Assembly: GCA_025174535.1 (NCBI GenBank)
Contig: JALBUN010000001.1
Span: 1,488,001-1,552,000 of the forward strand
Source: Cantharellus purpuraceus
Lineage: Eukaryota > Basidiomycota > Agaricomycetes > Cantharellales > Hydnaceae
Length of the DNA: 64,000 bases
Reading direction: 5' to 3'
This document shows, piece after piece, positions 1-64,000 of the stretch. A program made the translations under genes and the position numbers. The notes beneath the pieces were generated by a model. That model searched no databases. It worked only from the letters and a program-made list of their open reading frames with translations, and was not told the DNA's origin. Numbering within the stretch: position 1 is the stretch's first letter; each line of letters starts with the position of its first letter.

Positions 1-2
1 AC

Positions 3-1568
3 GATTTCCTAGATGCTCTTTTCAGGAACCAGCATGCCGTCTTCACTGACCAATCCTCGGAAGCGTCGAAGGCTCGTGTTCCAAAGAAAGTATCGTTTTG
101 TGAGCTTTATTCTCTGACAATAATAGCGTCTCCTCGATGCTCTAAAGTCCTACGTGAAAAAATGGCCGAAACTCCCGCATTTGCAATTGATTTTGCAAAA
201 GTCTGTCTGTTGACTAACGTAGGAAGAATAAACACTACCATGGCATGTGAGTACCTGTTTAGATGCGACAACTGCTAGAGTTGCAACTGCCGCCTCGCTT
301 AGTTTTCCCAGAGATGAGGACCATCCTCCGAAGTTACCACCCGATCCCTAGCCTGCAGAAGACGGATGCCAATCTCCAGGACGCTCCTCGAATAAAAAAC
401 TGTCTGAAGGCTTGTCTTCTTCCGAGGGAGGTCTCCTGTCCCCCCTTGACCCCTTCGGATCTTTCTGCCAAGGGTGTATGTCGGCATGGTGACTCGTATC
501 CAATTGGTCTCACTAATTTCAACAATGCAGCGATCGGGGAACATCCCGACGACCAGTATTGTGAATCTGATTTTTGTGCTTTCAAGTCATTCTATCGTAC
601 GCATGCGCTTGGAAAATCCTTGCCACTGATGACTGATGACTCTGCATGCAGCGAGTCTCCCAAATGCATTTTGAACCCAATTTTGATTTTCTTGATCTAT
701 TCTTGCCAGTCAATGCAACCCCAACATCACGGGCACGGGCGTTTCTCTGGCTCATGTTCCACTATCTCGAGTCACCATCCGCGCATAACCCATTCTGCGA
801 TGATTATGCCAATCAGCATCCCGGCAAAGCTCCAAAATTGACGACGTTGACCTTGCGGCAGCGGCAGCTCCAAAACGTAGATACAGCAGAAGAGCTGGCA
901 TACGGAAGGCGCATGGCGCAATACCGCAGCAAATTCCTCCAAAAACAGATAGCTGAGGAGGAAAGAGAGAGGGCTGCTATGAAAAGCCAGAGTGATGGTA
1001 CATGTTTGGAGATCCTGTACTGTGTGTGGCATCAATTTGACATGGATTGATCCTCAGCATCCCAGGCTAAAGCAAGAGTTACGCCACCCATCACGTCACG
1101 TCAATCAATGAGTGGTGAACAGAAGACACACAGTAATACGGCAGACAAAAGCATCCAGTCTTCTAACGAAAAGATACAAGTATTGCACTATAATTCATAT
1201 GCAAATTGGTCGCATATCGGTATATACATCTTAACAAGGGGTCATCCCGCACTGACGACGCGCAGCACCTAGGTACTTTCGAGAAAATCAACATCGGGGA
1301 GTTTCTTCCTTTGCCAAACAGCGAACAATGCTTGAACGTACCTCTCGTCTCATTACTGGGGTGTTTCTTCACAAGCTGATCCGTATTCAGATGCATTATA
1401 CATGGCAACGACCACTGACCCACTTACTTGCTCAGATGAGGAAGTAGCAGATGAACATGTAAGGGCTGACTATGGTAAAATGGCACCATCTGTGACGGTG
1501 TGCAACAAGATCTGTTAATACATGCTTTATTTTTTTTTTTCTTTCAGAACGGCGGGTGCACATTCTGA
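3..1568 (+). CDS. ies1: INO80 chromatin-remodelling complex subunit Ies1 (5' partial)
   Basis: Partial gene, cut by the left window edge. Supported exons are 3-246, 303-475, 531-596 and 652-997, joined in phase by 54-56 bp GT-AG introns. The spliced protein reads NTTMA-FFPEMRT-LRSYHPIP, then RIKNCLKACLLP, IPTTSIVNLIFVL, and DFLDLFLPVNATPTSRARAFLWL-FHYLES-NPF. This is the conserved core of fungal Ino eighty subunit 1, a nuclear component of the INO80 nucleosome remodeller. A charged segment follows (NVDTAEELAYGRRM, then a Glu/Arg-rich stretch). The 3' end is unresolved: one in-phase path runs 1058 onward and could end near 1568, but other splices extend to about 1701. Identity is fairly sure; the C-terminus is not. 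Confidence 0.8.
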
Positions 1569-1813
1569 ACACACAGGTATTACGGCGTAAGGCGATGACT
1601 CCCGAACCTGAACGGAGTAGCAAGTCGAGAGCTATTTTATCGACGGAAGAACGTCATTCATTTCTCCATAAGACGCGTTGGGATCACCGTATGGATTTAT
1701 GAATTTCTTCTTTTCCTTTCAAGGGTCTTTGGCTTTGCTGTGGCTGGTCGGATTTATCATCAACTGTATTAGACGCTCGACGTGGTGTAGTGTAGAAAAG
1801 CATACACCTTGCC

Positions 1814-3509
1814 ATGTCTTCAATAACGCCAGGGAATCTTCACACTATACCGATTTCTTCTCGACCGCCATCCATCAACGGTCCTCGTCAACGCCTGCTT
1901 GGACTAACTTTCGCGGTGGTATTCAATGTAGGATGTCTCCTGATCCATGGCTCTCAGCTTCTCTTTCTCGTTCCTCTCAGATTGGCCATAGTCCTGATCC
2001 CCTCGCCATTGCTAAAACGTCTTCATGAAGAAGGTGTGAGATGGACAAAGGGCTCTTTTGCTCGGTTGCTCGGTTAGTATGTCTGCGCAGTCAGGCGGCT
2101 GAATAGTGTGCTTATGTTATGACCAGTACTGGTCTGCCAATGGTTCTCTCCTACACGGATGATGGTGACCTTCGAAGGCGATAAACTCAAGGAAGAAGAT
2201 GTGGTTATTAGAGATTCAAGCGGCCATGTAGTGAAGCTTGATCTTCCTGAGAAACTCGTCATGGTTGCAAATCATCAGGTTTGAGCTACACTTACGATGG
2301 TGCTCAGTTCATTTACCTGTCTGGTATCACTAGATGTATGCAGATTGGCTATATCTGTGGTGTTTGGCCTACAGATCCAATTTACACAAAGACGTTTTGA
2401 TTCTGCTCAAAGCCAGCCTGAAATGGATTCCAATAGTTGGCTGGGTACGTCTTGTTTATTCAGGCACACCGGTGACGTCCATCGAACATCATATATGGCT
2501 TGGTTTATAGGGCATGCAAATTTACCATTTTATATTTCTTGCCCGTTCTTGGGCTTCGGATCGGCTTCTGCTCTCTGAGAAGTTGTCGCGATTGGCGGCC
2601 CGGGCTCAACTTCTCTCTACCCCTATTACCCTTATGATATTCCCTGAGGGAACCCTTGTTAGTCAAGATACGAGGCCCGTTAGTAAAAAGTTTGCTGAGA
2701 AAACTGGCATTGTAAGTGAGCGCAATAATTTTCACCTATTTTTTGTTGGCTACTACACTGCTCAACGAATAGGAGGATATGCGACATACCCTTCTTCCTC
2801 GGTCCACTGGTCTACTCTATTGCCTTCGGTCACTTAGTCCGCAAACGCCTGGTCTGCATCTCCTGGATGTGACGATTGCATATGAAGGTACAGCCAACTA
2901 GTCGTATTCGCAGTCATAATACTAACTTCAAGGATCAAGGGATCCCGCCATTGGGTTACGGCCAGTCTTATTATACACTCCGTTCGATATTTTTCGACGG
3001 CGTTCCGCCCCCTCGGATACATTTACATCTGCGACTTTTCGATGTGAGCAAGGACGTGCCCATAGGTGACCTCTCCTCCAAACTGTCTACCAAACCCCGT
3101 CCACAGAGCCAAGCGCAACTACCAGGCATAACTTCTAATATTTCTCTCCAATCTTCTGTTGACCCGTTTCTCCCTACCAGGTGGTCTCTCACGAGCTGAG
3201 CGCGAGAGGGATATGGACTCCACCCCAGAGGAAGCATCGGTGTTCGAGCAGTGGCTAAGGAGTCTCTGGCGAGACAAGGACGCTCTTTTTGAGCGGTTTC
3301 TCGCCACAGGGACCTTTTCAGAAGCAGCCAAGTCAAATATGCGTGACTCTGGAGTCTCTGTTGGGACTGGATCTGCGGCGTTCACATCGGGTGTTACGGA
3401 AATTCCTGTGGAATTGCGATCCAACTGGGAAATACTCGATGCCTTTTCATGTTTTGCACCAGTCTTGGCACCCGCATTGGTTTGGGTTCTGTGGAAGAAA
3501 ATTGCTTAA
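1814..3509 (+). CDS. Lysophospholipid acyltransferase, LPLAT/AGPAT (PlsC) family
   Basis: Seven exons: 1814-2072, 2127-2278, 2334-2444, 2511-2711, 2773-2887, 2940-3065, 3181-3509. All introns are GT-AG and the total is 1293 nt (430 aa). It probably transfers an acyl chain from acyl-CoA to a lysophospholipid in the ER membrane, like yeast Cst26 and animal AGPAT5. Visible motifs: the catalytic NHQMYADW block (H-x4-D) at the exon 2/3 junction, the substrate block FPEGT in exon 4, the late motif GIPPLGYGQSYYTLRSIFF in exon 6, hydrophobic segments near residues 25-60, and a C-terminal hydrophobic stretch before a terminal KKIA. The ATG at 1814 gives a short polar N-terminus directly before the first membrane segment. 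The exact lysolipid substrate cannot be read from sequence. Confidence 0.9.
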
Positions 3510-4298
3510 GTGATATTGTTGGCTTGTCTATCTGATCTGTCAGTATTTTCGTCGGAGCATATACACCGGACGGTAGGTTGGGTGTTAGATGTGTAGTAGA
3601 TTTGTTTTCTGGATTATATCCGCGGAGTAGATATTTCAATTGCAGCAATCTAGCACAGCGAGGAATGGGGACTATTTACTGGCCGTTTCTCATTTTTTCC
3701 AGCCTTTGGACCATGAACAAACTGGTGTCCAGAAAGCGTTCTACACAATTCCGTAGACAATCTGTCTCGCGCAGTGAGAAGTGGTTGCCTGGTGTGCCTG
3801 TTATACACCTATCATGTCGGGCTTCAGACCAACGAACGGTTCGCAACGCGATACAAAGCAGACCACGCACTTGTCCCAGCACATAGAGGTAAAGTTGTGG
3901 ATTGAACCTTGCAGCCGAGCATTGCTTTGTTCTCTTTCAAGAAACTCTGCTAACTCTTTCTATAACAGCGTGTCAACATCATCTGCACGGCGCCGTTCAC
4001 CAGTCGAGACTCAAGACCATGGCAAGGAAAGACACGTACTCTTGTTGATTCATCGAGAGTCTCGGCCATGTCAGGTTTCCAAGACTGAAAGCGTTGCGTG
4101 CGTGTTTTCGTACCGAGGCTCGGTGTCCGTGTGAACTTTCACAACTCAGCAACCCCGTGACCAGGAAACCCCGCTTGCTGGGAAACATAGCTCGTGCAGG
4201 CCGCACGTGAGTCGGTCTCGACGGCCATTTTTCCGGTGTGCGCGTTTTGTGCCGTGACGGTCGTTATTCAGCATGCCCGTTTAGCGGGGGAGAACAAA
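3510..4298 (+). other. Intergenic, no gene supported
   Basis: Between the acyltransferase stop and the DUF1348 promoter. Open frames up to about 117 codons exist on both strands, but none shows a recognisable family, a consistent splice pattern or a plausible start context. I see no repeat or RNA gene here. Confidence 0.5.
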
Positions 4299-4305
4299 TA
4301 TATAA
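4299..4305 (+). promoter_or_regulatory. TATA box of the DUF1348 gene
   Basis: TATATAA lies about 40 bp upstream of the ATG at 4342. This implies a very short 5' UTR. Assignment rests on position and match only. Confidence 0.5.
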
Positions 4306-4341
4306 GCCACTTAAACATGAAGCGCGTGTTTTCACAGTATC

Positions 4342-5061
4342 ATGTCTCTTGTTCCCCCCTTTACTTACGAAACTGCACAGAGTGAGTGATCATACAGTTT
4401 CTCAAAGGTTGCTGATGGTTATAGTCTGACAGAGAAGGTCAAGACAGCCCAGGGTCTTTGGAACACCAAGACACCGGAGAAGGTGTGTACGTTCAGATTG
4501 AAATAAGTTAGCTCAATTGTAGCCCAGGTCGTCCTAGCATATACGGAAGACACTATCTGGCGCAACAGGGATCAATTCCTGCGTGGCCACGAAGAAGTTA
4601 AACAATTCTTGATCAAAAAATGGCAGAAGGAAACGCGTTACCAGTATGTTGTGGCGGCTGTGTAATCATGTCTGCTCACATGCGCACATTAATTTTAGCC
4701 TTCGCAAAGAACTCTTTGCGTTCGCTGACAATAGGATTGCTGTTCAGTTTTGGTAAGAGCCGTCGTCAGAGGTGGCAACATATTGATACTACTGTCAATT
4801 TTAATGCAGGTACGAGTATTACGACGAGACCAAGAAGGCGTGGTTCCGCTGCTATGGACTGGGTATGTTCCTGAATGTATGCGGTCCTACGTCATGACTA
4901 TACCTTGATCAGAGGACTGGACATTCGCGCCTGATGGCCGTATGAAGAAGCGGCAGATGAGTGGAAACGATATACAGATTACACCCGAGGATCGGTGGTT
5001 CAAGGATGACTTCACCACAGAGGATATCGACAATGTCCCCATTAGTGAAGAGCATTGGTGA
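4342..5061 (+). CDS. DUF1348 / NTF2-like (SnoaL-fold) protein
   Basis: Six small exons: 4342-4381, 4433-4482, 4528-4643, 4699-4752, 4810-4862, 4913-5061. Introns are 45-57 bp and the coding total is 462 nt (153 aa). The spliced protein follows DUF1348 along its whole length: PPFTYETAQ, a VKTAQGLWNTKTPEK helix, VVLAYTEDTIWRNR, LRGHEEVKQFLIKKWQKE, then aromatic strands ending WFRCYGLEDWTFAPDGRMKK. The C-terminal part continues NDIQIT, then a short acidic tail to the stop. DUF1348 proteins are small NTF2-fold proteins of unknown cellular function, common in fungi and bacteria. The length is typical. Nearly every intron falls inside the fold, so an unspliced read hides the gene. Confidence 0.92.
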
Positions 5062-5283
5062 AGAGCGCTGGTGAAAGAGTGCATAATAATGTTCTAAATT
5101 TCTTCGTGTTGTATATCAATGGCTTTGAAGCCATCCTTTATAGGCAGAAAGACCAGTTTCGAGATTAGAAGGCATTGAATATTTGAATATAGAATCGGTA
5201 CCGCGTCGCATTGCGTCACGTGATACGGTTTCTCATCACTTGAGACTTAGCCACAGCTGCGGCGTCTTTTCGGCGTTGCTTTC
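5062..5283 (+). promoter_or_regulatory. Upstream region of the TPR gene with palindromic E-box
   Basis: The 222-bp gap holds a perfect CACGTG at 5217-5222, 62 bp before the ATG at 5284. CACGTG is the core site of bHLH factors in fungi (Cbf1/Pho4 type). Function is inferred from position only. Confidence 0.35.
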
Positions 5284-6423
5284 ATGACTACTCACATATC
5301 TGCTTCGTCTGATGACCTCAAAGACAGGGATGGCCAATCATTTGGAGAAGGCAGTTCAACAGGAGCTAGCGATGGATACGTGACACCTGATGAGCATGCT
5401 GCAGATGAACCTAATACATCGCCAGATGCTGTGATGCAGGTATGCATTCCTGTGCTTTCTTGCCACTGAGTGCCTTCGTTAATGATTCAAAAATTGGCCG
5501 GAACAGGAGGCCTTGCGTGAGGCAGACGAACTGAAAGCCGAGGGAACAGAATATTTTCGCAATGGGCAGTGGGCTCAGGCATTGCAGTCCTATAAAAGGG
5601 GTCTGGCAAGGCTGCCACCGAGGGAGAGTATCCCTGGCGTGGAGAACCGTAAGGGGAAATCAAAGGCAGAGTGGGACATTGAGGGAAGCCCTGACGAACG
5701 TGCGGCGGATGACGACGATGCAGGAGATATGAAGCAGCCTGTACTTTCGGCATTGGAGCAGGACTGTGCAACGGCGAGGTCAGTTTTGAATGGGAATATA
5801 GGCGCATGTCATGTCAAGTTGGTCAGTGTTGATTGTTTATCTCAGCTAATGCATTGACCGATTTCTTCACTTAGGGTGAACATAAGGAAGCTGTTCAAGC
5901 GTGTAGTCAAGGTTCGACAAATTCACTGTCCCTGAATGAAGCGGCAGGCTCACCGGTCTCCCCCTTTCTTTATAGCACTCTTGGATGATCCGCTTTATAT
6001 CAAGGCGCTTCACCGACGTGCGACTTCCAATGGTTTACTTGGAACTTGGTCTTCGTTGACTTTGGCCGAGGAAGGTTCGTGGAGGTCTCGAATGTATTGG
6101 ATGCGGAAGTTCCAATCAAGCCTTTTCAGATTACAATAAACTATTAAAGATCCTACCCCAAGACTCGTCGCTATTGCCTGAGATTCAACAATCCCTTCGC
6201 CATATCACACCACGTCGCGAAGCAGCGCAAAAGGCTGAAACGGGGGAAATGATAGACAAATTGAAGGGTCTTGGAAATAGTCTACTAGGTACACTAGTCT
6301 TTCAGTTTCTATTGCCGCCTTGTCCTTCACTTATTTATGGCAGGAAACTTTGGTCTTTCAACCGACAACTTCAAATTTGAGCCAAATGGACAAGGCGGGT
6401 ATTCGGTGAATTTCGTCCGATAA
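5284..6423 (+). CDS. Tetratricopeptide-repeat protein, TTC1 family
   Basis: Six exons: 5284-5439, 5507-5821, 5875-5911, 5976-6074, 6130-6288, 6344-6423; total 846 nt (281 aa). An acidic disordered N-terminus precedes TPR helices: EADELKAEGTEYFRNGQWAQ, then SALEQDCATARSVLNGNIGACHVKLGEHKEAVQACSQ, then ALLDDPLYIKALHRRATSN. The C-terminal block GEMIDKLKGLGNSLLGNFGLSTDNF and GGYSVNF is the signature tail of animal TTC1. The family acts as a co-chaperone/adaptor that binds Hsp70/Hsp90 and, in animals, G-alpha and Ras. An insertion of Lys/Asp-rich sequence sits between the first TPR helices. The function here is inferred from the family. Confidence 0.9.
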
Positions 6424-7187
6424 AACCGATATAGAGGTCCTGAAATCGTGGTCCAATTACACCAGGGGGACGCAGACTTGCAAACACTAGTTAGGGATGT
6501 CTTAATGGGTCAATCCTTGCCACTTTATTTTTGCGAGAGGTATCAGTGCATCATGTGAAATAGAGAACTGGCAGCAGGATGATGGATGTCGAGTTGAATT
6601 GCGTAAGGTGGGGGAGGAGTGGGACTTGTACGTTGTACGTTGACATGCCAGGGTTTTGAATGATAAGGCAACAAATGGGTAGGTTTGTGATATGGTCAAG
6701 TTGTCGGTTACGCAAAAGATTGAGGGTCGAGGATGAACCTGATCAAGCCATACGATGGATTCTTGATTATTTGAGTGACCTGATCGATCAAGCTTCAAGC
6801 TCAAGCCCTGGACATGCTAGTCTATGATGAATGGTGTTTGTGCAACTCGGGCTTGGAGTGTTGCAAAACTTGGCCATTGATGTGGGATCAAAATTGCAAA
6901 TTTATAGGACACTGCTCGGTCGTGGACCGCCGTTAATTGCGAATGTCGCCGTGGTTGCCATCTGCTTATGTCATCGTTTATCCTTCCAACTGCCGCTGGT
7001 GTGTTTATAGGGCCCAGATAGATTTGTGCTTGTCCCCTCTCTCCTTCGCTTTCGAGCGTCCGTGCAGTGGCCCACGGCCCCTTATACTCGTGTGGCTCGC
7101 AGCTCGTCCTCTCGCTTGCGTATCCTCTCTTTTAATTCACTCAGGCGCAGGTCGCATCGGCTCTCGTCCATACACTCGGTGCGCATA
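6424..7187 (+). other. Intergenic / promoter of the 7188 gene
   Basis: No supported gene. A TATA-like TTTATAG lies at 7003-7009 and is followed by a pyrimidine-rich leader. An in-frame ATG at 7026 is too close to this box to be a good start, so I place translation at 7188. Confidence 0.45.
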
Positions 7188-8615
7188 ATGTCTCAAATCT
7201 CAGACTCTCCTCTGCCATGTATCTCTATCTCTTTCGCTCCCAATGAGCCCTTGGCTCTCCTCACGTCTTCCTCTTCTTTCGCACTCGGTCACCCTGCAGA
7301 GCCAGACTCGCCTAGGCCACAATATTTGCTTCCTCCCCCCACCACGTCGCCGAATCAGCTGCTGCATCCTCAGCGTCAAAGTCAACTCTCTCCTTTAAGT
7401 CCCCCGCTTCCGAACGGTGGTAAGGGATTAGAGAGGGCTAGGTTCGAAGCGATGCTTAGAGCCTCTAAGGAAAGGAGTGCAAAGGTTGGCGCAAAAAAAC
7501 CCGTTGAACTCCGCAAGGAGATTGCAGTCAAGGTACAAAAAGCCAAGCAACGTCAGTTGTCCTCGTTTTACAGGGTACGTATGCGTTTACTGACTGATAC
7601 GTTATTAGTTGAGCGTCGGGCCCGTTTTTTGTCCAAGCTTGCCGCCCCCCCATCCCCATCGGCTGCCGACTTGCCGGTTACTCCACCTGACTCTCCAGCC
7701 ATATTTCACTTTACTCTTCCTTCTCCAGGTCTAGAGTCCCCGTTGGAGCATTTCGAGAACCTGCTGGACCATCCAGAGATTTTTGAACTCACGAAAAGAG
7801 TCGAGCAAGTTGATTTTAGGCTCCCACGTCAGAAGCAACCGGATATTACTCACCGTCGTCATTTTGCGCCTCTCGCGAGTAATGGTGCCAGCTTGATACC
7901 GTCATTGGACCAGATTTCACAGAGACTAAACAAAGGTCCTGGCTCTATAAGGACCACCCGCTCGTCATCCCCAGATAAGGAGTCGAAAGGAAATAATCGT
8001 CTCCCTTCTTTCCTGAGGAGTCGCTCCCCGCCTTCTGGAGCGGCTACTGAGGCGACACCGCCTTGCAATGATCAATCTCCCAAGCCCTCTCGCCCCGTGC
8101 TACCGATTCTCTCTCTGGGAGTGGCGATGTCGCCCGCAGGTGCGGTTGTTCGTACTCCCACACCCATTGCCAAAGTTCCCCCATTCTATGAGCTCCCACC
8201 ATCTCCCAAGTCTCCGCATCGCGTTAAAATACAGGTCACAACGACTCTGTGCCCTCCTACGATGTCCAACTCGTCGCCCACTGAACTCAATGAGAAGAAC
8301 ATTGCACAGCTTGGCTCCGGGAAAATGAGAGCCGTAGCGCGGAGGCTCACCGTGTCCACTGTCACAGATGTGCCTAATGTTCCAAGTCGTCGCGCACAAG
8401 CGACGAGGGATATGTTTCACAAGCTCAGTAGGCGAACTTCTGTCCTCCCCGGAGCCGCTGCGTGCGGAATCAAGGCTCGGGACGATATTTCACTTACAGT
8501 CAGTCCTTCGGATTCCGAGGACAAAGTGAGACGACGTATTAGTGCGCCTGCTGAGATGCCGGCTGCCCAAAGGGGTGCTCACCATCCGGTTCTTGAGAAG
8601 CCGGGAGGATTCTGA
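7188..8615 (+). CDS. Hypothetical protein, Ser/Pro-rich with a basic helical segment
   Basis: A 475-residue frame starting MSQISDSPLPCISISFAPNE. I do not recognise a family. The N-terminus is Ser/Pro-rich. Around residues 80-150 there is a basic, probably helical segment (GLERARFEAMLRASKERS, KEIAVKVQKAKQRQLSSFYR, then ERRARFLSKLAAPPSPS). The rest is low-complexity Ser/Pro/Arg sequence, probably disordered. The stretch 7579-7608 begins with GTATGC and ends TTAG, is a multiple of three and could be a very short in-frame intron or plain coding sequence. An upstream in-frame ATG exists at 7026, but a TATA-like box at 7003 makes it unlikely. Cellular role unknown. Confidence 0.6.
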   Translation: MSQISDSPLPCISISFAPNEPLALLTSSSSFALGHPAEPDSPRPQYLLPPPTTSPNQLLHPQRQSQLSPLSPPLPNGGKGLERARFEAMLRASKERSAKVGAKKPVELRKEIAVKVQKAKQRQLSSFYRVRMRLLTDTLLVERRARFLSKLAAPPSPSAADLPVTPPDSPAIFHFTLPSPGLESPLEHFENLLDHPEIFELTKRVEQVDFRLPRQKQPDITHRRHFAPLASNGASLIPSLDQISQRLNKGPGSIRTTRSSSPDKESKGNNRLPSFLRSRSPPSGAATEATPPCNDQSPKPSRPVLPILSLGVAMSPAGAVVRTPTPIAKVPPFYELPPSPKSPHRVKIQVTTTLCPPTMSNSSPTELNEKNIAQLGSGKMRAVARRLTVSTVTDVPNVPSRRAQATRDMFHKLSRRTSVLPGAAACGIKARDDISLTVSPSDSEDKVRRRISAPAEMPAAQRGAHHPVLEKPGGF

Positions 8616-9236
8616 ACAAATGCAGTCGGCTACATTTTTGTAGGAGGAGCGTGTACGATAGGCTTCTCCCCCCCTTCTTCTACTGTCTTTCTGTCGAGGG
8701 ATACCGCATCATCCATTTGTGTCTGTACGCCTACGTTCTTTTCATTCCTTGGTGCACTACTGTGGGGTTGGATTTAGCGCATAGAGTCTTGAGTTCTGAG
8801 CGAGGTGAGAGTGGTCATTTGGGCTTCTTCAGGTGTTGATGTTCATTCCAGGCTGTGCCTCCTTGCCGGAAGCTTTCGTACAATTTTTGTCAACTCACTC
8901 TCCTTTTCTCTGTCTGGTTCTTGGGCTGAGCCCATGGAAAGAGAGCGAGGTTCGTATTTGTGTTGGGAGAGAGGAGAGAACTGGGAATCTGAGCCTTAGC
9001 TCCTTAATTGCCTGTCTTAGTTCTGCGAGTCAGAATATATTGTATTTTATGACTCTTTTGGCTCTTCTATCTTCTCTATGAACGCCTATTAGAACAGCGC
9101 TGGCTGAGGTCGCCGTTTCTTCGGCTCCAATTGACTACATCCGTTGTTGCTGCTCAACAAGAGAGCATTCTCTTTCCTGACCCATTGCCCTCATACCTTT
9201 ATTCCCCCTTCCACTCTTTTATTTCTCTTTATATAC
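8616..9236 (+). other. Intergenic, no gene supported
   Basis: A T- and CT-rich interval between two plus-strand genes. It probably holds the 3' UTR of the upstream gene and the 5' leader of the hydrolase. No repeat or RNA gene is seen. Confidence 0.5.
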
Positions 9237-12200
9237 ATGGCTACCGCTGTCGCTCGTTCTCCTCCTCAACGCCCACCCCGCAAGAAGCACTCTTTCATGA
9301 GTTTGCATAGAGACAAGTCAATTGACGCCAAGATCGACAAGACACAATCGCCACCTCGCCAGCCAGGGTACTTTGATATTTACCCAGGCCGCGCCGAGAC
9401 CAAATCCTGGGATGGCACAAAGGCGAAGAGACGAGAGAGCGAGATTTACGCATTCCCTTCTGTGGGAGACCGAGCGGAGGGTTTGCAGCTGACACCACAA
9501 GGACCGCGCGATCGGCACCGCTCCACCACATGTCGTGCGACTGACCCAGGATTGCCTCCACTGCGTTTCTCTGGGTCCTCCGCGTTCTCGCATAGTCCGC
9601 CCGTCACACCGACCTCGGCCACTCCGCCCGGCGAACTTAAGCTCGGTACCGCGAATTCACTCAAAGTGCTAATGTCTGCGCCTATCGTGGAGACCACTGC
9701 CATGGACGCCTTCGTGGACGGTATGAATGGGGGTGAGGAGGACGTATTCGCAAACATTGATGCTTTACGAGGGAGCCGTAGACGGAAGAAGAGCACGAGC
9801 AGTGCAAAAGGCTTTCATCATCCTCTATATCATCCGCCACTACCCACCCCACCTCCTGGCATCAAGTTAGGAGGGGCTGTTTCACGCGCGCCTGGCGACT
9901 CAGATGCTGACGATGATGACAGCGACGGTGATGAACCCACTATCATGCCTCCACGGCCGCGTTCTGGAGCTGGCCGTCAAAGTTCTACTAGTACTCTTAC
10001 GCCGGCTCGGTCATCCAGGCACAAGAAGCCATCGCAGCAACTTCCTTCACCTCCTGCTACTGTTTCACCCCGCAGTCGGAACAGCCAACCCAATGCAACT
10101 CACCAATCACCGTCCCCTCCCGGAGGACTCATGGACACCAATGCGTCAATTGACGAGATCGTTCGACGATTTGTTTCAGTCAACGACGCTCCTCCCAAGC
10201 CGGTCGTCCCCAGTATCAGCGACATCATCCGTTCACATGCCCCCGAACATGCTCACAAACAGCATAAGCCACGACTTTCCGTGGCGACGCCATCTTTGCC
10301 TCCTTCTGTACCCGAGGATCAGGGCCAGCAATCTCAGGATGACCGCAGCGATATACTATCGCGATCCTCTATCGACTCTATCGCTGAGGAGGTACAGAGA
10401 AGTCTTCAAATAGCTCGTGAACACCCAGCAACCGCTTTGCATCATACCCGCTCGTTTCCGCACCCTCGCCCGACGGACCAACATGCCTCCTCCTCCAAAT
10501 CACAAGGTTCGACGGGCATGCGTTCTCGCCGGTCGGAAGGGGAATGCCGGCCTCCTTCAGTTTCTTCGTTTTCAACGTCTGCTCATACGGCGCCTCCTTC
10601 TCCGTATATTCCTGTCATCAATGGGTCCTCGTACCCCAAGGCAGACTCGAATCAGGCTCTTGCGACTTTTTTACGGTCGCCTAGACTGACTAGATTGCTC
10701 AAGTTAACACGATCTCCTAATCAACGGCTCCAGGTCAGCCTGTCTGACCTTGGAAGTTCAGCTGGGAAACCAGTTGTAGTATTTCTGGGCTTGGGCTGTG
10801 TACGGTATATCATGGGCCTTTACGATGAGATGGCGGAAGCGCTGGGGTTGAGGTTGATCACGATCGATCGGTGAGTCTTTAATGCTGTCATCTTCCACCG
10901 TAACGTTTTCTGAGGGGCGTGACGGTTTATATCGTTGTTATAGATGGGGTCTTGGAAGAACAGACAATCCGATTAGAAATACGCCGAGAGGTGTCAGAGA
11001 GTGGGCCAGTGTGGTAGAGGAGGTACTGGACTACCTGAACATTGACCGGTGTAGTGTTATGGCACACAGTGCGGGCGCGCCATATGCGATGGCTTTTGCA
11101 AACCGGAACCCCGAAAGAGTGCAAGGAGACCTTTGTCTGCTTGCCCCTTGGGTTGGAGCGGGGGAAGGCGGTATGCTATCTATCCAATAGGTAATTCTAG
11201 TCTGCATTCTGATGAATTTCCTACTATCGCTAGCTTCTGGTTACAAATGGTTGAAATATGTCCCCACGGGTCTCATTAAGACAGCACAGGCTGCCGAGTG
11301 GAAGGTGCAGGCGTGGATGCTAGGTAAACCGCCTGCTATCTCCTACACGGGAATCGGCTATAACCTCCGCGGACCCGTCTCGTCTTCGGTGGAGGAAAGC
11401 CCTGGCCATCCCAGCTTGGCAAACACGTTGGAACTGAGGGACTCCAGGGAAGCAGACAGACCAAGCATCAGCTCCTTCAGCGACTACGACGATTTGGCAG
11501 ACTTTCAAGGTAATTACGCCAGCCGGAGCACCATTCATATCAATGATGACTCAGTAGCGGTGAATCCGTTGCCGCCTCCTGCACATGCGAATCCAAGAAA
11601 TCGAGCAAGGTCCAAATCGAATCGGTTGTTCGGGGGGTTGTGGAAGAGTAGCGAGTCTGCTATAAGTACACCACCGGTTTCCGCGAAGGGTTCACCAAAA
11701 CTGAAGGCCCTGAAGTCTATGAGCTCTCTCCGGGGTGCGGCTGCGTCGAAGTCGTCGTCAGCAAAACCACAACGGCCGCTAACGGGAACTTCGCGCGCGA
11801 GTACCGTTGTAGATGACGAGTGGGGCCGTCTAGCTGCGTTTGCGACTTCGCCAACATCGTCTGCATCGTCTATGCCGCCTGATGGAACACGCGGCCATGG
11901 TCGCAGTAGGCGCTCCATTTCACTTACTGCGTCCGTCGCGTCTCAGTATAGCCGGTCTCCGTCATTTAAATCAAAGGGGCACATGTCTTCACCTCCGACG
12001 AATTCTGCATTCGAAGCTCACACGAATCCGAATAACGCTGCGTTGGGGAATGCGCTGCTAGCTGCGTCACATGCTGAGTCATCTAGGGGGACGCACGCGG
12101 ATTTGCTGCAGATATTGAATCATAATCAGAAGCCTTGGGGGTTCTCCTATGGGGATTTCCCACACGCTGTTAGGGTGTGGTACGGCGAAAAAGACGAGAA

Positions 12201-12357
12201 GATTGCTGAGGGTGCCGTCAAGTGGATGGAGAAGACGATGCGGCCTGGGACGTGCGACGTACGCATTGTCAAGGGTGCAGGGCATGGCCTGATGTATAAT
12301 GGCGGCGTGGTGGTCGAAGCCCTCGAGTTCTTGAAGGAGGCTTGGTCTCGAAAATGA
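9237..12357 (+). CDS. Large alpha/beta-hydrolase with long disordered N-terminus
   Basis: Exons 9237-10870, 10944-11170 and 11234-12357; total 2985 nt (994 aa). Residues 1 to about 490 are Ser/Pro/Arg-rich and probably disordered. The hydrolase core follows: a strand/oxyanion region PVVVFLGLGCVRYIMGLYDE, then LRLITIDRWGLGRTD, the nucleophile elbow AHSAGAPYAM (Ser about residue 587), an acid motif VWYGEKDEK (Asp about 941) and GAGHGLMYNGG (His about 971). Between Ser and Asp lies an unusually long insertion, much of it Ser-rich and unlikely to fold. Substrate unknown. The start at 9237 (MATAVARSPPQRPPRKKHSF) gives a basic N-terminus; an upstream in-frame ATG at 9144 encodes Phe/Leu/Ser-rich leader-like sequence and is less likely. 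Confidence 0.85.
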
Positions 12358-13041
12358 TACACAAGGCACCTTATAGTGCAAGCCCTAATCTTTCTTTCGG
12401 CGGTTCCAGGCTTCCACGTACTCTTAGCATCTTTTGACGACTCATTATTACAGCCTTTGAACATATCTCAATCTCACAAACTTATTCCCATAATCTATCT
12501 GTCGCCCCTTCCCCCTGGATTGAACTTGATTGATTGGACGGAATGGACTCTTGCTACTCCTCACTTGTTTTGTCCCGTCCCTCACACATCTCCCATTACA
12601 TCTAGCCGGTCTTCTCTCTCACATTTCCTCTCTTTTACCATTTCTTTTCTTGTCCTCTTTTATTCTCCCCTATCTCATTTCTTGAGAAAGTTTTTTTCGG
12701 ATCTCTTCAATATTCTTGCTTGCCAGTTGTACCATTCCCCCCACCCCATTTCTGAATCTCGCGTCTCCCACTCATTAAAAGTACACCTGACACATTCCTG
12801 CAAAATCAACATAGTTTTTCTTCTGTGCGAGGAGTTTTGGCACATTGTGAACAACAGGTGAACGCATTACCTAGAGACTTTCTTTCCACGAGTCATAACT
12901 TTAACCTGGCAACGTGCGATGTTTTGTCTAGCAACCGAACTCGAAGAGGAGTGTTGACTAGCATTAGGCAGAGACATGGGAGTAATGCACAATGATGGGT
13001 ATTACTGCGCAGCCGGCATGAAATACCAAAAATAATCTGGT
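12358..13041. other. Convergent 3' intergenic region
   Basis: Lies between the hydrolase stop (+) and the LYS1 stop (-). It is strongly pyrimidine-rich at 12550-12700. A 161-codon frame on the plus strand is low-complexity Ser/Phe/Leu translation of CT-rich DNA and is not called as a gene. Confidence 0.5.
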
Positions 13042-14313
<1,272 letters not shown>

Positions 14314-14485
14314 TCAGTGAAAGAACGAAAACTCAATGACTCGTACCAAAACATTTAGACGCGCGTTAGGTGACTGGACGTGCCTAAAAGTTTAAATAAC
14401 TACATGTGGATAGGAGAAACTTGCCTTTTAAAAGCTATGAGAAGTGTAGTTCTGTTATATATACAATATTCCCCCGGTGGACTGC

Positions 14486-14558
14486 AGCAACTTGGCGCAG
14501 TAGGAAGCGCGCGGGGCCCATAACCCCGAAGTCCCAGGATCGAAACCTGGAGTTGCTA
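14486..14558 (+). tRNA. Initiator tRNA-Met (CAT), intronless
   Basis: A 73-nt cloverleaf. The acceptor arm AGCAACT (14486-14492) pairs perfectly with AGTTGCT (14551-14557), so the first pair is A1-U72, a hallmark of eukaryotic initiators. The anticodon loop CCCATAA has anticodon CAT at 14519-14521 and a C before it, as in higher-eukaryote initiators. The anticodon stem is GGGG/CCCC. The T-arm has GGATCGAAACC, with A in place of the usual T-psi, again initiator-specific. The discriminator base is A. The anticodon arm is the exact complement of the primer site of the Copia element at 45141. Confidence 0.95.
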
Positions 14559-14562
14559 CTTA

Positions 14563-14572
14563 TTTTCCTTTT
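14563..14572 (+). terminator. RNA polymerase III terminator of the tRNA
   Basis: Two T4 runs separated by CC begin 5 nt after the end of the tRNA. Pol III terminates on T runs of four or more. Confidence 0.7.
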
Positions 14573-14879
14573 CTTGAACGTTTTGCTTGACTCATCAACA
14601 TTTTCTCTAGCTTTTCGGCTGTTCTCACTCTTAACTGTTAAATCTGGTTTTCTTTTTTACAGCCGATTTCTTTAACGACTTGGAAAACAAGGAGTTATAT
14701 CCATGGCGTACGACTACCAGTACAAGTTGACAAGTCCAAGCTTCAGAAAACAAAACAGAACACCGATATAATAACATGACAACACGAAGTAACATAAGGG
14801 GCTAATCAAGTTAGATCATTTATATATGTGGAAGATAAGGATATCACAGAGCACATTGCAATGCTCCCCATTCTCCACA
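14573..14879. other. Intergenic, no gene supported
   Basis: Lies between the tRNA and the 3' end of the minus-strand membrane-protein gene. AT-rich, probably the 3' UTR of that gene. Confidence 0.5.
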
Positions 14880-17800
14880 TCACAAACTGAAAAATCCATC
14901 ACTTTGGAGGGCATCCACCACTTCCTGGACGCTGCTGGAGTTAGTAGGTCCGGCTGTCAGCGAACCAGCAGCAGACCAGATCTCCTCGAACAAATTATCC
15001 GGTGATGAACCTTCGTGAACAGCTTGGGGAGAAAACGTGCTTTGTGCCCAGACAATTATCGCCGATGATGACGACTGCTGTAGCGCCCAGCGCCGGAAAG
15101 CCTGGGCTTGAGACGAGCCAAAGAAAAGAGAACCAGAGGATGTGGAAAAACTGGACGAATACGAAGAGAAGTCAGAGAGAAATATATCACCGAACATGGC
15201 CACCTCCACTGTCGGGAGAGATGTAGCATTGAATAAGCTGGAACTGGAAGGGGGAGGAGCAGATGGGGAGGAAAGAACAAATTTGGCTGCTTCCGTTGCC
15301 AGGGCAGTAGTCGGGAAGGATTGGAGCCACTCCAATGCAATGTGATTTAGATGCGACACGGTCCCGAACTCGCGAGAATCCACGTCAAACAACGTCAAAT
15401 TGATGTTAGTCGAAGCGGGAAGCGCGCTGAGGAGTTCGCCGACGTGCAAAACGGCGCGTGAGGCTGCGTCAGAGGTGAGAACAGCTGACTGTTTGGCGAC
15501 GCCGCTACGAGAATCGCTAAAGGGAAGTCGGGTCCTTAAAATGTCCAATACGCCGTATACCGGACGGTTAGCGAAGCAACTCGAATCAAAACTAGAAGCT
15601 GTCGAATTGAGTGGGGTGAGGCCAAACGCCGTGGTTTCCACATTGTTAATTTGTTGTAGTTGTGCTGAGCTGAGACCGGGGTAACATCCAATCGCAGGGG
15701 GGAATGAAAGAGTCCTATTGACAGCATTAGTGAGGAGGTCGCTAATGGCCTGTCCTCCTCTTGGGGAAGAGGTTGCATCAAAAGGGAGCAGAATTGGAGC
15801 CGACTTGAATGCCAATAAGAAGGTGGGTAAGTCACTCGAACTGAGTGACAATACCGATCGCCAATATGTGCTCAATGCTACTTGCCGCTGTGTGGAAGAG
15901 GCTGCAAAATTCCACGTCAGTATAAGGCTCCGAAATAGACGTGATTCACATACCACTCGCAAAAGAGTACATACGATCCAATGCGTCTTGAGATATGCTG
16001 TTGAGCCTCGAGAGTTGATCCGACGAGGGCGATCCATCAACTTTGAACGTTAAGGGAGGCAGGGTTACCGTCTGGTTCGCAAAATTGAATATATAGCCCG
16101 ATGACGACACAGAGAACTGGCCAGTTGGGTCCGCTACGATGCCATCCTTACTGTGCAACGAGTTGAACGGCAGTTGTGCCAAGGCTAATTGCATAGACCG
16201 AACCGCATCAATGTCGCCTGACTTGAAGAGGGTCCAAAGCAAAGCAGCCTGGGCCCATTCTGTACGGTTTGACGAGACAGTCGCGTCTAGAGCAGACCCG
16301 ACGTCCACTAGATTTGCCTGAAATGCACAATTGGACGTAGTGGGCGTCCCCTGTGACTCCCATATGACAAGGGCGATTCCTTGGCTTGTGACATCAGCTG
16401 AGAACAATTGAGAAGTTGCAGGGACTAGGGCATTTAAAGCACCAGCCAAAGGTGCAGCACAGGTACCAGACAACGACGAAGGACAAGTGCAGGTAGCGTC
16501 TATTTATGCAAACGTTTAAGCGGGGCAGGTACGCCATATTATTACCGTACACACCTAAGTTGCATTGAACGCCGGTCCTGTTACCGCCACAACTAGTGGG
16601 CGTATCATCGGGGCGCATGCGACCTAACGTCAAGCCCAACGAAGCACCGAGAATGATTGCCAACATCACTACGCCCATCGCCACGAATAAAATCCATCTT
16701 CTGGACTTGGTGCCGATCATCGGTCGGAAAGGCCTCAAGAAACGAGATGGATCACTGTCCGAGAAGTTGCTCACACCTCGTACACCATAGACGGACGTCT
16801 CGTTTGATTTTGAACCATCGCGTCGACGACTGGATTTCCTCTTGGCAATTTTTACCGAGTCTGCGGTGAGCACGTCAAACTTGCCAATCGAGCTGTAGAA
16901 TGTCATTCCAGCACCATCATCGTCTTCGCGATGTTCAGGCGACCACTTTTCACAGGTAATGTCACTCCATCCCTGAGGCTCCCCTTGTCCAACGAGCGAA
17001 ATCTTGCTTTTCTGGTACTGCCCCAGCTCGAGGATGGGCGATGCGTTCCCTGTCTGGGCTTTGTGAACGGGAAGTTGAGGCTCGTTGCGATCAACGTAAG
17101 CGTTAACCAAAACGTTTGTTGGAGAAGGCGACAAAGCAGGTATTGGAGGAAGAGGTTTCTTCTTGAACCAAGCCAAACGAGATGAAACTGCGGACAGAGT
17201 CGACTTGTGGGAAACTCTGGTGACCTTGGAAGTGACCGTGGATGCTTTAGACTTGGCAGTGATGTATGAAACGACAGACTTGACGGAACCCGTAGTATTT
17301 GAGGGTCGATGTTTAGGAGCGTTATCGGAAGCCTGGGCACTCAATGACGTGTTGTGGTTGATGTCCCAGAAGGTGGGTCCATATCCGGTCACTTCATCAT
17401 AAGGCAAGTAGGCCCGCTCCTCCTCGTCCTGCGCGTCCCCGCTGAGATACACACTCTTGGCCGATTCCGACATATCCGTATGATGATGATGGGAAGGTGG
17501 GGACTCGATAGAGGGTGGATGCCTTGGAGACGCGGGGGCAACCATGTCAGGCTCAAAACCTGACGTAGGGCTGCTCGCATCGAGGTGCAGACGGTCCTGC
17601 ACTCTCTCTCTGCCCGCATGACGGTCGACGGACATGGAGCGAACAACCACGGCAGTAGCCGTTCCAACCACTGTAGGCCGTGTCGTATCACCAATCTTTG
17701 CGATCACGGGGGCTGTCGCATCCCATACCCTGCTGGCGGTCTGAACTTCCCCTACCATATCGAATGCGAATTCCTCATCATCATGCACGCTGTCTGACGA

Positions 17801-19999
17801 TACATTGTTCGATTCATAAGAATATTCCGAGTGGGATCGTGATTCAGACGACAGCTTCTTTGTTTGGGAACCCTCATGCGATGAAGTACGTCGAGAATCA
17901 AGTATCGGAGACACGATCGAGGTATCGTGTTGTGTGACAGTAGGACTTGCATTTGACGAACCAGGAAGATCATTCGACGATTCAGCATCGTGGACAGTGG
18001 GCTGGGCCTGCGCGGACGGTTCGTTCTTTTCCTCAGCCGTGGGATCCCGCTCATGCTCCTTGGAACGCGAGGAAGACGAACCTGCAGCCGAAGCTGCATG
18101 TTGCAACACCACAGTGACTGGCGACTGATTCGTCTGTGCAGCCGGCTTTGTCGTGCCAGACCGAGGATAGCGATGCTGTCGCACTCTCGGCGATCCAATC
18201 CGCGACGAAGTTGCCGTCGGTCCTCCCATAACAGTTGGTGATGATCCCGATGACGGTCCAATGGGTAGCCGGGCTGCAATTGATTGGCTGGTTGACGCCT
18301 TCCGCACCGTAGGGAGATGCTTCGCTTGTGCCTGTGCAAAGCCGCGCAACTTCTGGGGAGACGTCGAATCAATAAAGCTGTCCATTGACAATGGCGTGCT
18401 AGGCACGAGCGGATGTGGACTGCCGTGACCCCACGTCACATTTTCAGGCACTGCGAGTAATTGGGAATGGGGAGAAACGGAGGCAGGCAATGGCGACGGT
18501 TGGTCCAAGTAGATCTTGTCCCCGCCTTTTGCCAAAATTGACGACGGAATGGGACTTCGTGATTGTGTTTTAGGAGACTCAGTGTCCGGACTATCCTCCT
18601 CTTGTGGTAACGCAGACCCAGCATCGGGTGTCCGTGGACTCAGAATATCCTCCAAAGCCACCGAGCGCTCGCTCAGTGACACAGACATGGGGGCAAAGCC
18701 GGGGGAAGCGAGGGCTAGATTCGACTCCGGGGCAAGACGCATCTCACTCCCTCTAATATGCCTGCCTAAACCATGTGGATCATCCACCGACAACGTGGGA
18801 GATCGAGGGGAGTCTGGAAGTCGAAGGAATTGCGCACGAGGGGACGACGTTCCTGATATGTCCGTGAACATCAGTCAACAGCACGACTACGAAACTTCCT
18901 CACCTGGTTGTTTCAGCATCTCTGTAATAAAGTCCGTGGAAAGAAGCTGCTCTTCGCTAATGTCCATACCCATATCTGTGACACCAGCCTTACGGGCAAT
19001 GTGCGAGTAGCGAGCGGACTCCCGGGGAGATTCCCGTTTAGAGGGTGGAACAGGCAGTGGGGAACGAGGGGGCTGAGGCGAGATACTCTGTGGCGATAAG
19101 GGGGCCTGGACAGACATGCTTTGCGGAGAGTGAGGATACTCATTGCGATTGGGATCAGAAACCAGCTTGACCTCGTCTTGCTGCGTCGCAAACGACGACT
19201 CTGTTCGGAGTGGAGAATGAGATCGCGCTGGAGCAGTATCTCGAACGTATGCAGGGCGGGGGGGTTGAAGCGGTGAGGATCTGCCGCTGCTAGACAGCCA
19301 ATCCCGACTCGTCAGTATCCCTGCCGTGGTCGGTGTTTCAGAACGAGACACGTCTGCGGCTTTAGGTGCATCCTTGTACGCGGCATACTGGGAGAAACGA
19401 GCAGGCACCGAAAGCCGTGATCGCTCGTAACCAAGCTTTAGATCCTCGAAGCTGCGCGACGTCTGCAGCTCTGTGCGCTGAGGAGGTTGATCCAACTGAG
19501 AGGTCATTTTTGACTGGGAACCCGACGAGTGAGAGCCTGTAAGAAATGTCTTTAGCGACCTTGGGCTTCCCAAAAGCCCTTGTCCGCTCGAACGAGGTGG
19601 CTCTTGCATTGGCAACGCAAACTCCGACTGGGGACTTTGAGAGCGAGGGGTCGTTGGCGTGGTGGAAAAATGCAAAGACCGTGGGGTGCGGGGGGACGCG
19701 GGAATAGGCGGAAGAGACGACGGGGGAGCGGGGAATTCACTGCAATGGAGGGACGTGACATCGGAGTGCGATGTCATGTCCGATCGTGAAGATTCCAGGC
19801 TGTTTCGTGCATTGGGGGATGAGGAAGAAGAAGCAATTTTTGAATTGGGTGTAAGGGAGCGAGGAGACAAGGAAGAGGACGAAATTGCAAGGGGAAAAGG
19901 TGGCGCTTTACGGACGGAGGGGTGTGGGTCCGGAGGGGAGGGCGATGCTCGATGCGACAGAGTGTCGCTCGTGACAGAGGCATTGGGGGGCGACGACAT
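14880..19999 (-). CDS. Giant single-pass membrane protein with disordered N-terminus (unknown)
   Basis: Minus strand, exons 19999-18904, 18852-16555, 16499-15954 and 15901-14880; 4962 nt (1653 aa). Phases agree at all three introns. Two long frames separated by 15 bp (ends at 18887 and starts at 18871) are joined by a clean 51-bp GTGAGG...CAG intron that removes the stop between them, so I call one gene. Residues 1 to about 1080 are Ser/Pro/Thr-rich and probably cytosolic and disordered. One transmembrane segment follows (RRWILFVAMGVVMLAIILGA, about residues 1083-1105). The C-terminal 550 residues are Cys-containing near the membrane (CGGNRTGVQCN, ATCTCPSS) and carry many N-x-S/T sites, suggesting an exoplasmic glycosylated domain. 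No family recognised. Confidence 0.72.
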
Positions 20000-21003
20000 C
20001 AGACGATGCTAATGGCGATTCAATGCGCTGACACCCTGAAGACGGCATACATGGGGAACGCAACGTGTCCAGCAGTGAGCAGTGGTGAGAAAGGTGGTCA
20101 TTAGGATAACAGATTATCGGAAATTGCGAAAGGGAAGCTACTCACGAAGATAGTTGTGAGAGACGAGCACCCAAGCTCCCATTCAAGCGACCTGACGCTG
20201 AGGATGGAACCCCTGTATGCGTTCCCTGTTGAGGTGAAGCTTCGAGAAGAACTTATATAAGTAGGGCGAGGAACGTGCTGAGATCAAGAGATGATGAGTG
20301 ACATCTGGCTGTTGTCAACAAGTTAAAATGACATGAGATAAGTACCTAGTTGTTGCGACGTGGGCAACGAAGTGAAGGGGCCCTGATAGAAGAGAACGGG
20401 AAAGGAGCGACAGCGAGGAAAGATGTTATGGACAGAGATGAAGAAACAGGAAAAGAGGTAACTAGGGCAAAATGTCTGGGGAGTGAGATCGGACATGTAA
20501 TATTGTGCACAAACATCCAGTGATCACACTACTAAGCGCTGGCAAGTAACCGATGCGGCACCTATTTCCAGCGTGAGAGGAAACGCTTATCCTCGTCAAA
20601 TTAGATGACGCTTGGCGGCCGTGCCACATGCACACACGCGATGGACAGAAAAAGATGGTATTTACGAGCCTGCTTCAGGCCATACCCGGCGATATCTGAT
20701 GTTACGAGGCATGTGAGATGTAAGGACGCCGATTCGTCGCAAGTATAAGGAAAGGAGGAGAGTAACGGAAGAAAAAAGACCACGAAACATCGAGTAAAAC
20801 ACGCGTAGTACGGGCATGACTGTAATAAGGGAGGAGCATCGAGTTTATGTGTAAGTTCAGGAGTACGCGGGACATTAGAATTTTGTTCGTGATGTCATCA
20901 AAAAGGTGTGTGTGGAGAAGGTTCTCGAGCCAGACCATGGCACCACGCAGGCCAGCGGACTCGTCACCGAAAGCGAACATGGATGGACATGATGCGACGT
21001 CCT
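20000..21003. other. Intergenic, promoter side of the membrane-protein gene
   Basis: No supported gene. A symmetrical TATATA lies at 20254-20259, about 255 bp upstream of the minus-strand start at 19999. The reading frame that follows the Rac stop codon on the minus strand (to about 20702) is read-through of the 3' UTR. Confidence 0.45.
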
Positions 21004-21982
21004 CTATGCAATGATGCACTTGGGTCCAGTTCTCCTTGGCGGTGGTTTTGCGGGCGGGGACACTAGAGATGATACCATTAACCTCCAGACATGTCATCGT
21101 TCGCGTCCATTACTCACATACGGCCCGGATTGCCTCATCAAACACGTTCTTCAAGCCTTTCTGGGTCAACGCCGAGCATTCGAGGTACTTGACCGCGCCA
21201 ATGTCTTTCTGCATGTTTACCCCTTGCATGTACGTGATAGGCGCCATACGTCTGTGCAAAGAGCGGGTAAGCATGGCCAGAGTGATAGGCGCGTCGAGAC
21301 GTACCGCTCTCGCAACTTTTCGATAGTTGCGGGATCCTCACGCAAATCCAGTTTGGTGCCAACAAGGACGATGGATGTCGATGGTGCATGATGAGATATT
21401 TCTGGGAACCACTGCGACCAAACACAAGAGATGAGGTGCCCAACCACTGGCGGAGAGTATGTCGGCTTACTTTCGTCCTGACGTTCTCATAACTTGGGGG
21501 GCTGACGAGCGAGAAACAGATCAGGAAGACATCCGTTTGCGGATATGATAGCGGACGGAGTCGGTCGTAATCTTCTTGTCCAGCGGTATCCCATAGACCA
21601 AGGGAGATGGTTTTGCCATCTACCATGACGTTTGCAGAGTAATTATCGAAGACTATCGAGCATTAGAACAAGAGATGAGCGAGTGACGGAAAGGGCTTGC
21701 ACACCTGTAGGGATGTATTCTCCCTGGCAACAAAAGGTGGTTAATCGAAAGGGAGGATATGATGCGAAGGGCTTACGGGAAAGGCATTTGTGGTATAGGA
21801 GATAAGAAGACACGTCTGCAGGCATTGCGAAATGATGAATCGCTGCGGGCCACTGCAGGCACAGACCACAGACCTTCCCAACGGCTCCATCACCAACCAC
21901 GACACCTGTGGGACACGGCAGACGGTGCTTCAGCCGTGATCGGGACAGGGGAAAGGGACGACGCACATTTGATGGCCTGCAT
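21004..21982 (-). CDS. rac1: Rac-type Rho-family small GTPase
   Basis: Minus strand with eight small exons: 21982-21967, 21905-21874, 21815-21777, 21723-21705, 21652-21471, 21411-21305, 21251-21118 and 21062-21004. Total 588 nt (195 aa). A membrane-tethered GTP switch for polarity, actin and NADPH oxidase in fungi. Features in order: [16 protein letters not shown] (P-loop), [25 protein letters not shown] (switch I/effector), [18 protein letters not shown] (switch II), a Rho-type insert after [41 protein letters not shown], and a Pro/Arg tail ending CIIA. The last intron must use GTGAGT at 21117 to reach the CaaX box. The effector sequence and YMQG stretch favour Rac over Cdc42. All nucleotide-binding residues are present. 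Confidence 0.93.
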
Positions 21983-23042
21983 ATTTGCTTTCTATTGGCC
22001 TTGACTGATGTAACCGAGAGTGAAACTGGGTGTAGAGACGGTCAATCCTGAGAGGACCAGAGGTGAGGTGCGAGCGCGACGGTGCGAGGGTGCGAGGGTG
22101 TTTGGATAGGAGAAGGTGAAATAGGACAAAAGTCATGACAGTCAGCGAGCAGCGACACTGGAGGACGTGCGTTGCGTCGAGCGCACCTTTGCTGAGCTGA
22201 CAGGAGAAACGGACGGTAGACAGGAGAGCGGGAGGAGCAGTGCGGGGACAAAAGACCTCACTGGCGACTGGATCTAGTTCTCACGCTCTGCCACTCCCCT
22301 GGAATGGGCCGTGCTCAACGCAACGCATTTGTCTACGCTCCTTTTAATCTAGCTACTCCTTCTTTTGCTCGCTACATCTGCGCAGGCATCTAAACCCGTC
22401 GTCGTCGCAGTCGCAAGCGCTCCCAACAAAGTAACAGCTCGACTCTTCTGGCGTGCAACGCAGCATCGACCTTGTGTCTCTGGCCACATCACACAGCACA
22501 GCTGTCCCGGGGATGTAGTCTATGCGTCTCCGTGTCGCACGCGTCCCATAGCTGCCATCTATTGCCTGTACATCACCCCCAGACTGCAGCCTGCAGCGGA
22601 CAGGGACGTCCACATAAGAGTCTGAGCTGCACAACCGCAAACACGGCCATACACGCTCCCGAGGACTGCTCTCACCACGGCCCACGGCACCACCTCCACC
22701 CTCTCCATAACTTCCCTTGGCCACCTTCATAGCCTATAGGTCATGCAAGGCCTCGTCTGCGGCAACCGCGAGACAGCCCTTCTGAAAAGGGAAAGAAGCA
22801 GTCCATCAGGGAGCCTGTGGAAATGATGGTGATCGAGCAGCAAAAGCAGGCGTCGTGTTGAAGCTATGAGCTATCCGTCGGTACCTTGTTCCCGGCTTTT
22901 AGTGCCCGTGTACGACATAAGTACTCGATATATAATTGGACCCTAATAGTTTACTTGGAATGTTCTGTCCGTTATTAGCACCTCTAATGATCATCCGCAT
23001 TCCTTGATCCAATCTGCACCTACACAAAGGCATTAGCCAGAT
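21983..23042. other. Intergenic, no gene supported
   Basis: Holds the upstream region of the Rac gene and the 3' flank of the fucosyltransferase-like gene. Overlapping frames of 86-125 codons at 22353-22732 on both strands do not match any family I know and lack a convincing splice model. Confidence 0.45.
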
Positions 23043-24699
23043 TCACTCAGACGGAGAAAAGCAACCCACCAGCTCCCCATACCCCCCATTCCAGTCCTCC
23101 ACCCGCCGCTTCGCAACTAGACTCATCGTGCTCCGGTCCGTCCCCACAAACCCAACCCCCAGACTCTGCGCCACCGCATCTACCAGCGGCACATACCACT
23201 TGCCATACCGCGCCTCCGTCTCCTCCGCAGCATGGTCCACGCGCCGCCACCCCAGCGCCACCACCTCCTCCCACCACCCCGCGTCCGTCTCGTCGCTCGT
23301 CACCAGCACATTGTGCACCGGCACCAACACGTTGCGCTGCGTGAAGAGCGTAGCAGAGACGTCCCCGACACGCCGCGCGAACGCAGCAAGGGGCGGAAAA
23401 CACTCGTCCGCCGACGCGTGCCCACACGCCGCCGTAAAGTCGCCCCGGCGTACGTGCACCGCGATATACTGCACCGATAGTCAGTTCGGCCGGGACCGGC
23501 GTATGCAGGCGCCGCTACTCACGAGTGGCACCTCGTCACCCTCCTCTGCACCGAGCGCGCGCTGGATAAATCCCAACGCGAGCCGTTCCAGCCGTGGCGA
23601 CCACCGCGCATGCTGCCCCACCACGCGCCAGGCAGGGCTCCACTCGTGCCACCACTCATCGCTGTCCTGCGCACCGATATAATACAAAAAGTCAAAACAC
23701 AATAGACGCTCGTCAGGGGCGAGAATAGCCCCAGATCGCGGTGCAGGGGTCTGTGGGGGGTTCTCCGCCAGTGCGGCGGTGCGACGAGTGGAGAAGCCAA
23801 GCTTTGCGAGGGTCCAGAAGGGAACCCAGTACCCGCTAATAGTTACCGAGGACTCGGGGATCATGGTGTATGCCAGATCTGAGGGACGAGAGGTGAGCGG
23901 CATGTGATATGGGGGGATGGGGGGTGACGCACCGAGATGCAGCTCGTGTGGGATCTGGCTGCCGCGCGGTGAGTGGTCCGGGGCGCCGACGAGGCCCCAG
24001 ATGGACCAGCATCCCAGCTCGTCAAACTCGGTGCTGTTCTCGCGCTTGACGTCGCGCCACTCGAGGAGGGGTGCGTTGATTGCGGCGGCGAGACGCGGGA
24101 CGTCGAAGACGTCGCCAAAGGGAGGAAAGCCGCCGTCGTAGGCGACGTGGGAGGGCGCAAAGGGCGGGATGATGGGGGTGCGCGCGGTGAGGAGGCCGAG
24201 GTATATCAGGTTGATGTAGGTCATAAAGTCGTTCGTCCAGCCAGCGGCGATCCATGCTGTAACGTACTGCGTGTCATTGCGGAGGTTGTCTGCGGGGGAA
24301 AGAGGCTCAACAGGACGTTCAGGGTGGATGCGACGGGGACATGCCTTGAAGGTGTGCAGTGGGCTCGCCGTTGACCGACTGCGCGACCTGGGCTCTCCAT
24401 GCATTCTCGAGCTCAGACTTGGGCTGGTCTGGTTCGACGCCCAGCACTGGTGCCGCCGCACCGCCCGGCGCAGGAGGGATGTTGATGAGTCTGTGCCCCT
24501 GGGAGAAGAGCAGGGCGGCGACGGCGGTGAGCAAGCCGACGCCCGTCAACACCAAGAGCGTCACGCTGAGAGGATGTCGTCGCCGTGCGCGCGACGGGCG
24601 GTGGTGACGAGGTGGAAAGTACTCAAACTCGTACTCGTCCTCGCCAATATTCGTCGCAATGTGCTTGGGAGGAAGCAGGGGCGCCGAGGTCGTCTCCAT
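23043..24699 (-). CDS. O-fucosyltransferase-like type II membrane protein
   Basis: Minus strand, exons 24699-24345, 24289-23933, 23878-23523 and 23468-23043; 1494 nt (497 aa). A short basic cytosolic tail precedes a signal anchor around residues 43-65 (SVTLLVLTGVGLLTAVAALL), giving Golgi/ER type II topology. The lumenal part carries YIAVHVRRGDF, the H-x-RRGD fucosyltransferase motif that binds GDP-fucose, and a late TDRSTMSLVAKRRVEDWNGG block. Both are as expected for the GT65/GT68-like fold. Intron 1 appears to use a GC donor (GCATGT at 24344) and is the only in-phase solution I found. The gene sits head-to-head with a GDP-fucose-transporter-like gene. The acceptor substrate is unknown, and the enzyme class is inferred from the motifs. 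Confidence 0.75.
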
Positions 24700-24979
24700 C
24701 GATGGTGACGGGAAGTGAGGTGCCCGGGCTGTCTGAGGGAGCCATCACTGGCAGGTGGAATCTTATCACAAAAGAGGAAATCTACATAAATTTAAAAACA
24801 TATGTTGCTAATCCAGATCGGCCACCCGTGAATTCTACGCCCAAGGCTTTTTTGTTAATCTTGCACGGATTCCCCAGGGGCTGAATAGACCCCGGCCACC
24901 CGACCCTTCCGCCGTCCCTCCGTACAAAAGCTGCACGCTCCATGTCTTTGCCGCCTCAAGTCGCCTCCAAGACGACGCT
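24700..24979. promoter_or_regulatory. Bidirectional promoter of the fucosylation gene pair
   Basis: The 280-bp gap between the divergent starts at 24699 (-) and 24980 (+). Contains an AT-rich stretch near 24766-24810. A shared promoter is inferred from spacing; no specific factor site is claimed. Confidence 0.45.
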
Positions 24980-26401
24980 ATGCCATCTACGACGCCGCCG
25001 ACGACGCTGCAGGTCGCCTCGGTCGTTGCATTCTACATGAGTGCTGCCCTCATCGTACGTGTCCGTCTCTGCCGCCATACAGGGCACCGCGCTGACAGCG
25101 TGGCAGATGATTTTTGTGTATGCACATACTGCGCTGTCTGGTCCGTGCGCGCTGACGTTTGTGCAGCAACAAGGCCGTGCTCAACTCGTCGCCGACGCTG
25201 CCACTGCTCTTCCTCTTTCTCCAGCTGATCATCGCGGTGTTCCTCCTGCACATCTCTGCGCTCTTCTCGTCCCAAGTCACGCTCCCCACGCGTGCGGAGC
25301 TCTCGCCGGCCATGGCCAAGAAGCTGACACCCGTCGTGGTGAGCCGTCCCTCCCCGCTCACGTGCACGCTGTGCCTTAGGATCCTGACAGCTCGCCAACA
25401 TCATTGGCCTGATATTCAACACCTTGTGTCTTCGCGCCGTGGACGCCTCCTTTTTCCAGGTACGCCGTTCTGCGTCTGGAACGGGAGCACACACAGACGC
25501 GGACACCCACACAGATTGCGCGCGGGCTGGTGCTGCCGCTGACGATGGCGGTGTCCTCGCTGGCGACGCGCACGGTGCCCGGGGTGCCGGTGCTGCTCTG
25601 TGCGACACTGGTGACGGCGGGGTACCTCCTGGGGGTGCTGCCCGCGACGAGGGGCTCGCCGCCGCCCGTGTTCTCGTCCTCGCCGCACCCGCCGGCCTCG
25701 CGCAGCATGTCGCTGGCGTACGGGGTGCTGTCGTCGCTGTTCATTGCGCTGCACGCGGTGCTGATCAAGCGTGCGCTGCCGCACGTGGAGGGGAGCACGG
25801 TGAAGCTGGCGTGGTGGACGAACGCGGGGAGCGCGCTGGTGCTGGTGCCGTTCATGGTGCTGGCGGGGGAGCCCGGGCGGGTGTATGGCCTGCTGGAGCA
25901 CGGGACGGACGCGGAGGGGGGCGTGGGGGGCGGGGAGGCGTGGGCGTGGGGCGTGTTCGCTGCGGGCAGCATGGTGACGGGGGTATTCGGGTTTCTGCTG
26001 TGCGTGGCGGGGCTGCTGAGCATCAAGGTGACGAGCCCCATCACGCACATGTTCTCGAGCGTGAGTCGGCAGACACTTTGTCCGGAACTGTGCTGATGGG
26101 AGGTGGCTGCAGGCGGCCCGCGGGGTGCTGCAGACGCTGTTGGGGGTGTGGATTTTCAAAGATGTTCTGACCGTGTGCGTGCCTTGTGGATGAAATAGAC
26201 AGACATGGCTGACGCCGAGGGTGTGCAGGACACGCGCTGCATCTGTTTCGGTGATTCTGTTAGGAACAGTGTGCGTTGCGTGGACTGTGTTTGCGTGCCA
26301 TGTGCTGACATGGTTGTAGACTGTACACCTGGGTCAAGGCACAGGAAGCGACAGGGGCCCAGAAGCAGAGCCAGCACGGCGTAGAGCGGGACAAGGCTTG
26401 A
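24980..26401 (+). CDS. GDP-fucose transporter-like protein, SLC35C family
   Basis: Eight exons, including an 11-nt microexon: 24980-25054, 25107-25117, 25167-25338, 25391-25459, 25515-26060, 26113-26174, 26229-26270, 26320-26401; total 1059 nt (352 aa). A polytopic DMT/TPT-fold antiporter that would import GDP-fucose into the Golgi in exchange for GMP. Parallels to animal SLC35C1 along its length: FYMSAALIMIFVNKAVLNS, NTLCLRAVDASFFQIARGL, AVLIKRALPHVEGS, KVTSPITHMFSSAARGVLQT and LLGTVLYTWVKAQE. The C-tail is hydrophilic. The microexon (MIFV) restores the conserved first helix and was fixed by phase. Being next to the fucosyltransferase-like gene supports GDP-fucose over other sugars, but this is inference. 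Confidence 0.82.
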
Positions 26402-26523
26402 CTCTAGCTTACGTACATACAGCCCCTGCAAATCAGTGTTTGCAAATACAAGCCGGCGGAGTGGCCGGGGGCACCCGGTCACCGCCCGAATAGGATATAC
26501 CGCATCCCGTGACCGTCCCGTTC

Positions 26524-26530
26524 TTATAAG
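26524..26530 (+). promoter_or_regulatory. TATA-like box of the acyltransferase gene
   Basis: TTATAAG lies 33 bp upstream of the ATG at 26563. Position fits a very short leader. Confidence 0.4.
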
Positions 26531-26562
26531 CTCTCAAACTGTACTCTGTGCCATGTCCAGCC

Positions 26563-28415
26563 ATGTTCTCTCGCCCCCTGGGCTACAGTGAGCTCGCCTA
26601 CTTTCTCCCCTCTCGCGCAGATGGCGTCAACGACATGCGCGTGTATTTCCTTTCCTCGTCGCCGCTGCTGCTCACGTCCTCGGGAACAGGTACCTCCACC
26701 TCGGCCTTCGTGCCCCGCCCAGCCTCCTCGCTGCCCGCCGTGTCGCCCTCGCGTGGGCCATCCTGCGCGGACGACACCCGCTGCTCGCGTCCAGCGTCCT
26801 CATGCCGCCACGGGCCTACGGCTCTGCCCGCTTCCAGTGCGTGCACCAGCCGTCCTCCCTCGCGTCCGCTCACCCACACACGTCTGCAGATACACGCCCC
26901 CCGCGTCGCCGCACGACGCCCTCCTCGACGCACAGTCCACCCTCTTCATCGAGTCCACCTCCAAGGACGCCCTCATTGACGCCTACCTCAACGGCCCGCG
27001 CACCCTCTCCCCCACCCGCCTCTCCGCCCTCGTCCTCTCCTCCCCCGGCCCCGGCCCCGGCCCCGCCCCCGTGACCCCTCCCGCAACACCCCGTTTCCCG
27101 TCATTCGCTCCACCGTCGTGCCCGGCCACACCCGACCAGTGCGAGTTCGACTTGCTCATCTGCGCGGCGCATTTCCTGGGGGACGGCATGGCCCTCCACA
27201 CGTTTGCCAACGACCTCTTCGCCCTGCTCGCCGGCGGGTCGTGCGCTGCCCCTTCGTCTCCCCTCACGGACACTGAGCTTGAATCACGCCTCGAACGTGA
27301 ATGGACACTGCGCTGGTGCCCCCAGTGTGGGTCCCTGCCTGGTGCGGCATCACCCCTTCCTCCCGCCCTCGAAGCGCAGCTCCCCCCTGCCGCACTGGCT
27401 CCGCCGCATCCGCTCGCGCCCCTGCAGCGTGTGGCACACGACCTCGCCTTCCGTCGCGCACAGACACGTCCCATTGGCGCACACACCTTTTCGCGCGGCG
27501 GGGACAAGCCGCGCCACACGGTCGTGCGCAGCGTGGCGTTTGAGCCGGGGACGACGCGGCGCGTGCTGGCGCGGTGCAAGGCGGAGGGCGTCAGCATCGC
27601 TCACGCGCTGTTCGCGCTGTGCAACGTGTCGTGGGCACGGATGCTCGGCAGGGGCACAGAGAGGGAGCTGCCCATGTGAGTAGGCATGCGTCGACATGTG
27701 TGTGTGGCGGGACTGATGTTGGCACAGGATGATGTATTCGGCGCTGAATCTCCGGCCGTATCTCGTGCCGTCCGACGCGTCGTATTGGTTCCTCGCGGTG
27801 GGATACTTTAACGTCGTCCTCCCCGCGTTTCTGCCAGAGGCGGACCGCGACGCCACCCACGCCGCGTTCTGGCAACGCGCTCGCAACGCCAAAAAACAGT
27901 GCGTGGCGGCGGCAAAGACGCCGCTGCTCATTCCGTACACACAGCGCATGGCACGTGAGCGGAGCGCACGCGCGCGGCGCTTTGCAGCGATGGATGACGA
28001 GAAGGCGGAGCCTCCTGCAGGGCAAATGCCGTCGCCGCCGCTTACACCTGTTTCCGTACCCGGGGAGCCGACGGAGGATGTGCTTCCTAGCGAAGGAATG
28101 ATAGGAGACGAGGAACGACAGACGGAAGAAAAGGAAAAAACCACCCCGGCTCCACCCTCGCACGCGCTGGTGGGGCTGTCCCTCCTCGGCAACCTGGACA
28201 CGACGTACCAGCACGCGACGTACCCGTCGCTTGCGCTGCACACGCTGACGACGGGCTCCCGCCAGCGTGCGGGTGCGCTGCTGGTGTTTGGGTATACGTT
28301 TGCGGGGCGGCTGTGGGTGAGCGCGGGGTGGGACGAGGCGGGGCTCGGGGGGGAGGGCAGCGTCGTTGCGCGGTGGTGGGAGGACGTCGTGTGTGGCGTA
28401 GACGAGTTTTGTTGA
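26563..28415 (+). CDS. BAHD/condensation-type acyltransferase (HxxxDG)
   Basis: Exons 26563-26636, 26690-26836, 26890-27675 and 27728-28415; 1695 nt (564 aa). It begins MFSRPLGYSELAYFLPSRAD. The core has LGLRAPPSLLAARVALAWAI, HPLLASSVLMPP, and the catalytic HFLGDGMALHTFANDL (HxxxDG, His about residue 168) of the CoA-dependent acyltransferase/condensation superfamily. GVSIAHALFALCNVSWARM and the second-half motif SALNLRPYL follow. Pro/Gly-rich and acidic inserts interrupt the domain near residues 130-150 and 440-490. The first intron is best modelled with a GC donor at 26637, which gives the continuous NDMYLHLGL; this junction is uncertain. It may be an alcohol or polyketide acyltransferase; substrate unknown. 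GC content is very high, as in its two left-hand neighbours. Confidence 0.75.
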
Positions 28416-29764
28416 GGCGCCGTGGGACATTGTGTGGGCATGAGGTACAAAGGACCCTTCCGATAAGAGGCGAATGTATTTGGAATTGCAATTGAGTTGT
28501 TGAATTGAAATTGAAGCCGCGGTTGGAGTTGAAATATACCCAAAGAAGCGTGCACGATTTTCAAATCTGGCGCCGACTCCGCTCGCGTGCTCGATCACTT
28601 CCGGCGATCACGAATCAGTGGTGTCCGGGGTCTCTGCGCCACACATGACATATGCGAGTACCTTGCGAGGATCAGACGCCCAGGAACCAAGGCAAGGAGC
28701 TCCCTGGTCTGGACCAAGAATCGCTGATGCGGGGGAATGACAATGCTTCTGCTTCTTTGAAAGAACCCCCTGCTGTACAGAAGCATTCTCAACTATCTGA
28801 AATGCGGCGTGTGCACGTTCCGTCGTCGGGACGCATTGCGATGGGGGAAAGTCATTTTTCAGTGTGCAAGGACGGAAATGGCAGGAGCGCAAGTTTAATT
28901 AATCTGATTCTGGCGCCACTGCTGATCATCGTAAACATTCGTCACACCGTGCTACCCTGACTAAAAACAAGTGACCGAACCACACGACCACATACCCGCG
29001 ACAAACTATGGAAGATCGATTGACCTGAAACATAAATGAATGAACGGTCTAAAAATGCAAGGGGGCATTTTGGGGCAGCTTACCACCCCATCTCCCTATC
29101 AATCACACCAAATCACGCTCACTTTCCGGCCACCGCACTACGCGCGATCGCGGTTACACACGGCTAGGACAAGAGGCCCTCGAGCTTGAAAGGCAAGGTA
29201 AAGGCCGGAGACGCCCCGGCGCCACGCGAGGCCCATTCTCACCCACAGATGCCCACGTACAGTTCTCCCGTGGGACTTTTCAGCGCAGAGCCAGTCAACG
29301 ATCTGTGGTCTCCCTGCCGCTTGAGCTCGAATCGCTCGACAGGATCTGTCAGTGAGACTTGAACATAATGCATTCATGCAGACGAAGGCCCCCCCCCAAA
29401 GTTGGACTCTGCCGTACATATTTACCCCCCCTCCTCCTTCAAATACCCTCGCCCTCTCTACATGGGAGATTAAATTGGAGGTGATAGGGGTGATGCTCCA
29501 CACAGCTGACAATGCAATTTGAACAACCCTTCCGGGTATGTCCTCATCACAACACTCGAGGGGCCGCCAGTGATGAAAGAAAAGCAATTTGAAAGATCGG
29601 TCGGACACGACGTCCACCCGCCAGTACTCTCTGCGCGCCGGGGTTCCTCGCCCAGCCAGCCAGCCAGCCAGCCATCTGCTCGGCAGAAGAAAGAGCAGCC
29701 ATGTATCACGCTCGGCCTGGGATCGGGCCCAACGCCCACGCCCAAACCCTAGTGAGGTAACATG

Positions 29765-30028
29765 GTGCCACTCGAATACGCTCGAGTACACCTGTCCCAC
29801 TTCAAAGGGAACAATACACCCAAATCATGCGAGGCTCGCGCCAACGTCTCTTTGACTCCTGATCCGGCGCAAACTCTACATGCGGGAGAAGCCCAAATGA
29901 TGCAATATAGTGCCACTCGAATACGCTCGAGTACACCTGTCCCATTCCAATCTACATAGGCATCCCGATCATGTGAGGCTCGCGCCAACGTCTCTTTGAC
30001 TCCTGATCCTGCGCAAACTCTACATGCG
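29765..30028 (+). repeat. Tandem duplication, 145-bp offset
   Basis: Starting at 29765 and 29910, the same blocks recur in the same order: GTGCCACTCGAATACGCTCG, then GAGGCTCGCGCCAACGTCTC, then GCGCAAACTCTACATGCGG. The spacer between them differs, so the copies have diverged. Confidence 0.85.
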
Positions 30029-30265
30029 GCAGAGACACATGCACTTCATACACTAAAGGATCGTCACGAGGGCAACCTTGGGTACCCCGCTTGCGCTCCT
30101 ATAGCCTTCCCCTGCCCCCCTACACGGGAGGAATCTAGGAGAAGTGGAGAGGACTGGAGTACCCACTACAATGTGCGACGGACTTTATAGCGAGTGCCGC
30201 ACGATTGAGATGTACCCTTGCTCCTGCTGTTTCGGCGGACATGTCATTCGTACTGGGCATAGCCA

Positions 30266-30402
30266 TATGAAGAGGATGTCTCCTGCTGCAGGGAGAAGCC
30301 TCTTCGTGTGCCCTTGTGTAAGACCGTGCCCACTGAAAAAAGCCATCCTCTCAGTGACGGTACCGTATGAAGAGGATGCCTCCTGCTGCAGGGAGAAGCC
30401 TC
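30266..30402 (+). repeat. Direct repeat, 100-bp offset
   Basis: About 37 bp starting TATGAAGAGGATG and continuing through CTCCTGCTGCAGGGAGAAGC occurs at 30266 and again at 30366 with one internal mismatch. Each copy contains the self-complementary CTGCAG core. Confidence 0.85.
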
Positions 30403-30752
30403 CGCACGAGCATGTCTCGGCGCTGACGACGGTCAAGAAAGCGATAGCAGTCAACGGCAAGGCATGAGTGGGTTTCTGCCCTAGGATCAGTCATGGCAGT
30501 GGGTAGGTCGAACGCCGCAGTACGAGGCTTGATGGCGGGGAACCTTTAGAGAGGGCTTTGGGTGAGACTCACGCAAGGCGTTGCAAAGAGGTTAGGAAGC
30601 GGGTGGCAGCAGCCCAGAAGACAGAGAGACACACAAGCAGGAGATGGTGTGAGTGGCGGCTTAAAAGCCTGCCAGAGACGCCCAAGACAGACTTTGTAGC
30701 ACTCTGGAAACAGACAAAGGCGAGGTAGCAGTGAGGCATCATGCATCAGCAT

Positions 30753-30791
30753 CGAGGCAGCAGCGAGGCAGCAACGAGGCAGCAACGAGGC
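30753..30791 (+). repeat. 10-bp minisatellite
   Basis: About four units of CGAGGCAGCA/G in a row, ending at CGAGGCG. Related GAGGCA words lie just upstream from 30721. Confidence 0.75.
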
Positions 30792-32057
30792 GAAACTGGT
30801 GAAACTGGAAATCCCACGCACAGCCGGCTGCCACCAGAGATTCTTTTGTTCGTCCTCCCGAGATACCTTTGACAGTCCTCCCGAATCCGCTCTTTCCTTT
30901 CCGTGCAAGATAAGCCATATCCCGGTTTGCGCCTGGGATGCATCACTCCAGTACGGTCCGATGATGGCGACTTCCCTTTCATGGCCACACGGGTCCGAGG
31001 ACAGATATCGCAAACGTCCATCAGTCAACGTTGAGCGTCAACCGCTGCCACTCCGAGCCGACATCTCCATTGTAGTGTCACATCCTGCCATCGGCGATCA
31101 CGACGCTCAAGCGTTCTTACCTTTCAACTTAAGCGTAATGCACGCCGGCTCTACCGAGCGAAGCCCCCAAAGAACTCAGGCCGAGGAAGCGCAGTCGCCT
31201 GTACCAGTGCTCATCAGCACGAAGGGAAGTGTCTATACATGCCAATCATGGAGGCAAATGAACCGGGACGCCACCAGGGGTAGCTAGCGTCTGCCGCCCG
31301 ACTGTATACTAGCAGTTCTTCCTTTCGGAAACTCCCAAATGTCAAGCCTACGCGAAGATACTGCTTCCGCCGCGGGTCCAAGGATACATAGGCGCTGCTC
31401 ATAGCACGTCACAGTGGAGCACTGGCAGCTAGGGGTGCATCAGACGAATGCAGCTGCAGCAGATGATCGCCACCGATAAACATATTTGGCCATTGATTGC
31501 TCAGCGCCCAGTGTAGGGGAGACTAGCTCCCTACCACGACAAAGCATTGTTCCGTCTTACAGCGTTTTCAAAAAACCTTGACGCGCGTCGTTTTTTTTTT
31601 TTTTCTCTCAGAGGCGCCGGCTGCAATTAGACGCCCCAACAACGATGGGTTTTCAACATATAAGTTGAGATATCAAGCAGCGAGCTCTATATCTATTGGA
31701 TGATGGATATGTTCCAGACGAGGGTTCATTCAATCCTCATTGTGTCTCAAAGTAGTTTGACTTGCTGGGCCCACAATCTCAATAAGTTTGGAAATGTAGT
31801 TCCATCTTGGGACCCTCTTCAAAGCCAACCTCACTCCTTGAATGCAACAGAGACCAACAGCCTTTGTTTTGGAACCCACAAAATTATGGTGTTAGGGCAA
31901 ACTCTAAATCACCACAATTCCATGAATGAACAGCTGAGAAGAATATCAAACCCTGCTGCAGCACAACTCCAGAAACAATTTAACGTTTGTACTTTGGTTA
32001 CAATCCTTTGTATTGGTCAATGCAGACTATATGCAGAAAAGTAATATGTTTCTTAGC

Positions 32058-32810
32058 AGCAAGAAATGAATAAGACTTCCAGAGTCTAGAGTTCACGGAT
32101 GCTTAGGGGTCCAGATATTCCAAAAAGAGGGGAATGCACTTAGAGGCTAAAGGAAGTAGGTGGATGAATCCAACCATCCAACCAGTGGCACTCTGAAGTG
32201 GGTAACAGCAATGTGTGAAGTAGTCTAGCAACTGCTTCACATGAGTTCAAGCTTCTAATGCTCTGCAAAGGCAGTACACACTAGTAACTTAAACAAGAGC
32301 ACTAATGGCAGGACTATCGACAGACAATCTCATCCTGTAGATTTGTAGTCACGTGAGGCAGATACTACACTCACGCCCAAAGCAGGAATATCACTACTTC
32401 GAGTGCAATCAAGTACAGTTACACAACTGTAAAAGATCCTTGAACTGGTAATCAACAGTTACTGAGATAGAGGATGACACTGTATGTCACTCTAGTCACA
32501 CTGGTGTGCAGAAGATGGGTAGGATATGTTGCTATTTCAGAGGCAGAATGACCTCCTTATATATTGTATTTACAGGGGCTGAGTAATGCTTCTGGAATAT
32601 TCTACCTATTAATAGATGGAAACTACTGGAAGGTTGTGGAAGGTGGAAGAAAGGGGTAGAATATTCCAAGCCAATCACAGGATCTGATCACAGCACTAAC
32701 ACTGATCAGGAGCTAAACAGCTGGAATGTTATGAAAAGGGGTAGAATATTCCAAGGCAATCACCTGATCTGATCATCAATCACCTGCTCTGACCCCTGAA
32801 CTAGGCACTG
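32058..32810 (-). repeat. R1 family LTR-like repeat, copy a (inverted)
   Basis: About 750 bp whose reverse complement matches 43909-44403 closely and 52400-52985 more loosely. Read on the minus strand, it has a promoter-like TATATAAGGAGGTCATTCTG and begins near CAGTGCCTAGTTCAGGGG. It ends near GTCTTATTCATT. The size, TATA box and multi-copy nature suggest a solo or remnant LTR. TG/CA ends and a target duplication could not be fixed. Confidence 0.7.
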
Positions 32811-33339
32811 TGTTATGACTATATTCATTAATGCCCAGATCCCCATCTGATCCACTCAGATCCCCACGCATATGAAATCTATACTCCATTTGGGAACCAT
32901 CACATCTCCATTTATCTGTCCGATTGTCACTGCCAAATCTCGCCCATCCGTGTCTGGTTCCGATTGATGCATCAGCATCACCATAGGAACCCGGACATCT
33001 GTCCCTGTCAGACTTGGACATACTCATGTAAGGCTGTCGGCCTCAGAGACCCATCACCGGAGTAATTATTATTAGATTTCAAATATGTATTTAAGCTGCC
33101 TGACTGGGGACTTCATTCCCCAGTTCAAATATCAAATCACGCCTAGTTCCTAAGTCCAATCCTAACTCTCTAAGTTGTACTCTGTCTCTGAAATCTCGGA
33201 CACCGGTATTAGTGAGGGTGCAGCACATAAGCTGAAGCCAAGTCCGTTCCGACCCCCACAATGTACCCCGACTCCCTCTCCGACTCTGACCAAACCTCTG
33301 ACCCAATCTCTGACCCCCAATCGGACCTAGAGCATAACA
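32811..33339 (+). repeat. 5' LTR of element A
   Basis: 529 bp from TGTTATGACTATATTCATTA to an end in CATAACA, so it has TG...CA ends. Near-identical to 40168-40707, and also present antisense at 62395-62899 and from 63737. Confidence 0.9.
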
Positions 33340-33371
33340 GTATATTCAAACTGCCATACTCACTCCTACCA

Positions 33372-34483
33372 ATGCCATGATCCACCACCAATTCTGAACG
33401 TGCACGAACCATCGAGGTGCCTGCTCCCAGCATTGACACCATCTCTGAGGTCGTCAAAGAACCAATGGACCACATAGAGGCTGTCAATGAAGAGGACGAC
33501 ACTCCACCCTCCCCAAATCTGGCGCAAGCCATCTCCCTGCTCGCCAGCAGCATCCATAACCCACAAGCCCCTAAGTCCCAGACCAAGGTCCGGGAACCCG
33601 ACCCATTCGATGGCTCCAATCCGCGAAAGCTCCAGCCATTCTTGGTGCAAGCCCTGACATGTTCACATCCGATTGGGCAAAGGTCACCTTTGCCATGTCC
33701 TATCTCTCACTGGACTACTTTGAGCCAGCGCTCATGGATGACTCCGATGATCCGATATGGTCAGAAGACTACTCCGACTTCATCTCCAAACTTTGGACCA
33801 ATTTCGGTCCTTACAACCCCAAGGCCAATGCCAAGAATGAACTTGATTGACTTTGGATGAAGGAAAATCACAAAATCGCAAAATACATTGTGAGTTTCCA
33901 GCAGCTAGCCCTGAAAGTCCAATGGGGTGATGCCACACTCCAATGCTGATTTTATATTGGTCTTCCATCCCGCATCAAGGACGAGATATCACATGTCAGT
34001 AAGCCAGATACTTTGGTTAACCTTCGCAAGCTCACCCAATCCATCGATGCCCATTATTGGGAACATCAATCCGAGGTCTCCTGCAAAAATTTGGCTAACA
34101 ACAAATCGGACAAATCATTGGACAAGACCCCAAAGTCCAACAAGGGGTCTGATAAGAAGACCACCGCCAACTCAGGCCAGAAGTCAAACATGGGTAATGC
34201 TGCCGCTTCCGGTTCCAGTCAGAATAACTCCGGAACTGGCAATAACTCCGGAGCTCGCAAGAGCACTCCAGACCTCTCCACCAAGCTGGGAAAAGATGGA
34301 AAACTTACCAAGCAGGAACACCAGCGTCGCATGGACAACAACCTCTGTCTGTTCTGCAGAAAACCTGGCCACCAAGCCAAGGATTGCAACAAGGCAACCT
34401 CGTCTGCAGCAAAGGCAAAGGGCCATGCTACCAATGCCATGATGGACAAGTCTGACACTAAAGCAATGGACCAAAAAAAATAG
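33372..34483 (+). pseudogene. gag of element A, broken
   Basis: The frame opens at 33372 but has TGA at the third codon. It then reads PAPSIDTISEVVKEPMDH and REPDPFDGSNPRKLQPFLVQ before a frame break near 33655. Matrix/capsid-like sequence continues in other frames (VTFAMSYLSLDYFEPALMDD; KDEISHVSKPDTLVNLRKL). A CCHC zinc knuckle CLFCRKPGHQAKDC lies near 34350-34392. The frame ends at TAG 34481-34483. Element B carries the same gag with other breaks. It would form the virus-like particle that packages the element RNA. Confidence 0.85.
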
Positions 34484-37400
34484 TAAGCAGTCCTATAGCC
34501 TCCATATGGGCTGAGGGCTGCGTTGGTACTCCCCGTACGACAAACGAGGTCCGCCTGAATGCATCCACTCTTTCCCACTCCGACTCCCTTACCCTCCTCA
34601 TCTACTCCGACTCCATTCCCGATACCACTATCCAAGCATTAATTGACTCCGGTTCTACTCACTGTTTCCTTGATTCCTCTTTTTCTGATTTACATAAACT
34701 CCATACATACACCATAACTCTGATATCGCTCCGATTATTTGATGGCACTACTAATGCTGTTATTTCACGAGCTATAGATCTGTCTATCCGTTTTTCTGTC
34801 AGAGAAATCCAGAACCTTACATTCTATGTTACTCCGCTTGACTCCAGCTGTTCTGTAGTTCTTGGACATAATTGGCTCACCTGCTATAATCTGTTGATTG
34901 ACTGGGCATTGGGCCATATCACATTCCATTCCCCAGTATAGGCTGTGTCATCCCTGACGTCACCAGCAACTTTAGGTGCGAAATTATCTTCCGCCTCCGC
35001 TGACTCTGCTCCGATAGATACTCCATCTACCCCGCCATCTATATCAATAGTGGATGCTATGGTCTTCGCCAGACTAAGCAAACTGGATGGTTCTCACATG
35101 TTCCAGGTTTACCTCTCCGACCCAATATTCCTCGCCGCCCATTCCGCCCGATCAACTCCACCGGACCTATCTATGGTCCCTAAGGAGTATCATGAGTTTG
35201 CCAACATGTTCAGCAAGTCTAAAGCTGACTCCTTAGTGGAACACCAACCATACGATCTCAAGATTGAGTTGGATGACAACTCCACCCCTCTGCTTGGCCC
35301 TATCTACTCGCTATCCCAAAAAGAGCTACTGGCTCTCCAGACATTCATAGACGAGAACTTGGCCACGGGCTTCATCCGCCCATCCCTATCTCCCCATGGA
35401 GCTCCGGTCCTATTTGTCCGCAAAAAGGATGGATCACTCCATCTATGCGTCGACTTCTGTGGACTTAACAAGATCACCAAGAAAGACCAATACCCAATAC
35501 CCCACACCACGGACCTATTTGAGAGTCTGCGAAAAGCTAAGATCTATTCCAAAATAGATCTCTGACATGCCTACCATCTAGTCCGCATCCAAGAAGGCAA
35601 TGAGTGGAAAACAACTTTCCACACTCGATATGGATCTTTCGAGTGGTGTGTCATGCCCTTCGGACTAACCAATGCTCCGGCCGTGTTCCAGAGGTTCATG
35701 AATGATACCTTCACTGACCTCCTTGATGTGACCGTCCTTGTTTACTTAGATGACATTTTGGTATATTCAGACAACAAAGAAGAGCATCGGACACATGTCC
35801 AAGAAGTACTCCGACGTCTCCAAAAACATGGCCTCTTCACCCGTGCCAACAAATGTGAATTCCACTCTGACTCGGTCGAGTATCTAGGCTATATCCTCTC
35901 CCCGGCAGGACTGACAATGTCTGATGACAAAATCAAAGCCATACAGGAATGGCCAGAACCGTGGAAAGTCAAAGATGTACAGTCCTTCCTGGGCCAATTT
36001 CTACCGCTGCTTCATTTACGGCTACTCCAATATCACCGTTCTGCTCATCCAACTTACTAGGAAGGGTACCCAATGGAATTTCACTGACAAATGTGGACAG
36101 AGCTTTGAGACCTTGAAAAAGGCCTTTACTTCCGCTCCGATACTGACTCATTGGGTTCCAGATGTTCCTATCCTATTAGAGACCAATGCCTCCGACTATG
36201 CACTTGCTGTGATCCTGTCCATCATCTCTCTGGACGATGGACAAGTCCATCCGATCGCTTTTCACTCGCATACATTTACACCCCCCAAACTGAACTATGA
36301 CATCCATGACAAAGAGCTCCTTGCCATATATGAAGCCTTCTGGATATGGAGACACTACCTTGAAGGCCCCTCCGATCCGGTGGACGTCATAACGGACTAC
36401 AAGAACTTGGAATACTTCTCCACAATGAAACTGCTCACCCAGAGACAAGTCTGATGGTCTGAATACCTGTCTCAGTTCAACCTCATTATCCATTTCCGTC
36501 CTGGTCAACTCAGAGCAAAGCCCGATGTGTTAACTAGACGCTGGGATGTCTACCCTAAAGAAGGGAGTAGCGACTATGCCACTGTAAACCCACACAACTT
36601 TCGTCCTGTGTTCACTAACGAGCAGCTGGCATCATCCCTACAGGCATCCACCCTCATGACTCCCACCCTCCGAGCTGTCACCGTTATGGACATCAACCAA
36701 CTCCGCTCTGACATCCGCTCATCACTCCGATCCAATCCTGTTGCAGTTAAACACTTGGACAACCCTTCTGATCCAAAATGGTCACTTGACCCCGAAGGAC
36801 ACCTCCAACACAATGACTGGATATACGTCCCTGATGCCAACAGTCTCTGACTCCAAGTTTTGCAGTATTATCATGATCACCTGATCTCCAGCCATTTTGG
36901 GCAAAATCACACACAAGGGTTAATCCGACGAGACTATGTATGGCCAAAAATGCAAGAATACATTCAACACTACTGTAACTCCTGTACCACATGTATGTGC
37001 TCAAAATCGCAAAGGCACAAACCCTACGGAATGCTTAAGCAACTTCCGGTCCCGGAGCAACCATGGAACTCCATCTCCATGGATTTCATAGAGAAGCTCC
37101 CCCCATTGCTCGGATTTGACACCATACTTGTGATTGTCGACAGGTTCACTAAACAGTCACTATTCATTCCAACACATGACACCATCACCTCTGCCTCACT
37201 AGCTAAGTTGTTTGTTCTCCACGTATTCTATAAACATGGAGTCCCATCGCATGTCACGTCTGATCGGGGCTTGGAGTTCGTCTCCTCCTTCTTCCGCACA
37301 TTAGGAAAGGCTCTCGACATGAAGCTTCATTTCACCTCTGGATACCATCCTGAGGGAGATGGACAAACAGAATGAATGAATCAGTCCCTGGGGCAATATC

Positions 37401-38154
37401 TCCGAGTCTATTGTAACTATCAACAAGACAACTGGGCTGATCTACTTCCGATTGCAGAGTTTGCCTACAACAATGCTCCAAACGCGACTACCGGTATCTC
37501 TCCGTTCTTTGCTAATAAAGGCTACCATCTGAACATCTCCGTCCACCCCGAGAAGGAACTCGCCTCCACCAAAGCCCGCCAATTCGTAACCGACCTTGAT
37601 CAACTACACCAACATCTCCAAGAAACCATCTCTGATGCCCAGAAACAATATCAAGTCTCCGCAGACCAATGCTGCATTCCGGCTCCAGAACTGCAACTCA
37701 GAGACAAAGTATTCATTAAGGCCGAACACTTCCGGACCACTTGTCCATTGAAGAAACTCTCTGAAAAATACTTAGGTCCTTATGAGGTCATTGCTCATGC
37801 AGGCAGCAGGTTCTTCACCCTCCGCCTCCCTGACCACTTCCAAGCAGTTCATCTGGTCTTCCATATATCAATGCTCAAACCTGCTACTACAAACGAGATC
37901 TCCAGTCGCACGCAACCTCCACCTCCTCCGATCATCATCAAGATAATGAATATGAGATATCTGAGATCCTGGACTCGAAGATCAATTGTCGATACAAGTG
38001 CAAGCTCCAGTACCTAGTCAAATGGACTGGATACGAAGGCACTGATGAAGAGTCCTCATGGATCTCTGCATCCGAACTCGATCATGCATCTGAATCCGTC
38101 TCTGATTTTCACTCCGCTTATCCAGACAAACCTGGCCCTCTTATGAATCTTTAA
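34484..38154 (+). pseudogene. pol of element A (PR-RT-RH-IN-chromodomain), broken
   Basis: Domain order by translation: protease [13 protein letters not shown] near 34634; reverse transcriptase from about 35190 ([30 protein letters not shown], catalytic [11 protein letters not shown]); RNase H near 36120-36430 ([24 protein letters not shown]); integrase with a zinc-binding head (YCNSCTTC), D-D-E at MDFIEKLP, TSDRGLEF and HPEGDGQTE; and a C-terminal chromodomain (YLVKWTGYEGTDEE) that ends at TAA 38154. In-frame TGA stops at 35563, 36453 and 37373 sit where a CGA Arg codon is expected. Element B retains CGA at the last two. The RT active site is intact, but the frame is not. Confidence 0.88.
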
Positions 38155-38313
38155 GTTCCATTACTAATGCTAATTCTATTATTTCGCATCATCATTTTAT
38201 TACAAGTCACAAAAGGAATTACAAGTCTACCCAAAACTCCGAAGGAATCTCACCCCGCCCCATTTTTCTCCACTCCGAAATATTAAAATCAAAATCATTT
38301 TCATTCTTTTATG

Positions 38314-40107
38314 TTATACATTGCATTTCCTTTTTCCCTTCCCCTTGTCTACCTCAGGCTCCGTCTCCGACTCATCATCACTCTCTACATCCAACACCCA
38401 ATCTTTCTCATCCCCCATATCTGAATCCTCATCCAAAGGGGCCATGAACTTCTGCAGCCAATGCAACTCAGCAGTCCGCTGACCCTTGAGAACCTCCTTC
38501 CGTTTCATCGTCTTCACCAAGTCCACTAACAACCCCTCCGTCTGCCGGAGGTGCTCTGACTGAAGGTTAACCAGCCAGATAAGCTGGCCCACGGTACTGT
38601 TGGGCGCAGAGACACACCCCGTACCTGCACCGGTCATTGCCCCTTCCGATCCGACACCGCTACCCCCAGCTGCCACAGCACTTGTCTCCATCTGCCGCTT
38701 TTTGGTTGGATGACCTTCCAATTCTTTCTCCACCCCTCCTTGTACCACTAGTCGGGGCTTGACACTCCGACTTTGGGGATCGAACTTTCCATCGATCCTA
38801 CGCCCTCCTTTCTGACCCCGACAATGATCGCAGGACCGAAGGCGGCGAGTTGGGCCGGTAGGCCACACACACTCCATGCCCGCATCACAACACAAGTCGC
38901 AAATTACACTGGGCCCGCTGAATGGCTCCGTCGGAGCCAGAGCCTTGGGCAGTCCGCTCCTTCTCGACACAGCCTCCAAGTGCTCCCTCTCCTCCTCCTT
39001 GTCCTGCTGTTCCACCACCGCCTTCTCCATCTCACACTTGCGAAGCTGGATCACCGACCTAGTGACATGCAGCTCCTTCTTATGGGTCGCCAACACACGA
39101 TTCTCCACTCTGCACCATATGACCCTCCAGTCCGCCTCCCGCTTCTCCGTATCAGCACTCATGTGCACCTTCAATGAAAAAACCGCGACCTCAAGGTTCT
39201 TCTTGGTGGTAGCAGCATAGAGCTCTGCCCTTTTGCGAGCTTCGACTGTGGCTACCCAAGCCATCTCCTTGTAACAATTTGAGGTCAGATCCGGCTCTGC
39301 ATCCGTCCCAACATCCACGCCCTCAGGCTCTGCATTTGTGTTGAGCTCCATATTGGTATCGGGATCCGCCTCCACTTCCACCCTCTCCACCTCCGCCATG
39401 TCATCTTCCTCAGCCGCACCAACCACAAATAACAGCCGTGACCGCAGGTGTAACGGCAAGTCCACCATAGGGGCAGTCATCAAATGGGTTGAGTCTGTCC
39501 ATGTAATCGAGATGATGGCAACCTTGGGGGTCCCTGCCCGTACTGGCACACTTGGACTTCCTGAGTGACTGGTCGCCCCTGCCCCAGTCACCTCCTCCTC
39601 TACCTCCATGGTGGCTTCTAGCTTGTGCGCCTGCTCTTCCACTTCCTTCAGTCTCACAGCCTCCATCGTGGCCACAAGTTCCTTGACCCTGCGGGCTCGC
39701 TTGGCTTTCGCTTCCTCCTTCCTTCTCCGTTCCGTCTCCGCCTCCTCCTTCCATCTCCGCTCCTCCTCCTCCTCCTTATGTCTCCACTCCTCCTCCTCCT
39801 CCTTCCTTCTCCATTCTGTCTCTGCCTCCTCCTTCCATCTCCGCTCCTCCTCCTCCTCCTTATGTCTCCACTCCTCCTCCTTCCGTCTCCGCTCCTCCTC
39901 CTCCTTCCATCTCTGTTCCACCTCCTCCTCCTCTTTCCATCTCCACTCCTCTTCCTCTTCCTTCTGTTGAGCCAGGAGCAACTGCTCAAGCTCAGCCACA
40001 CTCATGTTTGCCAAAGGGTTTGACATCGTTGAGGATAAGACCTCAATCATGCCCCTCCTTTTATATGTCTCCAGACCCCCAGTATAACTCTGACTGCACC
40101 CAACCAT
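38314..40107 (-). CDS. Antisense ORF of element A: coiled coil plus Zn2Cys6-like cluster
   Basis: An uninterrupted 597-codon frame on the strand opposite gag-pol, between the pol stop and the 3' LTR. N-terminal: a Glu/Arg/Lys-rich coiled coil (residues about 35-165) built from internal repeats. The middle is acidic. The C-terminal half has CDLCCDAGMECVWP...SCDHCRGQKGG: two C-x2-C-x6-C type half-sites 12 residues apart, like a fungal Zn2Cys6 binuclear cluster. The last Cys is Arg here but Cys in the element B copy. The tail is acidic (DEDSDMGDEKDW) and ends in a Lys/Arg patch, possibly a nuclear signal. A TE-encoded DNA-binding regulator is a guess; the frame and motifs are seen directly. Confidence 0.65.
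   Translation of the reverse strand: MVGCSQSYTGGLETYKRRGMIEVLSSTMSNPLANMSVAELEQLLLAQQKEEEEEWRWKEEEEVEQRWKEEEERRRKEEEWRHKEEEEERRWKEEAETEWRRKEEEEEWRHKEEEEERRWKEEAETERRRKEEAKAKRARRVKELVATMEAVRLKEVEEQAHKLEATMEVEEEVTGAGATSHSGSPSVPVRAGTPKVAIISITWTDSTHLMTAPMVDLPLHLRSRLLFVVGAAEEDDMAEVERVEVEADPDTNMELNTNAEPEGVDVGTDAEPDLTSNCYKEMAWVATVEARKRAELYAATTKKNLEVAVFSLKVHMSADTEKREADWRVIWCRVENRVLATHKKELHVTRSVIQLRKCEMEKAVVEQQDKEEEREHLEAVSRRSGLPKALAPTEPFSGPSVICDLCCDAGMECVWPTGPTRRLRSCDHCRGQKGGRRIDGKFDPQSRSVKPRLVVQGGVEKELEGHPTKKRQMETSAVAAGGSGVGSEGAMTGAGTGCVSAPNSTVGQLIWLVNLQSEHLRQTEGLLVDLVKTMKRKEVLKGQRTAELHWLQKFMAPLDEDSDMGDEKDWVLDVESDDESETEPEVDKGKGKRKCNV
39710..39960 (-). repeat. Internal tandem repeats coding the coiled coil
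   Basis: CT-rich plus strand built from TCCTCCTCC-type units; a block of about 105 bp recurs from about 39728 and about 39830. It encodes the repeated EEERRWKEEAETE / EEEWRHKEE pattern on the minus strand. Confidence 0.75.
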
Positions 40108-40167
40108 CTCACCTATTCAATCCATGGACATGAGGCCTCAGGGGCTCGGCCTTAAATGGAGAGATAC

Positions 40168-40707
40168 TGTTATGACTATATTCATTAACGCCCAGATCCC
40201 CATCCGATCCACTCAGATCCCTGCACATATGAAATCTATACTCCATTTGGGAACCGTCACGTCTCCATTTATCTGTCCAATTGTCACCGCTGAATCTCGC
40301 CCATCCATGTCCGGTTCGATTGATGCATCAGCATCACCATAGGAACCTGGACATCCGTCCCCGTCGGACTTGGACATACTCATGTAAGGCTGTTGGCCTC
40401 AGAGACCCATCACCGGAGTAATTATAATTAGATTTCAAATATGTATTTAAGCTGCCTGACTGGGGACTTCATTCCCCAGTTCAAATATCAAATCACACCT
40501 AGTTCCTAAGTCCAATCCTAACTCTCTAAGTTGTACTCTGTCTCCGAAATCTTGGACACCAGTATTAGTGAGGGCGCAGCACATAAGCTGAAGCCAAGTC
40601 TGTTCTGACCCCCACGACATACCCCAACTCCCTCTCCGACTCCAACCAAACCTCTGACCAAACCTCCAACCCAATCTCTGACCCCCAATCGGACCTAGTG
40701 TGTAACA
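40168..40707 (+). repeat. 3' LTR of element A
   Basis: 540 bp, TGTTATGACT...GTGTAACA. It is preceded by the purine-rich AAATGGAGAGA, a likely polypurine tract. The 11-bp difference from the 5' LTR comes partly from extra CCAAACCTCTGAC-type units near the 3' end. Confidence 0.9.
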
Positions 40708-43467
40708 TCCAGTGACCAGGGTGACCTGTGATGCAAGTATCATGGTGTGCCCTTACAATATTGTGGCGCACAATAGAGAACAAGTCCATTCTCCTCGGTC
40801 CATTCCTGTCCTTGTAGGTTTCCAGAAGAACCAAGTTCCTTGAGAGCTTTCACAACCTTTTTGTCTCTGTTGTTGCAGTTCTGCACACGATCCAGAAATA
40901 TGTCCCCTTATCCTGTGACCATTTGAGCTCCTGGTCCTGAATAGGTGGACATTGCATTAATGTGAAACAGCTCAGGGCCAAGGAGAATCTAATTTTATCT
41001 TCCTCCCCCCCGTTTATGATCTACACATCGTGAGAGGGCATCAGGTTTAGCTGAATGGTGTCCAGGACGATGGATCAGTTCAAAATCAAAGCAAGAGAGG
41101 TAGAGTGACCAGTGAGCTTGTCGGTGATTAAGGTTCTGAGCCGTATGGAAATATGTGAGGTTTTGATGGTCATTGAGGATCTCGATCTTGTGTTTGGTTC
41201 CTTCCAGGATGTGGTGCCATTCCTCTAATCCACATATGACAGAGAGCAATTCCTTATCATGGATGGCATAGTTGCGCTCTGCATCTGAAAGACTCTTGGA
41301 TATGAATTCTATGGGTCTCCATCATCACAGAGCTGAGATAGAATGGCACCTGTTGCATATGCTGAAGCATCTGTCTCAAGTTGGAATCACTTGGTTTGAT
41401 CAGGGAGGACAAGGATTGGAGTTGACATGACAAGTCGCTTGAGTTCCTCAAAGGCTTCTTGTTCTGGGCCATTGGACATCCAGGACCATTGTGAATTTGC
41501 CTTTGTTAATAGGTTCAGGGGTTTTGCAATGTGTGAGAAGTCCTCAATGAAACAACAGTAGAAGTTGATGAAGCCCAGGAAGGATTTGACTTTGGTGACA
41601 TTGCAGGATGTAGGCCAGTCTCGAACTCCAGCTACCTTGACTGGGTCCATAGCGACCTGCCCCTGTGAGAGAATAAGTCCAAGATAATCTACCTTCTGTT
41701 GCATGAAGAGGCATTTCTCTGGTTTGAGGTACAAGTGGTTGGCCTGAAGGATTTCAAGTACAGATTGCACAATCCTGTGGTGTTGTTCTAGGGATTCAGT
41801 GAAGATGAGAATGACATCCATGAACACCACCATAATGCCATCATCAATGAGCTCCTTGAAAATGTCATTCATCATAGTCTGGAAAGTTGCTGGGCTGTTT
41901 TTAAGACCAAAGAACATGACTAGGGGTTCATATAAGCCACAGTTGGTCCGAAAGGCTGCCTTCCACTCATCACCCTCTTTAATGCGCACATTGTTATATC
42001 CCCATCAGATGTCAAGCTTGGTGAAGTACTTGGCATTGGCAGCAGCAATTTTGTTCATGATATCAGGTACCAGGGGTAGAGGATAGGCATTCTTAATTGT
42101 GATGTCATTCAGTTTGCAGTAGTCCTGCACAAACCAAAGGTTGCCATCCTTCTTCTTCACAAAGAAAACAGGGGATGCCATTGGTGACTTGGAAGGGCAT
42201 ACACGGTGATTCCACAGGTTCTCTTCAAGGAAGGCATCTAACTTCTTCTGCTCGTTTGGGGACATTGGATAGACCTTTGTGCTGAAAGGTTGGGCTCCTG
42301 GAGTGAGTTCAATGGCATAGTCCCATGGTTTCTGAGGTGGAAGCTGATCAAACGACTCCTTTGAGAAAACATCCTTAAATCCCCAATATGCCTTTGGGAT
42401 AATATCTTCAAGGAGTTTGACAGGAGCAGATTCTGCAGCCTTCTGTGCGAGCTGTTGTGAGACTGTTGAGCCTGCACAGATCTTCTCCAAGTCTTCTTCC
42501 ACAAAGATGACAAAGGTTCAGTCTCTCTCCTCAGGTAGGGTTGCCTGTGTGGGTTCTTGCCATTCAACAGAGTGGTTCCAGTTAAGGGCTCTCTGTTTTC
42601 TGGTACTTCTCCACATGAATCAGGGCAATGAGTCATCTTTATCTCTCCTGTGCGCCAGTTCACCTCTGGATTGTGTTTTACGAGCCAAGTGTGACCAATG
42701 ATGATACCAAGGCTTCCCAAGCTTGTAACAGAGAATGTGGCACATTCCATATGGGTCCCATATGTGCAGATGAGGTCAACTTCTTCCTTGATTGAACTGG
42801 CTTCGTTGGGGGTCCCATCAATGTTATAAACAGGTATGGCATGTTGCAGGGGACGTGTTAAAAGTTTTTCTGCCTTGACATATTCTACATCAATGAACAT
42901 CCCTGTAGGTCCACTGTCAAGAAGCACGTCCACTGCTAGAGGGTATCCAGTGTCTACAGAGTAGATTTTCAGAGGAATTCTTGTACATCAACAGATGTCT
43001 GCAGATTGAACATAAATGCGGGGAGAGTCATCGTGTTCAGTTAGGAGTTGAGAAGAAGTTTTAGGCATGGCTGTTTTGGTTTCAGTCTGATCACGGGGGA
43101 TATGAGTGTAGCATATTGCTTGTGAGCCCTATTGTACATGATTCAAGAACTGAAAACTGATTTGTCAAGCAGGGCATGCTCTTCACTGCTGACTGGCCTG
43201 AAAACCCTGCTTTTCCTCTTGTGCTGGGGTGGATGCCTTCTGTGCTGTTTCTTTGGCGTCCATTGCAGCTGCAACTGATTCAGAGACCATACTGTCAATG
43301 GCTGCTTTTGTCAGATCAGCTCAAATATGTTCTCTGTGTGGTTCAGTGCATGCTGGGGAGATATGGCCATGCTTGCCACAATTATAGCATATTTGAGTTT
43401 CAATACAATGATGGCTGGAGTCAATGTCCATGGGTACAGCACCACTAAATGGTGCAGGAGTGGTCAG
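40708..43467 (-). mobile_element. Element C: decayed Ty3/Gypsy element fragment
   Basis: Minus-strand gag and pol remnants running from a zinc knuckle near 43405 to the RNase H end near 40995. Integrase is absent and no LTR of its own could be assigned. Codon content and sequence differ from elements A/B, so it is a separate Gypsy lineage. Confidence 0.85.
40995..43405 (-). pseudogene. gag-pol remnant of element C
   Basis: Read on the minus strand: CCHC knuckle CYNCGKHGHISPAC (about 43363-43405); protease region VLLDSGPTGMFID near 42930; RT from about 42400 (FFVKKKDGNLWFVQDYCKLN, KSPMASPV, GLKNSPATFQTMMNDIF); RNase H near 41250 (ELLSVICGLEEWHHILEG, RPGHHSAKPDALSR). A TGA interrupts RT after KYFTKLDI near 41992. 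The catalytic RT motif reads Phe-Met-Asp-Val rather than the usual Tyr/Phe-x-Asp-Asp, so the second metal-binding Asp is lost. Other frames are broken by shifts. It is not functional. Confidence 0.85.
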
Positions 43468-43708
43468 TGTATGGGAACCACCCTTTCCCTATCAAATCCT
43501 ATTTATGCAGCACCAATGTGCTATACTTCACGTTTCCATTCCTAAATATCAGCATATATTTGGTGCTTGTACCTGGAATGGACTTATTCAAATATTCTCT
43601 ATTTTTCCATATTTTTTTGGGAATATGCCATGTATAACTCGGCCTAGAATGCTCTTATTCTGCTGTGCTACAGTTGTGGACCCATAGGCACCCACAAACC
43701 TTCACACA
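43468..43708 (+). repeat. 240-bp TG...CA repeat, copy 1
   Basis: Starts TGTATGGGAAC and ends CCTTCACACA. It shares TCAAATATTCTCTATTTTTC and CACAAACCTTCACA with 44404-44641. Weak similarity continues to about 43908. Possibly a small LTR or non-autonomous element; not resolved. Confidence 0.6.
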
Positions 43709-43908
43709 GTCAGCACTCCACCCTTGGACCAGGCATTTGGCCTGAATTCAAGCTCAGATGTCTCTGATCAATAAATATTCTGTAACTTGACAACCACAGC
43801 CTCTCAGGGCACTATTTTCCATGGAGATCATCACCTGAGATGTGGCTATCCATGGCTGTGCAAACCAGTGCAGAAAACAGGGTGGATACCCTTCTTTTTG
43901 CCTGATCA

Positions 43909-44403
43909 GTGCCTAGTTCAGGGGTCAGAGCAGGTGATTGATGATCAGATCAGGTGATTGCCTTGGAATATTCTACCCCTTTCCATAACATTCCAGCTGT
44001 TTCCTTCTATTATTAGATAGGACATTCCAGAACCATTATTCAGCTCCTGATCAGTGTTAGTGCTGTGATCAGATCCTGTGATTGGCTTGGAATATTCTAC
44101 CCCTTTCTTCCACCTTCCACAACCTTCCAGTAGTTTCCATCTATTAATAGGTAGAATATTCCAGAAGCATTACTCAGCCCCTGTAAATACAATATATAAG
44201 GAGGTCATTCTGCCTCTGAAATAGCAACATATCCTACCCATCTTCTGCACACCAGTGTGACTAGAGTGACATACAGTGTCATCCTCTATCTCAGTAACTG
44301 TTGATTACCAGTTCAAGGATCTTTTACAGTTGTGTAACTGTACTTGATTGCACTCGAAGTAGTGATATTCCTGCTTTGGGCGTGAGTGTAGTATCTGCCT
44401 CAC
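43909..44403 (+). repeat. R1 family repeat, copy b
   Basis: Reverse complement of the 32350-32810 part of copy a, including the TATATAAGGAGGTCATTCTG box at about 44203. It is cut off at CCTCAC, exactly where the second 240-bp repeat starts at 44404. Relative to copy a it carries an extra segment near 44000-44045. Confidence 0.75.
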
Positions 44404-44641
44404 TGTATGGGAACTGGTTTTCCCTTAGAAGATCTTGTTTAAAGTCCCAAAACTGTACAATTTCACTTCATGGCCTTAAAATATCAGCATATATGTGCTG
44501 CTTTCTCTTGATTCAGGGCCATTCAAATATTCTCTATTTTTCCATATTTTTCCGGGAATTTTCCATGCAGAAATGAGTCTACAAACTTATTGTTCTGCTG
44601 GGCGAAGTTTTGGGACCCACATGGACCCACAAACCTTCACA
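44404..44641 (+). repeat. 240-bp TG...CA repeat, copy 2
   Basis: Starts TGTATGGGAACTGG and ends CCTTCACA. Direct repeat of 43468-43708 with clear divergence; the two copies bracket the R1 copy b fragment. Confidence 0.6.
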
Positions 44642-44934
44642 GATGTCACCAGCTTTAAAGTCAGCCGGAGTCACCAGGACAACTGACTCATTTTCGATCA
44701 CATGACTCATTTCAATCTCCAACTCAATCTGGTCACCACTGCCAGTAAATGCTCAATATCTTTGCAACCACTGCACCTCCTGACTTCATTTTCAGTGGAG
44801 AGTTAAATAGAAGCTGTGCCTACCCATAGCTGTACTGATCAACCCAGGAAACGAAGTATTGACCGAGCTATTTGAGTAATGGTGACTCATGCTATGACTC
44901 CTGTGATTACTCATACTATGACTCCATCCATGAC
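44642..44934 (+). other. Repeat-derived flank of the Copia insertion
   Basis: Diverged continuation of the repeat also seen at 43709-43908, then clustered GACTCAT words. The final ATGAC (44930-44934) is the left target duplication of element D. No gene. Confidence 0.5.
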
Positions 44935-45140
44935 TGATGAAGATCATACGACTTGCCCTCAATGTGGACTCCTATGGGTCCACAACTTGGCAGGCCATAA
45001 ACAATTTTCTAGCGCTTACTGGAGTTCACGCTCTTTCTGCTGAACTCCAGGTAAGCAATCCATAGTATTCTGCCAACAACATTAGTATTTAATATACGCT
45101 CTTTCTGCTGAACTCCAGTCTCCACCTGCCTAAGTTGTTA
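44935..45140 (+). repeat. 5' LTR of element D
   Basis: Starts TGATGAAGATCATACGACT and ends TAAGTTGTTA, an unusual TA rather than CA end. It differs from the 3' copy at only a few sites. It carries an internal repeat of the ACGCTCTTTCTGCTGAACTC word. Confidence 0.88.
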
Positions 45141-45153
45141 GGTTATGGGCCCC
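45141..45153 (+). promoter_or_regulatory. Primer-binding site matching initiator tRNA-Met anticodon arm
   Basis: GGTTATGGGCCCC directly follows the 5' LTR and is the exact complement of 14513-14525 in the tRNA gene of this window. Copia-type elements are known to prime from an internally cleaved half of initiator tRNA-Met, and this site fits that mode. The gag ATG at 45145 lies within it. Confidence 0.85.
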
Positions 45154-47938
45154 ACCAGCGAATCAGAATCACATGCCTTCAAATTTCCGAAGCTCAATGG
45201 CCAGAACTACTCGCTCTGGGCCAAGCACATGCAAGCTGCATTGCAATCTCGCTACCTTTGGCTCATATGGAGACTTGTCCGGAAATGCCATCTGGCACAA
45301 AGGCGGCTACCGCAGAATGGAAACTTGAACAGAAGGAACACATGGACTGGTTACTGTGCGATCAGGCAGCTCAGGGTCTTATGAAGGGTGCCACTGAGAG
45401 TTCTCAATGGCTGCACGTTTCGAAGGCCCAAACTTCAAAGCAGATGTGGGACACATGGCATGACATGTATGTGACCAATCAGCAATGGATAGATGTCCAC
45501 TACTACTTTGAGGAACTATATATGCGGAAGTACGTAGAGACGAGCTCCATGGCTGACCACATCACTACCATGCTCAACCTTGGACAGAGAATCATGGCAG
45601 CGGGAGAGACGCTCCCTGATATACATGTCGCTTGAGCGCTCATCCTCTCGCTCCCCCACAATCAGTCATGGGACATCATCAAGATTCAGCTATTTAGCCT
45701 GGAATCACCTAAGCTCACTTCTGCCACTGTCAGCAGCACGCTCATTTCAGAATCCAATTGCCGCTCTAGAGAGAAAGCTAGTGAAACAGCACTACTAGCT
45801 GGCAAGAAGAAGCGCACCGGAGCAAAACCAAAGCCAGATGACGAATGTTGCTACTGTCATGAAAAAGGACATTAGGCTAACAGGTGTCCCAAGCATGAGG
45901 AAGACGAGAAAAAGAAAGGCAGTGGAGGCACGGCTAACCTCACTGTCAACAACCTCCAGGAGCTAGGAGAACGCCAGATCGGACAGGTATTCATGGCAAG
46001 AGGGACTCCAAAGTCGGCCAAGTTAATATTGGACTGCGGCGCAACGTCACACATGTTCTGTGATAAAAGTTTCTTTGTCACTTACTCACCATCAGGTTCA
46101 CGTGAATCAATCGCAGTTGGGGATGCCCGCAACATCCCTGTAGCCGGTCATGGCTCTGTTCGATTCAGGAGCATACTACCAGAGGGATTCCAAACGATCA
46201 CCCTAATTGGTGCTCTGCACATTCCTGTGCTCGCCGCAAACTTGGTCAGCCTTGGCAAGTTACAGCGAGAAGGGGCATCAGTTGCCAGCTTTGAGGGTGG
46301 GTTGTCAGTATCACTGAAAGGTGAAGAGTTGCTCCATGGATCACTCACCGGTGATAGTGGTACTTTGTACCATATCAAATGTCTTGAGATGCAGAGACAA
46401 GCTGCCTACATCATAATGAGTGGGAGCCTCCGCCTCTGGCATTGACGCTTAGGCCACCTGCATTTGGATGCAATCCGAGAAATGTCTCAGAAGAATATGG
46501 TCAATGGACTCACCATATCAGTGCCCAATGAATACGATCACTTATGCGAAGGATGTGCTCTTGGCAAATCACACCGGCTACCTTTTCCTAAGACCAGTAG
46601 TAGTCAATATGAAAAAATGGACCTACTAGTCGTTGATCTCACCAGTCCCATGTCTGTTGAAACTTGGAGCGGAATGCAATATGCATTTGTGGCTGTTGAG
46701 GTTGCTTGCCGGCTCCCAGTTGGACAGCTCCTACGTTCAAAGGATGAGGCTGGAGCTGCACTGAAGGAAACTGTAGCGATGCTTGAGCGACAGTCAGGAA
46801 AGCTGCTGAAGCGGATCAGATGTGACAATGGAACAGAATTTATCAAGAAGCTTACCGAGTCATTCTGCCACCGCAACGGAATAATTCTGGAAACCACCAT
46901 CCCCTACTCACCAGAACAGAACAGTATCGCAGAGTGAGCAATAGCTGTTTACTTCAAGATGGTGAGATGCATGCTACTTTCTGCCAAAATGGACTTATGG
47001 TATTGGGGAGAGGCATTCCTATATGCCATTCACATACGGAGCTGTTCCTATACCTCTGCGCTCAATGGAAAGGTACCGTTAGAGGCATGGTCTGGAAAGA
47101 GACCTGATATATCTCACCTCCAAATATTTGGCTCCGTCGCATATGTTAATATCCCAAAGAAGCTTCGTGGCGGCAAGCTGGAAGTTACCTCAGTAAAGTG
47201 CCACTTGCTGGGCTGGTGGGCTAATGAGACAAAAGGATATCGGCTTGAGGATGTGGAAACTGGGAAACTAATTGCGGCTAGGGACATACAGTTTATTGAG
47301 GATCAGATGCCAGGAGATCTTGCTGTGATTGACACCCAAAGGGTTGTCCCCACACACGCTGAGATCAAACAACTGGTACCTGAGGACACAAGCCAAGCAG
47401 GGAAAGAAAGCGCACCGGTTTCTGAACCGACGCTGAGCCAATCCAAGCCGGCTCACTCCCCAGATGCCCCTGCTGATACCCGCACATCCCCACCTCCTGA
47501 ACCAGAGCCAGACCCACCCCGCCCATCCAAATGGGCCAATCTCCCACCACGTAGTCACCTGACGTGAACCCAAAATCCTGCAACACAATTTGGAACGGCG
47601 GTGACTGAGGATGAGATAGAGGCGGCTGTGACAACAACCGGTGGAACTCACTGTGCCTTTATTGCATATACCAATGAGCCACAAACGTACCGTGAGGCTA
47701 TGAGGTCACCCTACTCAAAGCAGTGGGAGGAGTCAGTTTCAAGGGAATACAATCAGCAAACGGGTACCTTTGAATGGGTTGAAAAGATCCCCAAAGGCCG
47801 GAAAGCAGTTGGAAGCCGCATTGTCTTCAAAAATAAGCATGATGGCGATGGCGCATTCCTTCAGCACAAGTCACGCATCGTCGCAAAAGGCTTCTCACAG
47901 GTACCTGGTCAAGACTTCAACGATATGTTCGCATCCGT

Positions 47939-49358
47939 TGTCGGTTCACTTAAGGAATAGATCCTATAAGCCTGCGCGCAATGGTCCTAGCAAACAGACG
48001 GTGTGTAACGCAGTTGTTCAGCACTCCAAAGATCAATCAGGTCGAGGGGTAGAGGTAGCACTTAATAACAGGGAAGTGGAATAGTGCTCTGTGGTTGGAT
48101 GGGGATGGGAGCAAAAGGTCGGTCCCAATGGCTGATCATACTCTGTGACTGGATGACAATGGATAGCCCGGTTGGGAGGTACGTGAAAGCTGGTTTCAAG
48201 AGAAGCAACCTCTCGGTGGAGGAGGGAAATCTGATCGTGGAACCAAGGTGCTTTACCTTAGTGTAGAGATGGTGGATTGTGATGTAGAGTGTAGAGCATA
48301 GACTTAGAGCGTGGACTTTGACTTTAGAGCATTGGCTGAAAACTTATTGATTGATTCCAAAGGCTAAAACTAGCACCCTTTTATATACAAATCCCCAGGG
48401 CACAATGACACAATATCAGGAGCAAATGATGCGATATGATGCAAGAAATGCTGATCAAGCCAGCTGACGAAGCGTGTGAAGTTGAACTACTAATGGGGAA
48501 ATCATGGAGAAATGAAGCAACAGATAGGGGTAATCTTTGTAAGAATAGGGGGTGATGAGTAATAAAAGAACCAAAAATAGAACAAGGATGAGTAAGTCGT
48601 GTATGAATGAATTAAAAGATGAAACAGGGGTGAGTCATATAAAAGAACAATAGAAATGTCCACCAATACCATACAGCTCCGAAGGTAAATTGACCCTGAG
48701 TCACATGAGGACTTCAGTCAGCATCCACAACAAATACTCCTTATTGTCTTAGTGATACGTCTCCATATGGTATCCTGTTCCAAGGGTATTCGGTCTCTTT
48801 GCCTGACACGATGTAACCTGAGTTGGATTGAAGTGGGAGGATAGGTCAGTGATGGCGACTGAAATTCTACCTCACATTCGACTCGTCTATCCATGTTACG
48901 ATATAGAGGCGAAATGCCGAGGAATGTATATGGTTCAATGGAATTGTGAAAGAATATGGGATTGCCAATGGCATAAGAGAGACATGGTGGGGATCTTGGA
49001 CGTTGAAAGAGTTTTGGAAGTATTTTGACACGTGGAGGTGGCTTAACATGTCCATGGAGCTCGGCGTATTTTTGATAGTCCTCTGTGTCCAGAGACCAGT
49101 GTGACATATTATTAGAAGAGATGTTGGAGAGGGGAATAGAATTGGAAGCCATGTGAATGATGATGAAAGGATCGGTGTGAATTGAAGGCTGATAATGATC
49201 AATGGCGATGAAACACGAGTGACGATTGATGGCTAGAATTAGAGACTGAGGTGGAGAGGGAGTCGTGGCACTATTTAAAGGTTGATATGAAAAGACGCTG
49301 GCGGAGTTGGGCTTTCAGAGTGGTTCGATATACGTCCTCGATGCGTCCTGGCTCGTCA
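47939..49358 (-). mobile_element. 1.42-kb TG...CA insertion in element D, copy 1 (minus)
   Basis: Inserted in RT. Flanks are CCGT (47935-47938) and CCAT (49359-49362), a 4-bp duplication with one G-to-A change. Removing the insert and one copy restores the Copia reading ASVAKFSTL. Ends on its own strand are TGACGAGCCAGG and ACCGACA. No terminal inverted repeats are visible. Size, TG/CA ends, internal TATA box and lack of transposase suggest a solo LTR of an unseen retroelement. Confidence 0.8.
48718..49152 (-). CDS. 144-residue ORF inside the insertion, copy 1
   Basis: Starts MASNSIPLSNISSNN and ends with a Cys pair. It contains HWSLDTEDYQKYAELHGHVK and ISPLYRN. No family recognised. The inverted partner at 50385-50819 has the same length and differs at only four residues, all at sites where the DNA differs by single bases. 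It lies upstream of the insertion's TATA box, so if the insertion is an LTR the ORF is in U3. Whether it is expressed is unknown. Confidence 0.5.
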   Translation of the reverse strand: MASNSIPLSNISSNNMSHWSLDTEDYQKYAELHGHVKPPPRVKILPKLFQRPRSPPCLSYAIGNPIFFHNSIEPYTFLGISPLYRNMDRRVECEVEFQSPSLTYPPTSIQLRLHRVRQRDRIPLEQDTIWRRITKTIRSICCGC

Positions 49359-50178
49359 CCATGGCAAAATTTAGCACGCTATGTACCCTTTTATCCATCG
49401 TCGCATGAGAACCTAGAGTTACATCAGATTGATGTTGTTGGCGCTTACCTGCAAGGAGATCTCAACGAAGAGATCTATATGGAGGTGCCCGATGGGATCA
49501 AAGAAGATGGCAAGGAGGGCTGGTACTGGAAGCTGAAGAAGGCACTATATGGCTTGAAACAAGTGGGACGTCAGTGGAAAACAAGGCTCAACAAAACAAT
49601 GAAAGGACTTAACTTCCAAAAGAGCCAGGCAGACGACTGCCTCTATATTCTCCGAGAGAACGGCACCATCACGCTGCTGGTGCTCATATATGTGGACGAT
49701 ATGGCGGTTGCTGGACAGACCCTCCAAAAAGTTGAAGAATTCAAGTCAGATTTCAAAAAAAACTTCAATATTACCGATGTCGGTGAACTGAAGTACATAC
49801 TGGGCATTCAGGTCACTCGCAACAGAAAGGCATGCACTGTGTTCATAAATCAAACCGCCTATATCACTCGAGTCTTAGCCAAATTTGGCATGCAAGATTG
49901 CACGCCCGTCGCGACCCCGCTTGCTGTCAAGCATAATTTGTCAGCCTCACAGTCACCTGCTACAGAGGAGGACTGCACAGCTTACCTCAGATACACCAGC
50001 GGTCTCTCTTACCTTGAGATCATTGGATCCCTGCTATATGCAACACAGACGAGACCTGACATTCAATTTGCTGTCAGTCTCGTTTCGCAGTTCGGAGGAA
50101 ACCCCAGAAAGGCCCACCTAGAGGCTGCAAAGTGCGTCCTGCAGTATCTGAAGGGGACTGCTCAGTTCACCTTGGCGC

Positions 50179-51592
50179 TGACGAGCCAGGACGCATCGAG
50201 GACGCATATCGAACCACTCTGACAGTCCAACTCTGCCAGCGTCTTTTCATATCAACCTTTAAATAGCGCTGCAACTCCCTCTCCACCTCAGTCTCTAATT
50301 CTGGCCATCAATTGTCACTCGTGTTTCATAGCCATCAATCATTATCAGCCTTCTATTCACACCGATCCTTTCATCATCATTCACATGGCTTCCCATTCTA
50401 TTCCCCTCTCCAACATCTCTTCTAATAATACGTCACACTGGTCTCTGGACACAGAGGACTATCAAAAATACGCCGAGCTCCACGGACATGTTAAGCCACC
50501 TCCACGTGTCAAAATACTTCCAAAACTCTTTCAACGTCCAAGATCCCCACCATGTCTCTCTTATGCCATTGGCAATCCCATATTCTTTCACAATTCCATT
50601 GAACCATATACATTCCTCGACATTTCGCCTCTATATCGTAACACGGATAGAAGAGTCGAATGTGAGGTAGAATTTCAGTCGCCATCACTGACCTATCCTC
50701 CCACTTCAATCCAACTCAGGTTACATCGTGTCAGGCAAAGGGACCGAATACCCTTGGAACAGGATACCATATGGAGACGTATCACTAAGACAATAAGGAG
50801 TATTTGTTGTGGATGCTGACTGAAGTCCTCATGTGACTCAGGGTCAATTTACCTTCGGAGCTGTATGGTATTGGTGGACATTTCTATTGTTCTTTTATAT
50901 GACTCACCCCTGTTTCATCTTTTAATTCATTCATACACGACTTACTCATCCTTGTTCTATTTTTGGTTCTTTTATTACTCATCACCCCCTATTCTTACAA
51001 AGATTACCCCTATCTGTTGCTTCATTTCTCCATGATTTCCCCATTAGTAGTTCAACTTCACACACTTTGTCAGCTGGCTTGATCAGCATTTCTTGCATCA
51101 TATCGCATCATTTGCTCCTGATATTGTGTCATTGTGCCCTGGGGATTTGTATATAAAAGGATGCTAGTTTTCGCCTTTGGAGGAAATCAATAAGTTTTCA
51201 GCCAACACTCTAAAGTCAAAGTCCATGCTCTAAGTCTACGCTCTACGCTCTACATCACAATCCATCATCTCTACACTGAGGTAAAACACCTTGGTTCAAC
51301 GATCACCTCCACCACCGAGAGGTTGCTTCTCTTGAAACCAGCTTTCACGTACCTCCCAACCAGGCTCCGCATTGTCATCCAGTCACAGAGCACGATCAGC
51401 CATCGGGACCGACCTTTTGCTCCCATCCCCATCCAACCACAGAGCACTATTCCACTTCCCTGTTACTAAGTGCTACCTCTACCCCTCGACCTGATTGATC
51501 TTTGGAGTGCTGAACAACTGCGTTACACACCGTCTGTTTGCTAGGACCGTTGCGCGCAGGCTTATAGGATCTATTCCGTAAGCGAACCGACA
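50179..51592 (+). mobile_element. 1.41-kb TG...CA insertion in element D, copy 2 (plus)
   Basis: Inserted between RT and RNase H. It is flanked by the 4-bp duplication GCGC (50175-50178 and 51593-51596). Removing it joins TTGGCGC to TTGGGCAG and gives the continuous TLALGQRAHES. The sequence is the inverse of 47939-49358, about 98-99% identical over the stretch compared. A TATATAAAA box lies at 51150-51158. Confidence 0.82.
50385..50819 (+). CDS. 144-residue ORF inside the insertion, copy 2
   Basis: Starts MASHSIPLSNISSNNTSHW, same frame length and stop as the copy at 48718-49152. Basic overall and Pro-rich in the middle (KPPPRVK, QRPRSPPCLS). The last residues are CCGC. No signal peptide or known domain is seen. 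It is not part of the Copia coding sequence, because it lies entirely within the insertion. Confidence 0.5.
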   Translation: MASHSIPLSNISSNNTSHWSLDTEDYQKYAELHGHVKPPPRVKILPKLFQRPRSPPCLSYAIGNPIFFHNSIEPYTFLDISPLYRNTDRRVECEVEFQSPSLTYPPTSIQLRLHRVRQRDRIPLEQDTIWRRITKTIRSICCGC

Positions 51593-52111
51593 GCGCTTGG
51601 GCAGAGAGCCCATGAATCCGTAGACCTAGTCGGTTGGTCCGATTCGAACTGGGGCAAGGACCCGGACACGCACCGATCAGTGGGAGGTTTCATGTTTGAC
51701 ATCGCCGGAGGATCGGTCTCATGGTTGTCGAAGAAGCAGCCAACGGTCGCGTTATCTACGGTAGAAGCTGAGTACATGGCTGCATTGAATGCGATGAAAG
51801 AAGCTATATGGTTATGAACCTTACTTGAAGACCTGGGGTATCCACCGGTCACAGCCACCGTCCTTCACGCCGACAATCAAGGGTGCATCGTGCTGGCACG
51901 AAACCCGGTCACCCACACGCATGCTAAACATATTGATATCCGCCATCATTTCATCCGAGAATGAGTAGATTGCAGTGAAGTCAACTTACAATACTGTTCT
52001 ACCAATGATATGTTAGCTGACATATTCACCAAGCAGCTTCCCAGAGACGCATTCGAAAAATTTAGGGAGCTACTAGGAGTGGGAGACGGTTGACATCGTT
52101 GAGCACTCATC

Positions 52112-52120
52112 AAGTGGGAG
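52112..52120 (+). promoter_or_regulatory. Polypurine tract of element D
   Basis: AAGTGGGAG immediately precedes the 3' LTR at 52121, the position from which plus-strand synthesis is primed in LTR elements. Confidence 0.7.
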
Positions 52121-52326
52121 TGATGAAGATCATACGACTCGCCCTCAATGTGGACTCCTATGGGTCCACAACTCGGCAGGCCATAAACAATTTTCTAGCG
52201 CTTACTGGAGTTCATGCTCTTTCTGCTGAACTCCAGGTAAGCAACCCATAGTATTCTGCCAACAACATTAGTATTTAATATACGCTCTTTCTGCTGAACT
52301 CCAGTCTCCGCCTGCCTAAGTTGTTA
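52121..52326 (+). repeat. 3' LTR of element D
   Basis: 206 bp, the same length as the 5' LTR, with scattered single-base differences. It is followed by the right target duplication ATGAC at 52327-52331. Confidence 0.9.
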
Positions 52327-52331
52327 ATGAC

Positions 52332-52985
52332 TCATGCCATGAGTCAGAGCAAATCCAAGCAGCTCATTGGCTAGGAAACTTCCACCCCCTTCTCACTTAT
52401 TCCACTAGCTTCCAGTAGTTTCCATCTATTAATATGTAGAAGTTTCCAGTAGTATTAGTCAGCTCCTGTAAATACAATATAAAAGGAGGCCATTCTGCCT
52501 CTGAAATTAATAACCATTTCTAACCCATCATTTGCACATCAGTGTGACTAGAGTGACATACAGTGTCATCCTCTATATCTCAGTAACTGTTGATTGTCCA
52601 GTTCAAGGGTTGCTTACAGTTGTGTAACTGTATTCAATTGCACTTGAAGTAGTGATTGTCCTGCTTTGGGCATGAGTGTAGTATCTACCTTGCATGACTA
52701 CGAATCTACAGGGTGAGATTGTCTGTCGATAGTCCTGCCATTAGTGCTCTTTGTTTAAGTTACTAGTATGTACTGCCTTTGCAGAGCATTAGGATCTTGA
52801 ACTCATGTGAAGCAGTTGCTAGACTACTTCACACATCGCTGTTACCTGCTTCAGAGTGTCACTGGTTGGACGGTCAGATTCATCCACCTACTTCCTCTAG
52901 CCTGTGCATTCCCCTCTTTTTGGAATATCTGGACCCCTAAGCGTCCATGAACTCTAGACTCTGGATGTCTTATTCATTCCCTACG
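52332..52985 (+). repeat. R1 family repeat, copy c
   Basis: Plus-orientation relative of copies a and b, with a TATAAAAGGAGGCCATTCTG box near 52480. It extends into the part missing from copy b and ends near GTCTTATTCATT. More diverged than a versus b. Element D was inserted at or just inside its left edge. Confidence 0.7.
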
Positions 52986-53549
52986 ACGCTTATTCAGAAA
53001 TACAACAAATACGTATGTACAACCTATTTTCCTCAAATTTTATACAATACACTTCAATTCAAACTTATTTTCATATTTCAACATGATTCTCAAATTTTAC
53101 ACAATATACTAGATTAAAACATATTTTGATATTTTGGCATAATTCTCAAAAATAATTCTTTTTTTCCTGATTTAGTGGTGGCAACTCTCTTGAAGGAACA
53201 TCCAAATATCATTGATTCTTTCTTATACAATACTTATAACATAATTTGAACTATCTTTAATCCCCACCTGGTATTTGTATATCTAAATACCCTATATAAT
53301 ACCAATTATATTAATACATACATTCCTATTATATCCATGTAAATAATTATGTTCATCTCAACCAAATGTCTTATCTTTAAAAGTTTATTAAAATATAGAA
53401 TATATGTTTATATTTATGAAAATTTCACACATCCGAAATCTTTTAAGATATCCAAATTGTAACTCCCTGGCTTTATGTATCATTGAAATTCTGATGTATA
53501 TCTCATATACATCAGAATATTGTATACTGACATGATTCCGAACAAGCGT
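52986..53549. other. AT-rich island without genes
   Basis: About 560 bp with far higher AT content than anything else in the window, full of TAATA/TTATA words. No coding frame is convincing. It abuts the truncated 5' end of element B. The origin is unclear: mitochondrial DNA insertion, AT-biased decay, or an unknown element. Confidence 0.7.
53488..53518. repeat. Perfect palindrome, 14-bp arms, 3-nt loop
   Basis: ATTCTGATGTATAT at 53488-53501 pairs with ATATACATCAGAAT at 53505-53518. It lies 32 bp before the junction with element B. Confidence 0.92.
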
Positions 53550-54453
53550 CTTTGATGGCTCTGATCCGCGAAAGCTCCAGCCGTTCTTGGTGCAATGCCA
53601 GTTGAATTTCCACGACCGCCCTGACACATTCACATCCGATCGGGCGAAGGTCACCTTTGCCATGTCCTATCTCAAGGTTGCACCACACTGGACTACTTTG
53701 AGCCAGCGCTCATGGACGACTCTGATGACCCGAGATGGTCAGAGGACTACTCTGACTTCATCTCCAAACTTCGGACCAATTTCGGTCCTTACAACCCCAA
53801 GGCCGATGCCGAGAATGAACTCGATCAACTTCGGATGAAGGAAAATCACAAAATACATTGTGAGTTTCCAGCAGCTAGCTCCAAAAGTCCAATGGGGCAA
53901 CGCCGCACTCCAACGCCAATTTTATGTTGGACTCCCATCCCACATCAAGGATGAGATATCACACGTCGGTAAGCCGGATACTTTGGTTAACCTCCACAAA
54001 CTCGCCCAATCCATCGATGCCCGTTATTGGGAACGTCAATCCGAGGTCTCCCGCGAAAATTTGGCCAACAACAAATTGGACAAATCATCAGACAAGACCC
54101 CAAAGTCCAACAAGGGGTCTGATAAGAGGGCCACCGCCAACTCAGGCCAAAAGTCAAACACTGGTAATGCTGCTGCTTCCGGTTCTGGTCAGAACAATTC
54201 CAGCACCAGCAATAACTCCAGAGGTCGCAAGAGTACTCCAGACCTCTCCACCAAGCTGGGGAAGGACGGAAAACTTACCCAGCAGGAATGCCAGCGCTGC
54301 ATGGACAACAACCTCTGTCTGTTCTGCGGAAAGCCTGGCCACCAAGCCAAGGATTGCAACAAGGCAACCTCGTCCGCAGCAAAGGCAAAGGGCCATGCCG
54401 CCAATGCCACGACAGACAAGTCCAACGCAAAAGCGACAGACCCAAAAAAATAG
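53550..54453 (+). pseudogene. gag of element B, truncated
   Basis: Begins inside gag at the segment matching FDGS-PRKLQPFLVQ. Frame breaks lie near 53680 and 53880. From 53860 a clean frame runs through KDEISHVGKPDTLVNLHKL to the CCHC knuckle CLFCGKPGHQAKDC and ends at TAG 54453. The knuckle is more canonical than in element A (Gly in place of Arg). Confidence 0.85.
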
Positions 54454-57400
54454 TAAGCAGTCCCATAGCCTCCGTACGGGCTGAGGGCTGCGTTGGTACT
54501 CCCCGTACGACAAACGAGGTCTGCCTGAACACATCCACTCTTTCCCACTCCGACTCCCTTACCCTCCTCGTCTACTCCGACTCCATTCCCGATACCGCTA
54601 TTCAAGCATTAATTGACTCCGGTTCTACTCACTGTTTCCTTGATTCCTCTTTTTCTGATTTACATAAACTCCATACATACACCATAACTCCGATACCACT
54701 CCGATTATTTGATGGCACTACTAATGCTGTTATTTCATGAGCTATAGATCTGTCTATCCACTTTTCTGTCGGAGAAATCCAGAACCTTACATTCTATGTT
54801 ACTCCGCTTGACTCCAGCTGTTCTGTGGTTCTCAGACATAACTGGCTCACCCGCTACAATCCGTTGATTGACTGGGCATTGGGCCATATCACATTCCGTT
54901 CTCCAGTACAGGCTGTGTCATCCCTGACGTCACCAGCAACTTTAGGTGCGAAACTATCTTCCGCCTCCGCTGACTCTGCTCCGATAGATACTCCATCTAC
55001 CCCACTGTTTATATCACTGGTGGACGCTATGGTCTTCGCCAGACTAAGCAAACTGGATGGTTCTCACACATTCCAGGTCCACCTCTCCGATCCAATATTC
55101 CTCGCCGCTTGTTCCACCCAATCAACTCCACCGGACCTATCTATGGTTCCTAAGGAGTATCATGAGTTCGCCAATGTGTTCAGCAAGTCTAAAGCCGACT
55201 CCCTAGTGGAACACCGACCATATGATCTCAAGATCGAACTGGATGACAACTCCACCCCTCCGCTTGGCCCTATCTACTTGCTATCCCAAAAGAGCTACTG
55301 GCTCTCCAAACATTCATAGATGAGAACTTGGCCATGGGCTTCATCCGCCCATCCCTATCTCCCCATGGAGCTCCGGTCCTATTTGTCCGCAAAAAGTGTT
55401 ATTTGGAAGACCGGACTTCTAGGGAGAAAGGGGAGAGGGGAACAGAGGGGGAACAGAGGGGATAGGAGGAACAGGAGCACATAGGAGGCTCAGGAGGTTG
55501 AGGGGGAGGTAGGAAAGCGAGGGGAAATGGTTAGGAGGGAAGAGGAGAAGCCCCTGTAAGCTCCACACCCATCAGATCATTCTCCTATATTTCTTTTATA
55601 TTTTATTTCGTCATTTTTCCCCTATTGGCTCCACCCCCCATTTCGTTTTTATCACAAGTTTCTTTCCCATGTTTCAAATGATTCAGGACTTTTATCACAT
55701 GTTCTAAAGACACATATCTTGTATAAAACACGCTTAGCTAGATATGAAATTGATTAGAGAATTTCCTCTCACTTGTTTTTGTTGACTGTGTCTGAACTAT
55801 TCGTTTCTGGAATAACTCCAGAACGAACGCATATTTCTACAATCTTTTGCATACTCTTCCAGAGTATTGCAACATCTATTCGAATCCCAGTTTTCGAAGC
55901 CTAAGCTCCACTGGTTGATTTTCTATTAAGCATTTACTCTCGTTTGAGTCATCTGCTCCTGATCCCTGCTCAAATTGTCAATATCTAGACGAAGATCCAC
56001 CAAATTTCATCAAACTTCGTAGGAAGATACTACCCAAGTATATCTTCAATTCGATTACGCATACACCCAGTTCCCATCACTCCCTTTGTCCCTATTCGAA
56101 ATCTATTCTCCACACACCCCCAGCAAGGTGAAATTTTTTAAACAAAAAGGACAGATCACTCCGTCTATGCATCGACTTCTGTGGACTCAACAAGATCACC
56201 AAGAAAGACCGATACTTAATACCCTGCACTGTGGACCTTCTCGAAAGTCCTTGAAAGGCTAAGATCTATTCCAAAATAGATCTCTGACATGCCTACCATC
56301 TAGTCTGCATCCGAGAAGGCGACAAATGGAAAACGACCTTCCGCACTCGATATGGATCTTTCGAGTGGTGCGTCATGCCCTTTGGACTAACCAATGCTCT
56401 GGCCGCCTTCCAGAGGTTCATGAATGATACCTTCACTGACCTCCTCGATGTGACTGTCCTCGTTTACTTAGACGACATTTTGGTATATTCAGACAATGAA
56501 GAAGAACATTGGACACATGTCCGAGAGGTACTCCAACATCTCCAAAAACATGGCCTCTTTGCCCACGCTGACAAATACGAATTCCACTCTGACTCGGTCG
56601 AATACCTAGGCTATATCCTCTCCCTGGCAGGACTGACAATTGATGAAAAATCAAAGCCATACAGGAATGGCCGGAACCCTGGAAAGTCAAGGACGTACAG
56701 TCCTTCCTAGGGTTCGCCAATTTCTACCGCCACTTCATTCACGGCTACTCCAATATCACCGTTCCGCTCACCCAACTCACTAGGAAGGGTATCCAATGGA
56801 ATTTCACTGACGAATGTGGACAGAGCTTTGAGACCTTGAAAAAGGCCTTTACTTCCACTCCGATACTGACTCATTGGGTTCCAGACGTTCCTATCCTATT
56901 AGAGACCAATGCCTCCGACTATGCACTTGCCACGATCCTGTCCATCATCTCTCCAGACGACGGACAAGTCCATCCGATCGCTTTTCACTTGCGTACATTT
57001 ACGCCCCCTGAACTATGATGTCCATGACAAAGAGCTCCTTGCCATATATGAAGCCTTCCGGATATGGAGACACTACCTTGAAGGCCCCTCCGATCCGGTG
57101 GACATCATAACTGACCACAAGAACTTGGAATACTTCTCCACAATGAAACTGCTCACCCGGAGACAAGTCCGATGGTCCGAATACCTATCTCAGTTCAATC
57201 TCATTATCCATTTCCGCCCAGGTTGACTCGGAGCAAAGCCCAACGCTTTAACTAGACGATGGGACATCTACCCTAAAGAGGGGAATAGCGACCATGCCAC
57301 TGTAAACCCACACAACTTTTGTCCTGTGTTTACTAACGAGCAGCTGGCATTGTCCCTACGGGCATCCACCCTCATGACTCCCACCCTCCGAGCTGTCACC

Positions 57401-58876
57401 ATTATGGACATCAACCAACTCCGCTCTGACATCTGCTCATCACTCCAATCCAATCCTGTTGCAGTTAAACACTTGGACAACCCTTCCAATCCGAAATGGT
57501 CACTTGACCCTGAAGGACACCTCCAACACAACAACCGGATATACGTCCCCAACGCCAATGGTCTCCGACTCCGAGTTTTGCAGTATTATCATGATCACCC
57601 AATCTCAGGCCACTTTGGGCAAAATCGCACACAAGGATTAATCCGATGGGACTACATATGGCCAAAAATGCGAGAATACATTCAACACTACTGTAACTCC
57701 TGCACCACATGTATGTGCTCAAAATCGCAAAGGCACAAACCCTACGGAATGCTTAAGCAACTTCCGGTCCCGGAGCAACCATGGAACTCCATCTCCATGG
57801 ATTTCATAGAGAAGCTCCCCCCATCACTCGGATACGACACCATACTTGTGATTGTCGACAGGTTCACTAAACAGTCACTATTCATTCCAACGCATGACAC
57901 CATCACCTCCACCTCACTAGCTAAATTGTTCATTCTCCACATATTCTCTAAACATGGAGTCCCATCGCATGTCACATCTGATCGGGGCTTGGAGTTCGTG
58001 TCCTCCTTCTTCTGCACACTAGGAAAGGCTCTCGATATGAAACTTCACTTCACCTCCAGACACCATCCTGAAGGAGACAGACAAACAGAACGAATGAATC
58101 AGTCCCTGGAACAATATCTCTGAGTCTATTGTAACTATCAACAAGACAACTGGGCTGATCTACTTCTGATTGCAGAGTTTGCCTACAACAATGCTCCGAA
58201 CACAACTACTGGCATCTCTCCGTTCTTTGCTAACAAAGGCTATCATCCGAACATCTCCGTCCACCCTGAGAAAGAACTTGCCTCCACCAAAGCCTGCCAA
58301 TTCGTAACTGACCTTGATCAACTACACCAACATCTCCGAGAAACCATCTCCAATGCCCAGAAACAATATCAAGTCTCCGCAGACTGACACCACATTCCGG
58401 CTCCGGACCTGCAAATCGGAGACAAAGTATTCATTAAGGCCAAACACTTCCAGACCACCCGCCCATCGAAGAAACTCTCCGAGAAATACTTAGGTCTTTA
58501 TGAGGTCATTGCTCGTGCAGGCAGCAGGTCCTTCACCCTCTGCCTCCCGGACCACTTCTGAGCAGTTCATCTGGTCTTCCATATATCAATGCTCGAACCC
58601 GCTACCACGAACGAGATCTCCAGTCGCACACAACCTCCACCTCCCCTGATCATCATCGAAGGAGACAATGAATATGAGATATCTGAGATCCTGGACTCAA
58701 AGATCGACCGTCAATACAAGTGCAAGCTCCAGTACTTAGTCAAATGGACTGGATATGAAGGCACCGATGAAGAGTTTTCATGGATCTCCGCGTCTGAACT
58801 CGATCATGCATCCAAATCTGTCTCTGACTTTCACTCCACTTATCCAGACAAACCTGGCCCTCTTATGAATCTTTAA
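54454..58876 (+). pseudogene. pol of element B, interrupted
   Basis: Protease [13 protein letters not shown] near 54608; RT split after LFVRK by the insertion at 55397-56144; then [18 protein letters not shown] and catalytic [11 protein letters not shown] near 56460; RNase [13 protein letters not shown]; integrase with YCNSCTTC, MDFIEKLP and TSDRGLEF; chromodomain YLVKWTGYEGTDEEFSW; stop at 58876. It carries stops at 56287, 57224, 58121 and 58386, among others. The CGA/TGA state differs from element A at several homologous codons. Confidence 0.87.
55397..56144 (+). mobile_element. 748-bp solo LTR inserted in element B RT
   Basis: TGTTATTTGGAAGACC...TTTTTTAAACA with TG...CA ends and the perfect 5-bp duplication AAAAG at 55392-55396 and 56145-56149. 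Removing it restores the RT reading seen in element A. No coding frame of note inside. Its parent element is not in the window. Confidence 0.85.
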
Positions 58877-59029
58877 GTTCCATTACTAATGCTAATTCTA
58901 TTATTTCGCATCATCATTTTATTACAAGTCACAAGGGAAATTACCAGCCTGCCCCAAAAACTCTGAAGGAATATCACTCCGACTCATTTTTCTCCACTCT
59001 GAAATTTATAATCATAATCATTTTTATTT

Positions 59030-60241
59030 TTATACATCACGTTTCCTTTTTCCCTTCCCCTTATCTACCTCAGGCTCCGTCTCCGACTCATCATCACTCT
59101 CTACATCCAACACCCAATCTTTCTCATCCCCCATGTCCGAATCCTCGTCCAAAGGGGCCATAAACTTCTGCAACTGACGTAACTCAGCTGTCCGCCGACC
59201 CTCCAGAACCTCCTTCCGTTTCATTGTCTTCACCAAGTCCACTAGCAACCCCTCCATCCACCGGAGGTGCTCCAACTGCAGGTTAACCAGCCAGATAAGC
59301 TGGCCCACGGTACTATTGGGCACAGAGACACGCCCCGTACCTGCACCGGTTGTTGCCCCTTCCAATCCAACACCGCTACCCCTGGCTGCCACAGCACCTG
59401 GCTCTGTCCGCCGCTTTTTGGTCGGACGACCTTCCGATTCTTTCTCTGCCCCTCCTTGTACCACTAGTTGGGGCTTGACACTCCGACTCCAGGGATCAAA
59501 CTTCCCATCGATCCTACACCCTCCTTTCCGACCCCGACAACGATTGCAGGACCGAAGGCGGTGAGTTGGGCCAGTAGGCCACACGCACTCCACGCCTGCA
59601 TCACGACACAAGTCGCAAGTTATGCCGGGCCCGCCAAATGGCTCCATTGGAGCCAGAGCCTTGGGTGGTCCGCCCCTTCTCGCTGTGGCCTCCAAATGTT
59701 CTCTCTCCTCCTCCTTGTCCTGCTGTTCTGCTGCCGCCTTCTCCATCTCGCGCTTGCGAAGCTGGATTGCCAACCTAGCGACATGCAGCTCCTTCTTACG
59801 GGTCACCAACACGCGACTCTCTGCCTTGCACCATATGACCCTCCGATCCACCTCCCGCTTCTCCGTATCAGCACTTGGGTATGCCTTCAATGAAAAGACC
59901 ACGACATCAAGATTCTTCTTGGTGGTAGTGGCATAGAGCTCCACTCTTTTGCGAGCCTCGACCGTGGCTCCATCTCTGAAATCTCGGACACCGGTATTAG
60001 TGAGGGTGCAGCACATAAGCTGAAGCCAAGTCTGTTCTGACTCCCACAACATATTCCGACCCCGACCCAACCTCCGACCCAACCTCCGACCCAACCTCCG
60101 ACCCAACCTCCGACCCAACCTCCGACCCCCAATCGGACCTAGTGCGTAACAGGCTGGGATTTTGGAACATAGTCCAGAGGTTCTTCTTGAACACAGAGCC
60201 TTTTGCAGCCACATCCAGATGTCCACATCAGACAAGTTCAT
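59030..60241 (-). CDS. Antisense ORF of element B, N-terminus replaced
   Basis: A 403-codon minus-strand frame. The part homologous to the element A antisense protein is 59030-59968 (from ATVEARKR to the Lys/Arg tail). It keeps all six cysteines: CDLCRDAGVECVWP then SCNRCRGRKGGC, i.e. C-x2-C-x6-C twice, 12 residues apart, as in a Zn2Cys6 cluster. The coiled-coil half is deleted. The first about 90 residues are antisense LTR sequence, including an LGRR repeat from the LTR minisatellite, plus flanking DNA. The chimera is probably accidental. Confidence 0.55.
   Translation of the reverse strand: MNLSDVDIWMWLQKALCSRRTSGLCSKIPACYALGPIGGRRLGRRLGRRLGRRLGRRLGRGRNMLWESEQTWLQLMCCTLTNTGVRDFRDGATVEARKRVELYATTTKKNLDVVVFSLKAYPSADTEKREVDRRVIWCKAESRVLVTRKKELHVARLAIQLRKREMEKAAAEQQDKEEEREHLEATARRGGPPKALAPMEPFGGPGITCDLCRDAGVECVWPTGPTHRLRSCNRCRGRKGGCRIDGKFDPWSRSVKPQLVVQGGAEKESEGRPTKKRRTEPGAVAARGSGVGLEGATTGAGTGRVSVPNSTVGQLIWLVNLQLEHLRWMEGLLVDLVKTMKRKEVLEGRRTAELRQLQKFMAPLDEDSDMGDEKDWVLDVESDDESETEPEVDKGKGKRKRDV
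59969..60151 (+). repeat. Residual 3' LTR end of element B
   Basis: Matches the last 180 bp of the element A LTR (ATCTCTGAAATCTCGGACAC to TGCGTAACA). It is fused directly to antisense-ORF sequence, so a deletion removed the U3 part and half the ORF. Confidence 0.88.
60063..60127 (+). repeat. 12-bp minisatellite in the LTR end
   Basis: Five tandem copies of CCTCCGACCCAA. Element A LTRs have a degenerate form of the same sequence. Confidence 0.9.
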
Positions 60242-60573
60242 AGTACCATCTGACTCCTGTCAGATGGCTAGGGGGACCCCATTAGGGTTTACTTGCCACC
60301 CCTGTATGAGGGCAAGTGTGTCTACTGGTGTGGTTGGTAGAGTGAGGATGAGACTTGCATTATCAGCATGAGCCAGCAGAGTCATTCTCTTGATGACTCT
60401 GCACATCAGTACAGTCCATTCTGAGAATGGTGTGGCCAATGCCTTTTTATGGAGTGATATGAACTCCAGAGTGTCTGTATTGCAGATGTCAAACCAGTCT
60501 GCCCTGATAGGGGCAGACTTGCCCAGAGGTCATGGCAGGTGGCCAGTGACTGCTCTGGGAGGGTCAGCCACAG

Positions 60574-61552
60574 TCATGAACCACAGTGCCCATTTGGGGG
60601 ATGATTTCTCTGCATTGGCATGCCTGAAATTGTCCCAGCATTTGTGATAATTTGTACCTGGGCTTCTTCCAGTGTCTTCAATGCTGGGTCTTTTAAGGTA
60701 TGGCTGGCATCACCAGCCATATATTCCTTTCGAAGCTGATCAATCTCAGCTTTGATTTCAGATAGGGCAAAGTTTTCCCAGTTGCTTAGCACCCTTGGGA
60801 ATGCTAGCCAGGAGGAGACCATGATCATGGTCATATCCCTCCCAGATTGGGTCAGTGTTGTCCCAATCTTGACCCTCAAACCCTTGAGGGTCAACCCAAG
60901 GCAATTTGCTTGGGAGATCATCCTCTTTGGTGAGATCAATTGTTTCCCATGACGATGAAGCCACAGGTTGTGATGGCATAATGGCAGGCAATGATTTGCT
61001 TGCTGTAGCATGTGATAGTGATGCTGCTGGGGCCAAGCACACCATTGTGAGCTTGGTTTTGAATGTAGGAGGTGCTCTATCAGCAGCCTCCTTCAGTGTT
61101 TTTAACTCATCTCTGAGATGAGTTACTTCAGACTTCTCATTGTTGAGAAGTCCTTTGAGTTCTTGGACCTGTGCAAACAGGTCCGAGTTAACCTTGTACA
61201 TCTTATCATAGTCTTCACAATATGGTGTCATGACATCATCTTTGATGTTGCGTATAAGTTGTGGCCACACAACTCTTAATGCTCTTTCCACTGAAGCAGT
61301 GGAAAGATATAGTCAGCCTCCATTTTGGGCCACAATTAAGTGCAACACATATGCATTGCACTTGTTGCACCCGTGAGGGTGATGGATGGCAGTGCCACCA
61401 TGCCATCCACCAATTTTCCAGGTCATCTCATCTTGATGACCTCTGATCATATCTGCAGCACTTGTTGCCAGTGCTGCTGCTGTGGAAGTTTGTTCAACTT
61501 CCATTGGATGCTTGTCTTGAGCATCCATCATCTCCCTTCTGAGAGATGACAT
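60574..61552 (-). pseudogene. gag-like region of element F
   Basis: Frames on the minus strand: MSSLRREMMDAQDKHPMEVE to HGCNKCNAYVLHLIVAQNGG (61552-61313), then MERALRVVWPQLIRNIKDD with a coiled coil VQELKGLLNNEKSEVTHLRD (61291-60758), then a third frame to 60574. Breaks separate them. The first part has a Cys pair in HGCNKC. No zinc knuckle was seen. The gag assignment is from position and composition and is tentative. Confidence 0.5.
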
Positions 61553-61892
61553 TTTGATGGAGGGGGGTTGTGGTGGTTTGAAGAAACACTGCTAGCCTTT
61601 TATGGCTGAGCTCAAAATTCTTTATTGAGAATTTTTCCAGTGACTATGTCACATGGGTGTAATGCAATTAATTATTGCTTACCCCTTTTGTGCTACTATG
61701 AGTAGCACAACAGTGAACTGCTCCCTATGGGAGCAGTTTTTTCTACCATCAAGCTGCCTGTTGTTATGGTAGCTCTTTGTCATATCCCACTAGGAGCTAC
61801 CTTTATTCTTGGTAGCTCCACTTCTCCCCCTTGAGCCCCATTAGATCTTTGGGGCTCTGTCTCTCTGAGAACTACTGTCTATGAGGTAGTTC

Positions 61893-63617
61893 TCATGCTT
61901 GAGTCACCCCCCGAAGTTCTAAATAATTGTCTAGAGCTTCTAGGTCCTTACACGATGTGTAAGTTTCCAAGGTGATGTCTCCCAATGTCCATAGAACTTG
62001 AAATTCAAGTTCTCTATCACTTATCCATTGATGAGCAATGATTTCATCAATGAGCCACTCTTGCTTGTCATTGTTCCCAAAGTTGTAAAATGACTTTGCT
62101 TCCCGTTTTGGGAATCTCATCTCATCATTTGGCACATATGGTTGAATGAGACTGATGTGGAACATAGGCATAATGCGCCTACTAGTCAGTTCTGCAGTTC
62201 CAGTGTCACTGTTGAAGCTTTATTATGGGCTTTGATTACTTTATAGGGCCCAATATACTTGGGCACTAGTTTGCTGGTTCTACCCTTAGGTAGAGTCAAG
62301 TTTTTTGTTGAGAGGTAGACTTTGTCACCTCTCTGGAAGGCTGAACCTTCCTGACGTTTGTTATTGGCATGAAACGTCTGAACGTGTTACGCACTAGGTC
62401 CAATTGGGAGTCAGAGATTGGGTTGGAGGTTTGGTCAGAGTTGGAGTACATTGTGGGGGTTGGAACAGACTTGGCTTCAGCTTATGTGCTGCGCCCTCAC
62501 TAATACCGGTGTCTGAGATTTCGGAGACGGAGTACAACTTAGAGAGTTAGGATCGGACTTAGGAACTAGGTGTGATTCAATATTCGAACTGGGGAATGAA
62601 GTCCCCAGTTGGGCAACTTAAATACATATTTTGAAATCTAATAATAATTACTCCAGTGATGGGTCTCCGAGGCCGACGGCCTTACATGAGTATGTCCAAG
62701 TCCAATGGGGATGGATGTCCAGGTTCCTATGGTGATGCTGATGCATCAATTGGAACCAGAGATGGATGGGTGGAATTGGCGGTGACAATCGGACAGGTAG
62801 ATGGAGATGGCGGTTTCCAAATGGAGTATAGATTTCATATGCGCGGGGATCTGAGTGGATCGGACGGGGATCTGGATGTTAATGAATATAGTCATAACAG
62901 AATGACATGACTTTCTATAATCACGTTGTGCGCCACTAGCAGGTTTGTTTGAGCCTGCTGTGCAAATCATTTGACACCCTTGAACTTGGTGTCATTGTTA
63001 ATGAGCATGCCTATTCTAGGCATATACCTGTAGTTAAGCTCAAACGGAGTAAACCCCATTGTTGAGCTTATGTTAGAGTTTAGTGTGAACTCCACCATTG
63101 GACACTTGTGTGCCCAATCTTTCTGATCACTTCGTACAATAGTACAAAGTATTTGGCCAATAGAACGATTTGCTCATTCCATCGCTCCATCTGTTTGTGG
63201 ATGGAACACTGTGGACATGAGGAGTTTCACTCCCATTATCCACTGTAGTTCACGCCAAAAGATAGATGTGAATTTTGAATCTTGATCAGACATGATTGAG
63301 TCTGGTACACTGTGAAGGCATACAACTTCTTTAAGGAATAGCCATGCTACTCCTTTCGCTGTTACATGTGTATTTGTAGGTATTATATGTACCTGCGATG
63401 TGAAGTGATCTATGACTACCAGTAGGTAGTCATAGTCATTTGATTTTGGTAATGGACCCATAAAGTCCATACCTATCAATTGCCAGGGCCATTCCAGTAC
63501 TGGCAAGCTATGAAGAAGCCCTGTGGGTTTCTTTGTACTGTCTTTATTCATTTGGCACTTTGCGCATGAAGTGCAGAATGATTTGACATCGGTGGTCATG
63601 CCTGGCCACCAGTACAA
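61893..63617 (-). pseudogene. Integrase and chromodomain of element F, interrupted by an LTR
   Basis: Minus strand from 63617: YWWPGM, zinc-binding CTSCAKCQMNK, catalytic core GMDFMGPLPKS, IMSDQDSKFTS and HPQTDGAME, then TGA in place of an expected CGA at 63175. It continues ANRSIGQILCTIVRSDQKDW and GFTPFELNYR. After the LTR insertion it resumes at 62394 (FQRGDKVYLSTKNL, KYIGPYKVIKAHNKAS) and ends with a chromodomain (EWLIDEIIAHQWI, FQVLWTLGDITLE) at 61893. Family: Ty3/Gypsy chromovirus. The Asp-Asp-Glu residues are all present. Confidence 0.85.
62395..62899 (-). mobile_element. Solo LTR of the A family in element F
   Basis: 505 bp with TG...CA ends, antisense to the element A LTR. Flanks GAACG (62390-62394) and GAATG (62900-62904) form a 5-bp target duplication with one C-to-T change. 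It interrupts the integrase frame. Confidence 0.88.
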
Positions 63618-63736
63618 CCGTCAAATGTAATTTGCAGTCTTTAGTTGACCAAAATGGCCAACTACTTGGTGTGCATGGTTGATTATTATCTTGACCAGCC
63701 TCCTTCCCTTCAGGAATGCTGAGTGGGGTATACAGA

Positions 63737-64000
63737 TGTTATGCACTAGGTCCGATTGTGTTATGCACTAGGTCCGATTGTGTTACGCACTAGGTCCGAT
63801 TGTGTTACGCACTAGGTCCGATTGGGGGTCAGAGATTGGGTCAGAGGTTGGGTCGGAGTCGGAGCATGTCGTGGGGGTCGGAAACTTGGCTTCAGCTTAT
63901 GTGCTGCACCCTCACTAATACCAGTGTCTGAGATTTCGGAGGTGGAGTATGACTTAGAGAGTTAGGATCGGACTTAGGAACTAGGCGTGATTCAATATTC
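63737..64000 (-). repeat. A-family LTR running off the window, with repeated terminus
   Basis: Antisense LTR start, continuing to the right edge. The first 22 bp of the LTR end (TTACGCACTAGGTCCGATTG core) is present four times in tandem at 63737, 63759, 63781 and 63803; the first two have TTATGC, the last two TTACGC. The rest matches the LTR at 62395 normally. Confidence 0.9.

Follow-up and report, generated by a model that had tools for sequence, protein, structure and literature searches.

Fungal LTR retrotransposons of the Ty3/gypsy group (Metaviridae) combine LTRs with a zinc-knuckle gag, an aspartic protease, a reverse transcriptase (RT), an RNase H and an integrase with H2C2 zinc binding and a SH3_Tf2-1-like end, and carry a polypurine tract. 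The element of Cantharellus purpuraceus described here, called F, agrees with them in all these features and differs in two respects, namely its saturation with short perfect hairpins and an extra 3' ORF that follows pol and has no Pfam family. RNA viruses are known for genome-scale ordered RNA structure, with raised folding along the whole genome. Both fold over the length of the genome, but F does so with perfect short hairpins that are strand-symmetric and show no wobble preference. For hairpins formed by template switching in RNA genes, the pertinent sections of PMC8794818 describe perfect Watson-Crick stems arising in one event, inversion of the loop as a footprint and short loops, all of which match F; the cases treated there are mutation events in RNA genes, whereas in F the whole mobile element is affected, from protein-coding DNA to the LTR. 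In chloroplast DNA, small hairpin inversions are likewise associated with palindromic sequence, but those in the reports considered are isolated and located in spacers, whereas F is a saturated coding element. No description of a hairpin-saturated retrotransposon was found in searches of open-access literature. Unusual in F is the strand-symmetric saturation with perfect hairpins together with flipped loops, for which template switching is the best-supported cause; new is the observation that some loops are reverse-complemented between copies while the arms remain unchanged.

The window, a stretch of 64,000 nucleotides (contig C1, 1488001-1552000), contains a fragment of F which is truncated at 60151 by sequence of the A family and arranged as follows:

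60152..62384, reverse strand: 3' part of the F fragment (integrase end, spacer, 3' ORF), aligned to many genomic copies
60246..61552, reverse strand: 3' ORF, broken in the window copy
61560..61890, no strand assigned: non-coding spacer separating pol from the 3' ORF, about 330 bp
61960..62384, reverse strand: integrase C-terminus, SH3_Tf2-1-like, then a chromodomain-like stretch
62385..62899, no strand assigned: A-family solo LTR, about 515 bp, inserted in F and unrelated to it
about 62900..63736, reverse strand: integrase part of the F fragment, its other end cut at 63737 by A-family sequence
62910..63734, reverse strand: integrase coding DNA, with three stops in the window copy

As read from the sequence, the solo LTR begins and ends with TG...CA and is flanked by a target duplication of 5 bp (GAACG/GAATG); at this point the flanks run together uninterrupted in many other F copies. 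A-family LTRs recur within F copies or next to them, at positions that vary (62385-62899, 60000-60151 and 63737-64000 in the window, as well as L010:2896-3342 adjoining the F copy on contig C23), as if A favoured F or F-rich regions. Short tandem repeats lie at A-family ends at 60060-60125 (CCGACCCAACCT-like) and 63740-63820 (TTACGCACTAGGTCCGATTG-like).

A search of the genome (40.15 Mb, 50 contigs) returned at least 46 and at least 41 DNA matches to the two halves of F, the whole-probe matches being 85-93% identical, the window itself apart. Some copies on several contigs had identical or near-identical scores (G000 C35, C37 and the end of C1; C20:401127 and 410546) and may reflect duplication or redundancy of the assembly. 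Pieces of several copies, overlapping or adjoining, gave the order LTR, gag, protease, RT, RNase H, integrase, spacer, 3' ORF, polypurine tract and LTR, and the sum of the pieces suggests a full length of about 9 kb. The LTR of 269 bp was compared across two copies, with 93.7% identity between the 5' end of one (L075:16-284) and the 3' end of another (L011:3528-3796); at least 41 genomic matches to it were listed among 446 candidates. In gag, zf-CCHC was above the cut-off (E 1.3e-7) and Ty3_capsid below (E 1.4e-4). In pol, RVP_2, RVT_1, RT_RNaseH, Integrase_H2C2 and SH3_Tf2-1 were above the cut-off, the last two in the copy on contig C49, where rve was weak (E 0.016, below the cut-off) and covered a partial core; Chromo at the integrase C-terminus remained below its cut-off of 25.1 bits (E 0.11, 12.9 bits). 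In other copies, the 3' ORF extends beyond 60152 and reaches the polypurine tract, read from the sequence of an F copy, and the 3' LTR. None of the pieces of this ORF that were tested belongs to a Pfam family, and it has two relatives in the protein collection (P0001 and P0002, 46-48% identity). It is also present at L011:2850-3500, lies after pol in the position of env and has a C..C stretch near its start. The original prediction for this DNA mistook the region of the 3' ORF for gag; the true gag is located 5' of pol. F is a multicopy Ty3/gypsy LTR retrotransposon with an ordinary gene content and an extra 3' ORF.

Perfect inverted repeats were counted with loops of at most 20 nt and arms of at least 7, 8 or 9 bp. 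Of the 47 inverted repeats with arms of at least 8 bp in the window, 30 start within the last 4 kb. The larger part of the F fragment (60152-62384, 2233 bp) holds 27 such repeats, compared to a mean of 0.67 and a maximum of 3 in 100 dinucleotide shuffles, and the integrase part (62901-63736, 836 bp) holds 2, compared to 0.25 in as many shuffles. At arms of at least 7 bp the integrase part has 7 versus 1.03 in dinucleotide shuffles, and at arms of at least 9 bp the two parts contain 15 and 2 versus 0.16 and 0.07 (100 dinucleotide shuffles). The latter counts, together with one repeat in the A-family LTR, bear out the earlier statement that at least 16 inverted repeats are present. The A-family LTR had been described as lacking the pattern, and it has indeed no hairpin train, but one inverted repeat does occur in it (62587-62610). 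Outside F, a mild excess was seen at 52000-54000 (3 versus 0.2 in shuffles, arms of at least 9 bp). Two hairpins of the F fragment serve as examples of 11-bp arms:

61103..61125: hairpin with 11-bp arms and a 1-nt loop, in the 3' ORF
63410..63435: hairpin with 11-bp arms, in the integrase coding DNA

Synonymous-codon shuffles, 500 per ORF piece and in frame with the protein kept, gave a similar picture. With arms of at least 8 bp, 14 repeats were counted in 60758-61552 (shuffle mean 0.59, maximum 5), 4 in 60574-61092 (mean 0.53, maximum 3) and 2 in 60248-60637 (0.22; matched by 7 of 500 shuffles); in the latter piece the 5 repeats with arms of at least 7 bp were matched by none of the 500. The excess in the integrase piece is clear at arms of at least 7 bp (7 versus 1.42, matched by 0 of 500) and weak at arms of at least 8 bp (2 versus 0.39, matched by 32 of 500). 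Hairpins were about 4- to 40-fold fewer in the dinucleotide and synonymous shuffles than in most F segments, and 3-fold fewer in 60574-61092 at arms of at least 7 bp, and the original observation thus stands against the codon-preserving control that had been proposed for it.

F probes retrieved 60 loci (L009-L068), with the window itself and overlapping views of one copy among them and with flanks of differing length; these hold 9 to 42 repeats with arms of at least 8 bp per 3.8-4.4 kb. At the same arm length, 0 to 5 repeats per 3.3 kb were present at all eight loci of other integrases (L001-L008), and 0.0-1.0 per kb in all five stretches of DNA beside F copies. Element C, another Ty3/gypsy element of the genome and a comparison of the kind suggested earlier, lacks the hairpin density: 0.0-1.1 repeats per kb (arms of at least 8 bp) were counted in two of its ORFs and in four further ORFs of the window. 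The corresponding values are 2.4-17.6 per kb for eight F coding segments and 18.1, 7.4 and 9.6 per kb for the spacer, LTR and leader of F; in-frame gag and protease pieces reach 6.4-15.3 per kb, and 26 repeats (arms of at least 8 bp) lie in 3.6 kb of the 5' LTR, leader, gag and protease of an F copy. Hairpins are therefore found throughout the parts of F that were read, in LTR, coding DNA and spacer alike. They do occupy 60246..63700, the extent first given, but F reaches down to 60152 and the pattern is also present in gag, protease, RT and LTR in other copies. Taken together, the hairpin excess is confirmed as real, family-wide and beyond composition.

Alignments of 25, 23 and 25 copies were prepared for three regions of F. 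The fraction of columns inside some hairpin was 0.55, 0.62 and 0.45 at irregular spacing, and the arms take up to about 40% of the columns, overlaps not removed. Among the 82 hairpins present in at least three copies, 76 have arms of 7-11 bp, three longer and three shorter ones, and 58 have loops of 0-10 nt; the enrichment of inverted repeats drops to background near a loop of about 20-30 nt. Direct repeats in F are not enriched, and slippage between direct repeats was ruled out on this ground. Hairpins have no strong preference for a register relative to the reading frame. In the RT-RNase H segment, 15.4 repeats per kb (arms of at least 7 bp) compare to 1.6 in synonymous and 1.1 in codon-order shuffles. 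The coding excess lies mostly in the choice of synonymous codons and, to a smaller extent, in the amino-acid sequence itself (about 1.2- to 2.5-fold by segment, arms of at least 7 bp). Residues coded by arms were conserved against element C, the one relative used, to the same degree as others (0.339 versus 0.352, p 0.78); eight further loci yielded no match suited to this comparison. Silent-site bias and conservation of arm residues are compatible with blind creation of hairpins followed by purifying selection, and equally with direct selection for hairpins.

A search for clustered non-CpG differences between copies revealed loops that are replaced by their exact reverse complement with unchanged arms. 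Loop inversion, a known footprint of template switching, affected 8 of the 131 eligible loops, compared to none of 2741 control segments offset from the hairpins. Counted by copy and loop, 19 of 2594 cells were flipped, some loops overlapping, and a looser control with random segments flagged 4 of 17335. Four of the flips are seen in hairpins of the window:

61716..61738: hairpin AACTGCTCCC[TAT]GGGAGCAGTT; 4 of 21 scorable copies carry the inverted loop ATA
60869..60894: hairpin TTGACCCTCAA[ACCC]TTGAGGGTCAA; 2 of 24 scorable copies carry the inverted loop GGGT
60699..60721: hairpin TATGGCTGG[CATCA]CCAGCCATA; the loop is flipped in 1 of 25 copies
63007..63023: hairpin ATGCCTA[TTC]TAGGCAT under the integrase word MPRIGM; 1 of 24 scorable copies carries the inverted loop GAA

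Examples across copies include ACTGCTCCC[TAT or ATA]GGGAGCAGT, GGCAAACTC[TTT or AAA]GAGTTTGCC and, in the LTR, GCACCC[ATA or TAT]GGGTGC; some further loops match the reverse complement only if transitions are allowed. Four flips occur in a single copy and may postdate its insertion. The other four are common to 2, 2, 4 and 7 copies and were either inherited or recurrent, 459 of 1891 marker pairs failing the four-gamete test. Near 61770 the window copy is devoid of about 75 nt between repeated arms; here and in L011 and L038, apparent deletions between repeated arms drop one or more hairpins, and hairpin arms seem to serve as deletion endpoints.

The pertinent sections of PMC8794818 treat loop inversion and the perfection of stems in one step as traces left by template switching; complete loop inversion is considered very rare there and is read as an interstrand jump, and in F it was readily found. 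The inversions between copies lend direct support to template-switch mutation, one of the causes put forward in the original prediction, and on balance we regard it as the probable process by which the whole sequence of F was turned into a train of short hairpins. The pairing without wobble preference, the spread of hairpins over coding DNA, spacer, leader and LTR, and the enrichment of inverted but not of direct repeats speak for it as well. The single-stranded DNA of the element would be copied, most plausibly during reverse transcription, and the growing strand would jump at a near-palindrome to the complementary stretch and then back. In a single jump, an arm could be rewritten to complement its partner exactly, whereby a hairpin is created or perfected; alternatively, the jump could reverse the loop in place. 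Perfect hairpins would attract more jumps, leading to a self-reinforcing state in which purifying selection restricts changes to those compatible with the proteins. We infer that the hairpins originated by the same process as the flipped loops, and we place it in reverse transcription because a retrotransposon passes through single-stranded cDNA in every cycle. Against this account, the comparison of F copies revealed no hairpin newly arisen in one of them, and the account does not predict that this family alone is affected or that arms rarely exceed 11 bp.

The strongest competitor is selection for a structured genomic RNA, comparable to the genome-scale ordered structure of viral RNA and serving packaging, stability or evasion of silencing. 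Very strong folding of the sense strand (z -6.4 to -10.3 in five F segments, versus -1.2 to 0.3 in two control segments) speaks for it, as do hairpins made mostly by synonymous choices and arm residues as conserved as the rest. The folding scores proposed as a check are strongly negative, but they are not specific to the sense strand: the antisense strand of the same segments folds about equally or better (z -7.2 to -13.5). A structure kept for RNA should tolerate G.U more than A.C pairs. The fixed internal helix pairs comprised 469 Watson-Crick, 6 G.U, 13 A.C and 14 other pairs on the sense strand, the G.U and A.C numbers being small, and a looser count on the plus strand of the window yielded 34 G.T versus 35 A.C. 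The signature of selected RNA structure, covariation or tolerance of wobble pairs, was not found in the F helices. Since G.U is not preferred and both strands fold alike, these data argue against selection on RNA.

The differences between copies agree with this. F copies have undergone heavy transition decay, much of it consisting of CpG to TpG/CpA changes of the kind that cytosine methylation of repeats would produce. In the largest alignment, differences amounted to 2683 transition versus 235 transversion cells. All 67 arm pairs with two Watson-Crick types (39, 14 and 14) differ by transitions, and 60 of them stand in adjacent couples, as CpG sites would. At variable pairs 841 Watson-Crick cells were counted versus 801 expected with independent sides, a small excess to be read in light of the fact that these pairs had been picked for being paired. 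The transitions on the two sides thus look independent, and the compensatory arm substitutions that were to be looked for hardly exceed independent transition decay. RNA covariation was ruled out by these transition-only, CpG-like pairs and the near-equal cell counts. The F copies are young and covariation had little chance to arise, which makes the wobble count the stronger test. The copies accordingly stem from a hairpin-rich ancestor, with little or no covariation signal. Selection of a folded RNA, also among the causes first proposed, is weakened by the missing G.U preference, the equal folding of the antisense strand and the near-lack of covariation, and we consider it unlikely.

Strand-symmetric Watson-Crick pairing and the coverage of all F parts read would also follow if hairpins were selected in single-stranded cDNA or DNA, for reverse transcription, integration or chromatin and independent of RNA. 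Loop sequences are free to flip, however, and we know of no function that requires hairpins of such density; this reading appears improbable. Nearly as doubtful, though slightly less so, is a process of the host DNA, either cruciform inversion or template switching in replication, that flips and perfects any hairpins, F having merely begun with more of them. Chloroplast DNA offers a parallel in its small inversions at palindromes (e.g. PMC2903610, as far as the cases described there go), and flips confined to single copies exist. The loci of other integrases (8 of 8) and the DNA beside F (5 of 5) are not rich in hairpins, and a host-wide process would therefore have to choose F. Base composition, CpG decay or chance deserve practically no credence: the aligned copies do show heavy transition decay, much of it at CpG, but decay splits pairs and does not make them, and chance and composition were ruled out by the dinucleotide and synonymous shuffles. 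It is the flipped loops, with the missing preference for wobble pairs, that turn the scale towards template switching.

F-like integrases from a public protein collection of genomes and metagenomes were 51-77% identical over the fragment, among those aligned. The compatibility of their differences from F with the coding of hairpins was compared to that of permuted differences. The mean permutation quantile was 0.81 for 49 F relatives (those of the 120 listed, out of 222 found, that aligned over more than 150 residues) and 0.42 for 120 relatives of element C (the best of 1744 found); the p-values of 7e-8 and 3e-13 are not to be taken at face value because the relatives share ancestry. The two relatives of the 3' ORF disagree in compatibility, with ratios of 1.66 (P0001) and 0.67 (P0002). 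This protein-level test hints that the hairpin trait is clade-wide. Tentatively, and with less confidence than for F itself, we propose a Ty3/gypsy clade in which a reverse transcription prone to fold back would lead to self-reinforcing short perfect hairpins, with the proteins bent to fit.

A strongly negative folding z-score is not by itself proof of RNA function, and F may serve as a warning in this regard. As a multicopy family, F allows loop-inversion events to be counted, and with it one can test whether structure in the genomes of mobile elements or viruses can arise as a by-product of template switching by the polymerase. If the proposed account is true, F would be a natural example of an entire coding genome that owes its secondary structure to mutation bias and not to selection.
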